Below are positions 1-55,812 of a stretch of DNA of 55,812 nt, piece after piece. Numbering within the stretch: position 1 is the first letter of the stretch; every line of letters starts with the position of its first letter. Position numbers and translations under genes: made by a program. The stretch is from Longimicrobium sp. Lineage in GTDB: Bacteria > Gemmatimonadota > Gemmatimonadetes > Longimicrobiales > Longimicrobiaceae. Below the pieces are notes generated by a model. That model had not been told where the DNA came from, searched no databases, and worked only from the letters and a program-made list of their open reading frames with translations. The DNA lies in assembly GCA_036387335.1 (NCBI GenBank), contig DASVTZ010000081.1:1-55812 (forward strand), read 5' to 3'.

Positions 1-542
1 TGTTATCGAGAGAGGGGGGAGTTTGTCGGCCAGCGGGGCGGAGGGTGGTGCCGGGGCGGGCACGGGCGGCCACGCGGGGCCGCCCCTACGGATTGGGGGC
101 CGGGGGCGGGGGGCGGGGCGGAGGCGAGGTTGGGCAGAAACGCAGGTCTGCCCCTACGATTTTCGCGGAACAGCGGAGGGCGAAGAAGGGGCGGTGCTGC
201 GCGCGCGGAGTTCTCCCCCTCACCCGCCCTGCGCCCCCGCAGGCGGGGGAGGGGGCCGGGGGGAGGGGGCCCTCCGCGCGGCACCAAACCCGCCGCCTGG
301 CACCGCACGTCCGCCCCCTCTCTCGATAACGGCGAGGGCGCAGCCCTCTCCTGTTATCGGGAGAGGGGGCAGCGAGGAACGAGCGGGGGTGAGGGCCCCC
401 TGCCATTTCGGCGCACACGCATGGCACCACGATTGCTCAACCCGGGGCGCGGGCATCCCACCCGCACCGATGCCGTTTCGCGCCGCGGCAGGAGCGCCGC
501 CGCGGCCCTGATCTCGTTTTGCACTGCGGATAAGACCGCCTT
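1..542. repeat. Repeat-rich intergenic region upstream of grpE
   Basis: I see no convincing gene here; the open frames are low-complexity Arg/Pro/Gly translations. The stretch is built from repeats. A GTTATCGAGAGAGGGG motif at 2-18 recurs inverted at 313-330 and in near-direct copy at 353-369. A dyad ending in CTGCCCCTACG occurs at about 58-90 and again at 131-160. A block containing GAGGAACGAGCGGGGG lies at about 356-405. The last two types recur elsewhere in the window. No CIRCE-type inverted repeat, which would suggest HrcA control, is visible ahead of grpE. Confidence 0.7.
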
Positions 543-1085
543 ATGACCGACCATACCGAGCACGACGCCGCCGAAGCACAGCCGGTCGCCGAGAACGCCG
601 ACGCGCAGCCCGCCGAGGCCGAGGCGCCCGCGCAGCCCGCGGGCGACCCCGAGCTCAGCTCGCTGCGCGACCGGCACCTGCGGCTGGCGGCGGAGTTCGA
701 CAACTACCGCAAGCGCGTGGAGCGCGAGCGCACCGAGGCGTTCGTGCGCGCCCAGGCGCAGCTGCTGGAGCGCCTGCTGGAGCCGCTCGACGACCTGCAG
801 CGCATCGCCGACTTCGACCCCGCCACCACCGCCTCCTCCGCGCTGCACGAGGGCGCCGAGATGGTGGAGCGCAAGTTCCTGCGCGCCATGGAGTCCGCGG
901 GGCTGGAGATCGTGGAGGCGGAGGGGAAGGACTTCGACCCCGCCATCCACGAGGCGCTGACCACCGTCCCCGCCGCGGCGGCCGAGGACGACGACACGGT
1001 GGCGCAGGTGTTCCAGAAGGGGTACCGCTTCAAGGGGCTGCTCCTTCGCCCCGCCCGGGTGGTCGTCCGCAAGTTCAACGGCTGA
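543..1085 (+). CDS. grpE: GrpE nucleotide exchange factor
   Basis: The 180-residue product is a GrpE co-chaperone, which releases ADP from DnaK in the cytoplasm. Residues 1-40 are acidic and alanine-rich, as usual for the disordered GrpE tail. A long helix follows with the family signature around [16 protein letters not shown]. The C-terminal beta domain ends with a [16 protein letters not shown]-like segment. Length fits the family (about 160-200). The gene is followed after 13 nt by dnaJ in the same direction, the usual chaperone pairing; dnaK is not in the window. Confidence 0.96.
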
Positions 1086-1098
1086 CGCGGGCGGCCCC

Positions 1099-2229
1099 AT
1101 GGCCACACAGACCAAGGACTTCTACCGCATCCTGGGCGTGGCGGACAACGCCACCCCGGACGAGATCAAGAAGTCGTACCGCAAGCTCGCCAAGCAGTAC
1201 CACCCGGACGCGAACCCCAACGACGCGGCCGCCGCGGAGCGCTTCAAGGAAGTCTCCGAAGCGTACTCCGTGCTCTCCGACGAGGCAAAGCGCAAGCAGT
1301 ACGACCAGATGCGCAAGTTCGGCGGGCTGGGCGGCTTCACCGGCGGGGGCGGCTTCCGGCCCGGTGCTTCGCGTCCGGGGGCGGGCGGCGCCACGAGCCA
1401 GACCTTCTCCTTCGAAGACCTGGACGTCGGCGGGCTGGGCGACATCTTCGGCTCGATGTTCGACTTCGGCGGCTCAAAGAAGCGCGGCGCCGGGCGCCCT
1501 GGCCCGCAGCGCGGCGAGAACATCGAGTACGCGGTCGACATCCCGTTCCGCACGGCGGCGCGCGGCGGAAAGATCACCGTGCAGCTGCAGGTTACGGAGG
1601 AGTGCACGGTGTGCCACGGCAGCGGGGGAAAGCCCGGGACGCCGGTCAACCCCTGCCCGGAGTGCAAGGGGAGCGGTACCATCACCTTCGGCGGCGGGAG
1701 CTTCGGCGTCACCCGGCCGTGCCCCAACTGCATGGGGAAGGGCAAGGTCCCCGCGGACCCGTGCACGCGCTGCGGCGGCCAGGGGCAGGTGCGCGAGGTG
1801 CGGCCGGTGAACGTCACCGTGCCCGCTGGCGTGGACAACAACTCGCGGGTGCGGCTGGCGGGGCAGGGGGAGAAGGGCGCCGCCGGCGGCCCGGCGGGCG
1901 ACCTGGTCCTCACCTTCCGCGTGCAGCCGGACAAGTTCTTCACGCGCGACGGGCTGGACGTGAGCTGCGACATCCACGTGAACCTGGCCCAGGCCATGCT
2001 GGGCTCCAGGGTTCGGGTGCGCACGCTCGACGAGAACCCCGTCGTCGTCAAGATCCCGGGCGGGACGCAGCATGGAAAGCGCATCCGCATCAAGGGGCAG
2101 GGGATCGAAAAGGGCGGGCGGCGTGGCGACCAGTACATCCGCGTGATGGTGGACCTGCCGGAGGAGCTGACGGACGAGCAGCGGCGCAAGTTCGAGGAGT
2201 TCGCCGATACGGCCGGGCTCAAGCACTGA
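1099..2229 (+). CDS. dnaJ: Chaperone protein DnaJ
   Basis: This 376-residue protein is a complete type I Hsp40 that stimulates the DnaK ATPase and delivers unfolded clients. The J domain spans residues 6-70 with the invariant HPD at 35-37. A Gly/Phe-rich linker covers about 75-135. The zinc-finger domain has four CxxCxGxG repeats ([32 protein letters not shown]) from residue 169 to about 229. The C-terminal substrate-binding beta domains follow. It lies 13 nt after grpE and 11 nt before the next small gene, so the three probably share a transcript that ends at the terminator at 2505-2559. Confidence 0.97.
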
Positions 2230-2240
2230 CCTGAGGAACG

Positions 2241-2477
2241 ATGAGCGCGACTTTCACCGACGAGAACCTGATCACCTGGGAAGCATACGCGTCGGGCGGC
2301 CGCTTCGGCCTCCCCACGAGCCCCAAGGTGGTCTTCAACTGCCTTTCCGACCCCGCCCGCCGCCCCCGCTACGTGGAGCTCAGCGGCTCGGACGAGGCGC
2401 AGGCCGAGGAGATGGTCCACGAGTACCCGGAGGAGACTCTCCGGAAGATGCTCCGCGAGTCGCGCGAGCTGGAGTAG
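2241..2477 (+). CDS. Small hypothetical protein in the grpE-dnaJ operon
   Basis: A 78-residue soluble protein with no signal peptide or membrane segment. I do not recognise a named family. It is rich in acidic residues toward the C-terminus (a run of Glu/Glu-Met-Val and a final ESRELE) and has an N-terminal segment with aromatic and Gly residues. The ATG follows a GAGGAACG ribosome-binding sequence, and only 11 nt separate it from dnaJ, so co-expression with the chaperones is likely. Codon usage is like that of its neighbours. A chaperone-linked role is only suggested by position. Confidence 0.7.
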
Positions 2478-2504
2478 CGCCATCCGCCCCGCTACGGCCG
2501 CGAG

Positions 2505-2559
2505 CGCGCGACCCCTTCCCCCGGATGACGCGGGGAGAGCGGTCGCGCGTTCCTTTTTT
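2505..2559 (+). terminator. Intrinsic terminator of the grpE-dnaJ operon
   Basis: A 9-bp stem pairs CGCGCGACC (2505-2513) with GGTCGCGCG (2541-2549); inner C-rich and G-rich arms extend the pairing with mismatches. It is followed by TTCC and six T residues (2554-2559). The hairpin overlaps the region that would encode the leader peptide of the next gene. Confidence 0.75.
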
Positions 2560-2634
2560 CGCCCCGCGCTCCTGGCCCTCGCCGTCCTCGCGACGCTCGC
2601 CGCGCGCCCGGCGGAGCCCATCACGCCGCCTTCC

Positions 2635-4374
2635 ATGCTGATGCGCTTCGACGCCCGCGCCCGCGCGTTGGTGAAGCGGATGACGCTGGCCGAGAAGGTG
2701 GGCCAGATGACGCAGGCGGACCAGCAGTTCATCCGCGACCCGGCCGACGTCGAGAACCTCTTCCTCGGCTCCGTCCTGAGCGGCGGCGATTCGGATCCGC
2801 CAGCTGGAAACACGCTGGAGGCGTGGCGTGACCGCTACGAGTCGCTCCAGGAGCGCACCCGCCGCACCCGCCTGCGCATCCCGCTCCTCCACGGCATCGA
2901 CGCCGTGCACGGCAACAGCAACGTGCTGGGCGCGGTCATCTTCCCCCACAACGTCGGCCTGGGTGCCACCCGCAACCCGCGCCTCGTCCAGCGCGTCGCC
3001 GAGATCACCGCCGCCGAGACGCGCGCCATCGGCGTGAATTGGACGTTCGCGCCCTGCATCTGCGTGCCGCAGGACATACGCTGGGGGCGCAGCTACGAGG
3101 GTTACTCGGAAGATCCGGAGATCGTCTCCCTCCTTGGCGCGGCCGCGGTCCGCGGCTATCAGGGGAGCACGCTGCGCGGCCCGCTTCGTGTCGCCGCCAC
3201 CCCCAAGCACTTCGTGGGCGATGGCGGCACGCTGGCGGGTACGGGCGTGGAAAAGGGCCTCGATCAGGGCGACACGCGCGTGGACGAGGAGACGCTCCGG
3301 CGCGTGCACCTGTACCCGTACCGTGCCGCGATTGACGCGGGCGCGGCCGCCATCATGCCCTCCTACAGCAGTTGGAACGGCATCAAGGTCACCGGCGACC
3401 GCCGCCTGCTGACCGAGATTCTGAAGGAGGAGATGGGCTTCGACGGCTTCCTGATCTCCGACTACGACGCCATCGACCAGGTGCACTCCGACTACAAGAC
3501 TGCGATCGCGATCTCGATCAACGCCGGAATCGACATGGTGATGGTCCCCGCACGCTACCGCGAGTTCATCGGCCTGCTCACCGAGCTGGTGAATGAGCGC
3601 CGCGTGCCGACATCGCGCATCGACGACGCGGTCGTGCGCATCCTGCGCGTGAAGCTGGCGATGGGGCTGATGGAGCCCGGCTACGACTTCCGCGCGGACC
3701 GTGCGCTGGAGCAGAGCTTCGGCGGCGCGGAGCACCGGGCGGTGGCGAGGCAGGCGGTGCGCGAGTCGATGGTGCTCCTCAAGAACGCCAACCGCGTCCT
3801 CCCGCTGTCGAAGTCCGCGCGCCGCATCCATGTCGCCGGCAAGAGCGCGGACGACATCGGCAACCAGTCCGGCGGGTGGACGATCACCTGGCAGGGGAAG
3901 TCTGGCCCCGTGACCCCGGGCGGCACCACCATCCTCGCCGCCCTCCGCCGCGCCGCCCCCGCCGCCGAGATCACCTACTCCCTCGACGCCAGCGGAGCCG
4001 CCGGCGCCGACGCCGTCGTCGTGGTGATCGGCGAGACGCCGTACGCGGAGATGAAGGGCGACCGGCAGTATCTCGCCCTCGACGAAGCGGACCTCACCGC
4101 CGTCGCCAACGCGCGCGCCTCTGGGATTCCCGTGGTCGTGGTCCTGGTCTCCGGCCGCCCCCTGATCCTGGGCCGTGCCCTCGACCGGGCCGACGCCTTC
4201 CTCGCTGCCTGGCTACCCGGCACCGAAGGCGACGGCGTCGCGGACGTCCTCTTCGGCGACTACGCCCCCACCGGCCGCCTCCCCTACACCTGGCCCCGCT
4301 CCATGGATCAGCTCCCCCTCGGCGCGGGCGGCGCCGTACCGCTCTTCCCCCTCGGCTATGGCCTTACCTACTAG
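2635..4374 (+). CDS. Glycoside hydrolase family 3 beta-glucosidase-type enzyme
   Basis: The 579-residue frame encodes the two core GH3 domains. The N-terminal TIM barrel carries KHFVGD and a [10 protein letters not shown] segment with the expected catalytic Asp nucleophile (SDY). The C-terminal alpha/beta sandwich has a ...GETPYAE... stretch and ends with the family-typical [10 protein letters not shown], so the C-terminus is complete without an Fn3 domain. It probably releases glucose or xylose from beta-linked oligosaccharides. The start is uncertain. The same frame is open upstream and encodes a hydrophobic Ala/Leu signal-peptide-like stretch (about 2560-2620) but has no in-frame ATG or GTG. 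An ATG at 2525 would join only if the six-T run at 2554 gained one base. Confidence 0.88.
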
Positions 4375-4537
4375 AGTGGAGGAAGGCTGCTGGACCTTTG
4401 CGCGTGAGCGGCGCTGGATGACGACACACAGATGCCAGAGAGCATAGAGCAATCGTCTGAACTCTTTGAAAGCGTTCCAAGGTGAATCGCTGGGCGGGCT
4501 AGGCAGTATCCCTAAGTCACCGAAAAAGAGCGACTTC

Positions 4538-5446
4538 ATGCCAAGAAAAAACGATATGGAAAGCGAAGTCGAGCTAATCTGGAGTGGGTTCGCTACTGGC
4601 GATCTAGCTAACGCGCGGCGTGTCGACATAAAGAGCGAACTAACGAAGGTGCGTCGTAGATGCATTGCAGATACGAGCAATCATCTCGGTGTCTGGATAA
4701 CTCTTGCAGACGAGACGCTCCACTACTTACATCACCTTTTCCGGTTTGTCTCTAGCTGCTTCGAGAGGCTTGAAGAGAAAGCGGAAGGGCGCGCCTTTCT
4801 GATGCTTGTAGCGCGTGTATCTGCATTGTCCGTGGCGGTACGCCGTCTCGTAGCTGACGGCTTGGAAGACGCGGCACGTCCAGTTCTGAGATCATTGCTG
4901 GAGACTCTCGACCTTGCTCTTGTCACACTTGTAGACCGTGAATTTGCTGATCAGTATGATCGCGAACCACACGACTACGACATCAATGAATTCTGGAAGC
5001 AACAGATCGGATTCGGCAGATTGAACAAGCGCCTTCTCGAAGTGCTCACAAGTGCGGGTCTGACGGAATTAGAGACGACGGAGTTCCTGGAAAGACGCGC
5101 AAAGCTGAAGCTGGTGCTTTCCGGCGCTGCTCACGGTTCGATACACTCTGCGTTCCGGTCTTTCCTTGTGCCCTCACTCGCACGGCCCGGCTGGTTCAGA
5201 ATTGCGCCGTTCGGCCACGTCAGTTCAGCGTCTCCGTACCTCCTGTACTCCATGAGCGATGAAGTCGTCGTGTTTGGGGCGATCTTAGGCAAATTGATGT
5301 CAAGCGACACCCCTCCCCCGCTGCTCGGAAAGGTAGAGATAGACGCTCAGTTCGCAAGCAACTATGTAGCGTTCTTTACTCTGCAGGAACTGGTGGAGCG
5401 CTATGAGAAAATGTTAGCGATACCTGACGGAAGAACGGACGAATAG
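4538..5446 (+). CDS. Hypothetical helical protein, possibly DUF5677-like
   Basis: The frame is open from about 4466, but ATG 4538 gives a cleaner 302-residue product. It is predicted largely alpha-helical, with Arg/Glu-rich helices (for example RPVLRSLLETLDLAL) that recall DUF5677-type proteins; this resemblance is by eye only. No signal peptide or membrane span is evident. Base composition is clearly more AT-rich than the flanking genes, and it sits alone between the GH3 gene and the converging mnmA gene, which suggests horizontal acquisition. Function is unknown. Confidence 0.65.
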   Translation: MPRKNDMESEVELIWSGFATGDLANARRVDIKSELTKVRRRCIADTSNHLGVWITLADETLHYLHHLFRFVSSCFERLEEKAEGRAFLMLVARVSALSVAVRRLVADGLEDAARPVLRSLLETLDLALVTLVDREFADQYDREPHDYDINEFWKQQIGFGRLNKRLLEVLTSAGLTELETTEFLERRAKLKLVLSGAAHGSIHSAFRSFLVPSLARPGWFRIAPFGHVSSASPYLLYSMSDEVVVFGAILGKLMSSDTPPPLLGKVEIDAQFASNYVAFFTLQELVERYEKMLAIPDGRTDE

Positions 5447-5473
5447 CGGCAGTCGGGGGTTTCATTGTTGTAC

Positions 5474-6559
5474 TCAGGACGCGATCCGCCCGCCTCCCAG
5501 CACCACCTCCCCATCGAACAGCACCGCCGACTGCCCCGGCGTCACCGCGCGCTGCGGCAGGACGAGGGCAAGCTCGATGGCGCCGTCCGCGAGCGCGCGC
5601 ACCGTAGCGGGGACGGCGGATGCGCGGCTGCGGATCTGCACCTGGATGCCGGCCCCCACCTCCGGCGCCCGCGCGAGCCAGTTCAGCTCCGCAATGACCA
5701 CGTCGTCCCGCTCCAGCTCCGCCAGCGAGCCCACGACCACCTCGCGCGTGTCCGGGCGCGAGCCGAGGACGTAGAGCGGGAGCCCGCGCCCGCCGGGGAG
5801 CCCCTTCCGCTGCCCGACGGTATAGCGCGCGTAGCCGGAGTGCTCGCCGATCAGCTCACCGCTCGTGGTCACCAGCTTCCCCGGCGCGAGGGCGGCGTGG
5901 CCGGGCACCAGCCGCTTCTCCAGCACGTCCACGTAGTCGCCCGTCGGCACGAAGCAGATCTCCATGCTCTCCGGCTTCTCCGCGGTCGTGAGCCCCAGCT
6001 CGCGTGCCTTCTCACGCACCTCGGGCTTGGTGAGCTCGCCCAGCGGGAACATCAGCTTCGGAAGGATCTCCGGCGGCAGGGCCCAAAGGAAGTAGCTCTG
6101 ATCCTTTTTGGCATCCACCCCGCGCAGCAGCACGGCCCGGCCATCCGCGCCGGTGCCCATGCGCGCGTAGTGGCCGGTGGCGATGGCGTCGCAGCCGAGC
6201 ATGGCGCCGCGGCGAAGGAGGTCGCGGAACTTGGTGTTGCCGTTGCAGCGCACGCAGGGGTTGGGAGTGCGCCCGGCGGCGTACTCCTGCACGAAGTCGT
6301 CGATCACGTCGCGCGTGAACTCCCGCTCCACGTCGAAGACGTAATGGGGAATCCCGAGCCGGTCCGCCACGCTCCGCGCGTCCATGATCCCGTCCAGCCC
6401 GCAGCAGCTCTTGCCGGGGCCGTTCCCTTCCGCCTCCGAATAGCAGAAGGTCTTCATGGTCACGCCGATCACGCGGTGCCCCTGCTCCACAAGCAGCGCC
6501 GCCGCCACCGACGAATCCACCCCCCCCGACATCGCCACCAGAACCGTCCGCTTCTCCAT
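5474..6559 (-). CDS. mnmA: tRNA-specific 2-thiouridylase MnmA
   Basis: MnmA inserts sulfur at C2 of the wobble uridine of Lys, Glu and Gln tRNAs, using ATP and a persulfide relay. The PP-loop motif SGGVDS is at residues 11-16. The two catalytic cysteines lie in TPNPCVRCN and in EICFVP, both present. The C-terminal beta-barrel is complete and the length (361) is normal. I chose ATG 6559 over the GTG eight codons upstream because MEKRTVLVAMSGG matches the usual start. A cysteine desulfurase gene lies upstream on the same strand, separated by an oppositely oriented toxin-antitoxin pair; that enzyme is the likely sulfur source. Confidence 0.96.
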   Translation of the reverse strand: MEKRTVLVAMSGGVDSSVAAALLVEQGHRVIGVTMKTFCYSEAEGNGPGKSCCGLDGIMDARSVADRLGIPHYVFDVEREFTRDVIDDFVQEYAAGRTPNPCVRCNGNTKFRDLLRRGAMLGCDAIATGHYARMGTGADGRAVLLRGVDAKKDQSYFLWALPPEILPKLMFPLGELTKPEVREKARELGLTTAEKPESMEICFVPTGDYVDVLEKRLVPGHAALAPGKLVTTSGELIGEHSGYARYTVGQRKGLPGGRGLPLYVLGSRPDTREVVVGSLAELERDDVVIAELNWLARAPEVGAGIQVQIRSRASAVPATVRALADGAIELALVLPQRAVTPGQSAVLFDGEVVLGGGRIAS

Positions 6560-6707
6560 CGTACGTTCCTGCTGAAAGTTCACGCCACCGAGTACATGGG
6601 TCGGTTCGGTAGCGCCCTCACTCCTCTGCGGACATCGAGCGGACCGATTTGCCTCCGGGCCTTATCGTAAGCTTGTCCGTGTCCGTCACTTCCCCTACTG
6701 TTGACCC

Positions 6708-6929
6708 ATGAACAAGATCCCGCTTTCCGAAATCATGCAGCTCAGCGTGAATGAGCGCATGGAGCTCATCGAGCTCATCTGGGACAGCCTCGCCGCTGAG
6801 CCCGAGTTCGTCGAAATGACCGACGACCTCCGTCACGAACTGGACCGTCGCCTGGAGGCGCTGAAGGCAGATCCGGGCGCGGGTCGCCCCTGGGCCGAGA
6901 TCGAGGCCCGCCTCCTTGCATCGGGGTGA
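6708..6929 (+). CDS. Addiction-module antitoxin (TIGR02574-like)
   Basis: A 73-residue protein with the conserved pattern of the addiction-module component family. It starts with a helix containing LSVNERMELIELIWDSL and ends with a Glu/Arg-rich helix and a PWAEIEARL-type tail. Such proteins neutralise a RelE/ParE-type toxin and usually repress their own promoter. The stop overlaps the toxin start by 4 nt (GTGA). The pair is inserted between mnmA and the cysteine desulfurase gene, on the opposite strand to both. Confidence 0.87.
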   Translation: MNKIPLSEIMQLSVNERMELIELIWDSLAAEPEFVEMTDDLRHELDRRLEALKADPGAGRPWAEIEARLLASG

Positions 6930-7222
6930 GCTACTCCGTCATCGTTCGCCCCGAGGCAGAAGAGGACGTCGAATCCGCGTATCGCTGGTACCAGAGGAAG
7001 AGCCGTGATCGCGGCACCTACTTCCTGCGCGTAGTACGGGCCTTACTCGGCACGATCGAGAGGAACCCCGGGATCTATCCGAAGGTGTACCAAGACGTGC
7101 ACCGGGCACTGCTCCGGGGTTTTCCGTACGCCATATACTACGTAGAGGAGGGCGACGTAATCCACGTCGTGGCGTGCACGCATACAAGGCGGCATCCGCG
7201 GCGCTGGCGATCACGAATTTGA
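6926..7222 (+). CDS. RelE/ParE-family toxin
   Basis: A 98-residue basic protein of the RelE/ParE fold: beta strand SVIVRPEAEEDVESAYRWY, two helices, then the strand-rich core RALLRGFPYAIYYVEEGDVIHVVACTHTRRHP, ending in basic residues. Members are either ribosome-dependent mRNases (RelE) or gyrase poisons (ParE); the sequence alone does not decide which. The GTG start is translationally coupled to the antitoxin. The gene converges on the cysteine desulfurase, whose stop is 4 nt away. Confidence 0.88.
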   Translation: MSYSVIVRPEAEEDVESAYRWYQRKSRDRGTYFLRVVRALLGTIERNPGIYPKVYQDVHRALLRGFPYAIYYVEEGDVIHVVACTHTRRHPRRWRSRI

Positions 7223-7226
7223 CGGA

Positions 7227-8354
7227 TTAGCTCCGCACTCGTTCCGCCACCGCGGGAAACACCTCCAGCACCCGCTCCACCTCCGCCTCCAACGTACCCC
7301 ACCCGAGCGAAAACCGCACGGACGGCCCCGCCAGCTCCGGCGCAATCCCCATCGCCAGCAGGACGTGCGAGGGCTGCACGGCGCCGCTGGAGCAGGCGGA
7401 GCCTGACGATGCGGCGATCCCCTCCAGGTCCAGCCCCACAAGCAGCATCTCCGGGTCCGCGTCGGGGACGGAGAGGTTGCTCACGTTCGCGAGCCGCTCC
7501 GCGCCCACGCCGTTGACCTGGATGCGGGGGACGCGCTCGCGCAGCCCGATTTCCAGACGGTCGCGCAGGGCCCCCAGGCGCCGCACCGACGTCTCGCGCT
7601 CCGCCTCAGCGGCCTCCGCGGCGGCGGCGAAGGCGAGGGCGCCCGCCACATCCTCGGTGCCGGGGCGCAGGCCGCGCTCCTGGCCGCCGCCGTGCACCAT
7701 CGGCGCGAGTTGGGTGCCGCGGCGCACGAAGAGAGCACCGATCCCCTTGGGGCCACCCACCTTGTGCGCGCTGAACGACAGCATCGCCGCCGGCACCTGG
7801 TCCGCGCGCACCGGGAGCCGCCCCAGCGCCGGCACCGCGTCCGAGTGGAACGCGACGCCCGCCGCCGCGCACCGCTCCGCGATCTCGGCAACGGGCTGCA
7901 CGACCCCTGTCTCGTTGTTCGCCCACATCACCGACACCACCGCCGGCCCCGCCGCGAGCGCCTCATCCAGCGCCTCCAGGCGGACGACTCCGTGCTCGTC
8001 CACCGGGAGGATCACTGCCGGGGCGCCCGCCTCGCTCACGGCCGCGAGCACGGCCCTGTGCTCCACGGCCGAGCAGACGAGGGGAGCGCCGGGGAGCGTC
8101 CGCGCGCGGCCCAGGACGGCCAGGTTGTCCGCCTCGGTGCCGGCCCGGGTGAAGACGATCTCCGCCGGCGATGCGCCGATCAAGCGGGCTAGCCGTGCGC
8201 GCGCGTCGTCCAGGATGGCGCGGCTCTGGCGGCCCCAGCGGTGCACGCTGGACGGGTTCCCCCACGCGCCGTCGAGCACCTCCAGCAGCGCGCGGCGCGC
8301 CTCCGGGCGGAGGGGCGCGGTGGCGGCGTAGTCGAGGTAAACGGGCGTGTCCAT
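7227..8354 (-). CDS. Cysteine desulfurase, NifS/IscS type
   Basis: A 375-residue class V aminotransferase-fold PLP enzyme that removes sulfur from cysteine as an enzyme-bound persulfide. The start MDTPVYLDYAATAP is typical; seven extra upstream codons are possible. Visible features are the NETGVVQPV segment, the PLP lysine in SFSAHKVGGPKG, and the active-site Cys in SSGSACSSG near the C-terminus, a long-loop (group I) arrangement. Proximity to mnmA suggests sulfur delivery for tRNA thiolation. A second, different desulfurase-like gene lies at 50123. Confidence 0.95.
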   Translation of the reverse strand: MDTPVYLDYAATAPLRPEARRALLEVLDGAWGNPSSVHRWGRQSRAILDDARARLARLIGASPAEIVFTRAGTEADNLAVLGRARTLPGAPLVCSAVEHRAVLAAVSEAGAPAVILPVDEHGVVRLEALDEALAAGPAVVSVMWANNETGVVQPVAEIAERCAAAGVAFHSDAVPALGRLPVRADQVPAAMLSFSAHKVGGPKGIGALFVRRGTQLAPMVHGGGQERGLRPGTEDVAGALAFAAAAEAAEAERETSVRRLGALRDRLEIGLRERVPRIQVNGVGAERLANVSNLSVPDADPEMLLVGLDLEGIAASSGSACSSGAVQPSHVLLAMGIAPELAGPSVRFSLGWGTLEAEVERVLEVFPAVAERVRS

Positions 8355-8420
8355 GCTTCCAGGGGTGCGGGGCACGGTTGATAAACGCCACTCGCCATTT
8401 GGTTTCGCGCGTGGCGCGCC

Positions 8421-8448
8421 TTGACCCGGCTACCGGCGCGGGTACATT
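8421..8448 (+). promoter_or_regulatory. Putative housekeeping promoter
   Basis: TTGACC (8421-8426), 16-nt spacer, TACATT (8443-8448). It lies 38 bp upstream of the likely ATG at 8487, between divergently oriented genes. The -35 box is a good match and the -10 box fair. Confidence 0.45.
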
Positions 8449-8486
8449 CCCGAAAGGAACCGTCGATCCGCCCTGCCGCCACCGCC

Positions 8487-8828
8487 ATGATCCCGCCGCT
8501 TCCTGATGCGCAGCCGGCCACATTTCGCACCACGGTGCACGGCACCATCTTCGCCGAGCGCGCCGCGCAGCTCGACGCCGTGGTGGAGGGCGACCCGCTC
8601 CTCCTGATCCCCGACCCGCCGATGGAGGACGACCCGATGGTGTGGGTCCACCGCGCGAGCGGCGACCCCGTCGGCCACCTTCCTCCCGAGATCAACCAGT
8701 GGCTCGCCGTCTGGCTGCTGCGCGGCGGCAAGGCCACGGCCCGGGCCCTCCGCGTCCACGGGCCCGACGTGCCGAGCTGGAAGCGCCTCGTCATCGAGGT
8801 GCATTGCGCCGGGCCGGACGAGGCATGA
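8487..8828 (+). CDS. HIRAN-domain-like small protein
   Basis: A 113-residue product beginning MIPPLPDAQPATFRT. The pattern of an extended strand, then VEGDPLLLIPDPPMEDDP, then GDPVGHLPPEINQWLAVWLLRGGKATARAL resembles a HIRAN domain, in which a GxVGxxP turn is followed by a helix and a strand. HIRAN domains occur in DNA-processing proteins and as stand-alone bacterial proteins; the assignment is by eye. The stop overlaps the hydrolase start (ATGA), so the two are translationally coupled. Confidence 0.72.
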   Translation: MIPPLPDAQPATFRTTVHGTIFAERAAQLDAVVEGDPLLLIPDPPMEDDPMVWVHRASGDPVGHLPPEINQWLAVWLLRGGKATARALRVHGPDVPSWKRLVIEVHCAGPDEA

Positions 8829-9646
8829 CCGTCGCCCCGCTCGACGAACAACTCGCCCGCTTCCGCGCGGCACATCCCCTCATCCGCCATTCGCACGCGG
8901 GTCACACCTGGCACTTCCGCCGTGGCGGTGATGGCGCCGACGTGGTCCTCCTCCTCACCGGCGTGCTGGGCGCGGGCGACTTCGCGTTCCAGCAGATCGC
9001 GGCCTTCGAGCGGCGATACCGCGTCCTGATCCCCGACTACCCGCCGGTGTCGTCGCTGGACGACTTGGTCAATGGGATCGTCAGCCTGCTGGACGCCGAG
9101 GCCGCGTCGCGCGTGCACGTCGTCGCCGGCTCGTTCGGCGGGATGGCGGCGCAGGCGCTCGTCCGCAGGCACCCGGAGCGCGTGCGCTCGCTCGTGCTCT
9201 CGCACACCGGCGCTCCGGAGGGGGGCTCGCGCGTGCAACGTCTCGCGACGCTCCCGCTCGCCGTCCTCCCGGGCGGCCTGCTTCGCGCGCTCTTTCGCAA
9301 GCGCCTGCGCGGGAGCTTCGCCGCGGCGGACCCGTTCTGGACGCGCTATTTCGACGAGACCACCGCGCGCCTGGGCCGAGCCGACTTCCTGAGCCGCGTG
9401 CGCGTCGCCCTGGACTTCGCGGAGGAGCGCTACGGCCCGCACGACCTGGACGACTGGCCCGGCCGCGTCCTCATCCTCGACGCCGATCACGACCCGCTCT
9501 TTCCCGAGGCACGCCAGCAGGCGGTGCGTGACCTATATCCGGATGCGGACGTGCACACCTTCCGTGGCACCGGCCATGCCGCCGCGATCCTGGACCCGGA
9601 GGGCTACGCCTCCGTCATTCTCGATTTTCTGGAACGCGCTGCCTGA
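8825..9646 (+). CDS. Alpha/beta hydrolase
   Basis: A 273-residue alpha/beta-hydrolase-fold protein. The nucleophile elbow is AGSFGG (Ala replaces the first Gly of GxSxG). The likely catalytic acid lies in LILDADHDPLFP and the His in GTGHAA near the end. An oxyanion-region motif LLTGVLGAGDF is seen near residue 40. There is no signal peptide, so it is probably cytoplasmic. The substrate cannot be read from sequence. ATG 8825 is preferred because it overlaps the preceding stop and begins the conserved part; a longer open frame upstream is out of the family. Confidence 0.88.
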   Translation: MTVAPLDEQLARFRAAHPLIRHSHAGHTWHFRRGGDGADVVLLLTGVLGAGDFAFQQIAAFERRYRVLIPDYPPVSSLDDLVNGIVSLLDAEAASRVHVVAGSFGGMAAQALVRRHPERVRSLVLSHTGAPEGGSRVQRLATLPLAVLPGGLLRALFRKRLRGSFAAADPFWTRYFDETTARLGRADFLSRVRVALDFAEERYGPHDLDDWPGRVLILDADHDPLFPEARQQAVRDLYPDADVHTFRGTGHAAAILDPEGYASVILDFLERAA

Positions 9647-9668
9647 AGCGGGGTGCGGCGCACGGCAG

Positions 9669-9772
9669 GGCACGGGCAGCCACGTGGGGCTGCCCCTACG
9701 AGGTTCGGGTGCGGAAGGCGGAGGTTGGGGCCGGGGAAAGGGTGGGCAGACACGCAGGTCTGCCCCTACGAG
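9669..9772. repeat. Composite intergenic repeat A, copy 2
   Basis: Two dyads in series: the first at 9671-9702 centred on GCAGCCACGTGGGGCTGC and the second at 9742-9772 with GCAGACACGCAGGTCTGC. Each ends in CCCCTACGAG. The spacer is G-rich (GGAGGTTGGGGCCGG). The same order is seen at about 58-160 and, inverted, at about 53626-53728. Confidence 0.75.
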
Positions 9773-9792
9773 ATTCTGCGGCGGTGGGCCTC

Positions 9793-10533
9793 CTAGATAC
9801 TCCGCACCGACAGCCCCACCACGTCCTCGACCTCCATCGTTTCGGCGATGTAAAAGGGCTCGCCGTATTCGGTGCGGATCAGGGAACCGTAGCGCGCGGC
9901 GTGCATGCGGACCTGGTCGTAGAGCGGGCGGTCGCCGCCGGGGAAGACCTCGCCGCCCCACGTCTTGCCGTCGAACTGCGAGGCGTAGCAGCGGATGGCC
10001 TCCATCTTGGTGTCCATCTGCGCGGTGACGTCCACTACGAAGCTCGGCTTGACGGCGTCCTCGCGGAAGGCGAGAGCGTAGAGGAGCTTGTGGGGGCGGT
10101 GCGGCTCGCCGGGCGCGTCGAAGCGGCGGAGGCCCGCCAGGAAGCACGCATCGTAGCCGAGCTGCGACGCGATGCGATGGTCGGGGTGGCGCCCGTTGGG
10201 GTAGGGGAGGATCACCACGCGCGGCCGAAACGCCCGCACTAGCCCCACCACGACGCGCCGCGTCTCCGGCGTGTTCTGAAGCCCGGCGTCGGGGAGCCCG
10301 GCGTTGCGCCGCACGGCCACCCCCAGCACCCGCGCCGCCGCCTCCGCCTCCTGCCCGCGCAGTGCGGCGCTCCCGTCCGTCCCCGTCTCCCCCGCCGTCA
10401 GGTCCAGGATACCCACGCGGTACCCCTGCGACGCGGCGCGGGCGATCGTCCCCCCCGCCAGCAGCTCCACGTCGTCGCGGTGCGCCGCGATGGCCAGCAG
10501 GTCCACCGCCGTCTCTTCAGAAGCTTCGCTCAC
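9793..10533 (-). CDS. bshB1: BshB1-type LmbE/PIG-L deacetylase
   Basis: A 246-residue zinc-dependent N-acetyl deacetylase. It matches the BshB1 subgroup, which deacetylates GlcNAc-malate in bacillithiol synthesis, through the segments LDLTAGETGTDG, RRNAGLPDAGLQ, PNGRHPDHRIA, PSFVVDVT and a late RTEYGEPF. The usual AHPDDVE metal motif reads AHRDDVE: the Pro is replaced by Arg but the two Asp are kept. The second metal His is in HPDH. bshA and bshC are not in the window, so the pathway role is inferred from family. Confidence 0.88.
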   Translation of the reverse strand: MSEASEETAVDLLAIAAHRDDVELLAGGTIARAASQGYRVGILDLTAGETGTDGSAALRGQEAEAAARVLGVAVRRNAGLPDAGLQNTPETRRVVVGLVRAFRPRVVILPYPNGRHPDHRIASQLGYDACFLAGLRRFDAPGEPHRPHKLLYALAFREDAVKPSFVVDVTAQMDTKMEAIRCYASQFDGKTWGGEVFPGGDRPLYDQVRMHAARYGSLIRTEYGEPFYIAETMEVEDVVGLSVRSI

Positions 10534-10610
10534 GAATCCAGATCACGTCCGGGGAACAGTTACGTCATCGACCCTCCGAAGATGCCGCAGCCCGGGCCCA
10601 AACGCAAACA

Positions 10611-10673
10611 GCCCCTCCCCCAGGTAGTTTTGGGGGAGGGGCCGCGAGGAACGAGCGGGGGAGGGGGCCCCCT
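10611..10673. repeat. Hairpin repeat B, copy 2
   Basis: CCTCCCCCAGG...TTGGGGGAGGGG forms a hairpin, followed by CGAGGAACGAGCGGGGG and a GGGGGCCCCC dyad that touches the stop codon of the permease gene. Related copies lie at about 356-405 and, inverted, at 53533-53594. Confidence 0.7.
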
Positions 10674-11907
10674 ACTCGTGCCGCAGCGCCTCCACCGGGT
10701 CCAGCCGCGCGGCCTTGTTGGCCGGGTACAGCCCGAACACGATCCCCGCGCCGCCCGAAGCCATGATCGACGCGACGATCGCCCACAGCGGGATGGTGGC
10801 GTTGACCGGGGTCAGGGCCGTGATCAGCCCGGCGAACGCGGTGGCCACCGCCAGGCCGATGGCGCCGCCGATCACCGTCACCGTGACCGACTCCACCAGG
10901 AACTGCCAGAGGATCTCGCTCGCCTTGGCGCCCAGCGCCTTGCGCACGCCGATCTCGCGCGTCCGCTCCGTCACCGAGATCATCATGATCCCCACCACGC
11001 CCACGCCGCCCACGATCAGGCCGATCGACGAGAGCACCACCATCACGATGAAGAAGACGCCGGTGAGGCGGTCGAACATCTTCTTGAACGCCTCCTGCCG
11101 GATCAGCGCGAAGTTGTTCTCCTCGGCCGGGCGCAGGCCGCGCGCGCTGCGCAGGGCGGCGGTCACGTCGTCCATGGCGCGCTCCTGCGTGAAGCCGCGC
11201 TCGGTGACCACCAGGAAGTCCATCCACTCCTTGTTGGCGCCCAGCTCCTTGATGGCGGTGGTGGAGGGGACGACCACCCAGTTCTTCATCGCCGAGGCGA
11301 AGATGTTGTCCTTGAGCTTGTAGACCCCCGCCACCCGGAACTCGCGCCCCTGAATGCGCACCGAGCGCCCCACCGGGTCCGTGGCGGGGAAGAGCTGCTC
11401 CGCCAGGTCCGGCGACAGCACCGCGATGTTGGAGGCGCGCTGGTCGTGCACCGAAAGGAAGTTGTTCCCCCGCAGGAAGTCGCCCTTGGAGTACTCCACC
11501 CAGTCCGACGAGCGCCCCATGATCTGCACGCCGCTCACGGCGCGCGATCCCATGCGCACCTCGCCGCCCGCGTCGATCGAGGTGGCGACCGTCCGCACCG
11601 CCGGGAGCGCTTCCAGCATCTCCGCGTCGGCAAAGGTCAGCGGCGGCTTCCCCTCCGTGGGGTCCTTGCCGTCGTCGCTGAAGGTGAGCGCCGTGGGGTC
11701 GAAGCGCGAGGCGATGAAGTTGTTGGGGCCGATCGACTCGATCCCCTCCATCACCATGGCGCGGAAGCCGGTGATGGCGGCGGCCATCGTCATCACCGTC
11801 GCCACGCCGATCACGATGCCGAGCGTGGTGAGGAAGGCGCGGACCTTGTTGGAGCGCAGTGCGTCGAGGGCGATGCCGATCCCCTCGCGCGTCGAAGTGA
11901 TGTTCAT
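10672..11907 (-). CDS. ABC transporter permease, MacB/FtsX type
   Basis: A 411-residue MacB-like membrane protein. The N-terminal TM is around LTTLGIVIGVATVMTMAAAI. A large periplasmic MacB core domain covers about 50-270. Three C-terminal TMs begin at FFIVMVVLSSIGLIVGGVGVVGIMM, with the FtsX signature SVTERTREIGVRKALGA. It ends with ARLDPVEALRHE, as usual for the family. It is the last gene of a five-gene tripartite exporter operon and is paired with the homologous permease 6 nt upstream, so the exporter probably uses a permease heterodimer. Confidence 0.93.
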   Translation of the reverse strand: MNITSTREGIGIALDALRSNKVRAFLTTLGIVIGVATVMTMAAAITGFRAMVMEGIESIGPNNFIASRFDPTALTFSDDGKDPTEGKPPLTFADAEMLEALPAVRTVATSIDAGGEVRMGSRAVSGVQIMGRSSDWVEYSKGDFLRGNNFLSVHDQRASNIAVLSPDLAEQLFPATDPVGRSVRIQGREFRVAGVYKLKDNIFASAMKNWVVVPSTTAIKELGANKEWMDFLVVTERGFTQERAMDDVTAALRSARGLRPAEENNFALIRQEAFKKMFDRLTGVFFIVMVVLSSIGLIVGGVGVVGIMMISVTERTREIGVRKALGAKASEILWQFLVESVTVTVIGGAIGLAVATAFAGLITALTPVNATIPLWAIVASIMASGGAGIVFGLYPANKAARLDPVEALRHE

Positions 11908-11913
11908 CGCTCC

Positions 11914-13158
11914 TCAGTCCGCCCGCAGGGCGACGATGGGGTCCAGCCGCGAGGCGCGGTAGGCCGGGTACACCCCCGCCATGAGCCCCACCCCGATCCC
12001 CAGCAGGATCGCCAGAAGGATGGAGCCGGGCGACACCCGCGCCGGGATCGGCGAGATGGCCGACACGGCGTACGCCAGCGCGATCCCCGAGGCGATCCCG
12101 AGCACGCCGCCCGCGCCGGAGAGGGTGCCGGCCTCCACCAGGAACTGGAGGAGGATGTCCTTGCGGCGCGCGCCCAGCGACTTGCGCACCCCGATCTCAC
12201 GGGTGCGCTCGCTGACGGAGACGAGCATGATGTTCATGATGACCACCGCGCCCACCACCAGCGACACCGCCACCAGCAGCGGCAGCGCCATCAGCAGAAA
12301 GGTGGAGATCTTGTCCCAGAAGCCGAGCGCCTCGTCGGCCGTCTCCAGCATGAAGTCGTTGTCGGCGCCGGGGCGCAGGCGGTGGCGAACCCGCATCAGC
12401 CCCTCCAGCTCGCTCTGGCCGCGCGCCATCAGGCTCGCGTCCGGCACGCGGAAGTAGATGTCTTCCGCGACGTTGTTGCGGAAGAGCGACCCATTGAGCG
12501 GCGAGCGGATCGGCGCCACCACCATGCGGTCCATCGACATCCCGAAGAGCGATCCCTGCTCCTCCATCACGCCGATGACCCGAAAGGGGGTGCCCTGGAT
12601 GCGCACCTCCTTCCCCAGCACGGGCAGGCCTTCAAAGAGCTTCTTCGCCACCTCCTCGCCCAGCACCACCACGGGAACGCCGCGGTCGGCCTCACTCTCG
12701 GTGTAGGTGCGGCCGCGCGCGATCTTGAGATCGCGCACGTTGAAGAAGTTGGCCGACGCGCCGATGATGTTCACTCCCTGCACCACCTTGCCGCGCCCGT
12801 CGCCCACCTTGCCGTCCTCGTCGTACGCGTACGACAGGAGGCCGGGCGTCTGCACGCGCTCCTCCAGGAAGCGCGCGTCGTCGTGGGTCAGGCGGGGGCG
12901 CCGCTGCCACTCGCGCCACTGCGCCTCGTCCACCGGCCCGCCGCCCACCGAGGGAAGGCGGCGCACGTTGATGGTGTTGAAGCCCAGGATCTTGCCCGCG
13001 AACTCCTCCTTCATGTACGCGTTCATCCCCGTGATCAGGGTGATGACGGCGATCAGGAAGGTGACGCCCACCACCGTGCCGAGCACGGTGAAGAAGGCGC
13101 GCAGCTTGTTGGCGCGGATCATGGAGAGCGCGATCCGCACCGCCTCGCGGGCGTTCAT
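11914..13158 (-). CDS. ABC transporter permease, MacB/FtsX type
   Basis: A 414-residue paralogue of the following permease with the same plan: N-terminal TM near FFTVLGTVVGVTFLIAVITLI, periplasmic core, three C-terminal TMs, the SVSERTREIGVRKSLGA motif and a YRASRLDPIVALRAD end. Its start codon overlaps the stop of the ATPase gene by one base (TGATG), showing tight coupling. With the ATPase, adaptor and TolC-like protein it forms a complete cell-envelope-spanning pump. Possible cargos are antibiotics, peptides or lipids; the substrate is unknown. Confidence 0.93.
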   Translation of the reverse strand: MNAREAVRIALSMIRANKLRAFFTVLGTVVGVTFLIAVITLITGMNAYMKEEFAGKILGFNTINVRRLPSVGGGPVDEAQWREWQRRPRLTHDDARFLEERVQTPGLLSYAYDEDGKVGDGRGKVVQGVNIIGASANFFNVRDLKIARGRTYTESEADRGVPVVVLGEEVAKKLFEGLPVLGKEVRIQGTPFRVIGVMEEQGSLFGMSMDRMVVAPIRSPLNGSLFRNNVAEDIYFRVPDASLMARGQSELEGLMRVRHRLRPGADNDFMLETADEALGFWDKISTFLLMALPLLVAVSLVVGAVVIMNIMLVSVSERTREIGVRKSLGARRKDILLQFLVEAGTLSGAGGVLGIASGIALAYAVSAISPIPARVSPGSILLAILLGIGVGLMAGVYPAYRASRLDPIVALRAD

Positions 13159-13901
13159 CAGGCCTCCGCGAGCGCGCTTTCGGGGCGCGCGGCCAGCACG
13201 CCCACCGGCACGCGCGTCTGCCTGCGGTCGCTGGCGATGACGCCGTCCTTGAGCATCACCACGCGGTCCGCGTGCGCCGCGATGTCAGGCTCGTGCGTCA
13301 CCATGATGATGGTCTGCCCCTCCGCGTGCAGCCGGTGGAAGAGCGCCATGATCTCCTCCGACGTGCGCGAGTCCAGGTTTCCCGTGGGCTCGTCGGCCAG
13401 GATGATGGAGGGGCGCGTCACCAGCGCCCGCGCGATCGCCACGCGCTGCCGCTGCCCGCCCGAGAGCTCGTTGGGGCGGTGGTCCATGCGGTCGCCGAGC
13501 TCCACGGCGGCCAGGGCCCCGGCGGCGCGCTCCTTCCGCTCCGCCTTCCCCACGCCGGCGTAGACCAGCGGCAGCTCCACGTTCTCCAGCGCGGTGGAGC
13601 GGGGAAGGAGGTTGAAGGTCTGGAACACGAAGCCGATCTCGCGGTTGCGGATGCGCGCCAGGTCGTCGTCCTTCATCCCCGCCACGCGCTGGCCGTTGAG
13701 CACGTACTCGCCGGCCGATGGCGTGTCCAGGCAGCCGATGAGGTTCATGAAGGTGGACTTGCCCGAGCCGGACGGGCCCATGATGGCCACGTACTCGTTT
13801 CGCTCGATCACCAGGTCCACTCCGCGGAGGGCGCGCACCGTCTCCGCGCCCATCACGTACTGCTTCTGGAGCCCGCGGACCTCGATCAGCGCGGAGGTCA
13901 C
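13158..13901 (-). CDS. ABC transporter ATP-binding protein, MacB/LolD type
   Basis: A 247-residue nucleotide-binding subunit. Walker A is GPSGSGKST, the signature is [15 protein letters not shown], Walker B is [12 protein letters not shown] and the switch His is in VTHEPDIA. This is the MacB/LolD clade. I place the start at GTG 13901 because it overlaps the adaptor stop by 4 nt (GTGA) and gives the normal N-terminus; the open frame continues far upstream but only as an out-of-family extension. The C-terminal tail of about 20 residues is slightly longer than usual. Confidence 0.95.
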
Positions 13902-15211
13902 TTCGCCCCCTTCGCCTTCGCCTGCTCCCCTTCCTTGGGCGTCTCCACCCGCACCGCGTCGTCGTCCTGCAGGTCGCGCACGGCCTGGTAGCTGCCGGAT
14001 ACCACCGTCTCGCCGCCACGGAGGCCCTTGCGGATCTCGAAGTAGCGGTCGCCGGCGATGCCGATCTCCACCGGCACCCAGTCCGCCTTGCCGTCGCGCA
14101 TCACGAAGACGCCCATCACCTCGTTGGCGCGGCGCGAGCGCTTGTCGGCCTCCACCTGCGCGGCGGGCTGCTCCGCGTCGCCGTCGTCGTCCGAGTCCTG
14201 CGAGAACTTCTTCCCCTCGCGGTCGCGCACCGTCAGGGCGATGATGGGCACCGAGAGGACGTTGCGGCGCGCCTCCGTCACCACGTCGGCCGTGGCGGAG
14301 AGGTCGGGGCGCAGCGAGGCGGGCGGGTGGTCGAGGGTGATCACCACCTCGAAGTCCACCGACTGCTGGTCGCTGGCGCCCGCCTGCCCGGCTGCGGTCT
14401 GCACCGCGCTGTTGCCGATGCGGGTCACGCGGCCGCTGAAGCTCTGGTCCGGGAAGGCGTCGATGCGCACCGCCGCGCTGTCGCCGATGCTCACGTTGGG
14501 GACCTCGGTCTCGTCGACCTTGATCTTGGCCTCCATCACGCTCAGGTCCGCCACGGTCAGCAGCAGCGACCCCGGGTTGTTCATCGTCCCCACCACCGCC
14601 GTCTCCCCTTCCTCGATGTTGAGGCGGGTGACGCGGCCGCTCATCGGCGCCACGATGGTGGTCTTGGAGAGGTTGTCGCGCGCCTCGCTGAGGGCGGCCT
14701 GCGCCTGCGCCACGGCGAAGCGGGCGGCCTGCAGCTCGGCCCCGGCCACGTTCCCCTGCGTGCGCGCCTGGTCCAGGTCCTGGGCGGAGATGAGCTGGTC
14801 CCGGCCCTGCGACAGCATCTCCGCGCGGCGCGCGTCGTTCTGCGCCTTCAGGAGCTGCGCGCGGGCCTGCGCCTCGCGGGCACGCGACTGCGCCACCGCC
14901 GCCTCGGCGCGGCGCACCGCGCTCTGGTACTGGCTTGGGTCGATGCTGATGAGGAGCGCGCCGCGGTCCACCCACTGCCCTTCCTCCACCGCCACCCGGA
15001 TCACGCGCCCCGGGATGTCGGCCGAGATGTCCACCTTGCGCTTCGGCTCGATCTTGCCGCTGGCCGTCACGACCGAGATCAGGTCGCGCCGCGCCACCAC
15101 CTCGGTGCGCACCAGCGCGCCGCTGGGGCCGCGCTTGGCCACCGCCACCCCGGCCAGCCCGCCCACGGAAGCCAGGATCGCCACCCCGATGATGATCTTC
15201 TTGCTCGACAT
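13898..15211 (-). CDS. Periplasmic adaptor, MacA/HlyD family
   Basis: A 437-residue membrane-fusion protein that links the inner-membrane ABC pump to a TolC channel. An N-terminal TM anchor ([19 protein letters not shown]) is followed by a barrel-sandwich half, a long alpha-helical hairpin rich in Ala/Gln/Arg (about 95-185), the second lipoyl half with [14 protein letters not shown], and beta-barrel and membrane-proximal domains. The C-terminal 20 residues are charged. ATG 15211 is preferred to a GTG two codons upstream because a purine-rich AGGATAAAGAG precedes it. It is the second gene of the exporter operon. Confidence 0.93.
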
Positions 15212-15249
15212 CGTCACTCTTTATCCTCTACCGGCAGGGAGCCGGTGCC

Positions 15250-16767
15250 TCAGCGAAGGGAGCGTCCGACCAGCGCCTCGAGCGCGGCCAGCGACTTGTG
15301 GAAGTTGTACACGGCATCGATGCGGGCGCGCTCGGCCTCACGAAGCGAGGTCAGCGCGTCGGTGACCTCCACGGAGCTGGTGGCGCCGAAGCGGAAGCGC
15401 TCCTGCGCCAGCCGCAGCTCCTCGCCGGCGCGCTGCACCACCTGCTCCTGGAGCTGGGCGGCGCCGTACGCCGTGCGCAGCGTAAGGAGCGCCGTCTCCA
15501 CGTTGGTGCGAAGCTGCAGCTCCTGCATGCGCACCTGGAGCTCGGCGTCCTGCGCGCTCACCCGTGCCTCCTCGATCCGCCGCTCGCGCTGCAGGCCGTT
15601 GAAGATGGGGAGGGAGAAGCTGAGGCCGGCGGAGAGCGGCTGGCGCTCGTAGCCGAAGGGGAAGCGCGGGTTGGCGTCCTTGACGGCGCTGCGCACGCTG
15701 TCCGCCACCGCCGGGTTGTTCACGTCGTACTGGCCGCAGGGCCGCTGCGGCTGGCCCAGCAGCGTGGCGAGCTGGTTCCCCTGCAGGCACCCCTCGTAGC
15801 GCGCGCCGGTGTTGCCGAGCGCGTCGTCGTACAGCGGGTTCAGGTTGCCGGCGCTGTACACCGACCCGCGGAACCCCGCGCTGAAGCTGAGCGTGGGCAG
15901 GTACTGCGAGCGCGCCGCCCGGATCCCCGTGCGCGCCGCCGAGACGTTGGCGCGCGCCGAAGCAAGGTTGGGGTTGTTCGCCTGCGCCATCGCCACCAGC
16001 TCTTCCGCCGTCCAGCGCGGCTCGAACAGGGTGAAGTTGGAGGTCAGGCGCGTGTCCGCGGGGATGGAGCGGCCCATCGCCAGCCCCAGCCGCAGCACCT
16101 CGGTGGCGTGCGCGTTCCGCTGCTGCAGGAGCGCCACTTCCGCCTGGCCGCGCTGCACCTCGGCGCGGCGCACGTCCAGCGGCGTCCCCGCGCCCACCTC
16201 CAGGCGGGCCTTGGCGAGCCGCTCGTGCTCCACCGTGCGCGCCACCTCGCGCTCCGCCTGCGCGGCGATCTCGCCGGCCTGCAGGGCGGTGAGGTACTGC
16301 TGCGCCACCTGGCTCACCATGTTGGCCTCGAACCCTTCCACCCGCCGCGCCGTCGCGTTCTCCTGCGCCCGCGCGATGCGGGGCTGCATCAGCTTGGCGC
16401 CGCTCAGCTCGTACCCGATTCCCACGTAGTAGCCGGAGGAGTAGTACTGCGGCCGCACGCCGAACACCTCGCTCCCGAAGCGCTGCACGCCGCTCCCCGT
16501 GTAGCCGAAGTCGGCCTGGGCGTTGGCGGAGGGGAAGTAGAGGTCGGCGCGGGCGGCGCGGACGGCGGCGCGGGTACCGCGCTGGTCGTTGCGCTGGGCC
16601 AGCAGGTCCGGGTTGCCCGCGCGGGCCGTGTTCACGGCCTCTTCGAGGGTGAGCCCGTCCTGCTGCCGTGCGGGCTGGCCGGTGGGCTGCTGCGCTGCGA
16701 GCGGCGAGGCGAGGACGGCCAGGGCCGCGAAGACCAGGGCGCCCGTGTGGCGGCGGTGGCTGTGCAT
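15250..16767 (-). CDS. TolC-family outer-membrane efflux protein
   Basis: A 505-residue outer-membrane channel protein. It has a signal peptide (MHSHRRHTGALVFAALAVLA...ALAAQQ-like cleavage) and two OEP repeats of long Ala/Glu/Arg-rich coiled helices (about 40-240 and 290-500), with a Cys-containing loop between them. A start 15 codons upstream is also open but adds a second His-rich segment. It is the first gene of the operon tolC-like, macA-like, ATPase, permease, permease, and has a promoter at 16919-16947. Confidence 0.92.
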   Translation of the reverse strand: MHSHRRHTGALVFAALAVLASPLAAQQPTGQPARQQDGLTLEEAVNTARAGNPDLLAQRNDQRGTRAAVRAARADLYFPSANAQADFGYTGSGVQRFGSEVFGVRPQYYSSGYYVGIGYELSGAKLMQPRIARAQENATARRVEGFEANMVSQVAQQYLTALQAGEIAAQAEREVARTVEHERLAKARLEVGAGTPLDVRRAEVQRGQAEVALLQQRNAHATEVLRLGLAMGRSIPADTRLTSNFTLFEPRWTAEELVAMAQANNPNLASARANVSAARTGIRAARSQYLPTLSFSAGFRGSVYSAGNLNPLYDDALGNTGARYEGCLQGNQLATLLGQPQRPCGQYDVNNPAVADSVRSAVKDANPRFPFGYERQPLSAGLSFSLPIFNGLQRERRIEEARVSAQDAELQVRMQELQLRTNVETALLTLRTAYGAAQLQEQVVQRAGEELRLAQERFRFGATSSVEVTDALTSLREAERARIDAVYNFHKSLAALEALVGRSLR

Positions 16768-16918
16768 AGGAGTGTTGCCGGTGAAGTGCGGATGCTGCGC
16801 GTGCGAGTGCACCGCGGATGGCGCCCCTACGGGGTGCCGGAGAGAGAAGTTTCAGCGGGTCGCGCGCGCCGGCGCCCGGGGGAAGGACCCCCGTGGACGC
16901 CGGGCGTTACTGCATTGA

Positions 16919-16947
16919 AGTATAACGGTTTACGGCCTCATTTCCAA
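16919..16947 (-). promoter_or_regulatory. Promoter of the tripartite exporter operon
   Basis: Reading the minus strand: TTGGAA (16947-16942), a 17-nt spacer, and TATACT (16924-16919). The expected start is near 16912, about 145 nt ahead of the TolC-like ATG. Both boxes and the spacing match a sigma-70 promoter well in an otherwise GC-rich region. Confidence 0.65.
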
Positions 16948-16952
16948 ACTTT

Positions 16953-17672
16953 TCAGCGCCCCGCGATCAGCCCCCCTACGGCGGCTATGGCGAAGAACAC
17001 TCCAAAGATCACCCCCGCGGCGGCGGCCATCGACACCTTGCCGCGGTTGACGGCGGCCACGCCCAGCGCCAGCACCACCAGCCACCAGATGTTGAAGACG
17101 GCCAGCGCCTGCAGCAGCGAGTGCACCACTCCCTTGGGAAGGTCGGGCGCCAGCAGGGCCGCGTTGAGCTGCGTGTTCATGTCCCCCGTCATCATCCAGA
17201 TCGGGAGCGTCACCGCGATCCCCAGCGCGCTGATCAGCGCCGCGTGCGAGACGACGCTTCGGTACTGCGCGAACGTCGCCTCGCCGCCCATCATCACCCC
17301 GAACACCAGCTTCAGCAGCCCGGCCACGATGAAGGCCATGATCAAGGTGCCGATGAACGCGCCGATCGGTCCCGTGATGCGGGCGATGCGGGCCATCGCC
17401 TCCGGCGTCATCGCCTTTCGCTGCGCGGGCTCCAGGTTGTTCCACGCCTCGCGCGAGGATGCCACCCACACCTCGCTCGGGATCAGGATCATAACCAGGG
17501 TGGTGACCACCGCCGCCACCATGAGCACGTCGAGCCAGGGCGGCGTTGGCCCCAGGCGCGAGAACAGCTCGCCCGGGGAGACGAAAGTGTCCAGGATGCG
17601 GCGTCCGAGCGAGCCGGGGCCCGCGGCCTCCACCTCGGAGTGGACGGGTGCGTGGGCTTCGATGGAGGACAT
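16953..17672 (-). CDS. Yip1-family integral membrane protein
   Basis: A 239-residue protein with about five to six membrane spans. Examples are VLMVAAVVTTLVMILI, IGAFIGTLIMAFIVAGLLKLVFGVMMGG, ALISALGIAVTLPIWMM, NIWWLVVLALGVAAV and a final GVIFGVFFAIAAVGGLIAG. The GG...TFAQYRSVVSHAALI segment between spans is characteristic of bacterial Yip1-domain proteins. Their function in bacteria is not settled. ATG 17672 (MSSIEAHAP) is favoured over an upstream alternative. The gene lies directly upstream of the exporter operon, whose promoter abuts its stop codon. Confidence 0.83.
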   Translation of the reverse strand: MSSIEAHAPVHSEVEAAGPGSLGRRILDTFVSPGELFSRLGPTPPWLDVLMVAAVVTTLVMILIPSEVWVASSREAWNNLEPAQRKAMTPEAMARIARITGPIGAFIGTLIMAFIVAGLLKLVFGVMMGGEATFAQYRSVVSHAALISALGIAVTLPIWMMTGDMNTQLNAALLAPDLPKGVVHSLLQALAVFNIWWLVVLALGVAAVNRGKVSMAAAAGVIFGVFFAIAAVGGLIAGR

Positions 17673-17814
17673 GATCGTATGAGGAGGAGTTTGGGGCGAT
17701 GCGGAGGGAAGCCACAATCTAATGCTTATGTGCGCCGAACGTAATTCCCTCGGCGTCCGGTACGTGGCCGGGCATCCCTAATGTTTCACGCGGAGCCGCG
17801 GAGGGTGGGGTCGC

Positions 17815-18387
17815 TCAGGCTACGAAGATCGGGTATGTGTCCAGCACCTCATCGCCGATCGCGCTTCCGTGCAGCGGCTCCGGGGGCTCCGCTCCGGCGA
17901 TCTTGTGCGCCGCGCGGTCGAACACCGCCCAGCAGAGGCAGCTCGGGTCCCAGCGTGAACGGAACTGAATCCCATCGACGTTCGGCAACGTCGCGTGCAC
18001 CTCAGCGGAGAGCGCCTGGCACTCGACGTACGATCCCGCGTGTGCTCGATCCGCTCCGATCCCGAACTCGGGGAGGCGCCTCCCCTCGAACTGGAGCACC
18101 CGGAGCGTCTCCCTCAGCCGCACGCGGGCAATCGAGCGGCTCTTCCACTCCCGCCGATCCACCGTGCACCACGACGAGCCGCGTACCAGCGTCTCCAGCA
18201 CGGCCACTCCGGGGGTCTCCGCCAGGTAGAGCACGCCATAGTGGAGCGCCGGATCGTCGAAACGGTGGGTAGCCTTTTCGCCCGGCCCGTACCAGATGGG
18301 CCCTAGATCGCTCCAGTGGACACGCCAGAGTGTCCTCGACACCGGGACGCTGACCAGAGGAGGCTCTCGCGGCACCGGGATCGCCAT
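17815..18387 (-). CDS. RES-domain toxin
   Basis: A 190-residue RES-family protein. The name-giving residues are visible as Arg in LWRVHW, Glu in VAVLETLVRG and Ser in QFRSRWDPSCLCWAVF. Characterised RES toxins degrade NAD+ by phosphorolysis or hydrolysis; activity here is inferred. The gene is downstream of its presumed antitoxin and the two overlap by one base (TGATG). The overall fold order (RYNDPGxPALY-like RFDDPALHYGVLYLAET) fits the family. Confidence 0.9.
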   Translation of the reverse strand: MAIPVPREPPLVSVPVSRTLWRVHWSDLGPIWYGPGEKATHRFDDPALHYGVLYLAETPGVAVLETLVRGSSWCTVDRREWKSRSIARVRLRETLRVLQFEGRRLPEFGIGADRAHAGSYVECQALSAEVHATLPNVDGIQFRSRWDPSCLCWAVFDRAAHKIAGAEPPEPLHGSAIGDEVLDTYPIFVA

Positions 18388-19217
18388 CAGGACCCGCCTT
18401 GCTGACCGTACGTGGCTATCCTGTTATGGACGTCCTCGAGCACCTCGGGCCGGTCCAGCGCGTCGAGGATGACCGTATCCTCGGAACCGGGAACGGGATC
18501 GAGCAGGATCGAAAGAAGAACCCACGGGCTCATGGCGCTGGCCGCGCGCAGCACTTCGGCGAGGCCGGGGCGCAGATCTCCATCCTGGAACTGTCGTGCG
18601 GGAAAGCCCCACTCGCCGCCCGAGAGCGGAACGGCGAGTATCCCGCTCCGGCTGCGGCGGAGGTTCACGCCGGACTGCGTGATGCCGAGCAGCTTCGCGA
18701 CCTGGCTGGACGAGAAGCAGCCACCCGACTCCTGGATCATCTCCTGCTTGGCGACTGCCCCGCGGGCCAGCGCCCGTGTCATTGCCGTCTCCTTGCGCAG
18801 CCCGACGTCTGGAGACGCACTCAGGACCTCGACGATCGTTCCCGCGGCCGTCGAAGCTCCTACCGCATGCTGAAGCTGCTCCGGCGTCATGCGCTCGAGG
18901 GCGGCGCGGAAGACCTCCAGCGCCCGGCTTTGCAGCGACTGCTCGATCCCCTCACGAAACGACTTCGCGGAAACTCGCTTCTCCTTTGCGCGCGCCGAGC
19001 CCACTCCGGCATCCTGGTAGAATACCTGTGTGCCCTGCTGCCCCTGGAACATCTTGAACGCATCCGTCTGCTTCTCGCGTACAGCAACGCGCTTCGTTCC
19101 ACGCGGGACGCCATACGTGTACGCAGCCTCGCCACGCGACCCCGGCACCGGCTCCGAAGCAGAGCCCTTGCCCTTGCTTGAATCGGGCACCTTTGCACCG
19201 TATCCCTTGCGCGCCAT
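18387..19217 (-). CDS. Long antitoxin with HTH and Xre/MbcA/ParS-like C-terminal domain
   Basis: A 276-residue partner of the RES toxin; antitoxins of this type are usually about 130-160 residues. The N-terminal half is basic and Ser/Gly/Lys-rich, then helical (EGIEQSLQSRALEVFRAALERM). A helix-turn-helix follows around FSSSQVAKLLGITQSGVNLRR. The C-terminal part, with WVLLSILLDPVPGSEDTVILDAL and DRPEVLEDV, resembles the toxin-binding domain. ATG 19217 has a good upstream GGCGGGGCGG; an ATG 14 codons earlier is possible. The extra N-terminal region is not explained by known antitoxins. Confidence 0.78.
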   Translation of the reverse strand: MARKGYGAKVPDSSKGKGSASEPVPGSRGEAAYTYGVPRGTKRVAVREKQTDAFKMFQGQQGTQVFYQDAGVGSARAKEKRVSAKSFREGIEQSLQSRALEVFRAALERMTPEQLQHAVGASTAAGTIVEVLSASPDVGLRKETAMTRALARGAVAKQEMIQESGGCFSSSQVAKLLGITQSGVNLRRSRSGILAVPLSGGEWGFPARQFQDGDLRPGLAEVLRAASAMSPWVLLSILLDPVPGSEDTVILDALDRPEVLEDVHNRIATYGQQGGS

Positions 19218-19299
19218 CCGCCCCGCCTTGCAGTTGTTGTGTACCCACTGGAGATGCACATCTACAAGTTACGCGCTGAACTCCCGTCGAGCAACCCTA

Positions 19300-19339
19300 A
19301 AGAAACAGCGCCCGTGCAGGAGTTTGCACGGACGCTGTT
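19300..19339 (-). terminator. Intrinsic terminator of the 19368-20078 gene
   Basis: On the minus strand AACAGCGTCCGTGCA pairs with TGCACGGGCGCTGTT across a 6-nt loop, followed by a TTTCTTT tract (19305-19299 region). It sits 29 bp beyond the stop codon at 19368. Confidence 0.75.
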
Positions 19340-19367
19340 CGACGGCATTCGCGGAGGACCGAGATCG

Positions 19368-20078
19368 TTACCGCGGGATCTCGGTGCGGACGGCGCGGTA
19401 GCCGCGGTCGGGGATCTCGACGCGGATGACGCGGTTGAGGGCGTCCACCCAGACGTGCTGCACGCCGGCGCCAGCGGGCTGCACCACGAGGTGGTAGAGG
19501 CTCACCTGCGTGCCGTTGATGTCCACGCGCTCCTCGCCGCGCGAGGTGACGGTGGCCATCACCTGGCGGTTCTCGCGGGGCACGATGATGGGGACACGCC
19601 CCGAGCGGAGCCGCTGCGCCAGGAAGAAGTAGTGGTGCGCGACCCCCTCGTCGAGCACGAGCGCGCCGGTGCTGGCGGCGTACTCGCGGAGTTGCTCGCC
19701 GGCCGCGGTCACGATGCGGGCGCTGAAGCGGCCGCCGCCCACGTTCCCGACGATCTTCCGGGGCGAGTCGCCGCCGACGTCCACCTGGTACGAGGCGGGA
19801 TCGGCGGAGAGCCCGCGCGCGCGGAGGCGCGGAGTCAGCTCCAGCGTACCCGTCTCCAGGCGCAGCGAGACGCGGCCGTTGGCGGTGAACTCGGAGGTCT
19901 CGCCGCTGCCGATCTGGCGGATGGTGAACTCCTCGGTCCCCACCTCGCGGTCGCCCACGTAGACGCGAAAGGTCCCCTGGTCCGACGCGCCGGCCTGTGC
20001 CCCGGCGGAAACCGGCGCCAGCCCCGCGAGTACCGCGAGCGCGATCCGGACGAGCTTCGTACTCTGCTTGTTCATCAT
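19368..20078 (-). CDS. Periplasmic protein of unknown function
   Basis: A 236-residue protein with a clear signal peptide (lysine near the start, LVRIALAVLAGLAPVSAGAQA). The mature part is rich in beta strands with an FRVYVGDREVGTEEFTIRQ beginning and a YHLVVQPAGAGVQHVWVDALNRVIRVEIP end. This resembles DUF3108/DUF6134-like periplasmic beta proteins by eye. No catalytic motif is seen. Start is at the first or second of two adjacent Met codons. It is followed by a strong terminator, so it is probably monocistronic. Confidence 0.78.
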   Translation of the reverse strand: MMNKQSTKLVRIALAVLAGLAPVSAGAQAGASDQGTFRVYVGDREVGTEEFTIRQIGSGETSEFTANGRVSLRLETGTLELTPRLRARGLSADPASYQVDVGGDSPRKIVGNVGGGRFSARIVTAAGEQLREYAASTGALVLDEGVAHHYFFLAQRLRSGRVPIIVPRENRQVMATVTSRGEERVDINGTQVSLYHLVVQPAGAGVQHVWVDALNRVIRVEIPDRGYRAVRTEIPR

Positions 20079-20200
20079 CTTCTCCCGGGGACGCCGCGGC
20101 GCCCCGTCATGTGAGGTCCCGCCCGTGCGGGTTCCGTAACGTCGTACCCCGCAGGGGAGTGTGGTGTTTCCCCATGCAAGGGGCGGGCTCCGGGCGGAAG

Positions 20201-20609
20201 TGCGTGAGTGCGTGAGTGCGTGAGTGCGTGGGGCCGTGGCTTCCCCCTCTTATGTCATCCTGAGCGAGCCACCTGCCCTAACATCTGCGGCGCACTGCAC
20301 TTCTGCGGCGAATGAAGGATCTAGCCGGCGAGGCAAGGGGACGGTGAGCGGGGACGTGGCCCTCGGTACGCGCAGTAGATCCTTCCCTCCGCGCCAAGCG
20401 TTGGAGACGGGGCAGGGTCAGAGAGGCGCGTCGCTCAGGATGACAAAATTGGCTCTCAACAGCCCGCTTCAGCGGGCTTCGCGTGGTTCCAGCCGGGGGA
20501 TTCATCCCCCGGCGTTGGATGCAGGCGTTCCAGCGCCGGCCCCATTCCCCATTCCCATTCCCCATTCCCCATTCCCCGCACTAACGCACTCACGCACTCA
20601 CGCACTTCC
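20201..20609. repeat. Repeat cluster: 8-bp tandem repeats in inverted pair, hairpin repeats C and D, 7-bp tandem
   Basis: 20201-20230 is a perfect period-8 tandem (GTGCGTGA, nearly four units). Its inverted counterpart (ACTCACGC units) is at 20578-20605. Between them lie repeat C, whose ends are GTCATCCTGAGCGA at 20255 and TCGCTCAGGATGAC ending at 20445, and hairpin repeat D at 20461-20515 (AGCCCGCTTCAGCGGGCTTC plus a CCGGGGGATTCATCCCCCGG dyad). A period-7 tandem of ATTCCCC lies at 20543-20577. No gene is seen between 20079 and 20609. Confidence 0.8.
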
Positions 20610-21362
20610 TCACTCCTCCTCATCCCGCGGCGGCGCGATAAAGACCTTGTGACGTATCTTCTGAAGGATATGTTCGTACATGCGCCGCCCTTTCTCCGCC
20701 GTGGCACGGGTGGGCTCGCCCACGGAGCCGGGGCAGCCGGCGGGGAGGCGCTTCAACTGGCCGCGGGTGAAGCGGCGGAACTCGTCCACGCCCATGCGGA
20801 AGTCCTTGGCGTCCTCCATCCGCACCCGCTCGGGGTGCAGGTGCAGGAGGATCGAGGTCAGCGCCTCGCCCCCGTGCTCGGGCCCCCCCGACCCCTCCAC
20901 GAATTGAGACAGATCCACGGAGAGCGCGTCCACCACGCGGACCCGCGCGTGAGGCGCCCGGATGGTGGCGATGGCCTCCACGTGCGGGTCATGCGGCGAG
21001 GCGGTAATGGCGATGAACTCGTTGAAGCCGTGCGCCGCCCACGCCGCCGCCACCTCGTTGAGCGCGCGGTGCAGCGTCTTCGCGCGCAATGCCGCCGTGC
21101 CCGCGTAGTCCGCCTCGGCGGGGACGTTGACGCCGAAGGGGAAGACCGGCGCGCGCAAGACGCCGAACTCCCGCGCCAGGTCGTCCGCCAGCGCCTCCAC
21201 CACGCGGGTGCCGGCGCCCAGCGGCAGGTGCGGGCCGTACTGGTCGCACACGCCGATGGGAAGGATCAGCCGCCGCTCGGTGGCCACGCGCGCGGCCACC
21301 TCGCTCCATGGGAGGTCGTCGAGGGCGTAGGCCGGATGCGCGGGACGGGGATCGGGGGTCAT
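20610..21362 (-). CDS. Creatininase-family protein with altered metal site
   Basis: A 250-residue protein of the creatinine amidohydrolase/MftE fold. The conserved N-terminal motif normally reads TEQHGPHLP...D; here it is CDQYGPHLPLGAGT, so the metal-ligand Glu, His and Asp positions are Asp, Tyr and Gly. The NGHGGN-like motif is replaced by ITASPHDPHVEAI, while the later HGGEALTS is kept. It may be a pseudoenzyme or bind metal differently. Its ATG shares the sequence CATG with the start codon of the divergent kinase gene. The longer open frame upstream is antisense to that kinase and is not used. Confidence 0.82.
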   Translation of the reverse strand: MTPDPRPAHPAYALDDLPWSEVAARVATERRLILPIGVCDQYGPHLPLGAGTRVVEALADDLAREFGVLRAPVFPFGVNVPAEADYAGTAALRAKTLHRALNEVAAAWAAHGFNEFIAITASPHDPHVEAIATIRAPHARVRVVDALSVDLSQFVEGSGGPEHGGEALTSILLHLHPERVRMEDAKDFRMGVDEFRRFTRGQLKRLPAGCPGSVGEPTRATAEKGRRMYEHILQKIRHKVFIAPPRDEEE

Positions 21363-24300
21363 GCTGCGCTGGGCTGAAAGGGTGCGGCGCCCGCAGGCGC
21401 TCGCCTGGGCCGCGGCGTGGGGCGCCACGCTGGCGCTGGCCGCGTGGATCCTCCTGCTGTCGCCGGTGTGGCTCGCCGCCGCCGCCGCTGGGGGCATTCT
21501 CTGGGCCGCGCTGGCGCGCGAGGTGGCTCCCCGCTGGCGCTGGAGCGTGGCGATGGCGCTCGCGCTGGGCGTCAGTATAGGGGCATCGTTCCAGTTGCGC
21601 CTGGGGGAAGGGGCGCGCAGTTGGGATCGCGTGCGCTTCGCCGCCGAGAACCGCGTGGGCGCGGAGGTCAAGCAGGGTCTGGACGACATGTTCGACCGCG
21701 ACACCCTCGCCGTGGCGGAGGCGGCGCGCGCGGCGGGTGGCGTGCGGGCGGCGAACACGGCCCTCTTCGCCCGCATGGAGCGCATCCGGCGCGAGCGCAA
21801 CGTGACCGCGCTGGCCGTGTACGAGCCGGACGGGTCGCCGCTGGTGTGGGCGGGGGAGCATCGCGGCACCGTGCCGGACTCGGTGCGCGCGGGGCTCCAC
21901 TTCTACTCGTACTCCGCGGGGCCGCTCTTCGGCTACCTGTACTTCACCAACCGCCTCGCCAACGGGCGCGTGGCGGTGGCGGCGCAGCTGCTGGAGGCGC
22001 ACGTGGAGGTGGGCGAGGGGACGCCGCCGTACGCGGAGACCTTCGCGCGCCGGTACGGCGTGGCGCCGCGCTTCACCACGCCCGAGTTCGCGCCGCAGGA
22101 CTCGGCGTGGGACTGGACGGGGTACCAGGGGCCCATCCTGAGCGTCGTCTTCGCCACGCTGACGCAGGAGACGTGGCGGGAGCGCATCGTGCTGCGCGGG
22201 CGCTGGGCGGTGGCGCTGGCCTGGCTGGCGGCCGTCGCCCTGCTGGGGATCGCCTGGGCGCGCGGGGACCGCGGCTGGGGCGTGCCCCTGGCCGCCGTCG
22301 CCGCCGCCCTCTACGTGCTTCCGTGGGGGGCGATGGGTGCGACGGGCGACCTCTTCTCCCCGCTCGGTTTCGTCATCCCGCTCCCCGGCGATCCCACGCT
22401 GGGGCAGCTCCTGGTGGTGCTGGCTGCGCTGGCGGTGTGGCTCCTCTCCCGCTCGCGGTCGCTGCCGCTGGCGGACCGGGTGCCGCTGGCCGCGCGGGCG
22501 CTGGTGGCCGCGGGTGCGCTGGTGGGCGCGATCGCGCTCGTGCGCGCGTCGGCGGCGGCGGGGGCGCTGGCCGCGCACCCCGCAGGCGGGCTGGCGCTCG
22601 TGGCCGCGACCGCGCTCCTGGCCGCGCTCCCGCTGCGCGCGCTGCTGGGCGAGGGCGAGGGGCGCGAGTCGCCGCGATGGCGCGGCGGGCTGGTGGTGGG
22701 GGCGGCGGTGCTGTCGGTGGCGCTCGGGGCGGCGGTGGTGCTCTGGTGGCGGCCGGGCCGCGAGCTCCCGCCTTGGACGGCGGCGCTCTGGGCCGTCCCA
22801 TTTGCGCTGGCCGCGGCGGGCGTGGGACGGCGCGGGGCGGGGCGGGGGGCGCTCCTTCCCTGGGCGCTAGCGGGGTGGATCGCGGGGTCGGTGGCGCTTC
22901 CGCACCTCTGGCTCATGCACCAGAACGCCCGCCTCGCCGAGGCCGAGAGCAACCTTGGGCGGCTGGGGACGCAGGCCGATCCTTTCCTCGACTTCCTACT
23001 GCGCCAGTTCGCGGAGCGTGTCCTCTTCTTCGCGGCCGAAGGGCGCCAGGGGGTGAGCCTCCTCTACCAATCCTGGGTCGAAAGCGGGCTGGCGAAGGAG
23101 GGCTACGAGGCGCGCGTCACGCTGTGGACGGGGGAGAGCCCCGCGGCCGAGCTGCGGCTGAGCGACGCGCAGATCCCCGCCGATCGCATCGCCGAGGTGC
23201 TCCGCGCCGCGCGCGAGGCGGAGGAGCCGCTGGTGCAGCGCTTCACCGGATCGGACCAGCTCCAGTACCTGCTGGCGGTGACGCTGCCGGGCGGCCAGAC
23301 GGTGTCGGTGGCGGTGCCGCCGCGCCGGCACCTGGGGCGCTCCACCGCGCTGGCCCGCTTCCTCGATCCGGAGGAGGAGGCCGGCGCCGGTGACGCGGTG
23401 GCGCTCTCGCTGGCTCCCGCCGCCGGCCGCCCCGCGATTCCGCCCGGCCGGATGCGGTGGGTGCGCGCGGAGCAGGGGTGGCGAAGCGAGGCCGCGGTCA
23501 GCTTCCCCAGCGGGGCGCAGCACGCGCATCTGCTGGTGCCCTCGCCCTCCACGGAGATCCTGGCGGCGAGGGCGCTGCTGGCGCAGGTGCTGATCCTGGG
23601 CGTGCTGGTGGCGCTCTGGGCCGCCGCGCGCACGCTCTGCGGCGAACCGCTGGGGCTCGCATCGGGCCAGTGGCGGCGCGTGTGGAGCTTCCGCGGGCAG
23701 CTCACGATCGCGCTCTTCGCCTTCTTCCTCCTCCCCATGGCCGCGTTCGGTGGCACGGCGTACCGCGCCCTCTCGCGCGAGGTGGTGAGGACGGCTGCGG
23801 CGGTGGCGGAGCGCGGCCTCACGCAGGCCGTGGCCGAGGTGCAGGGCTCCACGCTGGCCGAGGTGTCGCAGCACATCGGCATCGACCTCCTCCTCTACCA
23901 CCACGGCGTCCTGGCCGAGGCCGCGTCGCCCGAGGTGATAGACCTGGGGCTCTACCACACCTGGCTCGCGCCGTCCACCTACCTCGCATTCGCCGTGAGC
24001 GAGTCGGTGGAGGAGCGCGAGGAGCGGCGCCTCGCCGGGCAGCCGTACCTGGTGGCGTACCGCCGTCTGGCCGCGTCGGACGTGCTGGCATCGCCCACGC
24101 CGCTGGCCGCGGGCGAGATCGCGCGGCGCCAGCGCGAGCTGACCGACGTGGTGCTGCTGGCAGGCCTCCTGGGCGCCGTGCTCTCCGTGATCCTGGCGCT
24201 GGGCGTGGGGCGCGCCCTCTCGCGGCCCATCGAGGGGATGAGCCTCGCCGCCGCGCGCGTGGGCGAGGGCGACCTCTCCGTGCGCCTCCCCGAGGAAAGG

Positions 24301-25425
24301 AGCGACGAGTTCGGGCGCCTCTTCCACGCCTTCAACGAGATGGTGCACGGCCTCCGCGAGACGCAGGCGGAGCTGGTGGGCGAGAAGCGTCGCACCGAGG
24401 CCATCGTCGCCGAGGCGGCAACCGGGGTAATCGCGCTGGACGCGGGTGGGCGGGTGGCGCTGATCAACCCGCGCGCCGGGCAGATCCTGGGCGCCATGCC
24501 GCAGCCCGGCGAGCCGATCCCCGACGACCGTCCGCTTCCCGCGGCCGTCGCGCAGGCGGTGCGCAACTTCCTGGACAGCGACCTCGCCGCGACGACGGGC
24601 GAGTGGAGCGAGGAGCGGGAGGTGGAGGGGCGCGTGATCCGGCTGCGGCTGCGTCCGCTCCCGGTGCGCAGCGGGCGTCCCGGCGCCGTGGTGGTGCTGG
24701 AGGACGTGACGGCCGAGATCCGCACGGCGCGGGTGCTGGCGTGGGGTGAGATGGCGCGGCAGGTGGCGCACGAGATCAAGAACCCGCTCACCCCCATGAA
24801 GCTGGCCGTGCAGCACCTTCGCCGCGCCTACGCCGACGGGCGCGGCGACTTCGGCGCCATCCTGGAGCGCAACGCCGACTCCGTCCTCGGCGAGATCGAC
24901 CGGCTGGGCGAGATCGCGCGTGCCTTCGCGCGCTTCGGCACCCCCGCCGAGACTGCAGCGGGTGTGGAGGCGGTGGACGTGGGCCGCGTGGCCGGCGAGA
25001 CGCTCGCCCTCTACCGCGGCGGTGGCGGCGCGGAGGGGGTGCTCTACTCCCTCGACGTGCCGCCCGACGCTCCCCGCGTGCGTTCGCGTGTGGGCGAGCT
25101 GAAGGAGGTGCTCATCAACCTGCTGGAGAACGCCCGCGGCGCCATGGACGGCTCCGGCGGCGAGATCCGCATCACCGCCGCGCCGGTCGGCGGTGGCGAA
25201 TGGCTGCACCTGGACGTCGCCGACACGGGCGAAGGCATCCCCCCCGAGCTCCTGCCGCGCATCTTCGAGCCCCAGTTCTCGACCCGCAGCAGCGGCACCG
25301 GCCTTGGCCTGGCCATCGTGCGGCGCCTGGTGGAGTCGTGGGGCGGCGAGGTGACGGTCGACTCCACCCCCGGCGAGGGCACGACGGTGCACCTGCGGCT
25401 GCGGGTGAGCGAGCCGGGCGAGTGA
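21361..25425 (+). CDS. Large NtrY-like sensor histidine kinase
   Basis: A 1354-residue membrane sensor kinase, about twice the size of ordinary NtrY. Order: two TMs in residues 10-75, an extracytoplasmic domain, a block of many hydrophobic spans (about 275-510), a second extracytoplasmic region, further spans near 745 and 790, a sensor segment, a last TM near 930-950, HAMP (GRALSRPIEGMSLAAARVGEGDLSVRLP is its core), PAS, then the kinase. The H-box MARQVAHEIKNPLTPMK carries His1137. The N-box is NLLENARGAM; G boxes are DTGEGIPPE and GTGLGLAI. An NtrX-like regulator lies 26 kb away at 51970, with none adjacent. Confidence 0.93.
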   Translation: MLRWAERVRRPQALAWAAAWGATLALAAWILLLSPVWLAAAAAGGILWAALAREVAPRWRWSVAMALALGVSIGASFQLRLGEGARSWDRVRFAAENRVGAEVKQGLDDMFDRDTLAVAEAARAAGGVRAANTALFARMERIRRERNVTALAVYEPDGSPLVWAGEHRGTVPDSVRAGLHFYSYSAGPLFGYLYFTNRLANGRVAVAAQLLEAHVEVGEGTPPYAETFARRYGVAPRFTTPEFAPQDSAWDWTGYQGPILSVVFATLTQETWRERIVLRGRWAVALAWLAAVALLGIAWARGDRGWGVPLAAVAAALYVLPWGAMGATGDLFSPLGFVIPLPGDPTLGQLLVVLAALAVWLLSRSRSLPLADRVPLAARALVAAGALVGAIALVRASAAAGALAAHPAGGLALVAATALLAALPLRALLGEGEGRESPRWRGGLVVGAAVLSVALGAAVVLWWRPGRELPPWTAALWAVPFALAAAGVGRRGAGRGALLPWALAGWIAGSVALPHLWLMHQNARLAEAESNLGRLGTQADPFLDFLLRQFAERVLFFAAEGRQGVSLLYQSWVESGLAKEGYEARVTLWTGESPAAELRLSDAQIPADRIAEVLRAAREAEEPLVQRFTGSDQLQYLLAVTLPGGQTVSVAVPPRRHLGRSTALARFLDPEEEAGAGDAVALSLAPAAGRPAIPPGRMRWVRAEQGWRSEAAVSFPSGAQHAHLLVPSPSTEILAARALLAQVLILGVLVALWAAARTLCGEPLGLASGQWRRVWSFRGQLTIALFAFFLLPMAAFGGTAYRALSREVVRTAAAVAERGLTQAVAEVQGSTLAEVSQHIGIDLLLYHHGVLAEAASPEVIDLGLYHTWLAPSTYLAFAVSESVEEREERRLAGQPYLVAYRRLAASDVLASPTPLAAGEIARRQRELTDVVLLAGLLGAVLSVILALGVGRALSRPIEGMSLAAARVGEGDLSVRLPEERSDEFGRLFHAFNEMVHGLRETQAELVGEKRRTEAIVAEAATGVIALDAGGRVALINPRAGQILGAMPQPGEPIPDDRPLPAAVAQAVRNFLDSDLAATTGEWSEEREVEGRVIRLRLRPLPVRSGRPGAVVVLEDVTAEIRTARVLAWGEMARQVAHEIKNPLTPMKLAVQHLRRAYADGRGDFGAILERNADSVLGEIDRLGEIARAFARFGTPAETAAGVEAVDVGRVAGETLALYRGGGGAEGVLYSLDVPPDAPRVRSRVGELKEVLINLLENARGAMDGSGGEIRITAAPVGGGEWLHLDVADTGEGIPPELLPRIFEPQFSTRSSGTGLGLAIVRRLVESWGGEVTVDSTPGEGTTVHLRLRVSEPGE

Positions 25426-25439
25426 ACTCGCTGCAACAA

Positions 25440-25622
25440 AAGCACAAAGTCCGCCTTCGCGGACTCGGGCTCTGATGCCTGGCTGCACGAGACCGCTTCA
25501 GCGGTCTTCCCGTAGTTCCAGCCGGGGGCTTTAGCCCCCGGCGACCGGGCGCCGGCCTCGCCCCCCCGGAGCCTGCGAAGGCAGGCTTCCCGCGGTTGTT
25601 GCAGCGGTTTCAACCGCCGGGC
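25440..25622. repeat. Array of hairpin repeats (family D)
   Basis: Consecutive short dyads: GTCCGCCTTCGCGGAC (25449-), GACCGCTTCAGCGGTC (25491-), CCGGGGGCTTTAGCCCCCGG, GCCTGCGAAGGCAGGC (25571-) and GCGGTTGTTGCAGCGGTTTC. The second element with its TAGTTCCAGCCGGGGG spacer matches the copy at 20461-20515. It separates the convergent kinase and ROK genes. Confidence 0.75.
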
Positions 25623-25657
25623 GAGCAGGGGTCCCCCCCTTCATCCCCCCGCCCCCC

Positions 25658-26878
25658 TCACCCCACATCCGCCGCCGCGAACATCGGCGCCACGATGAGC
25701 GCCGCGGCACCGCGGAGGCGGGTCTGTTCGTCGGCGGGCTCGGGGATGACGGGGGTGGCGGCGGCGCCCAGGGTGAGGGTGCGCTCCTTCATGGCGGCGT
25801 GCATCGTGGGGGAGATCAGGTCCCAGCCCGCCAGCAGCTCCCCGCCCACGATGATGCGCGCCGGGTTCAGCGCGTTCACGATCACCGCGATCCCCACCCC
25901 CAGGAAGCGCCCGCTCTCCTCCAGCGCGGCCAGGGCGCGCCCGTCGCCGCCGCGTGCGCGCGCCACCAAGTCGCTCACGGTAAGGCCCGTGGCGCGGATC
26001 TCGGCGTAGCTGTCGCGCCCTTCGAGCGGGCGGCCCAGGTAGCGCGCGATCGTCGCCGAGGTGGAGGTGTGCGCCTCCAGGCACCCGCGCGAGCCGCACA
26101 GGCAGAAGGGCCCCTCCAGCGCCAGCGGGACGTGCCCGAACTCCCCCGCGGCGTCGCGGTGGCCGCGGAACACCTCGCCGTTCACCACCAGCCCCGCGCC
26201 CACACCGTCCGACACCGTGAGATAGACGAAGCTGTCCTGCGCGCCTCCGTCCGCCGGGCCGAGCCACATCTTGGCCAGGGCGCAGGCGATGGCGTCGCGC
26301 TCGATGTGCACCGTCATCCCCGTGGCGCGGCTCAGCTCGCCGCGCAGGTCCACGTCGCGCCAGCCCAGCGTGGGGGCGTGCACCAGCGTGCCCGTGACGC
26401 GGTCCACCATCCCCGGCACCACCAGGCCGATCCCCTCGCACTCCCCGGCCTCGCGATTGTCCGCCAGCATCCGCTCCGTTCGGCGCGCCATCTCGGCTAC
26501 CAACTCGGCGGGCGTGACGGGCGTGGCGAAGCGCTCCAGCGCGATCATCTGCCCGCTGAAGTCGCACAGCATCACGTGCGTCTGGCTGAGCCGCACGTCG
26601 ATGGCGATGGCGAGGCGGTCGTGCGAGCGCACGTGCAGGAGCGTGGGCTTGCGGCCGCGCGGCGGGTTCCCGGTGGTTCCTTCGTAGATCAGCCCCTCGG
26701 CCAGCAGATCGTTCACCAGCGGCGTCACCATCCCGCGCGCCACGCCCATGTGCCGGGCCAGGTCCGCGCGCGAGATCGGCTGGTGCTCGCGGACCAGGTT
26801 GAGCGCGATCTGCCGGTTGATCTCCTTGGGCGTGGTGCGGGTGGCGCGGCTGAAGTTGCGGGTGTCGATCTTACGCAT
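25658..26878 (-). CDS. ROK-family transcriptional regulator
   Basis: A 406-residue NagC/Mlc-type ROK protein. The N-terminal winged helix (about 15-80, PISRADLARHMGVARGMVTPLVNDLLAEGL) binds DNA. The ROK domain carries an ATP-type DVRLSQTHVMLCDFSG region and the zinc motif CLCGSRGCLEAH. These regulators usually repress sugar-uptake or glycosidase genes and respond to a sugar or sugar phosphate. ATG 26878 (MRKIDTRNF) was chosen; a longer start is possible but adds a poor extension. The target may include its own upstream region, where a palindrome is seen at 27380-27398. The GH3 gene at 2635 is another candidate but far away. Confidence 0.92.
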   Translation of the reverse strand: MRKIDTRNFSRATRTTPKEINRQIALNLVREHQPISRADLARHMGVARGMVTPLVNDLLAEGLIYEGTTGNPPRGRKPTLLHVRSHDRLAIAIDVRLSQTHVMLCDFSGQMIALERFATPVTPAELVAEMARRTERMLADNREAGECEGIGLVVPGMVDRVTGTLVHAPTLGWRDVDLRGELSRATGMTVHIERDAIACALAKMWLGPADGGAQDSFVYLTVSDGVGAGLVVNGEVFRGHRDAAGEFGHVPLALEGPFCLCGSRGCLEAHTSTSATIARYLGRPLEGRDSYAEIRATGLTVSDLVARARGGDGRALAALEESGRFLGVGIAVIVNALNPARIIVGGELLAGWDLISPTMHAAMKERTLTLGAAATPVIPEPADEQTRLRGAAALIVAPMFAAADVG

Positions 26879-27037
26879 GCACTGGATTGCCTCGCGGGGA
26901 GAGCCGGCGACGTCGGAACGCTGACGAACAACGAACCGCGGCGTCACACAGCGACACGGAGGAAACGGCGAGAACGAAAGGAGGATCTCGCCGCTTGCCC
27001 CGTGTCTTTTCCGTGTCTCCGTTCGAGACGGCGGTCC

Positions 27038-27301
27038 TCAGATGGCGATGCGCAGGACGCGGGCCTCGCTCGCGTTTTCGATGCGGGTGACGCGGTAGGG
27101 CTGCCAGTGGCGCGCGCGCTCGGCGTGCAGCACCACGCGCCCCAGCGCCTCCAGCCGCAGCTCCACGACCATGCGCAGCGTGGTCTTCGACAGCACCTCG
27201 GTGGGGACGAAGAGCTGCCCGTACTGCTGCTCCGCCAGGTGCCTCAGCTCCTTGAGCGTGGTGAACATCGCGCCTGCCAGGTCCGCGTGGGTCAGCTCCA
27301 T
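27038..27301 (-). CDS. Small hypothetical protein
   Basis: An 87-residue soluble product (MELTHADLAGAMFTTL...) with helices followed by two or three strands, ending VTRIENASEARVLRIAI. No family recognised. Codon use is normal for the window (GC-rich third positions). It is co-directional with and upstream of the ROK gene but separated by about 160 bp containing a repeat. A start 17 codons further upstream is open. Confidence 0.5.
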   Translation of the reverse strand: MELTHADLAGAMFTTLKELRHLAEQQYGQLFVPTEVLSKTTLRMVVELRLEALGRVVLHAERARHWQPYRVTRIENASEARVLRIAI

Positions 27302-27379
27302 GACGATAACCGGGATGAGGGTTGCGAGCGTGGCGCTTACGCCGTCGAGCAAAACGATCGATCGAGTCGAAATCCTATA

Positions 27380-27398
27380 TTGGAAGCCGTGCTTCCAA
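27380..27398. promoter_or_regulatory. Palindromic operator-like site
   Basis: TTGGAAGC-CGT-GCTTCCAA, a perfect 8-bp dyad with AT-rich flanks in a GC-rich genome, located in the intergenic region between the small minus-strand gene and the aminotransferase gene. The nearby ROK repressor is a candidate ligand, by position only. Confidence 0.4.
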
Positions 27399-27475
27399 AT
27401 TCATGTCGGCAGATTCGGCCGCCCAGGCGCGGCCGCGTTCCCTACCTTGATACCGCCGGACCTCCCGCTTGTTTC

Positions 27476-27504
27476 ATTGTTAGAGATCCTGACGATATTG
27501 TCAA
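27476..27504 (-). promoter_or_regulatory. Putative minus-strand promoter
   Basis: Perfect TTGACA at 27504-27499 (minus) with a weak TAACAAT-like -10 about 16-17 nt downstream. It would drive the small gene at 27301 and possibly the ROK gene. The palindrome at 27380-27398 lies downstream of it. Confidence 0.35.
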
Positions 27505-27693
27505 GCCGCCGCCGCCGGCCGCCTGTTCGCTCGCACCTCTCTCTGCGTCTCCGCGCCTCCGCGTGAGCCCCGCCGTTGCGGCATCCGCGACCCACCCCGC
27601 CCCGTGTTGCGGACGACCCTTCGCGGCGGTTATCCTCAGCGCCCAGCGCAGGCCGCACCGGCCCGCGAGCATCGGACCAAGGGAGAGAACACG

Positions 27694-28980
27694 ATGGACC
27701 TGCGCGTCTCCGAGAGGGCGGCTCACCTGGTCGGCTCCGAGATCCTCCGCATCGCCGCGGAGGTGCGGGCGATGGTCGCCGCCGGGGCCGACGTGTGCAA
27801 CCTGACCGTCGGCGACTTCGACTCGTCGCAGTTCCCCATCCCAGCGCCGCTTCTACAGGGCATCACCGAAGCGTTGCGGGCGGGCGAGACCAACTACCCG
27901 CCCTCGGACGGGATGCCGGCGCTGCGCGGCGCCGTGGTGGAGCTTTTCCGCCGGCGGCTTGGACTGGAGTACCCGGTGGAGAGCGTGCTGATCACGGGCG
28001 GCTCGCGCCCCGGCCTCTACGGCGCGTACGGCGCCGTGGTGGACCCGGGCGACATCGTGGTCTACCCGGTCCCCTCGTGGAACAACAACCACTACGTCCA
28101 CCTCGCCAGCGCGCGCGGCCGGCCGGTGGTGTGTGGGCCGGAGAGCGGCTTCCTCCCCACCCGTGATGCGCTGGAGGACGCCGTCCGCGGCGCGCGCCTC
28201 CTCGTCATCAACTCACCGCTCAACCCCACCGGCACCGCCTTCGACGCCGATGCGCTGGGCGGGATCTGCGATCTGGTGCTGGAGGAGAACGCGCGGCGCG
28301 GGCCGGGCGAGCGCCCGCTCTATCTGCTGTACGACCAGGTGTACTGGATGCTCACCTTCGGCGGGGTGCGGCACGTCAACCCCGTGTCGCTGCGCCCCGC
28401 GATGGCCGACTTCACCATCTTCGTGGACGGCACCTCGAAGGCATTCGCCTCCACCGGGCTGCGCGTGGGCTGGGTGGTGGCGCCCGCGGACGTGACGCGG
28501 CGCATGGCGAGCCTGCTGGGCCACGTGGGCGCCTGGGCTCCGCGCGCCGAGCAGGTGGCCGTCGCCCGCTTCCTGGCCGACGACGCGGCGATGGACGAGT
28601 ACCTGGACGGCTTCCGCGCCGCCCTGAACGAGCGGCTGCAGCTGCTGTACGCCGGCATAGCCGCCCTGCGCGACCGCGGCCTCCCCGTGGACGCCATCGC
28701 CCCCGAGGGCGCCATCTACCTCAGCGTCCGCTTCGCCCTCAGTGGCTACCGCACCCCCGCCGGCCACACCCTTGACACCGACGTCGACATCCGCCGCTTC
28801 CTGCTGGAGAGCGCGGGCGCCGCCGTCATCCCCTTCCAATCCTTTGGCTTCCACGACGACACCGGCTGGTTCCGCCTCTCCGTCGGCGCCGCTTCGGTCG
28901 AGGCGATCCAGGGCGTGCTGGTGCGGCTGGAGCAGGCGATCGGGCAGCTACAGCCGGCGGAGGTGCTGCAGCCGGGGTGA
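27694..28980 (+). CDS. PLP-dependent aminotransferase, class I/II
   Basis: A 428-residue fold-type I aminotransferase. Visible landmarks: NLTVGDFDSSQFPIP at the N-terminus, ETNYPPSDGMPALR (substrate-loop region), NSPLNPTGTAF, the Asp-x-Tyr equivalent in LLYDQVYWML, and the PLP lysine in DGTSKAFASTGLRVGW. The C-terminal small domain with EGAIYLSVRF is complete. The amino-acid substrate cannot be told from sequence. ATG 27694 follows GGGAGAGAAC and gives the conserved N-terminus; the open frame extends 30 codons further upstream. Confidence 0.92.
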   Translation: MDLRVSERAAHLVGSEILRIAAEVRAMVAAGADVCNLTVGDFDSSQFPIPAPLLQGITEALRAGETNYPPSDGMPALRGAVVELFRRRLGLEYPVESVLITGGSRPGLYGAYGAVVDPGDIVVYPVPSWNNNHYVHLASARGRPVVCGPESGFLPTRDALEDAVRGARLLVINSPLNPTGTAFDADALGGICDLVLEENARRGPGERPLYLLYDQVYWMLTFGGVRHVNPVSLRPAMADFTIFVDGTSKAFASTGLRVGWVVAPADVTRRMASLLGHVGAWAPRAEQVAVARFLADDAAMDEYLDGFRAALNERLQLLYAGIAALRDRGLPVDAIAPEGAIYLSVRFALSGYRTPAGHTLDTDVDIRRFLLESAGAAVIPFQSFGFHDDTGWFRLSVGAASVEAIQGVLVRLEQAIGQLQPAEVLQPG

Positions 28981-29489
28981 CTGAGATCCAAAGCCTAACT
29001 GAACAACTTTGATCAGTTCGCGGAGACGTCCCCTCAGTGGGCGAAGGAGAGGTTCGGCTCATCATCAGGCCAGCTGAAGCTAGTGGTCAAGGTCGCCCGA
29101 AGCGGGTCGGCTAGGTGATTGAGCGCGAAGTTCGACGGAGCAAGGTCGAAAGCATCTACTCGGCGTACCACCCGTCACGAACTAGCCCACGCAACGGATA
29201 CGACGTGTCCGTACCGCGTTCGCTCTGCTGGAGAGGGCCAACCGCGCCTTGAGACTAAAGATTGGGGTGGTGGGTACTAGGTGTGCAAAAAGAAGAGGTA
29301 GGCCGGGGTGAGGCCCCCCCACAGATCAAAGGTAGTGTTTTCTGTTGCAAGCTGGGGCTGAACGGTAGGCTTCCCAGATGCTGGATTTGAGTTGACCGTA
29401 CTGAATTGGCCGCGTGCTCTACGGCGAGCCCGCCTTTCCCAGCGGAAGTCTGGACGATTTGTAGGTGGGTCGTCTTAGAGCCCCCATGT
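28981..29489. other. Gene-poor region
   Basis: No frame here looks coding on either strand; short frames lack family features and the composition is more AT-rich than the neighbours. It may be decayed or foreign DNA following the aminotransferase gene. Confidence 0.5.
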
Positions 29490-29519
29490 AAAAACGCTCT
29501 GGTGATGAACACCAGAGCG
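29490..29519 (-). terminator. Intrinsic terminator, minus strand
   Basis: A perfect 10-bp stem CGCTCTGGTG/CACCAGAGCG (29495-29504 with 29510-29519) around a 5-nt loop, followed on the minus strand by five T residues (29494-29490). It is the best-formed terminator in the window and lies 17 bp after the stop of the small gene at 29536. Confidence 0.88.
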
Positions 29520-29535
29520 GCACGGATGGGTCCAC

Positions 29536-29829
29536 TTACTTGCCGGGCTTTTTCTTGGGTTTGCCGGCGTCCTGCTCGTGATTGCCGTCATCTTCCGAGC
29601 CTGCCTGAATCATCTCCGGCAATTGGCTCTCGCGAGCCAACCTGATTGCCTTCTTCGAGGTGTGGTACGTCACCACGATTCTTGTGAAGGAAACGATGGT
29701 GACCTGACAGATAGCGGCAGTCCCGCGGACAAGAAGTATGTAGCTAGCCATCCCTGTTAAAATAACGACGACCCAGTGCGGGGTCGAGCTGACAAGAGCG
29801 CTTAAGATCGGCATGGATCGCACCCGCAT
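29536..29829 (-). CDS. Small membrane protein
   Basis: A 97-residue product starting MRVRSMPILSALVSS, with one or two hydrophobic spans (HWVVVILTGMASYILLV and ICQVTIVSFTRIVV) and a charged cytoplasmic-type tail rich in Glu, Asp and Lys that ends GKPKKKPGK. No family recognised. The frame is open upstream to about 29952, but that part is low-complexity. The excellent terminator 17 bp downstream supports real transcription. Composition is AT-richer than the neighbourhood. Confidence 0.5.
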   Translation of the reverse strand: MRVRSMPILSALVSSTPHWVVVILTGMASYILLVRGTAAICQVTIVSFTRIVVTYHTSKKAIRLARESQLPEMIQAGSEDDGNHEQDAGKPKKKPGK

Positions 29830-30156
29830 TCGAAAACCATATCGAATGAGATGCGATCGGTACCGACATCGTGCGTTCTCCTCAGTGCACGCGCCGGGCC
29901 GGGCGGAGCGGGGTCTCGGGGAGATGCTTTGTTGCGGAACATTGGGCCTCACTTGAGAGGGTGGACCGGTGTCGCGGCATGCGCCACCTATTACGGGTGC
30001 GATGCATAAAGTCGGCCAATGTTCGGATCAGGTCGCTGCTGGGTTCGACTTTGCGAACGCGCGCCTTCTCCGCTGGCCCACACCTCGCATCCACACATGG
30101 CTTGCGATACAGTCGCCGATGTGCGCCGGCCGCCATGAACGTTTGCGAGGAAAGCC
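29830..30156. other. Intergenic region upstream of PAP2 gene
   Basis: No gene is supported here. The stretch is of mixed composition and lies between divergent genes, so promoters for both probably sit here, but no box pair stands out. Confidence 0.4.
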
Positions 30157-31038
30157 TTGCCGCCCATCGTCAGCGAGCTGTTCAGGCACGAGACCATCGC
30201 GTGGGTGCAGCGATTGTTTGGGCTCGGGCACCCGGTGTGGTTCTGGGTGGTGTCGGAGTTGGGGACGCCGTGGGGGGTGGTGCTGGTGGTGGCGCTCGCG
30301 CTGCTGCTGTGGGGGCGCAGGGATGCGTACGCCGTGGGCGGGGTCGTGGTGGTGAACGCGCTCGCGAGCCTGGCGCTCAACCAGCTCTTCAGCACGCCCC
30401 GGCCCAACGATCCTTCCATCGTCCGCTACGAGATCATCGGGATCGGGAGCTTTCCTTCCGGGCACGTGCTGCTTGCGCTGCTGCTGTGGGGCGTGCTGTA
30501 CGTGCGCGAGCGCGTGCCGCTGTGGGTGCCCGCGGCGGTGACGGTGCTGGTTGGAGTCTCGCGGCTGTACCTGGGGGTGCACTTCCTGGGGGACGTGCTG
30601 GGCTCCGTCGTCGCCGGGACGCTGCTGCTGGCGGCGTACGGGCCGGCGTGGCGGCGGCTGGAGGGGTCGCTGGCGAGGCGGCCGTTCAGGGGCTTCGTGG
30701 TGGTGGGGATGCTCGGGATGGCCGCCATCGTCGTCGGGCTGGTGGCCGGGGCGGTGGGGAAGGGCGAGTACGAGCGGGAGGCGCTGGGGGTCGTGCTCGG
30801 CGGGGTGCCGGCGCTGCTGCTGGAGTACCGGTTCGTGCGAGACGCGCCCGTGCGCCGACCACTGGGTGTGGCGATGGTGCTCGCGGGGATCGTCCCGCTC
30901 GCGCTGATCCACCGGCTGGGAGATGCGCACTGGGCGGGGCTGGTGCTGATCGCGGCCGCGATGCTGTGGTCGGTGCTCGTCGTTTCCCTGATCCTGCGCG
31001 GGGTTCGTGGGCCCGTCGCCGCGCGCGCATCGGCGTGA
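30157..31038 (+). CDS. PAP2-superfamily membrane phosphatase
   Basis: A 293-residue integral membrane protein. The three phosphatase motifs are NQLFSTPRP (the usual Lys of KxxxxxxRP is Asn), PSGH, and SRLYLGVHFLGD. About six spans form the PAP2 core (to about residue 160); three more hydrophobic spans follow, making it longer than a minimal PAP2 protein. It likely dephosphorylates a lipid such as phosphatidate or undecaprenyl pyrophosphate at the outer face of the inner membrane. The start is TTG 30157, with GCGAGGAAAG upstream. Confidence 0.87.
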   Translation: MPPIVSELFRHETIAWVQRLFGLGHPVWFWVVSELGTPWGVVLVVALALLLWGRRDAYAVGGVVVVNALASLALNQLFSTPRPNDPSIVRYEIIGIGSFPSGHVLLALLLWGVLYVRERVPLWVPAAVTVLVGVSRLYLGVHFLGDVLGSVVAGTLLLAAYGPAWRRLEGSLARRPFRGFVVVGMLGMAAIVVGLVAGAVGKGEYEREALGVVLGGVPALLLEYRFVRDAPVRRPLGVAMVLAGIVPLALIHRLGDAHWAGLVLIAAAMLWSVLVVSLILRGVRGPVAARASA

Positions 31039-31134
31039 CCGAGGTGGGTTGACTCCTCGGCGCAGGGAATTCCGCGGGCGCAGTCCGTCCTATGGTGCAG
31101 GCGTTCTCCATCACGCTTCCCATGGGACCACCGA

Positions 31135-32574
31135 ATGTTCGAGCGGCGCGACGTCTGGAAGCTGAGCGGGGAAGATCCCTGGCACCCCACCCTCCAGTGG
31201 TACGCGCGGGCAGTCGACGAGCTGCGGTCGCGGAACGGGGAGCACTTCGCTGATCCCACGAGCTGGGGCTACCTGGCCGCGGTGCACGGCACCGACATCC
31301 CGCGCAGCCGCTGGCCCCGGGGCGCCACGTGGAACGCGTGCCAGCACGCGAGCTGGTACTTCCTTCCCTGGCACCGCATCTACCTGCACTACTTCGAAAC
31401 CGTCGTGCGCGCCGCGGTTGCCGGGCTCGGCGGGCCGGGCGACTGGGCGCTGCCGTACTGGGACTACAGCGATCCCACGCGGAGCGACGTGCGCATGCTG
31501 CCGCCCGCCTTCCGTCAGCCGACGATGCCCTCCGGCGAGCCCAACCCGCTGTACACGGACCAGCGCGCGCCCGGGATGAACGATGGCGCGAAGCTGCCGG
31601 CCAGCGCGGTGCTGGTGGACGACGCCATGCGCGAAAAGGTGTTCGCCGATCCGAACACAGGGGGATTCGGCGGCGCGGTGACGGGGTGGAACGATGCGGG
31701 CGGGGTGGTGGGGAGCCTGGAGAACGTTCCGCACGGCGGCGTCCACATGGGGGTCGGGGGGAGGAACCCGCTCGGGTGGATGAGCCGGTTCCGGACCGCC
31801 GGCCTCGATCCCGTCTTCTGGCTGCACCACTGCAACCTGGACCGGCTCTGGGATGCGTGGCTCGCGCAGACGGACGTCCGGCGGGCGAACCCCACCGGCG
31901 CGAAGTGGCGCGCGATGCGGTTCACCATCGGGAGCGGCGACGCGGCGGTGACGCTGGAGGTGGGGGACGTGGTCGACACGAGGGCGCAGCCGCTGGGCTA
32001 TCGCTACGAGAGCCTCTCGCTGCCGGGGGCGCACCCCTCGCTGAAGTCCGCCCGGCGGCCGCTGAAGCCGATCGTCGAAGACGTGCAGCCGGAGATGGTG
32101 GGCGCGACGGAGAAGCGCACCCCGCTCGGCGCCGGTCCCAGTGATGCCGTCGTTGTCGTGTCGGCACCCACCGGGCCCGCGCTCAAGTTCCTGTCGGACA
32201 TCGAGGAGGAACTGCGGCGCGTGTACCTCAAGATCGAGAACGTGGAGGGGAGCGAGCTCGCGGCGTCGTCGTACATGGTGCACGTCAACCTGCCGCCAGG
32301 CGCCGCTGCCGCCGACCACCCCGAGCGCCGCGCCGGCCAGATCTCCATGTTTGGCGTGGCGGAGGCGTCCCGCGGCGACGAGCGGCACGGCGGCGGCGGG
32401 CTCACCTTTTCGTTCGAGATCACCGCCATCGCGCGCGGGCTGGAGGACGCCGGCGATTGGGACCCCGCGCGGCTGCGGGTGACGTTCACTCCCGTGCGAC
32501 GCTCTTTGGACGCCGATGCGGACCCGCGCGAGGGCGGCGTCAGCGCGGGGCGCGTGAGCCTCTTCTACACATGA
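31135..32574 (+). CDS. Tyrosinase-family copper oxidase
   Basis: A 479-residue type 3 copper protein. CuA: His51 (VHG), His71 and His80 in QHASWYFLPWHRIYLHYFE. CuB: the pair in PHGGVHMG and a His in FWLHHCNLDRLWDAW. The C-terminal 200 residues form a beta-rich domain like that of plant-type polyphenol oxidases (YMVHVNLPPG and FSFEITAIARGL). It would oxidise mono- or diphenols to quinones. There is no signal peptide. A GGAATT/GTC pair at about 31070-31090 resembles an ECF-type promoter, weakly. The stop overlaps the next gene by 4 nt (ATGA). Confidence 0.92.
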   Translation: MFERRDVWKLSGEDPWHPTLQWYARAVDELRSRNGEHFADPTSWGYLAAVHGTDIPRSRWPRGATWNACQHASWYFLPWHRIYLHYFETVVRAAVAGLGGPGDWALPYWDYSDPTRSDVRMLPPAFRQPTMPSGEPNPLYTDQRAPGMNDGAKLPASAVLVDDAMREKVFADPNTGGFGGAVTGWNDAGGVVGSLENVPHGGVHMGVGGRNPLGWMSRFRTAGLDPVFWLHHCNLDRLWDAWLAQTDVRRANPTGAKWRAMRFTIGSGDAAVTLEVGDVVDTRAQPLGYRYESLSLPGAHPSLKSARRPLKPIVEDVQPEMVGATEKRTPLGAGPSDAVVVVSAPTGPALKFLSDIEEELRRVYLKIENVEGSELAASSYMVHVNLPPGAAAADHPERRAGQISMFGVAEASRGDERHGGGGLTFSFEITAIARGLEDAGDWDPARLRVTFTPVRRSLDADADPREGGVSAGRVSLFYT

Positions 32575-33269
32575 GGGCGTCTGCTGCTGCGCCTGGCGTG
32601 CTGCACCGCGCGCGCCGCTTCGGATGGCGGCACCCGGAGTGGTGGGTGCTCGCGGCCGCCGCGGGTGCGTGGGCGTGGATGCTCGCCGTGCCGCATCCAC
32701 ACGCGCACGCGCAGGCCGCGTCGGGCGCGGACCTGCGCTGGACGATGACGATGGTGGCCGCGATGATGCTGCCGCTGACCATCCCGCACGTGCGGCACGT
32801 CGCGCGATCGAGCCTGAGGCGGCGGCGGCATCGCGGCGTCGCGGGGTTCCTGGCCGGCTACCTCGCGGTGTGGATGCTCGCGATGACGGCGATCGTGGCT
32901 GCACTCGGCATCGGTGGCCGCGTCGCGGGGTCGACGGTGGTGGCGGGCGTCGCGACGGCGGCGGCGGTGTTGTGGGAGGTCGCGCCCTTCCGCAGGCGGA
33001 TGCTGCGCCGCTGCGGGCGCACGATGCCGCTCGCGCCGCGCGGCTGGCGCGCGGACGCGGACTGCGCACGCTTCGGCGCGATGGCGGGCGCGAGCTGCGT
33101 CTCGGTCTGCTGGGCGCTGATGGCCGTGTGCGTCGTATTCGCGCACAGCCTGCCCGTGATGGCCGTGCTCTTTGGCGTGCAGCTCACCGGCCGCTACCGT
33201 CACGACCCATCCCCCGCGATGACGGCGTTGGCCGTGCTGGGGGTCTGCGTGGCGTCGCTGGCGGCCTAA
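32571..33269 (+). CDS. DUF2182 integral membrane protein, predicted metal-binding
   Basis: A 232-residue protein with five to six spans. The hallmark DUF2182 segments are MTMVAAMMLPLTIPHVRHV, the basic RRRMLRRCGRTMPL, and the Cys-rich span AGASCVSVCWALM. The family is annotated as predicted metal-binding, without a firm biochemical role. Its start overlaps the tyrosinase stop (ATGA), so the two are translationally coupled, which fits a role in copper supply for the tyrosinase. A His-rich extracytoplasmic loop (PHPHAHAQ) follows the first span. Confidence 0.87.
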   Translation: MRASAAAPGVLHRARRFGWRHPEWWVLAAAAGAWAWMLAVPHPHAHAQAASGADLRWTMTMVAAMMLPLTIPHVRHVARSSLRRRRHRGVAGFLAGYLAVWMLAMTAIVAALGIGGRVAGSTVVAGVATAAAVLWEVAPFRRRMLRRCGRTMPLAPRGWRADADCARFGAMAGASCVSVCWALMAVCVVFAHSLPVMAVLFGVQLTGRYRHDPSPAMTALAVLGVCVASLAA

Positions 33270-33274
33270 CTGCT

Positions 33275-33364
33275 GGCCTCACACAGAGCCACAGAGGTAG
33301 ACGGAAAGGAGAACGGAAACCCTTTTCTGTTCTTGCTGTCCCCTCTGTGGCTCTGTGTGAGGCC
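33275..33364. repeat. Perfect 23-bp inverted repeat (family E)
   Basis: GGCCTCACACAGAGCCACAG... at 33275-33297 is exactly mirrored at 33342-33364, with a 44-bp AAGGAG/AACGG-rich loop. A degenerate relative (CACACAGCGACACGGAGG ... CCGTGTCTCCG) lies at 26944-27030. It separates the convergent DUF2182 gene and the M1 relic. Confidence 0.8.
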
Positions 33365-33369
33365 TTGTG

Positions 33370-33648
33370 TTACTTCGCCTGCGCCACGTTGTCATCCGGC
33401 GTGGTGTCGATCAGCGGGTTGCGCGAATCGATGACGGTGATGCGCTGCCGGCCTGCGGGATGCGGTGCATGCGCACGTAGAGCGGCGCGCCGCGGGCGAA
33501 GACGCCGATCTGGAGGTTCATCGGCACCCCGGTCTCCGCGCCCGCAGTGTGGACGACTTTGCGGGCCTGCACGTCGAGCGTCACGCGCCAGCCGCCAGAC
33601 GCGAGGGGCTCGGCGGTGGCGATGGCGGCGGAGACTTTAGCTCGCGAA
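33370..33648 (-). pseudogene. Relic: C-terminal end of an M1 aminopeptidase-permease gene
   Basis: Directly after the LytTR stop the minus strand reads AKVSAAIATAEPLASGGWRV, then TLDVQARKVVHTAGAETGVP, then LQIGVFARGAPLYVRMHRIP. After a frameshift it continues QRITVIDSRNPLIDTTPDDN to a TAA at 33372-33370. This matches the C-terminal domain of the intact M1 gene upstream (RYEVTAIIQARKRALRADGEAE..., LIDLGIA, HRLRSG). There is no start and the catalytic part is missing, so it is a remnant of a second copy. Confidence 0.72.
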
Positions 33649-34416
33649 GTGCACCTTTTCCTGCAGACGCGCGCGGAAGCGGCGGCTGCAGGGGAGGCGG
33701 GTACCGTCTTTCAGGGTGACGGTCAGGTCGCCGTGGAGGAGCGGCTCCACGAACGCGATCCGGGCGAGGTTGACGATTGTGGAGCGGTGGATGCGCACGA
33801 AGCGGTCGGGATCGAGGACGCGCTGCTCGAGGGCGGTGAGCGACTTGTGCAGCGTGCGCCGCGTGGTGCCGCTGTGGATGACGATGTGGTTGCCGTCCGC
33901 CTCCAGGTAGTCGATCTCCGCCACGGGGATGAACCGGTGCTGGGAGCCGACCTTGATGGCGAGCGTCTCCGGGTAGCGCGGGCTCTCGGGGGCGTGCATG
34001 AAGGAGATGAGTGCCGCGATGCGCGGGTCCTCCAGGGTGCGCCTGGAACGGACGGCCTCCTTGGCCCGCTCCACCGCGGTGCGGAAGCGCTCCTCGTCGA
34101 ACGGCTTGAGCAGGTAGTCGAGGGCGTACGCCTCGAAGGCGCGGAGCGCGAACTCCACGTGCGCGGAGACGAAGACCGTCACCGGCATGCTCGCCGCGCC
34201 GATCGCCTCCACCACGCCGAAGCCGTCCACGCCGGGCATCTGCACGTCGAGGAAGACCAGGTCGGGCGGCGAGTCGCGGAGCTGGCGGATCGCGTCCGCC
34301 CCGTTGGCGCACTCTCCAGCCACCGTCAGCTCGGCGTCGGCGGCGACGAGCGCGGCGATGCGGCCCCGCGCGATGGCGTCGTCGTCCACGATCAGCGTGC
34401 GGATGGGGGTGCTCAT
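33637..34416 (-). CDS. LytTR-family response regulator
   Basis: A 259-residue two-domain regulator. The receiver domain (1-120) has the acidic pair DDD at 11-13, phospho-acceptor Asp57 in VFLDVQMPG, and Lys in LLKPFDEE. The LytTR DNA-binding domain (about 155-255) includes IPVAEIDYLEADGNHIVIH and FVRIHRSTIVNLARI. Its ATG overlaps the kinase stop (ATGA). It is the natural output partner of the adjoining double LytS-like kinase and the last intact gene of the ABC/M1 operon. Confidence 0.94.
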   Translation of the reverse strand: MSTPIRTLIVDDDAIARGRIAALVAADAELTVAGECANGADAIRQLRDSPPDLVFLDVQMPGVDGFGVVEAIGAASMPVTVFVSAHVEFALRAFEAYALDYLLKPFDEERFRTAVERAKEAVRSRRTLEDPRIAALISFMHAPESPRYPETLAIKVGSQHRFIPVAEIDYLEADGNHIVIHSGTTRRTLHKSLTALEQRVLDPDRFVRIHRSTIVNLARIAFVEPLLHGDLTVTLKDGTRLPCSRRFRARLQEKVHFAS

Positions 34417-36626
34417 CGGTCCATGATCGTCGCTTCGTGCCAGGGAACGCGGAGGCGCGCGGTGGTGCCGCCCGCGGCGCGCGGCAACAGGTCGAGCGAC
34501 TGGTCGGCGCCGTAGAGCTGCGCCAGCCGCGCCCGCGTGTTGCTTAGGCCGATTCCGGCGCCCGGCGCATCTCCCGCCGCCGCGCCCGGGCCATCGTCGC
34601 TGACCTCCACCTCCAGCCAGCGCCCCGCCCGCCGCGCCGCGATCCGCAGCCGCCCCTCGCCGGCGGGAGCGATGGCGTGCTTCACCGCGTTCTCCACCAG
34701 CGGCTGCAGCGACATGTGCGGGAGGAAGGCGCCGAGCGCGTCGTCGTCCAGGGCCCACTCCACCTGGAGCCGCTCCTGCAGCCGCAGCCGCTCGACATCG
34801 ACGAAGTGCCGCAGCGTCTCGATTTCTTCGCTCAAAGTGACCTCCTGGCGTCCGGCGCCGCTCATGGCGTGGTGTAGGAGGCCGGCCAGGCGCGCGATCA
34901 TCATCTCGGCCGTGGCGGGCGCGCCTCGCAGCAGGCCGGTAGCGGCGTGAAGGGCGTTGAAGAGGAAGTGCGGGTTGAGCTGCATCGTCAGCGCACGCAG
35001 CTCGGCCGAAGTGCGCTCCAGCTCGGCGCGCGCGAGCTCGGCCTGCAGCCGCAGCTCCACCCTCTGCCGCTCCCGGTGCCGCCTCGCGTACTCCATCGCG
35101 TCGGCGGCGACGGCGATGGCGGCGTACAGCGCGACGTAGGCGACGAGAGATGCGAGGAAAATCGGCCCCGCCACTTCGGGCACGGTACGGTTCCACCCGC
35201 GCAGCACGGCGCCCGAGACCACGTCGCTGGCCAGGAGCAGCGCCGCGGAGCCCAGCCCCGGCAGGAGGTGCGGCCGCACTCTCGAGCGCCAGCCGCCGTC
35301 CGGAAAGGTACGCGCGGCGCTCGCCCGGAACGCGCGGTACACCAGGTGGACGATGACGGCCGTGGTCATCAGCAGGCAACCGAACGCCTCCGTGGCCGTG
35401 ACGATGCCGCCCCCCGCCCGCCGGGCGCCGACCAGATCGGCGTACTCGCCCCACCAGAGGAACACGAGCCCGCCCGTCAGCAGCAGCCAGACGAGCAGTG
35501 GCGGCGTCCGTGCGCCCCCCACCTGCTCCGCGATCTGGCGCTCCGTCGGCCCCGGCGCGGGCGTCGGGACCGTCTCCTCCTCGTGCCACGGAATGCGGAG
35601 GCGCGCCGTGATGCCACCCGTGGCGTGGGGGAGAACATCCAAGGCCTGTTCCGAGCCGTAGAGCTGCGCCAGCCGCTGCCGTATGTTGCCGAAGTCCCTG
35701 CCGTCGCCAGCCCCGAGCGCCCCGCCCGCCACTGCGCCGACCGCGCCGCCGTCGCTGACCTCCACCTCGAGCCAGCTCTCCGCTCGGCGTGCCGCGATGC
35801 GCAGCCGTCTCTCTCCGGCGGGCGCGATGCCGTGCATCATCGCGCTCTCCACCAACGGCTGCAGCGTCATGCAGGGGAGGAAGGCGTCGAGCGCATCCTC
35901 ATCCACCGCCCACTCGACTTGCAGCCGGCCCCGCAGCCGTTCGATCTCCACGAAGTGCTGCAGCGTGCGGATCTCCTCTTCGAGCGCGACCTCCGGGCGT
36001 GCCGCGCCGGTCATGGCGTGGCGAAGCAGGTCCGCCAGGCGCACGATCATCTGCTCGGCCTTCGCGGGGGCGCCGCGAAGGAGGCCGGCCGCCGTGTGAA
36101 GAGCGTCGAAGAGGAACCGGGGGTCGAGCTGCATCGTGAGCGCGCGCAGCTCTGCGGAGGTGCGCTCCAGCTCGGCGCGCGCAAGCTCCGCCTGAAGCCG
36201 CAGCTCCACCATCTGCCGTTCCCGGTGCCGCCGCGCGTACTCCACCGCATGCGCCAGCAGCGCGACCGCCGCCGATGCCGCCGCCATCCACGCGAACGCC
36301 AACAAGTCGCCGCCCCCGTCGAAAGCTGACGTCCCAGCTCGGACGAACCGGTGCGAGGTGACGGCCAGCAACCCCGAGCCGAGCACCACGCACGCGAACC
36401 ACGGCAGCTCGTGCCAGGCGCGCCCAGGGACGGAGACGCCCGCGCGCCAGGAGCTCACGCCGCTTGCAACCGCCAGCACCAGCGCGAACGGGACGGCGGC
36501 CATCCAGTCGCTGCCGCCCCGGACCTGCTGAAGGACCAACCCGGCCGCGAACCCGAACGCCATCCACGCGGCCAGACGCAGCGTGCGCGAACCGGTGCTC
36601 GCCATCACCGCGGCGGGAACGAGCAT
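34413..36626 (-). CDS. Tandem LytS-like sensor kinase: pseudokinase unit plus active unit in one chain
   Basis: A 737-residue protein made of two consecutive four-TM plus histidine-kinase units. Unit 1 spans about 1-345 and unit 2 about 370-737. The linker (EYARRHRERQ...LRLQAELARAELERTSAELR) is almost identical in both. Unit 2 has the intact H-box QLNPHFLFNALH (His553), N-box LVENAVKHA (Asn646) and a DDGPG/GIGLSN lid. In unit 1 these read QLDPRFLFDALH (Arg170), LVESAMMHG (Ser261) and DGGAVG, so it cannot autophosphorylate on His. The start MLVPAAV lies 4 nt after the M1 stop. It should signal to the overlapping LytTR gene. Confidence 0.9.
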   Translation of the reverse strand: MLVPAAVMASTGSRTLRLAAWMAFGFAAGLVLQQVRGGSDWMAAVPFALVLAVASGVSSWRAGVSVPGRAWHELPWFACVVLGSGLLAVTSHRFVRAGTSAFDGGGDLLAFAWMAAASAAVALLAHAVEYARRHRERQMVELRLQAELARAELERTSAELRALTMQLDPRFLFDALHTAAGLLRGAPAKAEQMIVRLADLLRHAMTGAARPEVALEEEIRTLQHFVEIERLRGRLQVEWAVDEDALDAFLPCMTLQPLVESAMMHGIAPAGERRLRIAARRAESWLEVEVSDGGAVGAVAGGALGAGDGRDFGNIRQRLAQLYGSEQALDVLPHATGGITARLRIPWHEEETVPTPAPGPTERQIAEQVGGARTPPLLVWLLLTGGLVFLWWGEYADLVGARRAGGGIVTATEAFGCLLMTTAVIVHLVYRAFRASAARTFPDGGWRSRVRPHLLPGLGSAALLLASDVVSGAVLRGWNRTVPEVAGPIFLASLVAYVALYAAIAVAADAMEYARRHRERQRVELRLQAELARAELERTSAELRALTMQLNPHFLFNALHAATGLLRGAPATAEMMIARLAGLLHHAMSGAGRQEVTLSEEIETLRHFVDVERLRLQERLQVEWALDDDALGAFLPHMSLQPLVENAVKHAIAPAGEGRLRIAARRAGRWLEVEVSDDGPGAAAGDAPGAGIGLSNTRARLAQLYGADQSLDLLPRAAGGTTARLRVPWHEATIMDR
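34968..35105 (-). repeat. Direct intragenic repeat within the double kinase gene
   Basis: This segment, coding for the last TM exit, the linker and the H-box region of unit 2, is nearly identical in nucleotide sequence to 36117-36250 (unit 1). The offset is 1149 bp, exactly 383 codons. The identity is highest over the helix encoding RAELERTSAELRALTMQL, pointing to recent duplication or gene conversion. Confidence 0.75.
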
Positions 36627-36630
36627 TGGC

Positions 36631-39600
36631 TCACAAAGGTGCCTCGGTCGCGACCACCCTGTTGTCGCGCCGCTCAACCTCCACCCGCAGCACGTGGGGG
36701 TCGACGGTGACATCGCCGGGACGCCCGCGCACGACCACCCGCACGAGGTTGCGGCCCGAGCGCAGCCGGTGCCGGGAGACTGCAGGCGAACCACCCTCCG
36801 CCGGCGCAATCCCGAGGTCGATCAGCTCGTCGAGCGGCACCTCGGCCTCACCGTCCGCGCGGAGTGCGCGCTTGCGGGCCTGGATGATGGCGGTCACCTC
36901 GTACCGCCCGTCGCCGAGCGGACGGTAGCGGGCGGAATCGGCCGACATGTCGTACAGCACCACCCCCTCCAGCCATTCGGCGATCAGGGCGCTCCGCTCC
37001 GGGCCCGCGCCATCCTGGAGCAGCCGGACAAGGTCGCGTACCTGCGGCCGCGAGCGAGCGCCGCCGTGATCCGCCACCAGACGCCGCAGCGCGCGGTTCA
37101 TCGGATCCTCCCCCACCAGATCGCGAAGACCGTTCATGACGACCGCGCCCTTTCCATAGTAGAGGTGCGACTGGTCCACGATCCGCGAGAGCGGCGGCTC
37201 CGGGTCGCGCTCGCGGGTTCGGCCCTGCGCGTACCGCTCCAGATCGGCCTCCACGATCCTGGCGACGTGCGCGCGGCCATGGAGCCGCTCCAGCACGATC
37301 TGCTCCGAGTACTTGGCGAGCGACTCGGTGAGGGTGGCGGCGCCCGGCCCCGCGCCGGCGTTCACCTGGTGCCCCCACCACTGGTGCGACACCTCGTGCG
37401 CCACACGCCGCCCGATCAGGTCGATCTGCCGCGGGTCGCGCGCGTCGGTCAGGAAGCCGCGATTCTCGGGGAAGTAGACCATCCCCGGCAGCGCGTACGC
37501 ACCGAAGTTCCAGTAGCCGGGCACCTCCACGATGCGCAGCGTGCGATGCGGATAGGGGCCGAAGGCGCGCGTGAACAGCTCCATCGACGCCGCGGCCGTG
37601 CGCAGCATACGGTCCACGTTGGTGGCGTGCGCCGGGTGGAAGTAGACCTCGATCGCCACGCCGTTGCGCACCACGCGCCGCACCTCGTAGCGCGCCGAGA
37701 CGTAGCCGAAGCGCGCGTTGACGGGGCCAGCCGTGCGGTAGCGGAAGAAGCGCCGCCCTCCCCGACGCCATTCTCCGGTCAGCTCCCCCGGCGCCACCGC
37801 GATCTGGTCCGCGCTCGTGGAGACCGTCGTCTCGAATGACGCGCGGTCGAGCGCCGGCCCGTCCTCCTCCTCCACTGTCTGCTCGGGCCGCGGCGGCAGG
37901 CCGTACTCGCGACGGTCCGCGGGCCGGGTGAGCTCCTGGCTGCCGCGGTAGCCGAGCGTCGGGAAGGCGGCGTGGTGGGCGAGCATGGTGCCGTTGTCGG
38001 CGATGGACAGGTCGAACCCCGACGCCCGGATTCCCCGCTGCGCTTCTTCCAGGTGATAGCCCATGCGCGCCTCCGCGCCGGGCATGAGCGGGCGCCGCAA
38101 CCGGAACGCGTACATCCCGAACCGCGCATCGCGCACCACCGGGTCCGCGCCCTCCACCCACAGCCGCACCCCGTCCGTCTGCCGCCCGACCGTGACCCAT
38201 ACGGTGTCGATCGTCCGCGCAGTTTCGTTGCGCAGCCGGTAGACGCCGCGCGCCGCGAAACGCCGCTGCTCGGGGAAGATCTCCACGTCCGCTCGCACCG
38301 CCACGATGCTCGGCATCGGCGCTGACTCCACGCGCTTGTACGCGCGCTCGTAGCCCGCCCTCCAGCGCGCGGCCTCGTCCTCCGTTTCGGAGGAGTTCAG
38401 CCGGTGCGTGTTGTGGAAGAGGAACCCCGCCGTGACCAGCACGAGGACGGCACACGACAGCGCGCCGGCCACCCCTCGCCGCCCAAGCCGCGCCGGAAGC
38501 GCCCGGATTCGCGCCCGCAGCGACCCCGCGGTGCCGCGCCGCCAGAGTCCGTACGTGACCTGGGCGAGCAGCGCCGCGCACAACCCCCAGTACAGCATGA
38601 ACCACCGCGCCGCCGCGCCCGGCTGCCCATCACCCGCCATGTCCGAGTGCGGGACGGGCGGGATGGCGCCGTAGCGGAGGAGCGGGCCGAGCCCGAGCGC
38701 CTCGCCGTGCAGCGTGATCATGGCGGTGAGCGCCGCCAGCAGGATCCCCGCGGAGCGGTTGGGGCTCAGAGTCTGCGCCAGAAGCGCCGCCACGGCGAAG
38801 AGGACGAGCGGGACGCCCGCCGCCGCCAGCAGCCGCCGGTGCAGCATCGGCTCGAAGTGCGTGTAGCCGCGCGATCCCTGCATCGCCACGACCGTCACCC
38901 CCGTTGCCGCGCAGAGCACCGCGATCACCACCAACAGCGTCCCCAGCCGCGCCAGGTAGAAGACCGCGCTCCGGGCCGGCGTCGCGTCCACCAGCTCCGC
39001 GATCCCCGCCGAGCGCTCCCGCCAGACCAGCTCCGCGCTGAAGAAGACGACCACCGCCATCCCGAGATCCGACAGGAGCCGCGCGGCGATGCCGAGCAGC
39101 AGCCCCGTCGTGGGATAGGCGCGCGACCCGTACTCCGCCGCCTCTCCGCCCGAGAGGTTCGCCCACAGCACGATCACCCAGAGCGCCATCAGCGCCAGAA
39201 AGGGCCGGCTGGTCAGCACGTACGCCGTCTGCGCGCGCACCGTCGACAGGAACGCCGCCCGCCCCGTGCCCCGCGCGCTGGCCGCCACGGGCCGGTACGC
39301 GGGGATCACGGCCGGCCTCACCTCCGCGGGCGCTCGGACCGCGCGCTGCCGGGGCGCCCGCAAGCCGTCGTTGCGCCACCGCGCGAGCGCCAGCGCCCCG
39401 GCCGCGACGGCCAGCCACAGGAGCCGGTTGGCGAGTAGCGCCCCCCGGAGCGCGACGTAGCGCGAGTTCTGGTCGTGTGGCGTCCACGAGCGCGCCTGCT
39501 CGAACACCGCCGAGATCCCGAACGGGTCCAGGATCGCCGCCCGCGCCAGCGTCTCCGCCGACGCGGGCGCCGCGCCGGCGATGAGCGGCGACGCGAGCAG

Positions 39601-40164
39601 ATAGGCTACAAGGAAATACCCCGCATACAGCGCCAGGGCTCCCACGTAGCCGGCGAGCGCGCTCCGCGTCAGCACCGCCACGGTGAAGACGGTCGCGGCC
39701 AGGAGGAGCAGGTTCGGGATGCCGATCACCGCCAGCGCCCAGAACGGCGCGGCGGGGTCGGCGGGGCCCAGCCGCTCCGGTTCGATGACGGCCAGCACGG
39801 GCGCCAGTGACATCCCGAGCGCCGCCAGCCCCAATACCGACGCGCCCGCCAGCACCGCGCCCCCGAAGCGCCCGAGTAGGTAGCGCGACCGCCCGACCGG
39901 AGTGCCGCGCACGATCTCCTCCATCCCGTGCTCCGCATCGCGCAGCGCGGCCGCGGTGCAGAAGACCGTCGCCAGGAAAATGGCCGGCAGCGAGAGGAGG
40001 CCCATCACCTGGGCGGCGACGAAGGGCGAGTTGACGTTGGCGGATTCTGGCCCGTAGCCGCTAGCGACCAGCCCGACGCCCAGGAGCAGGAAGAGGAGCG
40101 CGGCGACGGCGAACGCGGGCTGGCGCGTCTGGAGGCGCCACTCGAAGCGCAGGAGCGGAAACAT
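36631..40164 (-). CDS. ABC permease fused to M1-family aminopeptidase
   Basis: A 1177-residue protein. Residues 1-620 form an ABC-2-like permease with about twelve spans in two sets of six. Residues 660-1177 are a gluzincin peptidase facing the periplasm. The zinc site is HEVSHQWWG, with the third ligand Glu in TLTESLAKY 18-20 residues later, so it looks active. A GMVYFPENR segment precedes it. A beta-rich C-terminal domain ends near VEVERRDNRVV. Fusions of this type occur beside an ABC ATPase in Gemmatimonadota and Bacteroidota; the substrate is unknown. ATG 40164 was chosen, 7 nt after the ATPase stop; upstream codons overlap the ATPase. Confidence 0.93.
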   Translation of the reverse strand: MFPLLRFEWRLQTRQPAFAVAALLFLLLGVGLVASGYGPESANVNSPFVAAQVMGLLSLPAIFLATVFCTAAALRDAEHGMEEIVRGTPVGRSRYLLGRFGGAVLAGASVLGLAALGMSLAPVLAVIEPERLGPADPAAPFWALAVIGIPNLLLLAATVFTVAVLTRSALAGYVGALALYAGYFLVAYLLASPLIAGAAPASAETLARAAILDPFGISAVFEQARSWTPHDQNSRYVALRGALLANRLLWLAVAAGALALARWRNDGLRAPRQRAVRAPAEVRPAVIPAYRPVAASARGTGRAAFLSTVRAQTAYVLTSRPFLALMALWVIVLWANLSGGEAAEYGSRAYPTTGLLLGIAARLLSDLGMAVVVFFSAELVWRERSAGIAELVDATPARSAVFYLARLGTLLVVIAVLCAATGVTVVAMQGSRGYTHFEPMLHRRLLAAAGVPLVLFAVAALLAQTLSPNRSAGILLAALTAMITLHGEALGLGPLLRYGAIPPVPHSDMAGDGQPGAAARWFMLYWGLCAALLAQVTYGLWRRGTAGSLRARIRALPARLGRRGVAGALSCAVLVLVTAGFLFHNTHRLNSSETEDEAARWRAGYERAYKRVESAPMPSIVAVRADVEIFPEQRRFAARGVYRLRNETARTIDTVWVTVGRQTDGVRLWVEGADPVVRDARFGMYAFRLRRPLMPGAEARMGYHLEEAQRGIRASGFDLSIADNGTMLAHHAAFPTLGYRGSQELTRPADRREYGLPPRPEQTVEEEDGPALDRASFETTVSTSADQIAVAPGELTGEWRRGGRRFFRYRTAGPVNARFGYVSARYEVRRVVRNGVAIEVYFHPAHATNVDRMLRTAAASMELFTRAFGPYPHRTLRIVEVPGYWNFGAYALPGMVYFPENRGFLTDARDPRQIDLIGRRVAHEVSHQWWGHQVNAGAGPGAATLTESLAKYSEQIVLERLHGRAHVARIVEADLERYAQGRTRERDPEPPLSRIVDQSHLYYGKGAVVMNGLRDLVGEDPMNRALRRLVADHGGARSRPQVRDLVRLLQDGAGPERSALIAEWLEGVVLYDMSADSARYRPLGDGRYEVTAIIQARKRALRADGEAEVPLDELIDLGIAPAEGGSPAVSRHRLRSGRNLVRVVVRGRPGDVTVDPHVLRVEVERRDNRVVATEAPL

Positions 40165-40171
40165 CGTCCCC

Positions 40172-41044
40172 CTACGCCGCACGCGCCTGGAGGACGCTGA
40201 AGTACACGTCCTCCAGCCCCGGCTGCACCGCCTCGAATCCCTGCTCGGGACGATGGTCCGCGAGCACGTGCACCCGCGTCTTCCCCTCGAACAGCTGGGT
40301 GGAGAGCACCCGCATCGACGCCCGGTACTCCTCCACCGCGGCCTGGGTGGCGACCGTGGCCCACACGCGCCCATCCAGCTCCGCCACCAGCTCGCGCGGC
40401 GCCCCTTCGCGCAGGATGCGCCCCTCCGCCAGGATCGCCATCCGCGGGCAGAGCTGGCGCACGTCTTCCACGATGTGGGTCGAGAGGATGACGATGACCT
40501 GCTCCGCCACCTCCGCCAGCAGGTTGTGGAAGCGGTTTCGCTCCTCGGGATCGAGCCCCGCGGTCGGCTCGTCGACGATGATGAGGCGCGGGTCGCCGAG
40601 CAGCGCCTGCGCGATCCCGAAGCGCTGGCGCATCCCCCCGCTGAACCCGCTCACCGCTTTCTTCCGGTGCTCCCACAGGTTGACCTGGTGCAGGAGCGCC
40701 TCCACCTGCTCCTTCCGCGACCGCCGCTCCGCGAGCCCCTTGAGCACCGCCAGGTGGTCCAGCAGCTCCAGCGCCGGCACCCTTGGATACACCCCAAACT
40801 GCTGCGGCAAATAGCCGAGCTGCCTGCGGTGCGCCTCCGGTTGCGCGAGCACATCCAGCCCGTCGAACTCGATGCTCCCCGCGTCCGGCTCCTGGAGCGT
40901 CGCCAGCGTCCGCATCAGCGAGCTCTTCCCGGCGCCGTTCGGCCCCAGCAGCCCAAAGAGCCCCCGCCCGATGTCGAGGTCGATCCCCCGCAACGCATGT
41001 ACGCCGTTCGGGTAGGTCTTCGTCAGTGCGCGGATCGTGAGCAT
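40172..41044 (-). CDS. ABC transporter ATP-binding protein
   Basis: A 290-residue nucleotide-binding subunit of the DrrA/CcmA-like clade. Walker [11 protein letters not shown]-loop in [10 protein letters not shown], signature [15 protein letters not shown], Walker [13 protein letters not shown], switch His in [10 protein letters not shown]-terminal extension of about 75 residues ends [15 protein letters not shown]. It is the first gene of the minus-strand operon and energises the fused permease downstream. Confidence 0.95.
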
Positions 41045-41408
41045 AATTGATCGGGTGCGTGGTCCCCAGCGCGAATCCTTGCCGGCGGACGAAGCTACCC
41101 GTCCCCGCGCCGAGGCTGGAAGGCCTTGCCTTGTGAGCGGGATTCTTCCTGGTGTAAACGGCGCCGCGTGTGGCAGTCCGGAGAGGATTCAGCGATCGGA
41201 GAGGGGCGGGGAAGTGCGCCGCCAGACCAGCCGGAACGCGCCAAAGCCGCGGGTCGGCTGCCCCGCGGCTGTCCGCCAAAGATCGGTCAAAGAGCGGAAC
41301 GCGCCAGCTCGCAAACCCTTTTCAGGCCGTGGCTTGACACTGTTCGCGAGCGCCGTGAAGGTTGCTCCACCGCACCCCGCGGCGACCTTCCTCCTGCTGC
41401 CCCAAACC
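41045..41408. other. Divergent intergenic region between ABC ATPase and comM
   Basis: No gene seen. A TTGACA box lies at 41334-41339 (plus strand), suitably placed for comM, but no good -10 follows at 16-18 nt. The comM frame is open through most of this stretch, yet the translation is not family-like before the GTG at 41409. Confidence 0.4.
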
Positions 41409-42947
41409 GTGCTCGCTCGTGCCCTGTCCGGCGCCGTCCTCGGCATCCACGCCTACCTCGTCACCGTCGAGGCGGACGTGGCGAGCGGCATCCCCTCGTT
41501 CAACACCGTCGGGCTGCCGCAGGGTGCGGTCAAGGAGGGCCGCGAGCGCGTGATCGCCGCCGTCCAGAACAGCGGCCACGTCGTCCCCCCGAGGCGTATC
41601 ACCATCAACCTTGCGCCGGCCGACATAAAAAAGGACGGCAGCGCCTTCGATCTTCCCATCGCGATGGGCATCCTGGCCAGCACCGGCCAGATGCGCTCCC
41701 GGCACCGCCTGAAGCACTTCATGCTCGTGGGCGAGCTGGGGCTGGACGGCGGATTGCGGCCGGTGCGCGGCGCCCTCCCCATCGCCATCGCCGCGCGGGA
41801 GGCGGGGCTCATGGGCCTGATCCTGCCCGACGAGAACGTGGCCGAGGCGGCGGTGGTGGAGGGCGTGGAAGTGCGCGGTGCCCGCACCCTCCTCCAGGTC
41901 GTGCGCTTCCTCGAAGGCGAGGGCCAGCTCCCTCCCGCGACCCTCGACCGCGAAGCGCTCTTTCGCACCGCCTCCACCTACGACACGGACTTCGCGGACG
42001 TCAGGGGCCAGGAGCACGTCAAGCGCGCGCTGGAAGTGGCCGCGGCGGGCGCGCACAACATCTTGATGGTTGGGCCGCCCGGCTCGGGCAAGACGATGCT
42101 GGCCCGCCGCATCCCCGGCATCCTCCCCCCGCTGACGCTGGACGAGGCGCTGGAGACCACGAAGATCCACTCCGTCGCCGGGCTGCTCGGCTCCGGGCGC
42201 TCGCTCGTGGCGACGCGACCGTTCCGCGCGCCGCACCACACCATCTCCGACGCGGGGCTGATCGGCGGCGGCTCCAACCCGCGCCCCGGCGAGGTGTCGC
42301 TGGCCCATCACGGCGTCCTCTTCATGGACGAGCTTCCCGAGTTCCGCCGCAACGTGCTGGAAGTTCTCCGCCAGCCGCTTGAGGATCGAGAGATCACGCT
42401 CGCCCGCGCCGCCATCTCGCTCACGTATCCTGCCACGTTCATGCTCGCGGCCGCGATGAATCCCTGTCCCTGTGGCCACCATGGCGACATGCAGCACCGC
42501 TGCACCTGCTCACCGCAGGCGGTGCAACGGTACATGGCGCGGGTGAGCGGGCCGCTGCTGGACCGCATCGACCTGCACGTGGAGGTCCCCGCCGTGCGCT
42601 ACAAGGACATGGTCGACGGCCGCGCGGGCGAGCCCTCCGAAGCGATCCGTGAGCGGGTGCGGCGTGCGCGCCAGATCCAGCTCGAGCGCTTCACGAAGCG
42701 GTTGGACGTGCACGCCAACGCTCACATGACCCCGCGCGACCTGCGCCAGTTCTGCCGCATCGGCGACGCGGGCGACGCGCTCCTGCGCACGGCCATCGCC
42801 AAGCTGGGCCTCTCCGCCCGCGCCTATCACCGCGTCCTCAAGATCGCCCGCACCATCGCCGACCTCGAAGGCGCGGCCGAGATCGGCACCGCGCACGTGT
42901 CGGAGGCGATCCAGTACCGGTCGCTGGATCGCGGGGCTGCGGGATAA
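41409..42947 (+). CDS. comM: ComM/YifB family Mg-chelatase-like AAA+ protein
   Basis: A 512-residue hexameric helicase-type protein; ComM promotes branch migration during natural transformation. The start at GTG 41409 gives the canonical [18 protein letters not shown]. Features: N-terminal Lon-like domain ([20 protein letters not shown]), Walker [10 protein letters not shown], Walker [12 protein letters not shown], the zinc-like CPCGHHGD...CTC motif with its two Cys clusters, and the C-terminal [17 protein letters not shown] helix. Length matches the family (about 505-515). Confidence 0.95.
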
Positions 42948-43419
42948 CAATCTCCCACTCCCGCGGGCGGAAGTTAGCTCTCCCTCATTCGCCAACACGA
43001 GGAATGACCCCGCATCCACGGGAAACGGCAAGCCGCGAGGCGAGGAGAGTCAGGCCAGGATTGATGGTGGGTACATCACACAAGTTGCATTCCCGCTCGG
43101 TCGTGGAGCAGCCGGGGTGCGCACTCTTCCATGACATGGCGCCCGGTCGGACCTCCCCTGGAGTGGGCACGCTCCGGTGTTCGTGACCTCGTTGACTGAG
43201 GGGACGAGGAAGGCAGGGTGGAGGTCGAGCGCCGCCCCGCAGCCGCGCCAGCGCCTGCGGGCACACAAGGGAAACGGGAAGTCCCGCAGCCGGCGGCGCG
43301 AGGTCCCGGGCGGAGCTTGGAGCCGCGCGATTCCACGGGAAAGCCACAGGGAATGATGATGTTCCCTGTGGCCTCGGATTCCGCTACTGTGTCTCTGCCC
43401 CCGTCTAGCCACGCGGGTC
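42948..43419. other. Gene-poor region with a perfect hairpin
   Basis: No convincing gene. A 10-bp stem CCACAGGGAA/TTCCCTGTGG occurs at 43344-43371 with an 8-nt loop but no T-tract; it lies beyond the 3' end of the decayed minus-strand gene at 43420 and may be its old terminator. Confidence 0.5.
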
Positions 43420-43835
43420 TCAGTGCCGGGCGGTGTCCGTGGCCTCCGAGGCGGGAAGCGGCTTGAGCGGCTCGATCCATACGTCTTGACCTGTCCTCGG
43501 AGTAGTTCGCGACACCGTCGCGGCGGCACGCGCCGCGTTCACCGCCGTGACCACGTCGTACCAGTCACTCCGGGGAGCCGAGCACGCGCACAACGCGCGT
43601 TCCAGACCTTTGCCCATAGAGCTTCGCGAACACGCCCTTCAGGTCGTTCACGCCCAGGTTCCTGGCCTCATTGACGCCGTACTTCCCGTTTGGGAACACA
43701 CGGATGGTCACCACGTTCTCAGAGGGTGAAACCGCGGGAAGGCTGGACCCGAAGGCCGAGATCTCCTGCCGGCCCGAGTCGCAGGCCCCACCGTCGCGAG
43801 CAGCGCCACGCCCAGGCCGGGCATCGTCTTACATG
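43420..43835 (-). pseudogene. Decayed ExbD/TolR-like gene
   Basis: Three frames must be joined. The first reads MPGLGVALLATV, the second ENVVTIRVFPNGKYGVNEAR then LGVNDLKGVFAKLYGQRSGT and RVVRVLGSPE, and the third DWYDVVTAVNAARAAATVSR, ending IEPLKPLPAS. The order of a strand with a short Gly/Lys turn and VN, then a helix, then VVRV, then a DVVTAVNAARAA helix is that of the periplasmic domain of ExbD/TolR. Two frameshifts are needed, so it is probably inactive. The family assignment is by eye. Confidence 0.45.
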
Positions 43836-44004
43836 AGCCGTTTATCCAACCTTCCGAACGTTTTGGGCGTTCGTGGATCGAGTGCTGCCGGACGCGTATG
43901 TGCGGCCGAAACGGGCCTCGTGAAGATTCACGTCATCAGCGGTTTCCGCTCGCAGTCGAGAACCGACACGTGGTTTCCCCCTTCCAGTAAACAGGCGAGC
44001 CCTT

Positions 44005-44856
44005 ATGTACGACCCGACAAACCCCGCCGCGATTGAAGCCTGGACGCTAGACGATCTCCACGGTCTTCCGAGCGAAGAATCCGAAATTTTCGAGTACAAG
44101 TCAGGGAGTACGCCGTTCGCACACTTGGCGGAAAAGCTAGAGCGTGCCGCGTCCGCGTTCTGGAACAGCGGCGGCGGGCTCTTTGTGGTGGGAGTGGGCG
44201 ATCGCGGCCGGCCTGATGTGGGTATCCCGGTGAAGGTCGGGAAGCAGAGCTTGCGCGATTGGGTGGACGCTCGCCTTCACCGGGTAGTGCCTCCTGGGAG
44301 GTACGCTGTGCGGGTTATCGAGGATGGGCGCCGAGGTGGGTCTGAACGAACCGTTGGCACGGGGATTCTCCTCGTCGCGTTTGGCGAAAGCCGCCTTGGC
44401 CCGCACATGGCGCCGGACCACAAGTATTACTTCCGCGCTGGCGCCCATACGGTTCCCGCTGCCCATTTCATCATTGAAGCGATCCGGGCAAATCGAGCCG
44501 CGCCCATTGCGGCACACCTCACGTGTCTACTTCGGATGCGCCCACGAGAACGCTCAACGGGGTGGGCGGTGGACCTCCACCTTGTCGCGACAAATGAGGT
44601 ACCCGCGATAGATGTGACCATCGAGGTGCACCCGGTGGGCGGGCGTGAATTGGGATTCAACCCGAGCGGCTTTCCAAAGCGTGTTCCGTTGGTGGACCGG
44701 CAATACCCGTTCGTGGTCCCGCTCGGCACTTTCGATTCCATGTACAACGCCGCTTTTTTAGCGGTTGTAACGTGGACGAGCCCCACCAGCGGTGGGCAAA
44801 GCTTTACGGCTGGCTATACCGTTGACGCCAACCAGCAGCTTGGACCTGCCATGTGA
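44005..44856 (+). CDS. AlbA_2/Schlafen-domain protein
   Basis: A 283-residue protein. The N-terminal 130 residues fit the AlbA_2 (divergent AAA-4, Schlafen-like) domain: SEIFEYKSG, then LAEKLERAASAFWNSGGGLFVVGVGDRG, then a short helix and VPPGRYAVRV. The rest is beta-rich and unassigned. AlbA_2 proteins are putative nucleic-acid-binding and often found in accessory or defence-related loci; no partner gene is adjacent here. Composition is AT-richer than the chromosome average. Confidence 0.75.
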   Translation: MYDPTNPAAIEAWTLDDLHGLPSEESEIFEYKSGSTPFAHLAEKLERAASAFWNSGGGLFVVGVGDRGRPDVGIPVKVGKQSLRDWVDARLHRVVPPGRYAVRVIEDGRRGGSERTVGTGILLVAFGESRLGPHMAPDHKYYFRAGAHTVPAAHFIIEAIRANRAAPIAAHLTCLLRMRPRERSTGWAVDLHLVATNEVPAIDVTIEVHPVGGRELGFNPSGFPKRVPLVDRQYPFVVPLGTFDSMYNAAFLAVVTWTSPTSGGQSFTAGYTVDANQQLGPAM

Positions 44857-45191
44857 CCGCCGATATATCAACGCTGGGCAATGTGTGCCACCCGCCCCCA
44901 CTCAAGCCCCAATCGAGGGTAGAAGGAGCGATTTAGATGTTATGCCCAAGGCCGGGAGGGAACAAAAATCAGAGGGTGCCCCTCGTAAGGCAGAACTGGA
45001 AACAGGTCCTCCCCGACCTTGCTGCGTGCGGAATGCTAGGGACCTGATCGCCGATTGCGATCTGACTATAGAATACATTCATACACCCGGCACATCGCGA
45101 GAAGAGTCGGGCCACCGCGTCGGAGCGGTTCGATATGACGGGTGGTTTGATACGGCCCAGCACGAACGCCGCACGCGTGGAGATCTCCCCG
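44857..45191. other. Intergenic region
   Basis: Nothing recognisable; short frames only. AT-rich patches (GATATATC near 44863 and TATAGAATACATTC near 45067) may include promoter elements for the toxin-antitoxin pair. Confidence 0.4.
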
Positions 45192-45539
45192 ATGAGCAAG
45201 ATCCTGGACGAGCGTCCGCTCAGCGAGTTCGTGCGACATCCGGAGGAACATGCACGGCACCTGTGCGAGTCGGGCGAGCCAGAGATCCTCACCCTCGACG
45301 GCGATGCCGCGGTTGTCGTGCAGAGCGCGCCCGCGTACAGGGCGCTGTTAGATCTGGTGGCCGGGCTTCAGGCAACGATCGACCTCCTGACTGACGATCA
45401 GGATGCCGGCGAGCCGGAAAACGATTTCGATGGGGTCATGGAGGCGGTAGCGGAGATGGAGCGAGGGGAGGGCACGCCCGCGCCGGAGGCGTTCGCACGG
45501 CTGCGCGAGAAGCTAGGCGTCCGTCCAGTAGTACGGTGA
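45192..45539 (+). CDS. Phd/YefM-like antitoxin
   Basis: A 115-residue protein starting MSKILDERPLSEFVRHPEEH. The N-terminal half has the Phd/YefM layout: a short strand, then helix with Pro-x-Glu, then EPEILTLDGDAAVVVQSAPAYRALLD. The C-terminal half is acidic and should wrap the toxin. GTGA overlap with the next gene. An open extension upstream (to 45135) is not family-like. Confidence 0.8.
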   Translation: MSKILDERPLSEFVRHPEEHARHLCESGEPEILTLDGDAAVVVQSAPAYRALLDLVAGLQATIDLLTDDQDAGEPENDFDGVMEAVAEMERGEGTPAPEAFARLREKLGVRPVVR

Positions 45540-45871
45540 TCGTCCTCACCTCGCCATCCGCGAACCGCGACGTCGAGCGTCACTACGAGAGACTGAAGCA
45601 CCTCGCTTCCCGGCACATCGCATCCCCACGCCGCCACGACATCTGGTTCGCGGAAGCCGAAGTGGCAATCTTGGCTCTGCGACAGGACGCGCTGATCCAT
45701 CCTCTCGCGCCCGAACACAAGATCTGGGGCCGAAAGGTTCGAGTCACCCTGTTCGCGCGCGGGTACCGGTTGCTGTACGAGATCCACGCCGACATGGTGT
45801 GGGTGCTGCGGGTCCGCGCCCAAGCAGCGGACCCTCAAACACCCTGGTCCGGGAAGCGCCTATCGCACTGA
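45536..45871 (+). CDS. RelE/ParE-like toxin
   Basis: A 111-residue protein coupled to the Phd-like antitoxin (GTG start overlapping TGA). The C-terminal half (WGRKVRVTLFARGYRLLYEIHADMVWVLRVRAQA) is typical of the RelE/ParE fold with a strand pair and basic residues. The N-terminal helices (DVERHYERLKHLASRHI) fit. The target (ribosome or gyrase) is undetermined. It is a different lineage from the toxin at 6926. Confidence 0.76.
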   Translation: MIVLTSPSANRDVERHYERLKHLASRHIASPRRHDIWFAEAEVAILALRQDALIHPLAPEHKIWGRKVRVTLFARGYRLLYEIHADMVWVLRVRAQAADPQTPWSGKRLSH

Positions 45872-46378
45872 TGAGTAGTTCCACCGCATCGGGGAGCGAA
45901 CATGCGATCCAAATAGACGCACTTCCGCATTGAAGGACCAGTGTTGTCCAACAACCCGCGCGCGATCGCCTGGTAACCTGCGAAAACATGGACGCGGGTC
46001 CGACACTCTAAAATGCACGACGCGGAGGCCGCAGATGGGCGGGGCTCAAATTTTGGGACTCTTTTCATCGTGAAACCCATTGACACCGATCCACACGCGA
46101 CATTATCGAAGATAGGTTCTGGCGCGGCAGCGGCGTGCCTGCTCGTCTCCTGCGGTGCCCTACACTGGGCCGCAGGGTGTTCCTAACTCACCCGCAGAGC
46201 AAAGGAGGGGGAAAGCCACGGAGACAAATACTCTTTTTCGGCGAGTCCTGGCCGCAGCGGGCCGGAAAATAGTGATACGCCAACGATGCGGGGCCGCGAG
46301 TCCAAACTCTGGATCGCGCGGAGTACCACGTAGCACGAAAAAGCAGGGACCTTTTACTTGATACTGACAGGAGGAATC
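45872..46378. other. Intergenic region with possible promoter
   Basis: No gene supported. A perfect TTGACA lies at 46080-46085 with a weak TATCGA at 18-nt spacing. A strong AGGAGG ribosome-binding site sits at 46370-46375 just ahead of the lipoprotein start. Confidence 0.4.
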
Positions 46379-46774
46379 ATGCGCAGATCGTTCCTGATGG
46401 TTCTACTGCTGGGCCTCACCGCGGCGTGTGAAACCACAACGGAAGCGGGTAAGATGCGATCCACTCCGACACCCAGCGAGCTCCTGTTGCCCAGAGCGGA
46501 AGCGAACTTCCGGATGTCCGGCGCGGAGCTGCGGGCGCTCCCCGCAGCGCTCGACGGTGACGCGGTACAGGAGCTCCTGTCGTGGGTACGGCCCGAGCAC
46601 CGGGCGCCGACCATCGCACTCCTCCAGGAGGTGGGGAAGCGAGGCAATTCCGTGCCGATCATCTCCGTCGACGCTTCACATCCCGAGCTGGCTCAGATCG
46701 CCCGCCGTCTCTGGAAGCGGGCGGATCGTCCGGTGGCGCCCGACAGCACGACGCAGCGGGACGTCAATCCCTGA
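46379..46774 (+). CDS. Predicted lipoprotein of unknown function
   Basis: A 131-residue protein. The signal peptide MRRSFLMVLLLGLTAAC carries a lipobox (LTAAC) with Cys at residue 17. The mature part is helical with WVRPEHRAPTIALLQEVGKRG and ends in a polar tail. No family recognised. The ATG follows a strong AGGAGG. First of three adjacent exported proteins in an AT-richer zone; spacing to the next is 87 bp. Confidence 0.72.
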   Translation: MRRSFLMVLLLGLTAACETTTEAGKMRSTPTPSELLLPRAEANFRMSGAELRALPAALDGDAVQELLSWVRPEHRAPTIALLQEVGKRGNSVPIISVDASHPELAQIARRLWKRADRPVAPDSTTQRDVNP

Positions 46775-46861
46775 GTCGTCGCTCCACATAGAAGCTTCGC
46801 AAAAGCTTTATACCTGCTACACGACAATGATTTCCCACCCCTTGATTCGGAGGAGCGCACC

Positions 46862-47602
46862 ATGCTCAGAACGCCTTTTCTGCCACGGCCGAGGCGACGT
46901 CACTGGAAGTTGTTGTTCTTCATGTTCGCGCTGCTCATCCCACAACTGACCGTCCACTCGCTGAGCGCTCAGCAGATCGTCGTAGATCCCGGAAACGTGG
47001 AGGGCCAGAAGCCGGCGGCATGCCCCGGCCAGGCCTTCTGGTGGGACTACAGGTCCATCGGAAACGTCGATGTCGACGGATACTTCTTTGACGCGAATCC
47101 CTTCACCCTGTCCAGGTGGACGAGCCAACATACAGGGATCTACTCTTCCACCAGGGGGCGTCGGGTTGTAGACATGTCGGGCACCAAGGTGTGGACCGAC
47201 GCGAGAGCGAATGCCTCGTGCTGGGACTCGAGCGTGGGACCGATCCACATCTGGTGGGCCAGGTGGGAAGGGCACCTGGGAACCGTGGAAGACGTAAACG
47301 CCGCCTGCGAGGGCGGCACCGGCGGAAACTCGGTCGTCACGGGACCGTCCGACCCCGGCTACGATCCCAGCGATCCGAACGGAGATGGCTGCGGTGACGG
47401 CACGGGAGGGCAGGCCAGCGGAACACAGTTCCAGCCCGGCCAAGCGACGGGTGGCGAAACGGTGACGTGGAGCGGCGGCGTGGGGAACGGGGGAACGAGC
47501 GTCTGCGGTTCGCTCGCGGTGGTCGAGTACGTCTGCATCGACGTGTGGGACGAGGAGGCCGGCTGGGTCGAGTGGGACTGCGGCTACGCGACAACCTGCT
47601 GA
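46862..47602 (+). CDS. Secreted Cys-containing protein of unknown function
   Basis: A 246-residue exported protein: a basic N-terminus, hydrophobic core LLFFMFALLIPQLTV and a likely Ala-x-Ala-type cleavage near LSAQQ. The mature part has several Cys (PAACPGQAF, NASCWDSS, NAACEGG, DGCGDG, SVCGSL, EYVCIDV, WDCGYATTC), ending in Cys, and many Trp. A Gly/Asp-rich stretch (DPSDPNGDGCGDGTGG) looks like a calcium- or linker-type segment. A disulfide-bonded secreted protein is likely. No family recognised. GGAGGAG precedes the ATG. Confidence 0.72.
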   Translation: MLRTPFLPRPRRRHWKLLFFMFALLIPQLTVHSLSAQQIVVDPGNVEGQKPAACPGQAFWWDYRSIGNVDVDGYFFDANPFTLSRWTSQHTGIYSSTRGRRVVDMSGTKVWTDARANASCWDSSVGPIHIWWARWEGHLGTVEDVNAACEGGTGGNSVVTGPSDPGYDPSDPNGDGCGDGTGGQASGTQFQPGQATGGETVTWSGGVGNGGTSVCGSLAVVEYVCIDVWDEEAGWVEWDCGYATTC

Positions 47603-47622
47603 ACTCCAACCAATCCAATCCG

Positions 47623-48099
47623 ATGAAACTGGCAACTTTTATTCTATGCCTGGTCGCGCTCGGCTCCAGCGCGCCGGCCACGATTGCACAGCAGCCCGGC
47701 GCCGGGCAGGCCCGCCGTGTCGCCGCCACGATCGTGCTCCTGGACTCGATCGCACAGCCGGGTGCGCCGTTCGTGGTCGTCCGCCGCCCCGGCGCCACGC
47801 CGGCGGACCTGATCCTGGTGCGTTCCGGCATCAGCGCCGCCGAGCTCTCGGACGCGATACGCGGGCTGCTCACCGCACGGCAGGCCAACGGCGACTTCCC
47901 GGATGCGGCGGCGACGTTCAGGGTTCGCCCGCAGTCGCGCACGGCAGCGGTTGCGCGGCCGGCATTTCCCTGGGCGCAGCGCGTTCTGAACGACCTCCGC
48001 CGCGCATCGCCGCGCGAGATCCACGGAGTCGGCCGAGTTCGCGCCGTGGAGATCTGGCTTCCGCGGCAGGGCCGGGGCCGGGCCGCTCCTCGCACCTGA
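47623..48099 (+). CDS. Exported protein of unknown function
   Basis: A 158-residue protein with a signal peptide (MKLATFILCLVALGSSAPATIAQQ). The mature region has two parts: LVRSGISAAELSDAIRGLLTARQANG (helical) and a basic C-terminal part, RVRAVEIWLPRQGRGR. No named family. ATG 47623 is 21 bp after the previous stop; the frame is open further upstream but overlaps the preceding gene. A 28-bp perfect palindrome follows at 48127. Confidence 0.7.
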   Translation: MKLATFILCLVALGSSAPATIAQQPGAGQARRVAATIVLLDSIAQPGAPFVVVRRPGATPADLILVRSGISAAELSDAIRGLLTARQANGDFPDAAATFRVRPQSRTAAVARPAFPWAQRVLNDLRRASPREIHGVGRVRAVEIWLPRQGRGRAAPRT

Positions 48100-48126
48100 G
48101 CAATCCTGCCATCGTACGGCGTGGAA

Positions 48127-48154
48127 GAGGCCGGCGGAACGTTCCGCCGGCCTC
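48127..48154. terminator. Perfect 28-bp palindrome, probable bidirectional terminator
   Basis: GAGGCCGGCGGAAC and its exact reverse complement meet without a loop. It follows the exported-protein cluster; no long T-tract is present, so a regulatory role is also possible. Confidence 0.55.
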
Positions 48155-48329
48155 GTGTCGATTGGCACCAGAGACGGACGAATCGGGCGTTGTTGGGTGG
48201 AACAGAATGTTCCGTTTTTGCCCCCGATCCGGCGGGCCTGCATTTTGAAGAAGCGGCGTTAGATTGGGGCAGCGGACACCGCCGCCTCGCAGTGCCCTTC
48301 CCGTCACCCGCACCGTCTCCGCGCGCGAA

Positions 48330-48986
48330 ATGAAAGAACGTCTCGCACCCTGGCTGCTCCGCATGATGGGCTTCCGCCGCGTCGTCCGGCGTCCTGATGC
48401 GGCGCCGGGGCGGCGCGCGTCCGACCACGAGCCGGTGCGCGGATGGCGCCCCGCGCTGGCCGTGGCCGCGGCGATCGCGCTGCTGGATTGGGGCACCAAG
48501 GCCGCGATCGCGTGGATGGTGCCGGTGGGGGCGTTCCGCGAGGTCATTCCTGGCCGCCTGGCCGTCTGGCACGTCCGCAACGAGGCGATGATCCTGGGGC
48601 TGTACGACAACCTCGCGCTCGGCACGCGCAAGTCGATCGCGCTGGTGGCGTCGCTCGTCGCGACGCTGGTCATCCTCCAGATCCTCGGGCGCGGGCACCG
48701 GCTTCCCAGGGCGCAGCGGACGTACGCGTCGGTGTTCGTGGGGACGGTGCTGGGCGGGATGCTGGGGAACCTGGGCGAGCGGGTGGTGCACTGGGGCGTC
48801 ACGGACTACCTGTCGTTCCACTGGGCGCCGTACTGGCTTCCGCCCGGCAACGTGGCGGACGTGGCGCTCTTTCTCGCGATCCCGATGGCGGTGCCGGTAA
48901 TCGTGTTCGAACTGCAAGGGCGGGCGCGGCGCGGTGCCGCGTCCGCCCACCCGGCGCGCCACGAGGCCGTGCTCTCCCGGCAGTAA
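48330..48986 (+). CDS. Signal peptidase II-like (LspA-fold) protein
   Basis: A 218-residue membrane protein with four spans in LspA order. DWGTK replaces the DxxTK motif, GGMLGNLGERVVHW corresponds to GGxxGNxxDR (Asp to Glu), VTDYLSFHW contains the first catalytic Asp and GNVADVALF the second. The expected NxGaAFG motif is only loosely present (VRNEAMILGLYD). It may be a diverged lipoprotein signal peptidase or a paralogue. The N-terminal 45 residues are polar and longer than usual. ATG 48330 follows a purine-rich GCGCGAA; earlier codons are poor. Confidence 0.72.
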   Translation: MKERLAPWLLRMMGFRRVVRRPDAAPGRRASDHEPVRGWRPALAVAAAIALLDWGTKAAIAWMVPVGAFREVIPGRLAVWHVRNEAMILGLYDNLALGTRKSIALVASLVATLVILQILGRGHRLPRAQRTYASVFVGTVLGGMLGNLGERVVHWGVTDYLSFHWAPYWLPPGNVADVALFLAIPMAVPVIVFELQGRARRGAASAHPARHEAVLSRQ

Positions 48987-49049
48987 GCTGGCGGCGGGTG
49001 CCGCGTGGGCCCTATCTTGGTGCCATCCACAGGGTTCACGGGAAGAGGG

Positions 49050-49895
49050 ATGATCGCGAGTGCGAAGCGCGAGCGGCTGGCGGAGATCCTCCGCGAGTGC
49101 GGCTCGGTGGTGATCGGGTACAGCGGAGGGGTCGATTCGGTCTTCCTCGCCACGGTGGCGGTGGAGCTGCTCGGCCCCGATCGCGTGCTGGCGGTCACGG
49201 GAAAGAGCGACAGCATCGCGTCGTGGATGGAGGACACCGCGCGCGAGGTCGCCGGGCGCTTCGGCATCCCCTGGCTGGAGGTGGAGACGCGGGAGATGGA
49301 CGACCCCCGCTACGCCGCCAACCCCAGCAACCGCTGCTACTTCTGCAAGAGCGAGCTGTGGGGCCGGCTTGGGGAGGTTGCCCGGGAGCGCGGCTTCGCG
49401 ACGGTGCTGGACGGCTCCAACGCCGACGACGTGGGCGACCACCGTCCCGGCGCCGTCGCCGCGGGCGAGAATGCCGTGCGCTCGCCGCTGCTGGAGGCGG
49501 GTCTCACCAAGGACGAGATCCGCGCCTGGTCGCGCGAGCTGGGGCTCCCCACCTGGGACCAGCCCGCCGCGCCCTGCCTGGCGTCGCGCCTTCCGTACGG
49601 CCTGGCCGTCACGCCCCGCCGCCTCCACCAGGTGGAGGAGGCGGAGGTGGCGCTGCGCGCGCTCGGCTTCCGCGACTTCCGCGTGCGGCACCACGGCGAG
49701 GTCGCGCGGCTGGAGGTGCACCCCGCCGAGGCCGGACGCGTGGCCGCGGAGCGCGCGAGGATCGACGAGGCGGTGCGAGACGCGGGGTTCCGGCGGGCGT
49801 TGCTCGACCTGCAGGGGTACCGCCGCGGCGCCCTCAATGAGGGGCTCGGCGAGGGCGAGATGGTGCGCCTGGTGCAGATCGGGAGCGCGGCGTGA
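49050..49895 (+). CDS. larE: LarE-like ATP-dependent sulfur transferase
   Basis: A 281-residue PP-loop protein. LarE builds the sulfur atoms of the nickel-pincer cofactor of lactate racemase. SGGVDS is at 25-30. Three cysteines fit the cluster-type LarE: C96 and C99 in NRCYFCK, and C176 in APCLASR. In the single-Cys LarE type Cys176 is sacrificed; the three-Cys set is associated with a [4Fe-4S] cluster and catalytic sulfur transfer. larA, larB and larC are not in the window. Start at ATG 49050 with GGGAAGAGGG upstream. GTGA overlap with the next gene. Confidence 0.92.
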   Translation: MIASAKRERLAEILRECGSVVIGYSGGVDSVFLATVAVELLGPDRVLAVTGKSDSIASWMEDTAREVAGRFGIPWLEVETREMDDPRYAANPSNRCYFCKSELWGRLGEVARERGFATVLDGSNADDVGDHRPGAVAAGENAVRSPLLEAGLTKDEIRAWSRELGLPTWDQPAAPCLASRLPYGLAVTPRRLHQVEEAEVALRALGFRDFRVRHHGEVARLEVHPAEAGRVAAERARIDEAVRDAGFRRALLDLQGYRRGALNEGLGEGEMVRLVQIGSAA

Positions 49896-50113
49896 GCGCG
49901 GACGAGCGGGTGCTACACGCCGAGCGCCTGCTGGCCGCGCGCGGCTTCGCGGGAGCGCGCGTCTCCGTGGAGGGGCACGAGGACGAGATCGCGGCGGTGC
50001 GCGTGCCGGCGAACGCGTGGGAGCGGCTGGCGGGCGACGAGGGCGCGCGGGTGTCTGACGAGGTGAAGGCGCTCGGCTTCCGCTACGTGGCGCTCGACCT
50101 GGCGCCGGCGTAG
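49892..50113 (+). CDS. Stand-alone LarE C-terminal-like domain
   Basis: A 73-residue protein coupled to larE by a GTGA overlap. Its pattern matches the end of LarE: a helix (AERLLAARGF), strand (ARVSVEGHEDEIAAVRVP), then a helix, then EVKALGFRYVALDLAPA, which parallels AVRDAGFRRALLDLQGY in LarE. This suggests a duplicated C-terminal domain acting on its own, perhaps in complex with LarE. No separate function is known. Confidence 0.7.
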   Translation: MSADERVLHAERLLAARGFAGARVSVEGHEDEIAAVRVPANAWERLAGDEGARVSDEVKALGFRYVALDLAPA

Positions 50114-50122
50114 CCCGGCCGG

Positions 50123-51292
50123 ATGGCGGACGCGCCCATCTACCTGGACTACGCCGCCACCGCGGCGATCCGCCCGCCCGAGGTGGCGGATGCGATGATG
50201 GCGTACCTGCGCGACGTGGGCGCTACACCCGGGCGCGCGGGGCACAGCCGCGCGGTGGAGGCGGGGCGCGTCGCGTTCCGCTGCCGCCGGGCCCTGGCGC
50301 GCCTCTTCGGCGTGCGCGGCGATCCGGGGCGCATCGCCTTCCAGCTCAACGCCACCCACGCGCTCAACGTCGCGCTCCAGGGCGTCCTCCGCCCCGGCGA
50401 CCGGGTGGTGCGCACGTCGTACGACCACAACGCCGTCCGCCGTCCCGTGGCCGCCCTGGCGCGCATCGGCGTGGCGGAGACGGTGCTTGGCGGTGATGCG
50501 GATGGGAGTTTCGACCTGAACGAGGCGGAGCGCGCGCTGGCCGGCGCCCGCCTCCTCGTCCTCTCGCACGCATCCAACGTGCTGGGCACCGTGGCGCCCG
50601 TGGCCGAGCTCGCGGCGCGGGCACACGCGCACGGCGCGCTGGTGCTGGTGGATGCATCCCAGAGCGCCGGCCACATCCCCGTGGACGTGGAGGCGATGGG
50701 GATCGACCTCCTCGCCTTCACCGGGCACAAGGGGCTGCTGGGGCCGCAGGGCACCGGCGGCCTGTACGTGCGCGAGGGCATCGAGATCGAGCCCATCTTC
50801 GCGGGCGGCACCGGCGGCGAGTCCGGCCCGATCGGGATGCCCGAGTCGATGCCCGACCGTCTGGAGGCGGGGACGCAGAACGGGCCCGGCATCGCGGGGC
50901 TGCTGGCTGGCGTGGAGTGGGTGCTGGAGCGCGGGGTGGAGTCGATCCACGTCCGGCAGAGCGCGCTCAAGTCGCGGCTGCGCGAGCGGCTCTCGATCGT
51001 CCCCGGTCTGCGTCTCCTCTCCCCGGCGGCGCCGGAGGGGGCGGGGATCGTCACGGTGACTGTCGATGGGATCGATCCGTCACGGATGGCGGCGAGGCTG
51101 GACCGCGACTTCGGGGTGATGACGCGCGCGGGGCTGCACTGTGCCCCCGAGGCGCACCGCATCCTGGGCACCGAGGCGACCGGCGCCGTCCGCTTCTCCG
51201 TCGGCTGGGCGACGACGGAGGCGGAGGTGGACCGCGCGGCCGGGGCCGTGGCGGCGCTGGCGGCGGAAACAATGGCCGCTCGCGCGGGGTAG
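50123..51292 (+). CDS. Cysteine desulfurase-like aminotransferase class V protein (TIGR01977-like)
   Basis: A 389-residue PLP enzyme. It starts IYLDYAATAAIRPPEV. SHASNVLGT and DASQSAGHIP are class V landmarks; the PLP lysine is in FTGHKGLLGPQGTGG. Near the end RAGLHCAPEAH carries the candidate catalytic Cys, as in the TIGR01977 group. It lies 9 nt after the LarE-C gene, so it is likely the sulfur donor for LarE. It is clearly distinct from the IscS-type enzyme at 7227. Confidence 0.9.
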   Translation: MADAPIYLDYAATAAIRPPEVADAMMAYLRDVGATPGRAGHSRAVEAGRVAFRCRRALARLFGVRGDPGRIAFQLNATHALNVALQGVLRPGDRVVRTSYDHNAVRRPVAALARIGVAETVLGGDADGSFDLNEAERALAGARLLVLSHASNVLGTVAPVAELAARAHAHGALVLVDASQSAGHIPVDVEAMGIDLLAFTGHKGLLGPQGTGGLYVREGIEIEPIFAGGTGGESGPIGMPESMPDRLEAGTQNGPGIAGLLAGVEWVLERGVESIHVRQSALKSRLRERLSIVPGLRLLSPAAPEGAGIVTVTVDGIDPSRMAARLDRDFGVMTRAGLHCAPEAHRILGTEATGAVRFSVGWATTEAEVDRAAGAVAALAAETMAARAG

Positions 51293-51341
51293 GTTAGCGA
51301 GGCTGAACGGCAGCGCGCGGCACCTCCACGAAAGGGCGACG

Positions 51342-51965
51342 ATGGCGAGACGACGGGGCGGGGCGCTGAGGCTGCTGTTGGTCGTGGCGCTCCTGGGCGT
51401 GGGGATCTGGTTCTTTCGCGACCGCATTCCGGGGCTGGGCGGCGGCGGAAGCGTGGCGGCCACCAAGGTCTCGCCCGAGGCGGCGGCGCAGGCGCAGGCC
51501 AAGCTCGCGCGCATGCGCAAGGACCAGGACACGGTGCACCTCACCGACGTCGAGTTCACCTCGCTGCTGCGCTACGACCTGGCGGGACTCACCGGGCCGC
51601 TCCAGCAGCCCGCGGTGGACTTCGTGGACAACACGCTCAAGCTCACCGGGAGCGTCCCCAAGGACCTCCTCCCCAACTCGCCCGAGCTGGCGCAGGCGCG
51701 CCGCTTCCTGCCGGACACGGTGGAGGTGATGGTGAGCGGGTCGCTACGCTCGCTGCGATCCGGCCATGGCGCGCTCAACGTGCAGGACGTGGCGATCGCG
51801 CGCTTCCCCGTGCCGGCGAGCTACTATCCGATGGCGCTGGAGCGGCTGGGGCGCAGGAACGAGCCCGGAACCGAGCCCAACGAGTACCCCTTCACGCTTC
51901 CGCCCGGAGTGGCATCCGCACGGGTGGAGGGCGGAGAGCTGATCCTTTCGCCGACCAACCAGTAG
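51342..51965 (+). CDS. Membrane-anchored protein of unknown function
   Basis: A 207-residue protein with one N-terminal TM (LRLLLVVALLGVGIWFF), a Gly-rich linker, and an extracytoplasmic domain of alternating helices and strands (VHLTDVEFTSLLRYDLAGL, VEVMVSGSLRSL, EYPFTLPPGVASARVEGGELIL). The pattern recalls proteins that lie next to NtrX-like regulators, but I do not recognise the family. It is 5 nt upstream of the sigma-54 activator gene, so an operon with it is likely. Confidence 0.75.
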   Translation: MARRRGGALRLLLVVALLGVGIWFFRDRIPGLGGGGSVAATKVSPEAAAQAQAKLARMRKDQDTVHLTDVEFTSLLRYDLAGLTGPLQQPAVDFVDNTLKLTGSVPKDLLPNSPELAQARRFLPDTVEVMVSGSLRSLRSGHGALNVQDVAIARFPVPASYYPMALERLGRRNEPGTEPNEYPFTLPPGVASARVEGGELILSPTNQ

Positions 51966-51969
51966 ATCC

Positions 51970-53330
<1,361 letters not shown>

Positions 53331-53331
<1 letters not shown>

Positions 53332-53519
53332 TGCGCGGTCTGGGTGCGCTCGGCTGGCTGCTCATCGCGGTGGTTTGGATGATCGGGACGTTCGGAGGGG
53401 GCGCGGCGCTGGCCTGGCTCTACAAGCGCCTCCACCCGGAGCTCGCGTTCTACAAGCTCTGGGCGCTCTGGTCCGCCGTGCTCTCGGGCGCGGCGGTGCT
53501 GGTGCTGGCGTTCGTGTGA
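53331..53519 (+). CDS. Small two-TM membrane protein
   Basis: A 62-residue protein, MRGLGALGWLLIAVVWMIGT then a short basic loop (KRLHPELAFYK) and a second hydrophobic segment. It overlaps the activator gene by one base, so it should be co-translated. It recalls small membrane proteins found near regulators; function unknown. The frame is open upstream but that part overlaps the activator. Confidence 0.6.
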
Positions 53520-53532
53520 GGCGGGGGCGGTG

Positions 53533-53728
53533 CGGGGTCCCCTCCCCCGCTCGTTCCTCGCGAACTGCTGCAAAACTGCCTTTGGGAGGGGCGGTGGCGC
53601 AGATTCTCTCCATCGTGCCCACATCCCGTACGGGCGCGATTCATCGCGCCCGCCCTTTCCCGCGCCGACCTCCGCCTCACGCACCCGAACCTCGTAGGGG
53701 CCGCCCCATGTGGCTGCCCGTGCCCGCC
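53533..53728. repeat. Repeats B (copy 3) and A (copy 3), inverted
   Basis: 53533-53594 is the reverse complement of the hairpin repeat B seen at 10611-10673 (CCCGCTCGTTCCTCG core). 53626-53728 is repeat A in inverted order: CGGGCGCGATTCATCGCGCCCG, a CTTTCCCGCGCCGACCTCC spacer, and CTCGTAGGGGCCGCCCCATG with TGGCTGCCCGTG. Confidence 0.7.
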
Positions 53729-53894
53729 GTCGCGACGACCTCTGCCCATCCGGTTTGGGACACCTGCCTGCGACTGGTGTGCCCCGGCTGTCCCAATCGT
53801 GCCGCACTTGTTTACCTCGGCGAAAATGTTCCACGTGGGCTAAGATGTTTCTGCCCAACGACATCACGGCGCGACGCTCCGACGGACCGCGACC

Positions 53895-53908
53895 GGCACA
53901 CCGGTTGC
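53895..53908 (+). promoter_or_regulatory. Candidate sigma-54 promoter
   Basis: GGCAC-ACCGG-TTGC matches the -24/-12 consensus with the exact spacing (second G at -24 to C at -12). The expected start is near 53920. It lies downstream of the sigma-54 activator operon and about 190 nt ahead of an intrinsic terminator. Chance matches are common in such GC-rich DNA. Confidence 0.3.
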
Positions 53909-54065
53909 CCTGGGGTATGCCATCGAATGTCCCCTGCTCGCCACCTCTCCGCACCGCCCAATCACAGCAGCACCCCGGGACCGCCTCGGATGGCGGCGCG
54001 CCCCGGACCCAAGACGAAGCGGCTCCCCGCCGCTCCCCGCCAGGACCCCTCCGGACATCGCCTCC

Positions 54066-54109
54066 CCGCCGGGCCGCCTCCCCACCAGGAGCGGCCCGGC
54101 GGCGTTTTT
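54066..54109 (+). terminator. Intrinsic terminator
   Basis: CCGCCGGGCCGC (54066-54077) pairs with GCGGCCCGGCGG (54091-54102), followed by CG and five T residues (54105-54109). No annotated plus-strand gene ends within 500 bp upstream, so it either ends the 53331-53519 transcript or an unannotated short RNA. Confidence 0.75.
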
Positions 54110-54207
54110 GTGCCCGGAGCTTGCCGCGCCCGGCCGCGGGTGCGTATTTGCAGCGATGCCGCGCGACGACGAGCGGCCGGCGTACACCAGCACACGCGGA
54201 GGGGCGG

Positions 54208-55125
54208 ATGCGGCTCGGGATGGTGGGGCTCGGGAAGATGGGCGGCAACATGGTGCAGCGCCTCATCCGCGGCGGGCACGAGGTGGCGGTGTTCGACCTC
54301 AATGCCGAGGCGGTGCAAAAGGTGGCCGAGGCCGGCGCCAGCCCCGCGGGCTCGCTCGCGGAGCTCGCGGGCGCGCTCCAGGCGCCGCGCGTGGTGTGGG
54401 TGATGGTGCCCGCGGGCGATCCCACGGAGCAGACGCTGCGCTCGCTCGCCGACCTCGTGCAGCCCGGCGACGTGCTGATCGACGGAGGCAACTCCAACTT
54501 CCACGACACCAAGCGGCGCGCGGCGGAGCTGGGCGCGCGGGGCATCCACCTGATCGACGCGGGGACGAGCGGCGGCGTGTGGGGGCTGGAGAACGGCTAC
54601 TGCCTGATGGTGGGCGGTCCGGACGAGGCGGTGAGGATCTGCGAGCCGGCGTTTCGCACGCTGGCGCCGGAGAACGGCTACGAGCACGTGGGGCCGAGCG
54701 GGGCGGGGCACTTCACCAAGATGGTGCACAACGGCATCGAGTACGGCCTGATGCAGGCGTACGCCGAGGGCTTCGAGATCCTCAAGAAGTCCGAGTTCCC
54801 GCTCGACCTGCAGCGCATCGCGGGGCTGTGGCAGCACGGAAGCGTGGTGAGGTCGTGGCTGCTGGAGCTGCTGGAGCGCGCCTACGCAGCCGAGGGGCAG
54901 GAGCTGGAGCGCATCCGCGGGTGGGTGGCAGACTCGGGCGAGGGGCGCTGGACGGTGCAGGCCGCCATCGACCTGGACGTGCCCGCGCCCGTCATCACCC
55001 TGTCGCTGATGGCCCGCTTCGCCAGCCGCCAGGACGAGAGCTACGGCGCGCAGGTGCTGGCCGCGCTCCGAAACCAGTTCGGCGGGCATGCGATCAAGGC
55101 CGCTGAGCCCGGAGAGTCCAAGTGA
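54208..55125 (+). CDS. gnd: 6-phosphogluconate dehydrogenase (decarboxylating), short NAD-type
   Basis: A 305-residue enzyme that oxidises 6-phosphogluconate to ribulose 5-phosphate. The Rossmann motif is GMVGLGKMGGNMV at the N-terminus. DGGNSNFHDTKRR, the catalytic DAGTSGGVWG and HFTKMVHNGIEYG (catalytic Lys) are conserved. The length is that of the short bacterial GndA/YqeC-type form, usually NAD-preferring. GTGA overlap with zwf couples the two. ATG 54208 lies in a GGAGGGGCGG context. Confidence 0.94.
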   Translation: MRLGMVGLGKMGGNMVQRLIRGGHEVAVFDLNAEAVQKVAEAGASPAGSLAELAGALQAPRVVWVMVPAGDPTEQTLRSLADLVQPGDVLIDGGNSNFHDTKRRAAELGARGIHLIDAGTSGGVWGLENGYCLMVGGPDEAVRICEPAFRTLAPENGYEHVGPSGAGHFTKMVHNGIEYGLMQAYAEGFEILKKSEFPLDLQRIAGLWQHGSVVRSWLLELLERAYAAEGQELERIRGWVADSGEGRWTVQAAIDLDVPAPVITLSLMARFASRQDESYGAQVLAALRNQFGGHAIKAAEPGESK

Positions 55126-55812
55126 GCACCGCACTTCCCGCCGCGGCGGGCGCGCGCGCCGCCTCCGCGTCGCCGCTGCGCAAGGCGCTGTCGAGTGTGC
55201 GCGTGCCGCAGCCGCTGGTGCTGGTGATCTTTGGCGGCACCGGCGACCTGGCCCGCCGCAAGCTCATCCCCGCGCTCTTTCGCCTCTGGCAGCAGCAGCT
55301 TCTGCCCGAGGCGTTCGCGGTGGTCGGCGTGGCGCGCGAGCAGATGGACGACGAGGAGTACCGCCGCCGTGCCCGCGAAGCGCTGGGTGAGTTCGCCACG
55401 GCCGCGACGGAGGAGGAGTGGGCGGACTTCGGGCGGCGGCTCTTCTTTGGAAGCCACGTCTTCGACGACGACGAAGGCTTCGAGCGTCTCAAGACGCAGC
55501 TCCAGGATGTGGATCAGCAGTTCGGCATCCCCGGCAACCGCCTCTTCTATTACGCCGTGCCGCCGCAGGTGGTGGACGAGATCTCGCGCGACCTGGGAAA
55601 GGCGGGGCTCATCTGCCCCCCGAGCTGCCCGTGCTGGACGCGAGCCATCGTGGAGAAGCCCTTCGGCCGCGACCTCGCCTCCGCGAAGGAGCTGAACCAG
55701 GCGCTGCTGGAGGTCTACGACGAGCGGCAGATCTTTCGCATCGACCACTATCTGGGGAAGGAGACGCTGCAGAACCTGATGGTCTTCCGCTTCGGCAACT
55801 CGGTGTGGGAGC
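55122..55812 (+). CDS. zwf: Glucose-6-phosphate 1-dehydrogenase (3' end beyond window)
   Basis: The visible 230 codons start at GTG 55122, overlapping the gnd stop. After an Ala/Arg-rich leader the NADP-binding motif FGGTGDLARRKLIPALF appears, then IVEKPFGRDL and the substrate-binding RIDHYLGKET. The frame stays open to the window end, so this is a partial gene, not a truncation in the genome as far as seen. Catalyses the first step of the pentose phosphate pathway, giving 6-phosphogluconolactone and NAD(P)H. Confidence 0.94.
   Translation, partial: MSTALPAAAGARAASASPLRKALSSVRVPQPLVLVIFGGTGDLARRKLIPALFRLWQQQLLPEAFAVVGVAREQMDDEEYRRRAREALGEFATAATEEEWADFGRRLFFGSHVFDDDEGFERLKTQLQDVDQQFGIPGNRLFYYAVPPQVVDEISRDLGKAGLICPPSCPCWTRAIVEKPFGRDLASAKELNQALLEVYDERQIFRIDHYLGKETLQNLMVFRFGNSVWE

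Follow-up and report, generated by a model that had tools for sequence, protein, structure and literature searches.

The stretch of DNA analysed here (the window, 55,812 nt from a soil bacterium, Longimicrobium sp., whose draft genome comprises 265 contigs) carries on its minus strand one reading frame that encodes two LytS-type histidine kinase units in tandem, with a LytTR response regulator gene adjoining it downstream (Table 1). The frame contains no internal stop, and its translation, Pfam matches and hydropathy bear out the preliminary description of two complete units in 737 residues, in which the strand had gone unstated.

Table 1. Features of the fused kinase locus, in window coordinates
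Feature	Position	Strand	Basis or remarks
Fused two-unit LytS-type kinase, 737 aa	34413..36626	-	ATG at 36626, TGA at 34415-34413; translation; Pfam PF06580 twice
Unit 1 membrane half, four hydrophobic helices (residues 14-130)	36237..36587	-	Hydropathy; model helices
Unit 1 DHp and ATPase-like module, catalytically degraded (residues 131-350)	35577..36236	-	Motifs; pLDDT >90 across most
Codon of Arg170, in place of the phospho-acceptor His	36117..36119	-	Translation, motifs, residue check
Ser261 codon, at the N-box Asn position	35844..35846	-	Translation, motifs, residue check
Linker and unit 2 membrane half, four hydrophobic helices (residues 351-510)	35097..35576	-	Hydropathy; model
Unit 2 DHp and HATPase_c, catalytically intact (residues 511-737)	34416..35096	-	PF06580, PF02518; motifs
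His553 codon, predicted phospho-acceptor	34968..34970	-	Motifs, residue check
Asn646 codon, N box	34689..34691	-	Motifs, residue check
Cognate LytTR response regulator, 259 aa	33637..34416	-	Response_reg and LytTR; ATGA overlap with kinase; the three closest fused kinases have orthologues alongside
ABC permease / M1 peptidase fusion gene, upstream of kinase	36631..40164	-	Peptidase_M1 match; 4 nt before kinase start
ABC transporter ATPase	40172..41044	-	ABC_tran

Each kinase core is preceded by four hydrophobic segments, which appear as helices in the AlphaFold model, and the protein has two PF06580 (His_kinase) stretches and a single HATPase_c domain, located in unit 2. The motifs of unit 2 (LNPHFLFNAL, LQPLVENAVKHA, EVSDDG and GIGLSN, with the N box LQPLVENAVKH) include the phospho-acceptor His, the N-box Asn and the ATP lid of an active LytS-type kinase, and the unit matches both PF06580 and PF02518. 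The corresponding motifs of unit 1 (LDPRFLFDAL, LQPLVESAMMHG, EVSDGG and GDGRDFGN, with the N box LQPLVESAMMH) are those of a pseudokinase: Arg170 and Ser261 replace the His and the Asn, the first Gly box is degraded, and the unit carries the second PF06580 stretch with no HATPase_c match. The preliminary description had these changes, the intact state of unit 2 and all four residue numbers (R170, S261, H553, N646) right; we add that in unit 1 the ATP-lid motif GIGLSN has been replaced as well. In fold and descent unit 1 is of LytS type, as it matches PF06580 above the cut-off (62 bits), stands as sister of unit 2 in the kinase tree and is modelled with a high-confidence fold. About one quarter of the residues differ between the two kinase modules, and the membrane halves are unrelated.

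The regulator combines PF00072 with PF04397, the adjacent-gene arrangement of LytS/LytTR systems. The ABC permease / M1 peptidase gene, whose ATPase is encoded at 40172-41044, probably shares an operon with the kinase. A conserved operon with the ABC transporter and M1 peptidase was considered and set aside, as these genes are absent beside the kinases of relatives in a neighbourhood comparison. Elsewhere in the window, at 31135-33269 on the plus strand, a tyrosinase gene (PF00264 with DUF7868) is followed by an overlapping gene for a PpoB2 copper-chaperone-type membrane protein (PF09948), likely a copper enzyme with its maturation partner. Separately, a gene similar to the ABC permease / M1 peptidase fusion adjoins a kinase locus in another genome (G005, L055).

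A search for homologues with two PF06580 units, as the preliminary description had proposed, shows that the layout is not peculiar to the window. The protein search over 21 genomes of the window's family returned several proteins with two matches per frame, and direct inspection established nine fused doubles (the window, G001, G007, G011, G015, G008, G018, G013 and G012); two more, G181 and G272, come from another family of the same class. The fused form is itself a small family, placed in the Gemmatimonadota by G007, a metagenome assembly (isolate RYN_364) from Gemmatimonadetes. We also rejected the notion that every long open frame is a double; where such frames precede single kinases in this high-GC genome, they are non-coding (G000:C140 checked). 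In the neighbourhood comparison nearly every double has one regulator alongside. Identity is 63-64% among the regulators of the window, G001, G007 and G011 and no higher than about 50% for others; with those of G015 and G272, these four form one clade (support 99/96) whose members all lie beside fused doubles.

Which half is dead varies. Motif comparison finds unit 1 dead in the window, G015, G008, G018, G013 and G012, unit 2 dead in G011 and G181, and both halves alive in G001 and G007; G272 keeps His and N box in both units, with an altered Asp box in unit 1. Exactly one half is dead in seven of the nine same-family doubles (the first in six, the second once). Adjacent-gene pairs repeat the pattern, in the order dead then live (G014:C48, G017:C32) or live then dead (G007:C69, G014:C214). 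A census covered 94 LytS units from the 21 genomes and scored the few that are truncated by contig ends as not dead; 11 of 28 paired units were dead and 0 of 66 lone ones; exactly one unit was dead in 11 of 14 pairs, and doubly dead pairs numbered zero. By unit this gives a Fisher p of 3e-7, a value that overstates the evidence, the pairs being partly kin by descent; within its lineage the pattern exceeds chance. His and N-box Asn are lost jointly, within one unit, in all dead units except that of G018, which keeps its His, and a unit without His but retaining Asn was not seen among the census units. In one of the adjacent-gene pairs (G014:C48, L045 6954-9686) the dead and the live kinase lie in frame with one stop codon between them, a state that may precede fusion or follow a split.

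Among known systems, the window resembles the LytS/LytTR systems (PF06580 kinases such as BtsS, YpdA and GanS, with a PF04397 regulator) in its multi-helix membrane halves, its PF06580 DHp and ATPase modules and its adjacent LytTR regulator. Known members, however, are homodimers of a single unit, whereas here each chain holds two, the first lacking His, N-box Asn and ATP lid. The closest described system is the two-gene FasBC/FasA of Streptococcus pyogenes, in which two kinase-like membrane proteins heterodimerise and serve one regulator, FasA; FasB and FasC formed heterodimers but not homodimers in two-hybrid assays, and FasC, whose ATPase domain is dispensable and which keeps its phospho-acceptor His246, was proposed to be a pseudokinase (PMC12675982). 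The window shares with it two kinase-like units per regulator, one of them a pseudokinase; it differs in that the units are fused and that unit 1, with R170, has lost the ATP site too. Catalytically dead kinase-like proteins that modulate signalling partners by direct contact have also been reported in DivL (PMC4211667), RocA with CsrS/CovS (PMC6635533) and a ChrS variant with HrrS (PMC9491836); these belong to other kinase families and are proteins in their own right, with no fusion to the live partner. Single-chain chemoreceptors, natural or engineered, are like the window protein in holding two subunits of a normally dimeric protein in one chain, but they are receptors rather than kinases, and the accessible part of that account describes no dead half (PMC4692393). 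The preliminary description knew of no family with this layout. For the fused kinase-pseudokinase, no description turned up in our searches of the open-access literature; as a two-gene arrangement, the equivalent is the Fas system.

Structure models suggest how the two units may sit together. AlphaFold models of the window protein and its G015 counterpart, built from alignments of fused doubles and single kinases, reach mean pLDDT values of 79.6 and 81.2, with all four kinase modules mostly above 90, and pTM values of just 0.67 and 0.66. The GanS kinase domain, a single chain of about 205 residues, is the best structural match in the PDB for both models and the only PDB match by sequence. In each case one GanS chain spans from the start of the unit 1 DHp to the end of the unit 2 ATPase (residues 165-735, Z 18.5, in the window; 191-754, Z 19.0, in G015), the ranges being known by their first and last residues alone. 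Such a span is expected if both DHp domains pack within the chain; taken literally, however, it would put the unit 2 ATPase near the unit 1 DHp, the choice between cis and trans geometry lying beyond AlphaFold's power to settle.

The fusion and its recurrence, the missing catalytic residues, the selection on dead halves described below and the paired regulator are observations. Our main reading of them, to which we give a probability of roughly 0.6, is that the protein is a natural single-chain histidine kinase heterodimer. A tandem duplication would have joined two LytS-type units that each bring a four-helix membrane half, and the two kinase modules would form a single DHp four-helix bundle within the molecule. 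Unit 1, having neither phospho-acceptor nor ATP site, would serve as the structural or allosteric half and presumably as a second sensory half; unit 2 would bind ATP and probably autophosphorylate His553 in cis, from which the phosphate would pass to the single adjacent LytTR regulator. The joint loss of His and Asn, never split between units, points to cis rather than trans autophosphorylation within the pair: a trans arrangement would split the losses, and their coincidence favours either a live unit that is phosphorylated in cis or dimers made of live units. In G018, where the dead unit keeps its His, trans phosphorylation would be conceivable.

That second option, in which two molecules of the fused protein would dimerise, unit 2 to unit 2 and unit 1 to unit 1, with unit 1 as an extra sensor arm, agrees as well with the joint losses. 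BtsS and other LytS-type kinases do act as homodimers (PMC10653868), and engineered single-chain chemoreceptors are reported to swap subunits between molecules (PMC4692393). We nonetheless consider it rather unlikely: one kinase chain matches across both units in both AlphaFold models, fusion gives the partner a very high local concentration, and dead/live adjacent-gene pairs exist, like the FasB and FasC that pair only with each other (two-hybrid, PMC12675982). The kinase-pseudokinase pair of the preliminary description is accordingly upheld by recurrence, by the one-dead-one-live pattern, by purifying selection and by two models spanning both units; that the pair is obligate and intramolecular is less certain, dimers of the fused protein through live halves being the competing account.

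Selection bears on whether unit 1 is instead a decaying relic of tandem duplication, whose function is limited to keeping the frame open. Between G015 and G008, an orthologous pair from different genera, dN/dS is 0.18 for the shared dead unit 1 and 0.16 for the live unit 2 (the latter from its available DHp part), with 0.4-0.5 for the membrane halves; within the dead unit the stretch from TM4 through the coil to the DHp is 70-95% conserved and the ATP lid 20-40%. On the branch of the window's unit 1, non-synonymous changes fall below the neutral level (omega 0.39-0.46, p 0.0017), a sign of purifying selection. The dead unit 2 of G011, with omega about 1.1-1.2, is compatible with plain decay. 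Together these values suggest that some dead halves are kept and that at least one may be decaying. The relic account can call further on the long branches of dead units in the kinase-module tree and on the doubles whose halves are both alive and almost the same, from which decay could plausibly have started, but the low omega across genera and in the window, the full frame and membrane half retained in every case, and the retention of the DHp part where the ATP lid is lost make it improbable. That two genes were wrongly joined in assembly, an outcome the preliminary description had flagged as fatal and for which one could cite the draft state of the genome and the G001 and G007 doubles, which lie close to contig ends and have all but identical kinase modules, is scarcely credible, since the same layout and an orthologous regulator recur in independently assembled genomes and the window's units have diverged far enough for short reads to separate them.

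In the kinase-module tree one group, consisting of the window, G001, G007 and G011, holds nothing but fused doubles. Within it the two modules of the same protein cluster together for the window, G001 and G007 (G011 is not resolved), and monophyly of all unit 1 modules is rejected (p 1e-16). The membrane halves behave otherwise. The window's unit 2 half is similar to the unit 2 halves of G001 (shuffle z 13) and G011 (z 11), with no such similarity to unit 1 of the same protein (z 1.2). The data allow a clade of unit 1 membrane halves (p 0.39). Pairing of the two membrane halves within a protein can be rejected in G011 (p 0.03); the result for G007 is borderline (0.05), and in the window such pairing is still allowed (0.10). 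In G007 (L041, G007:C22) DNA identity between the two kinase modules is 95-100% along most of the module and falls abruptly, at the membrane junction, to what unrelated sequences show; G001 (L038, G001:C397) has the same near-identical modules as far as its contig extends. This near-identity is an apparent gene conversion tract. G001 and G007 are also homologues that keep His in both units, a case that the preliminary description had expected to refute its proposal; as recently homogenised copies they leave it standing.

The best reading of these data, drawn from few sequences in short-read metagenome assemblies, would be that the fused system is old, that gene conversion homogenises its kinase modules and that one active site is lost once conversion stops. 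Extended to the group, this yields a proposal that we hold only tentatively: conversion of the kinase modules may have kept the fused doubles of Gemmatimonadota while their membrane halves diverged, and where it stopped either half could lose catalysis and stay as a pseudokinase. The result would be a natural series of single-chain kinase heterodimers that can do with one catalytic centre, their second half being only partner and sensor.

Histidine kinases are almost always homodimers, and both their need for two catalytic halves and their asymmetry are debated. In the JAK kinases a kinase and a pseudokinase stand in tandem, and the fused LytS doubles are a bacterial counterpart. Because these proteins look like natural one-chain heterodimers, each half can be mutated separately; a series with both halves alive, the first dead, the second dead, or dead and live units in adjacent genes makes the questions of whether one active site suffices and of cis or trans phosphorylation directly testable, and related bacteria with either half dead are natural material on why kinases pair. 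As an observation the fused LytS kinase-pseudokinase is confirmed, a recurrent and testable pattern, and its interpretation is partly supported.

Beyond the phylum, fused doubles were absent from six genomes of other phyla and from the LytS loci of other taxa listed by a pattern-based scan, which is weak evidence of absence. Among the matches listed by that scan, the only pairs outside the phylum were two adjacent-gene pairs, both in Holophagaceae (L086 5539-7931 and L106 2103-4433). In each the first gene has its His and a degraded ATP site, and these pairs are possibly a two-gene, FasBC-like arrangement outside Gemmatimonadota.
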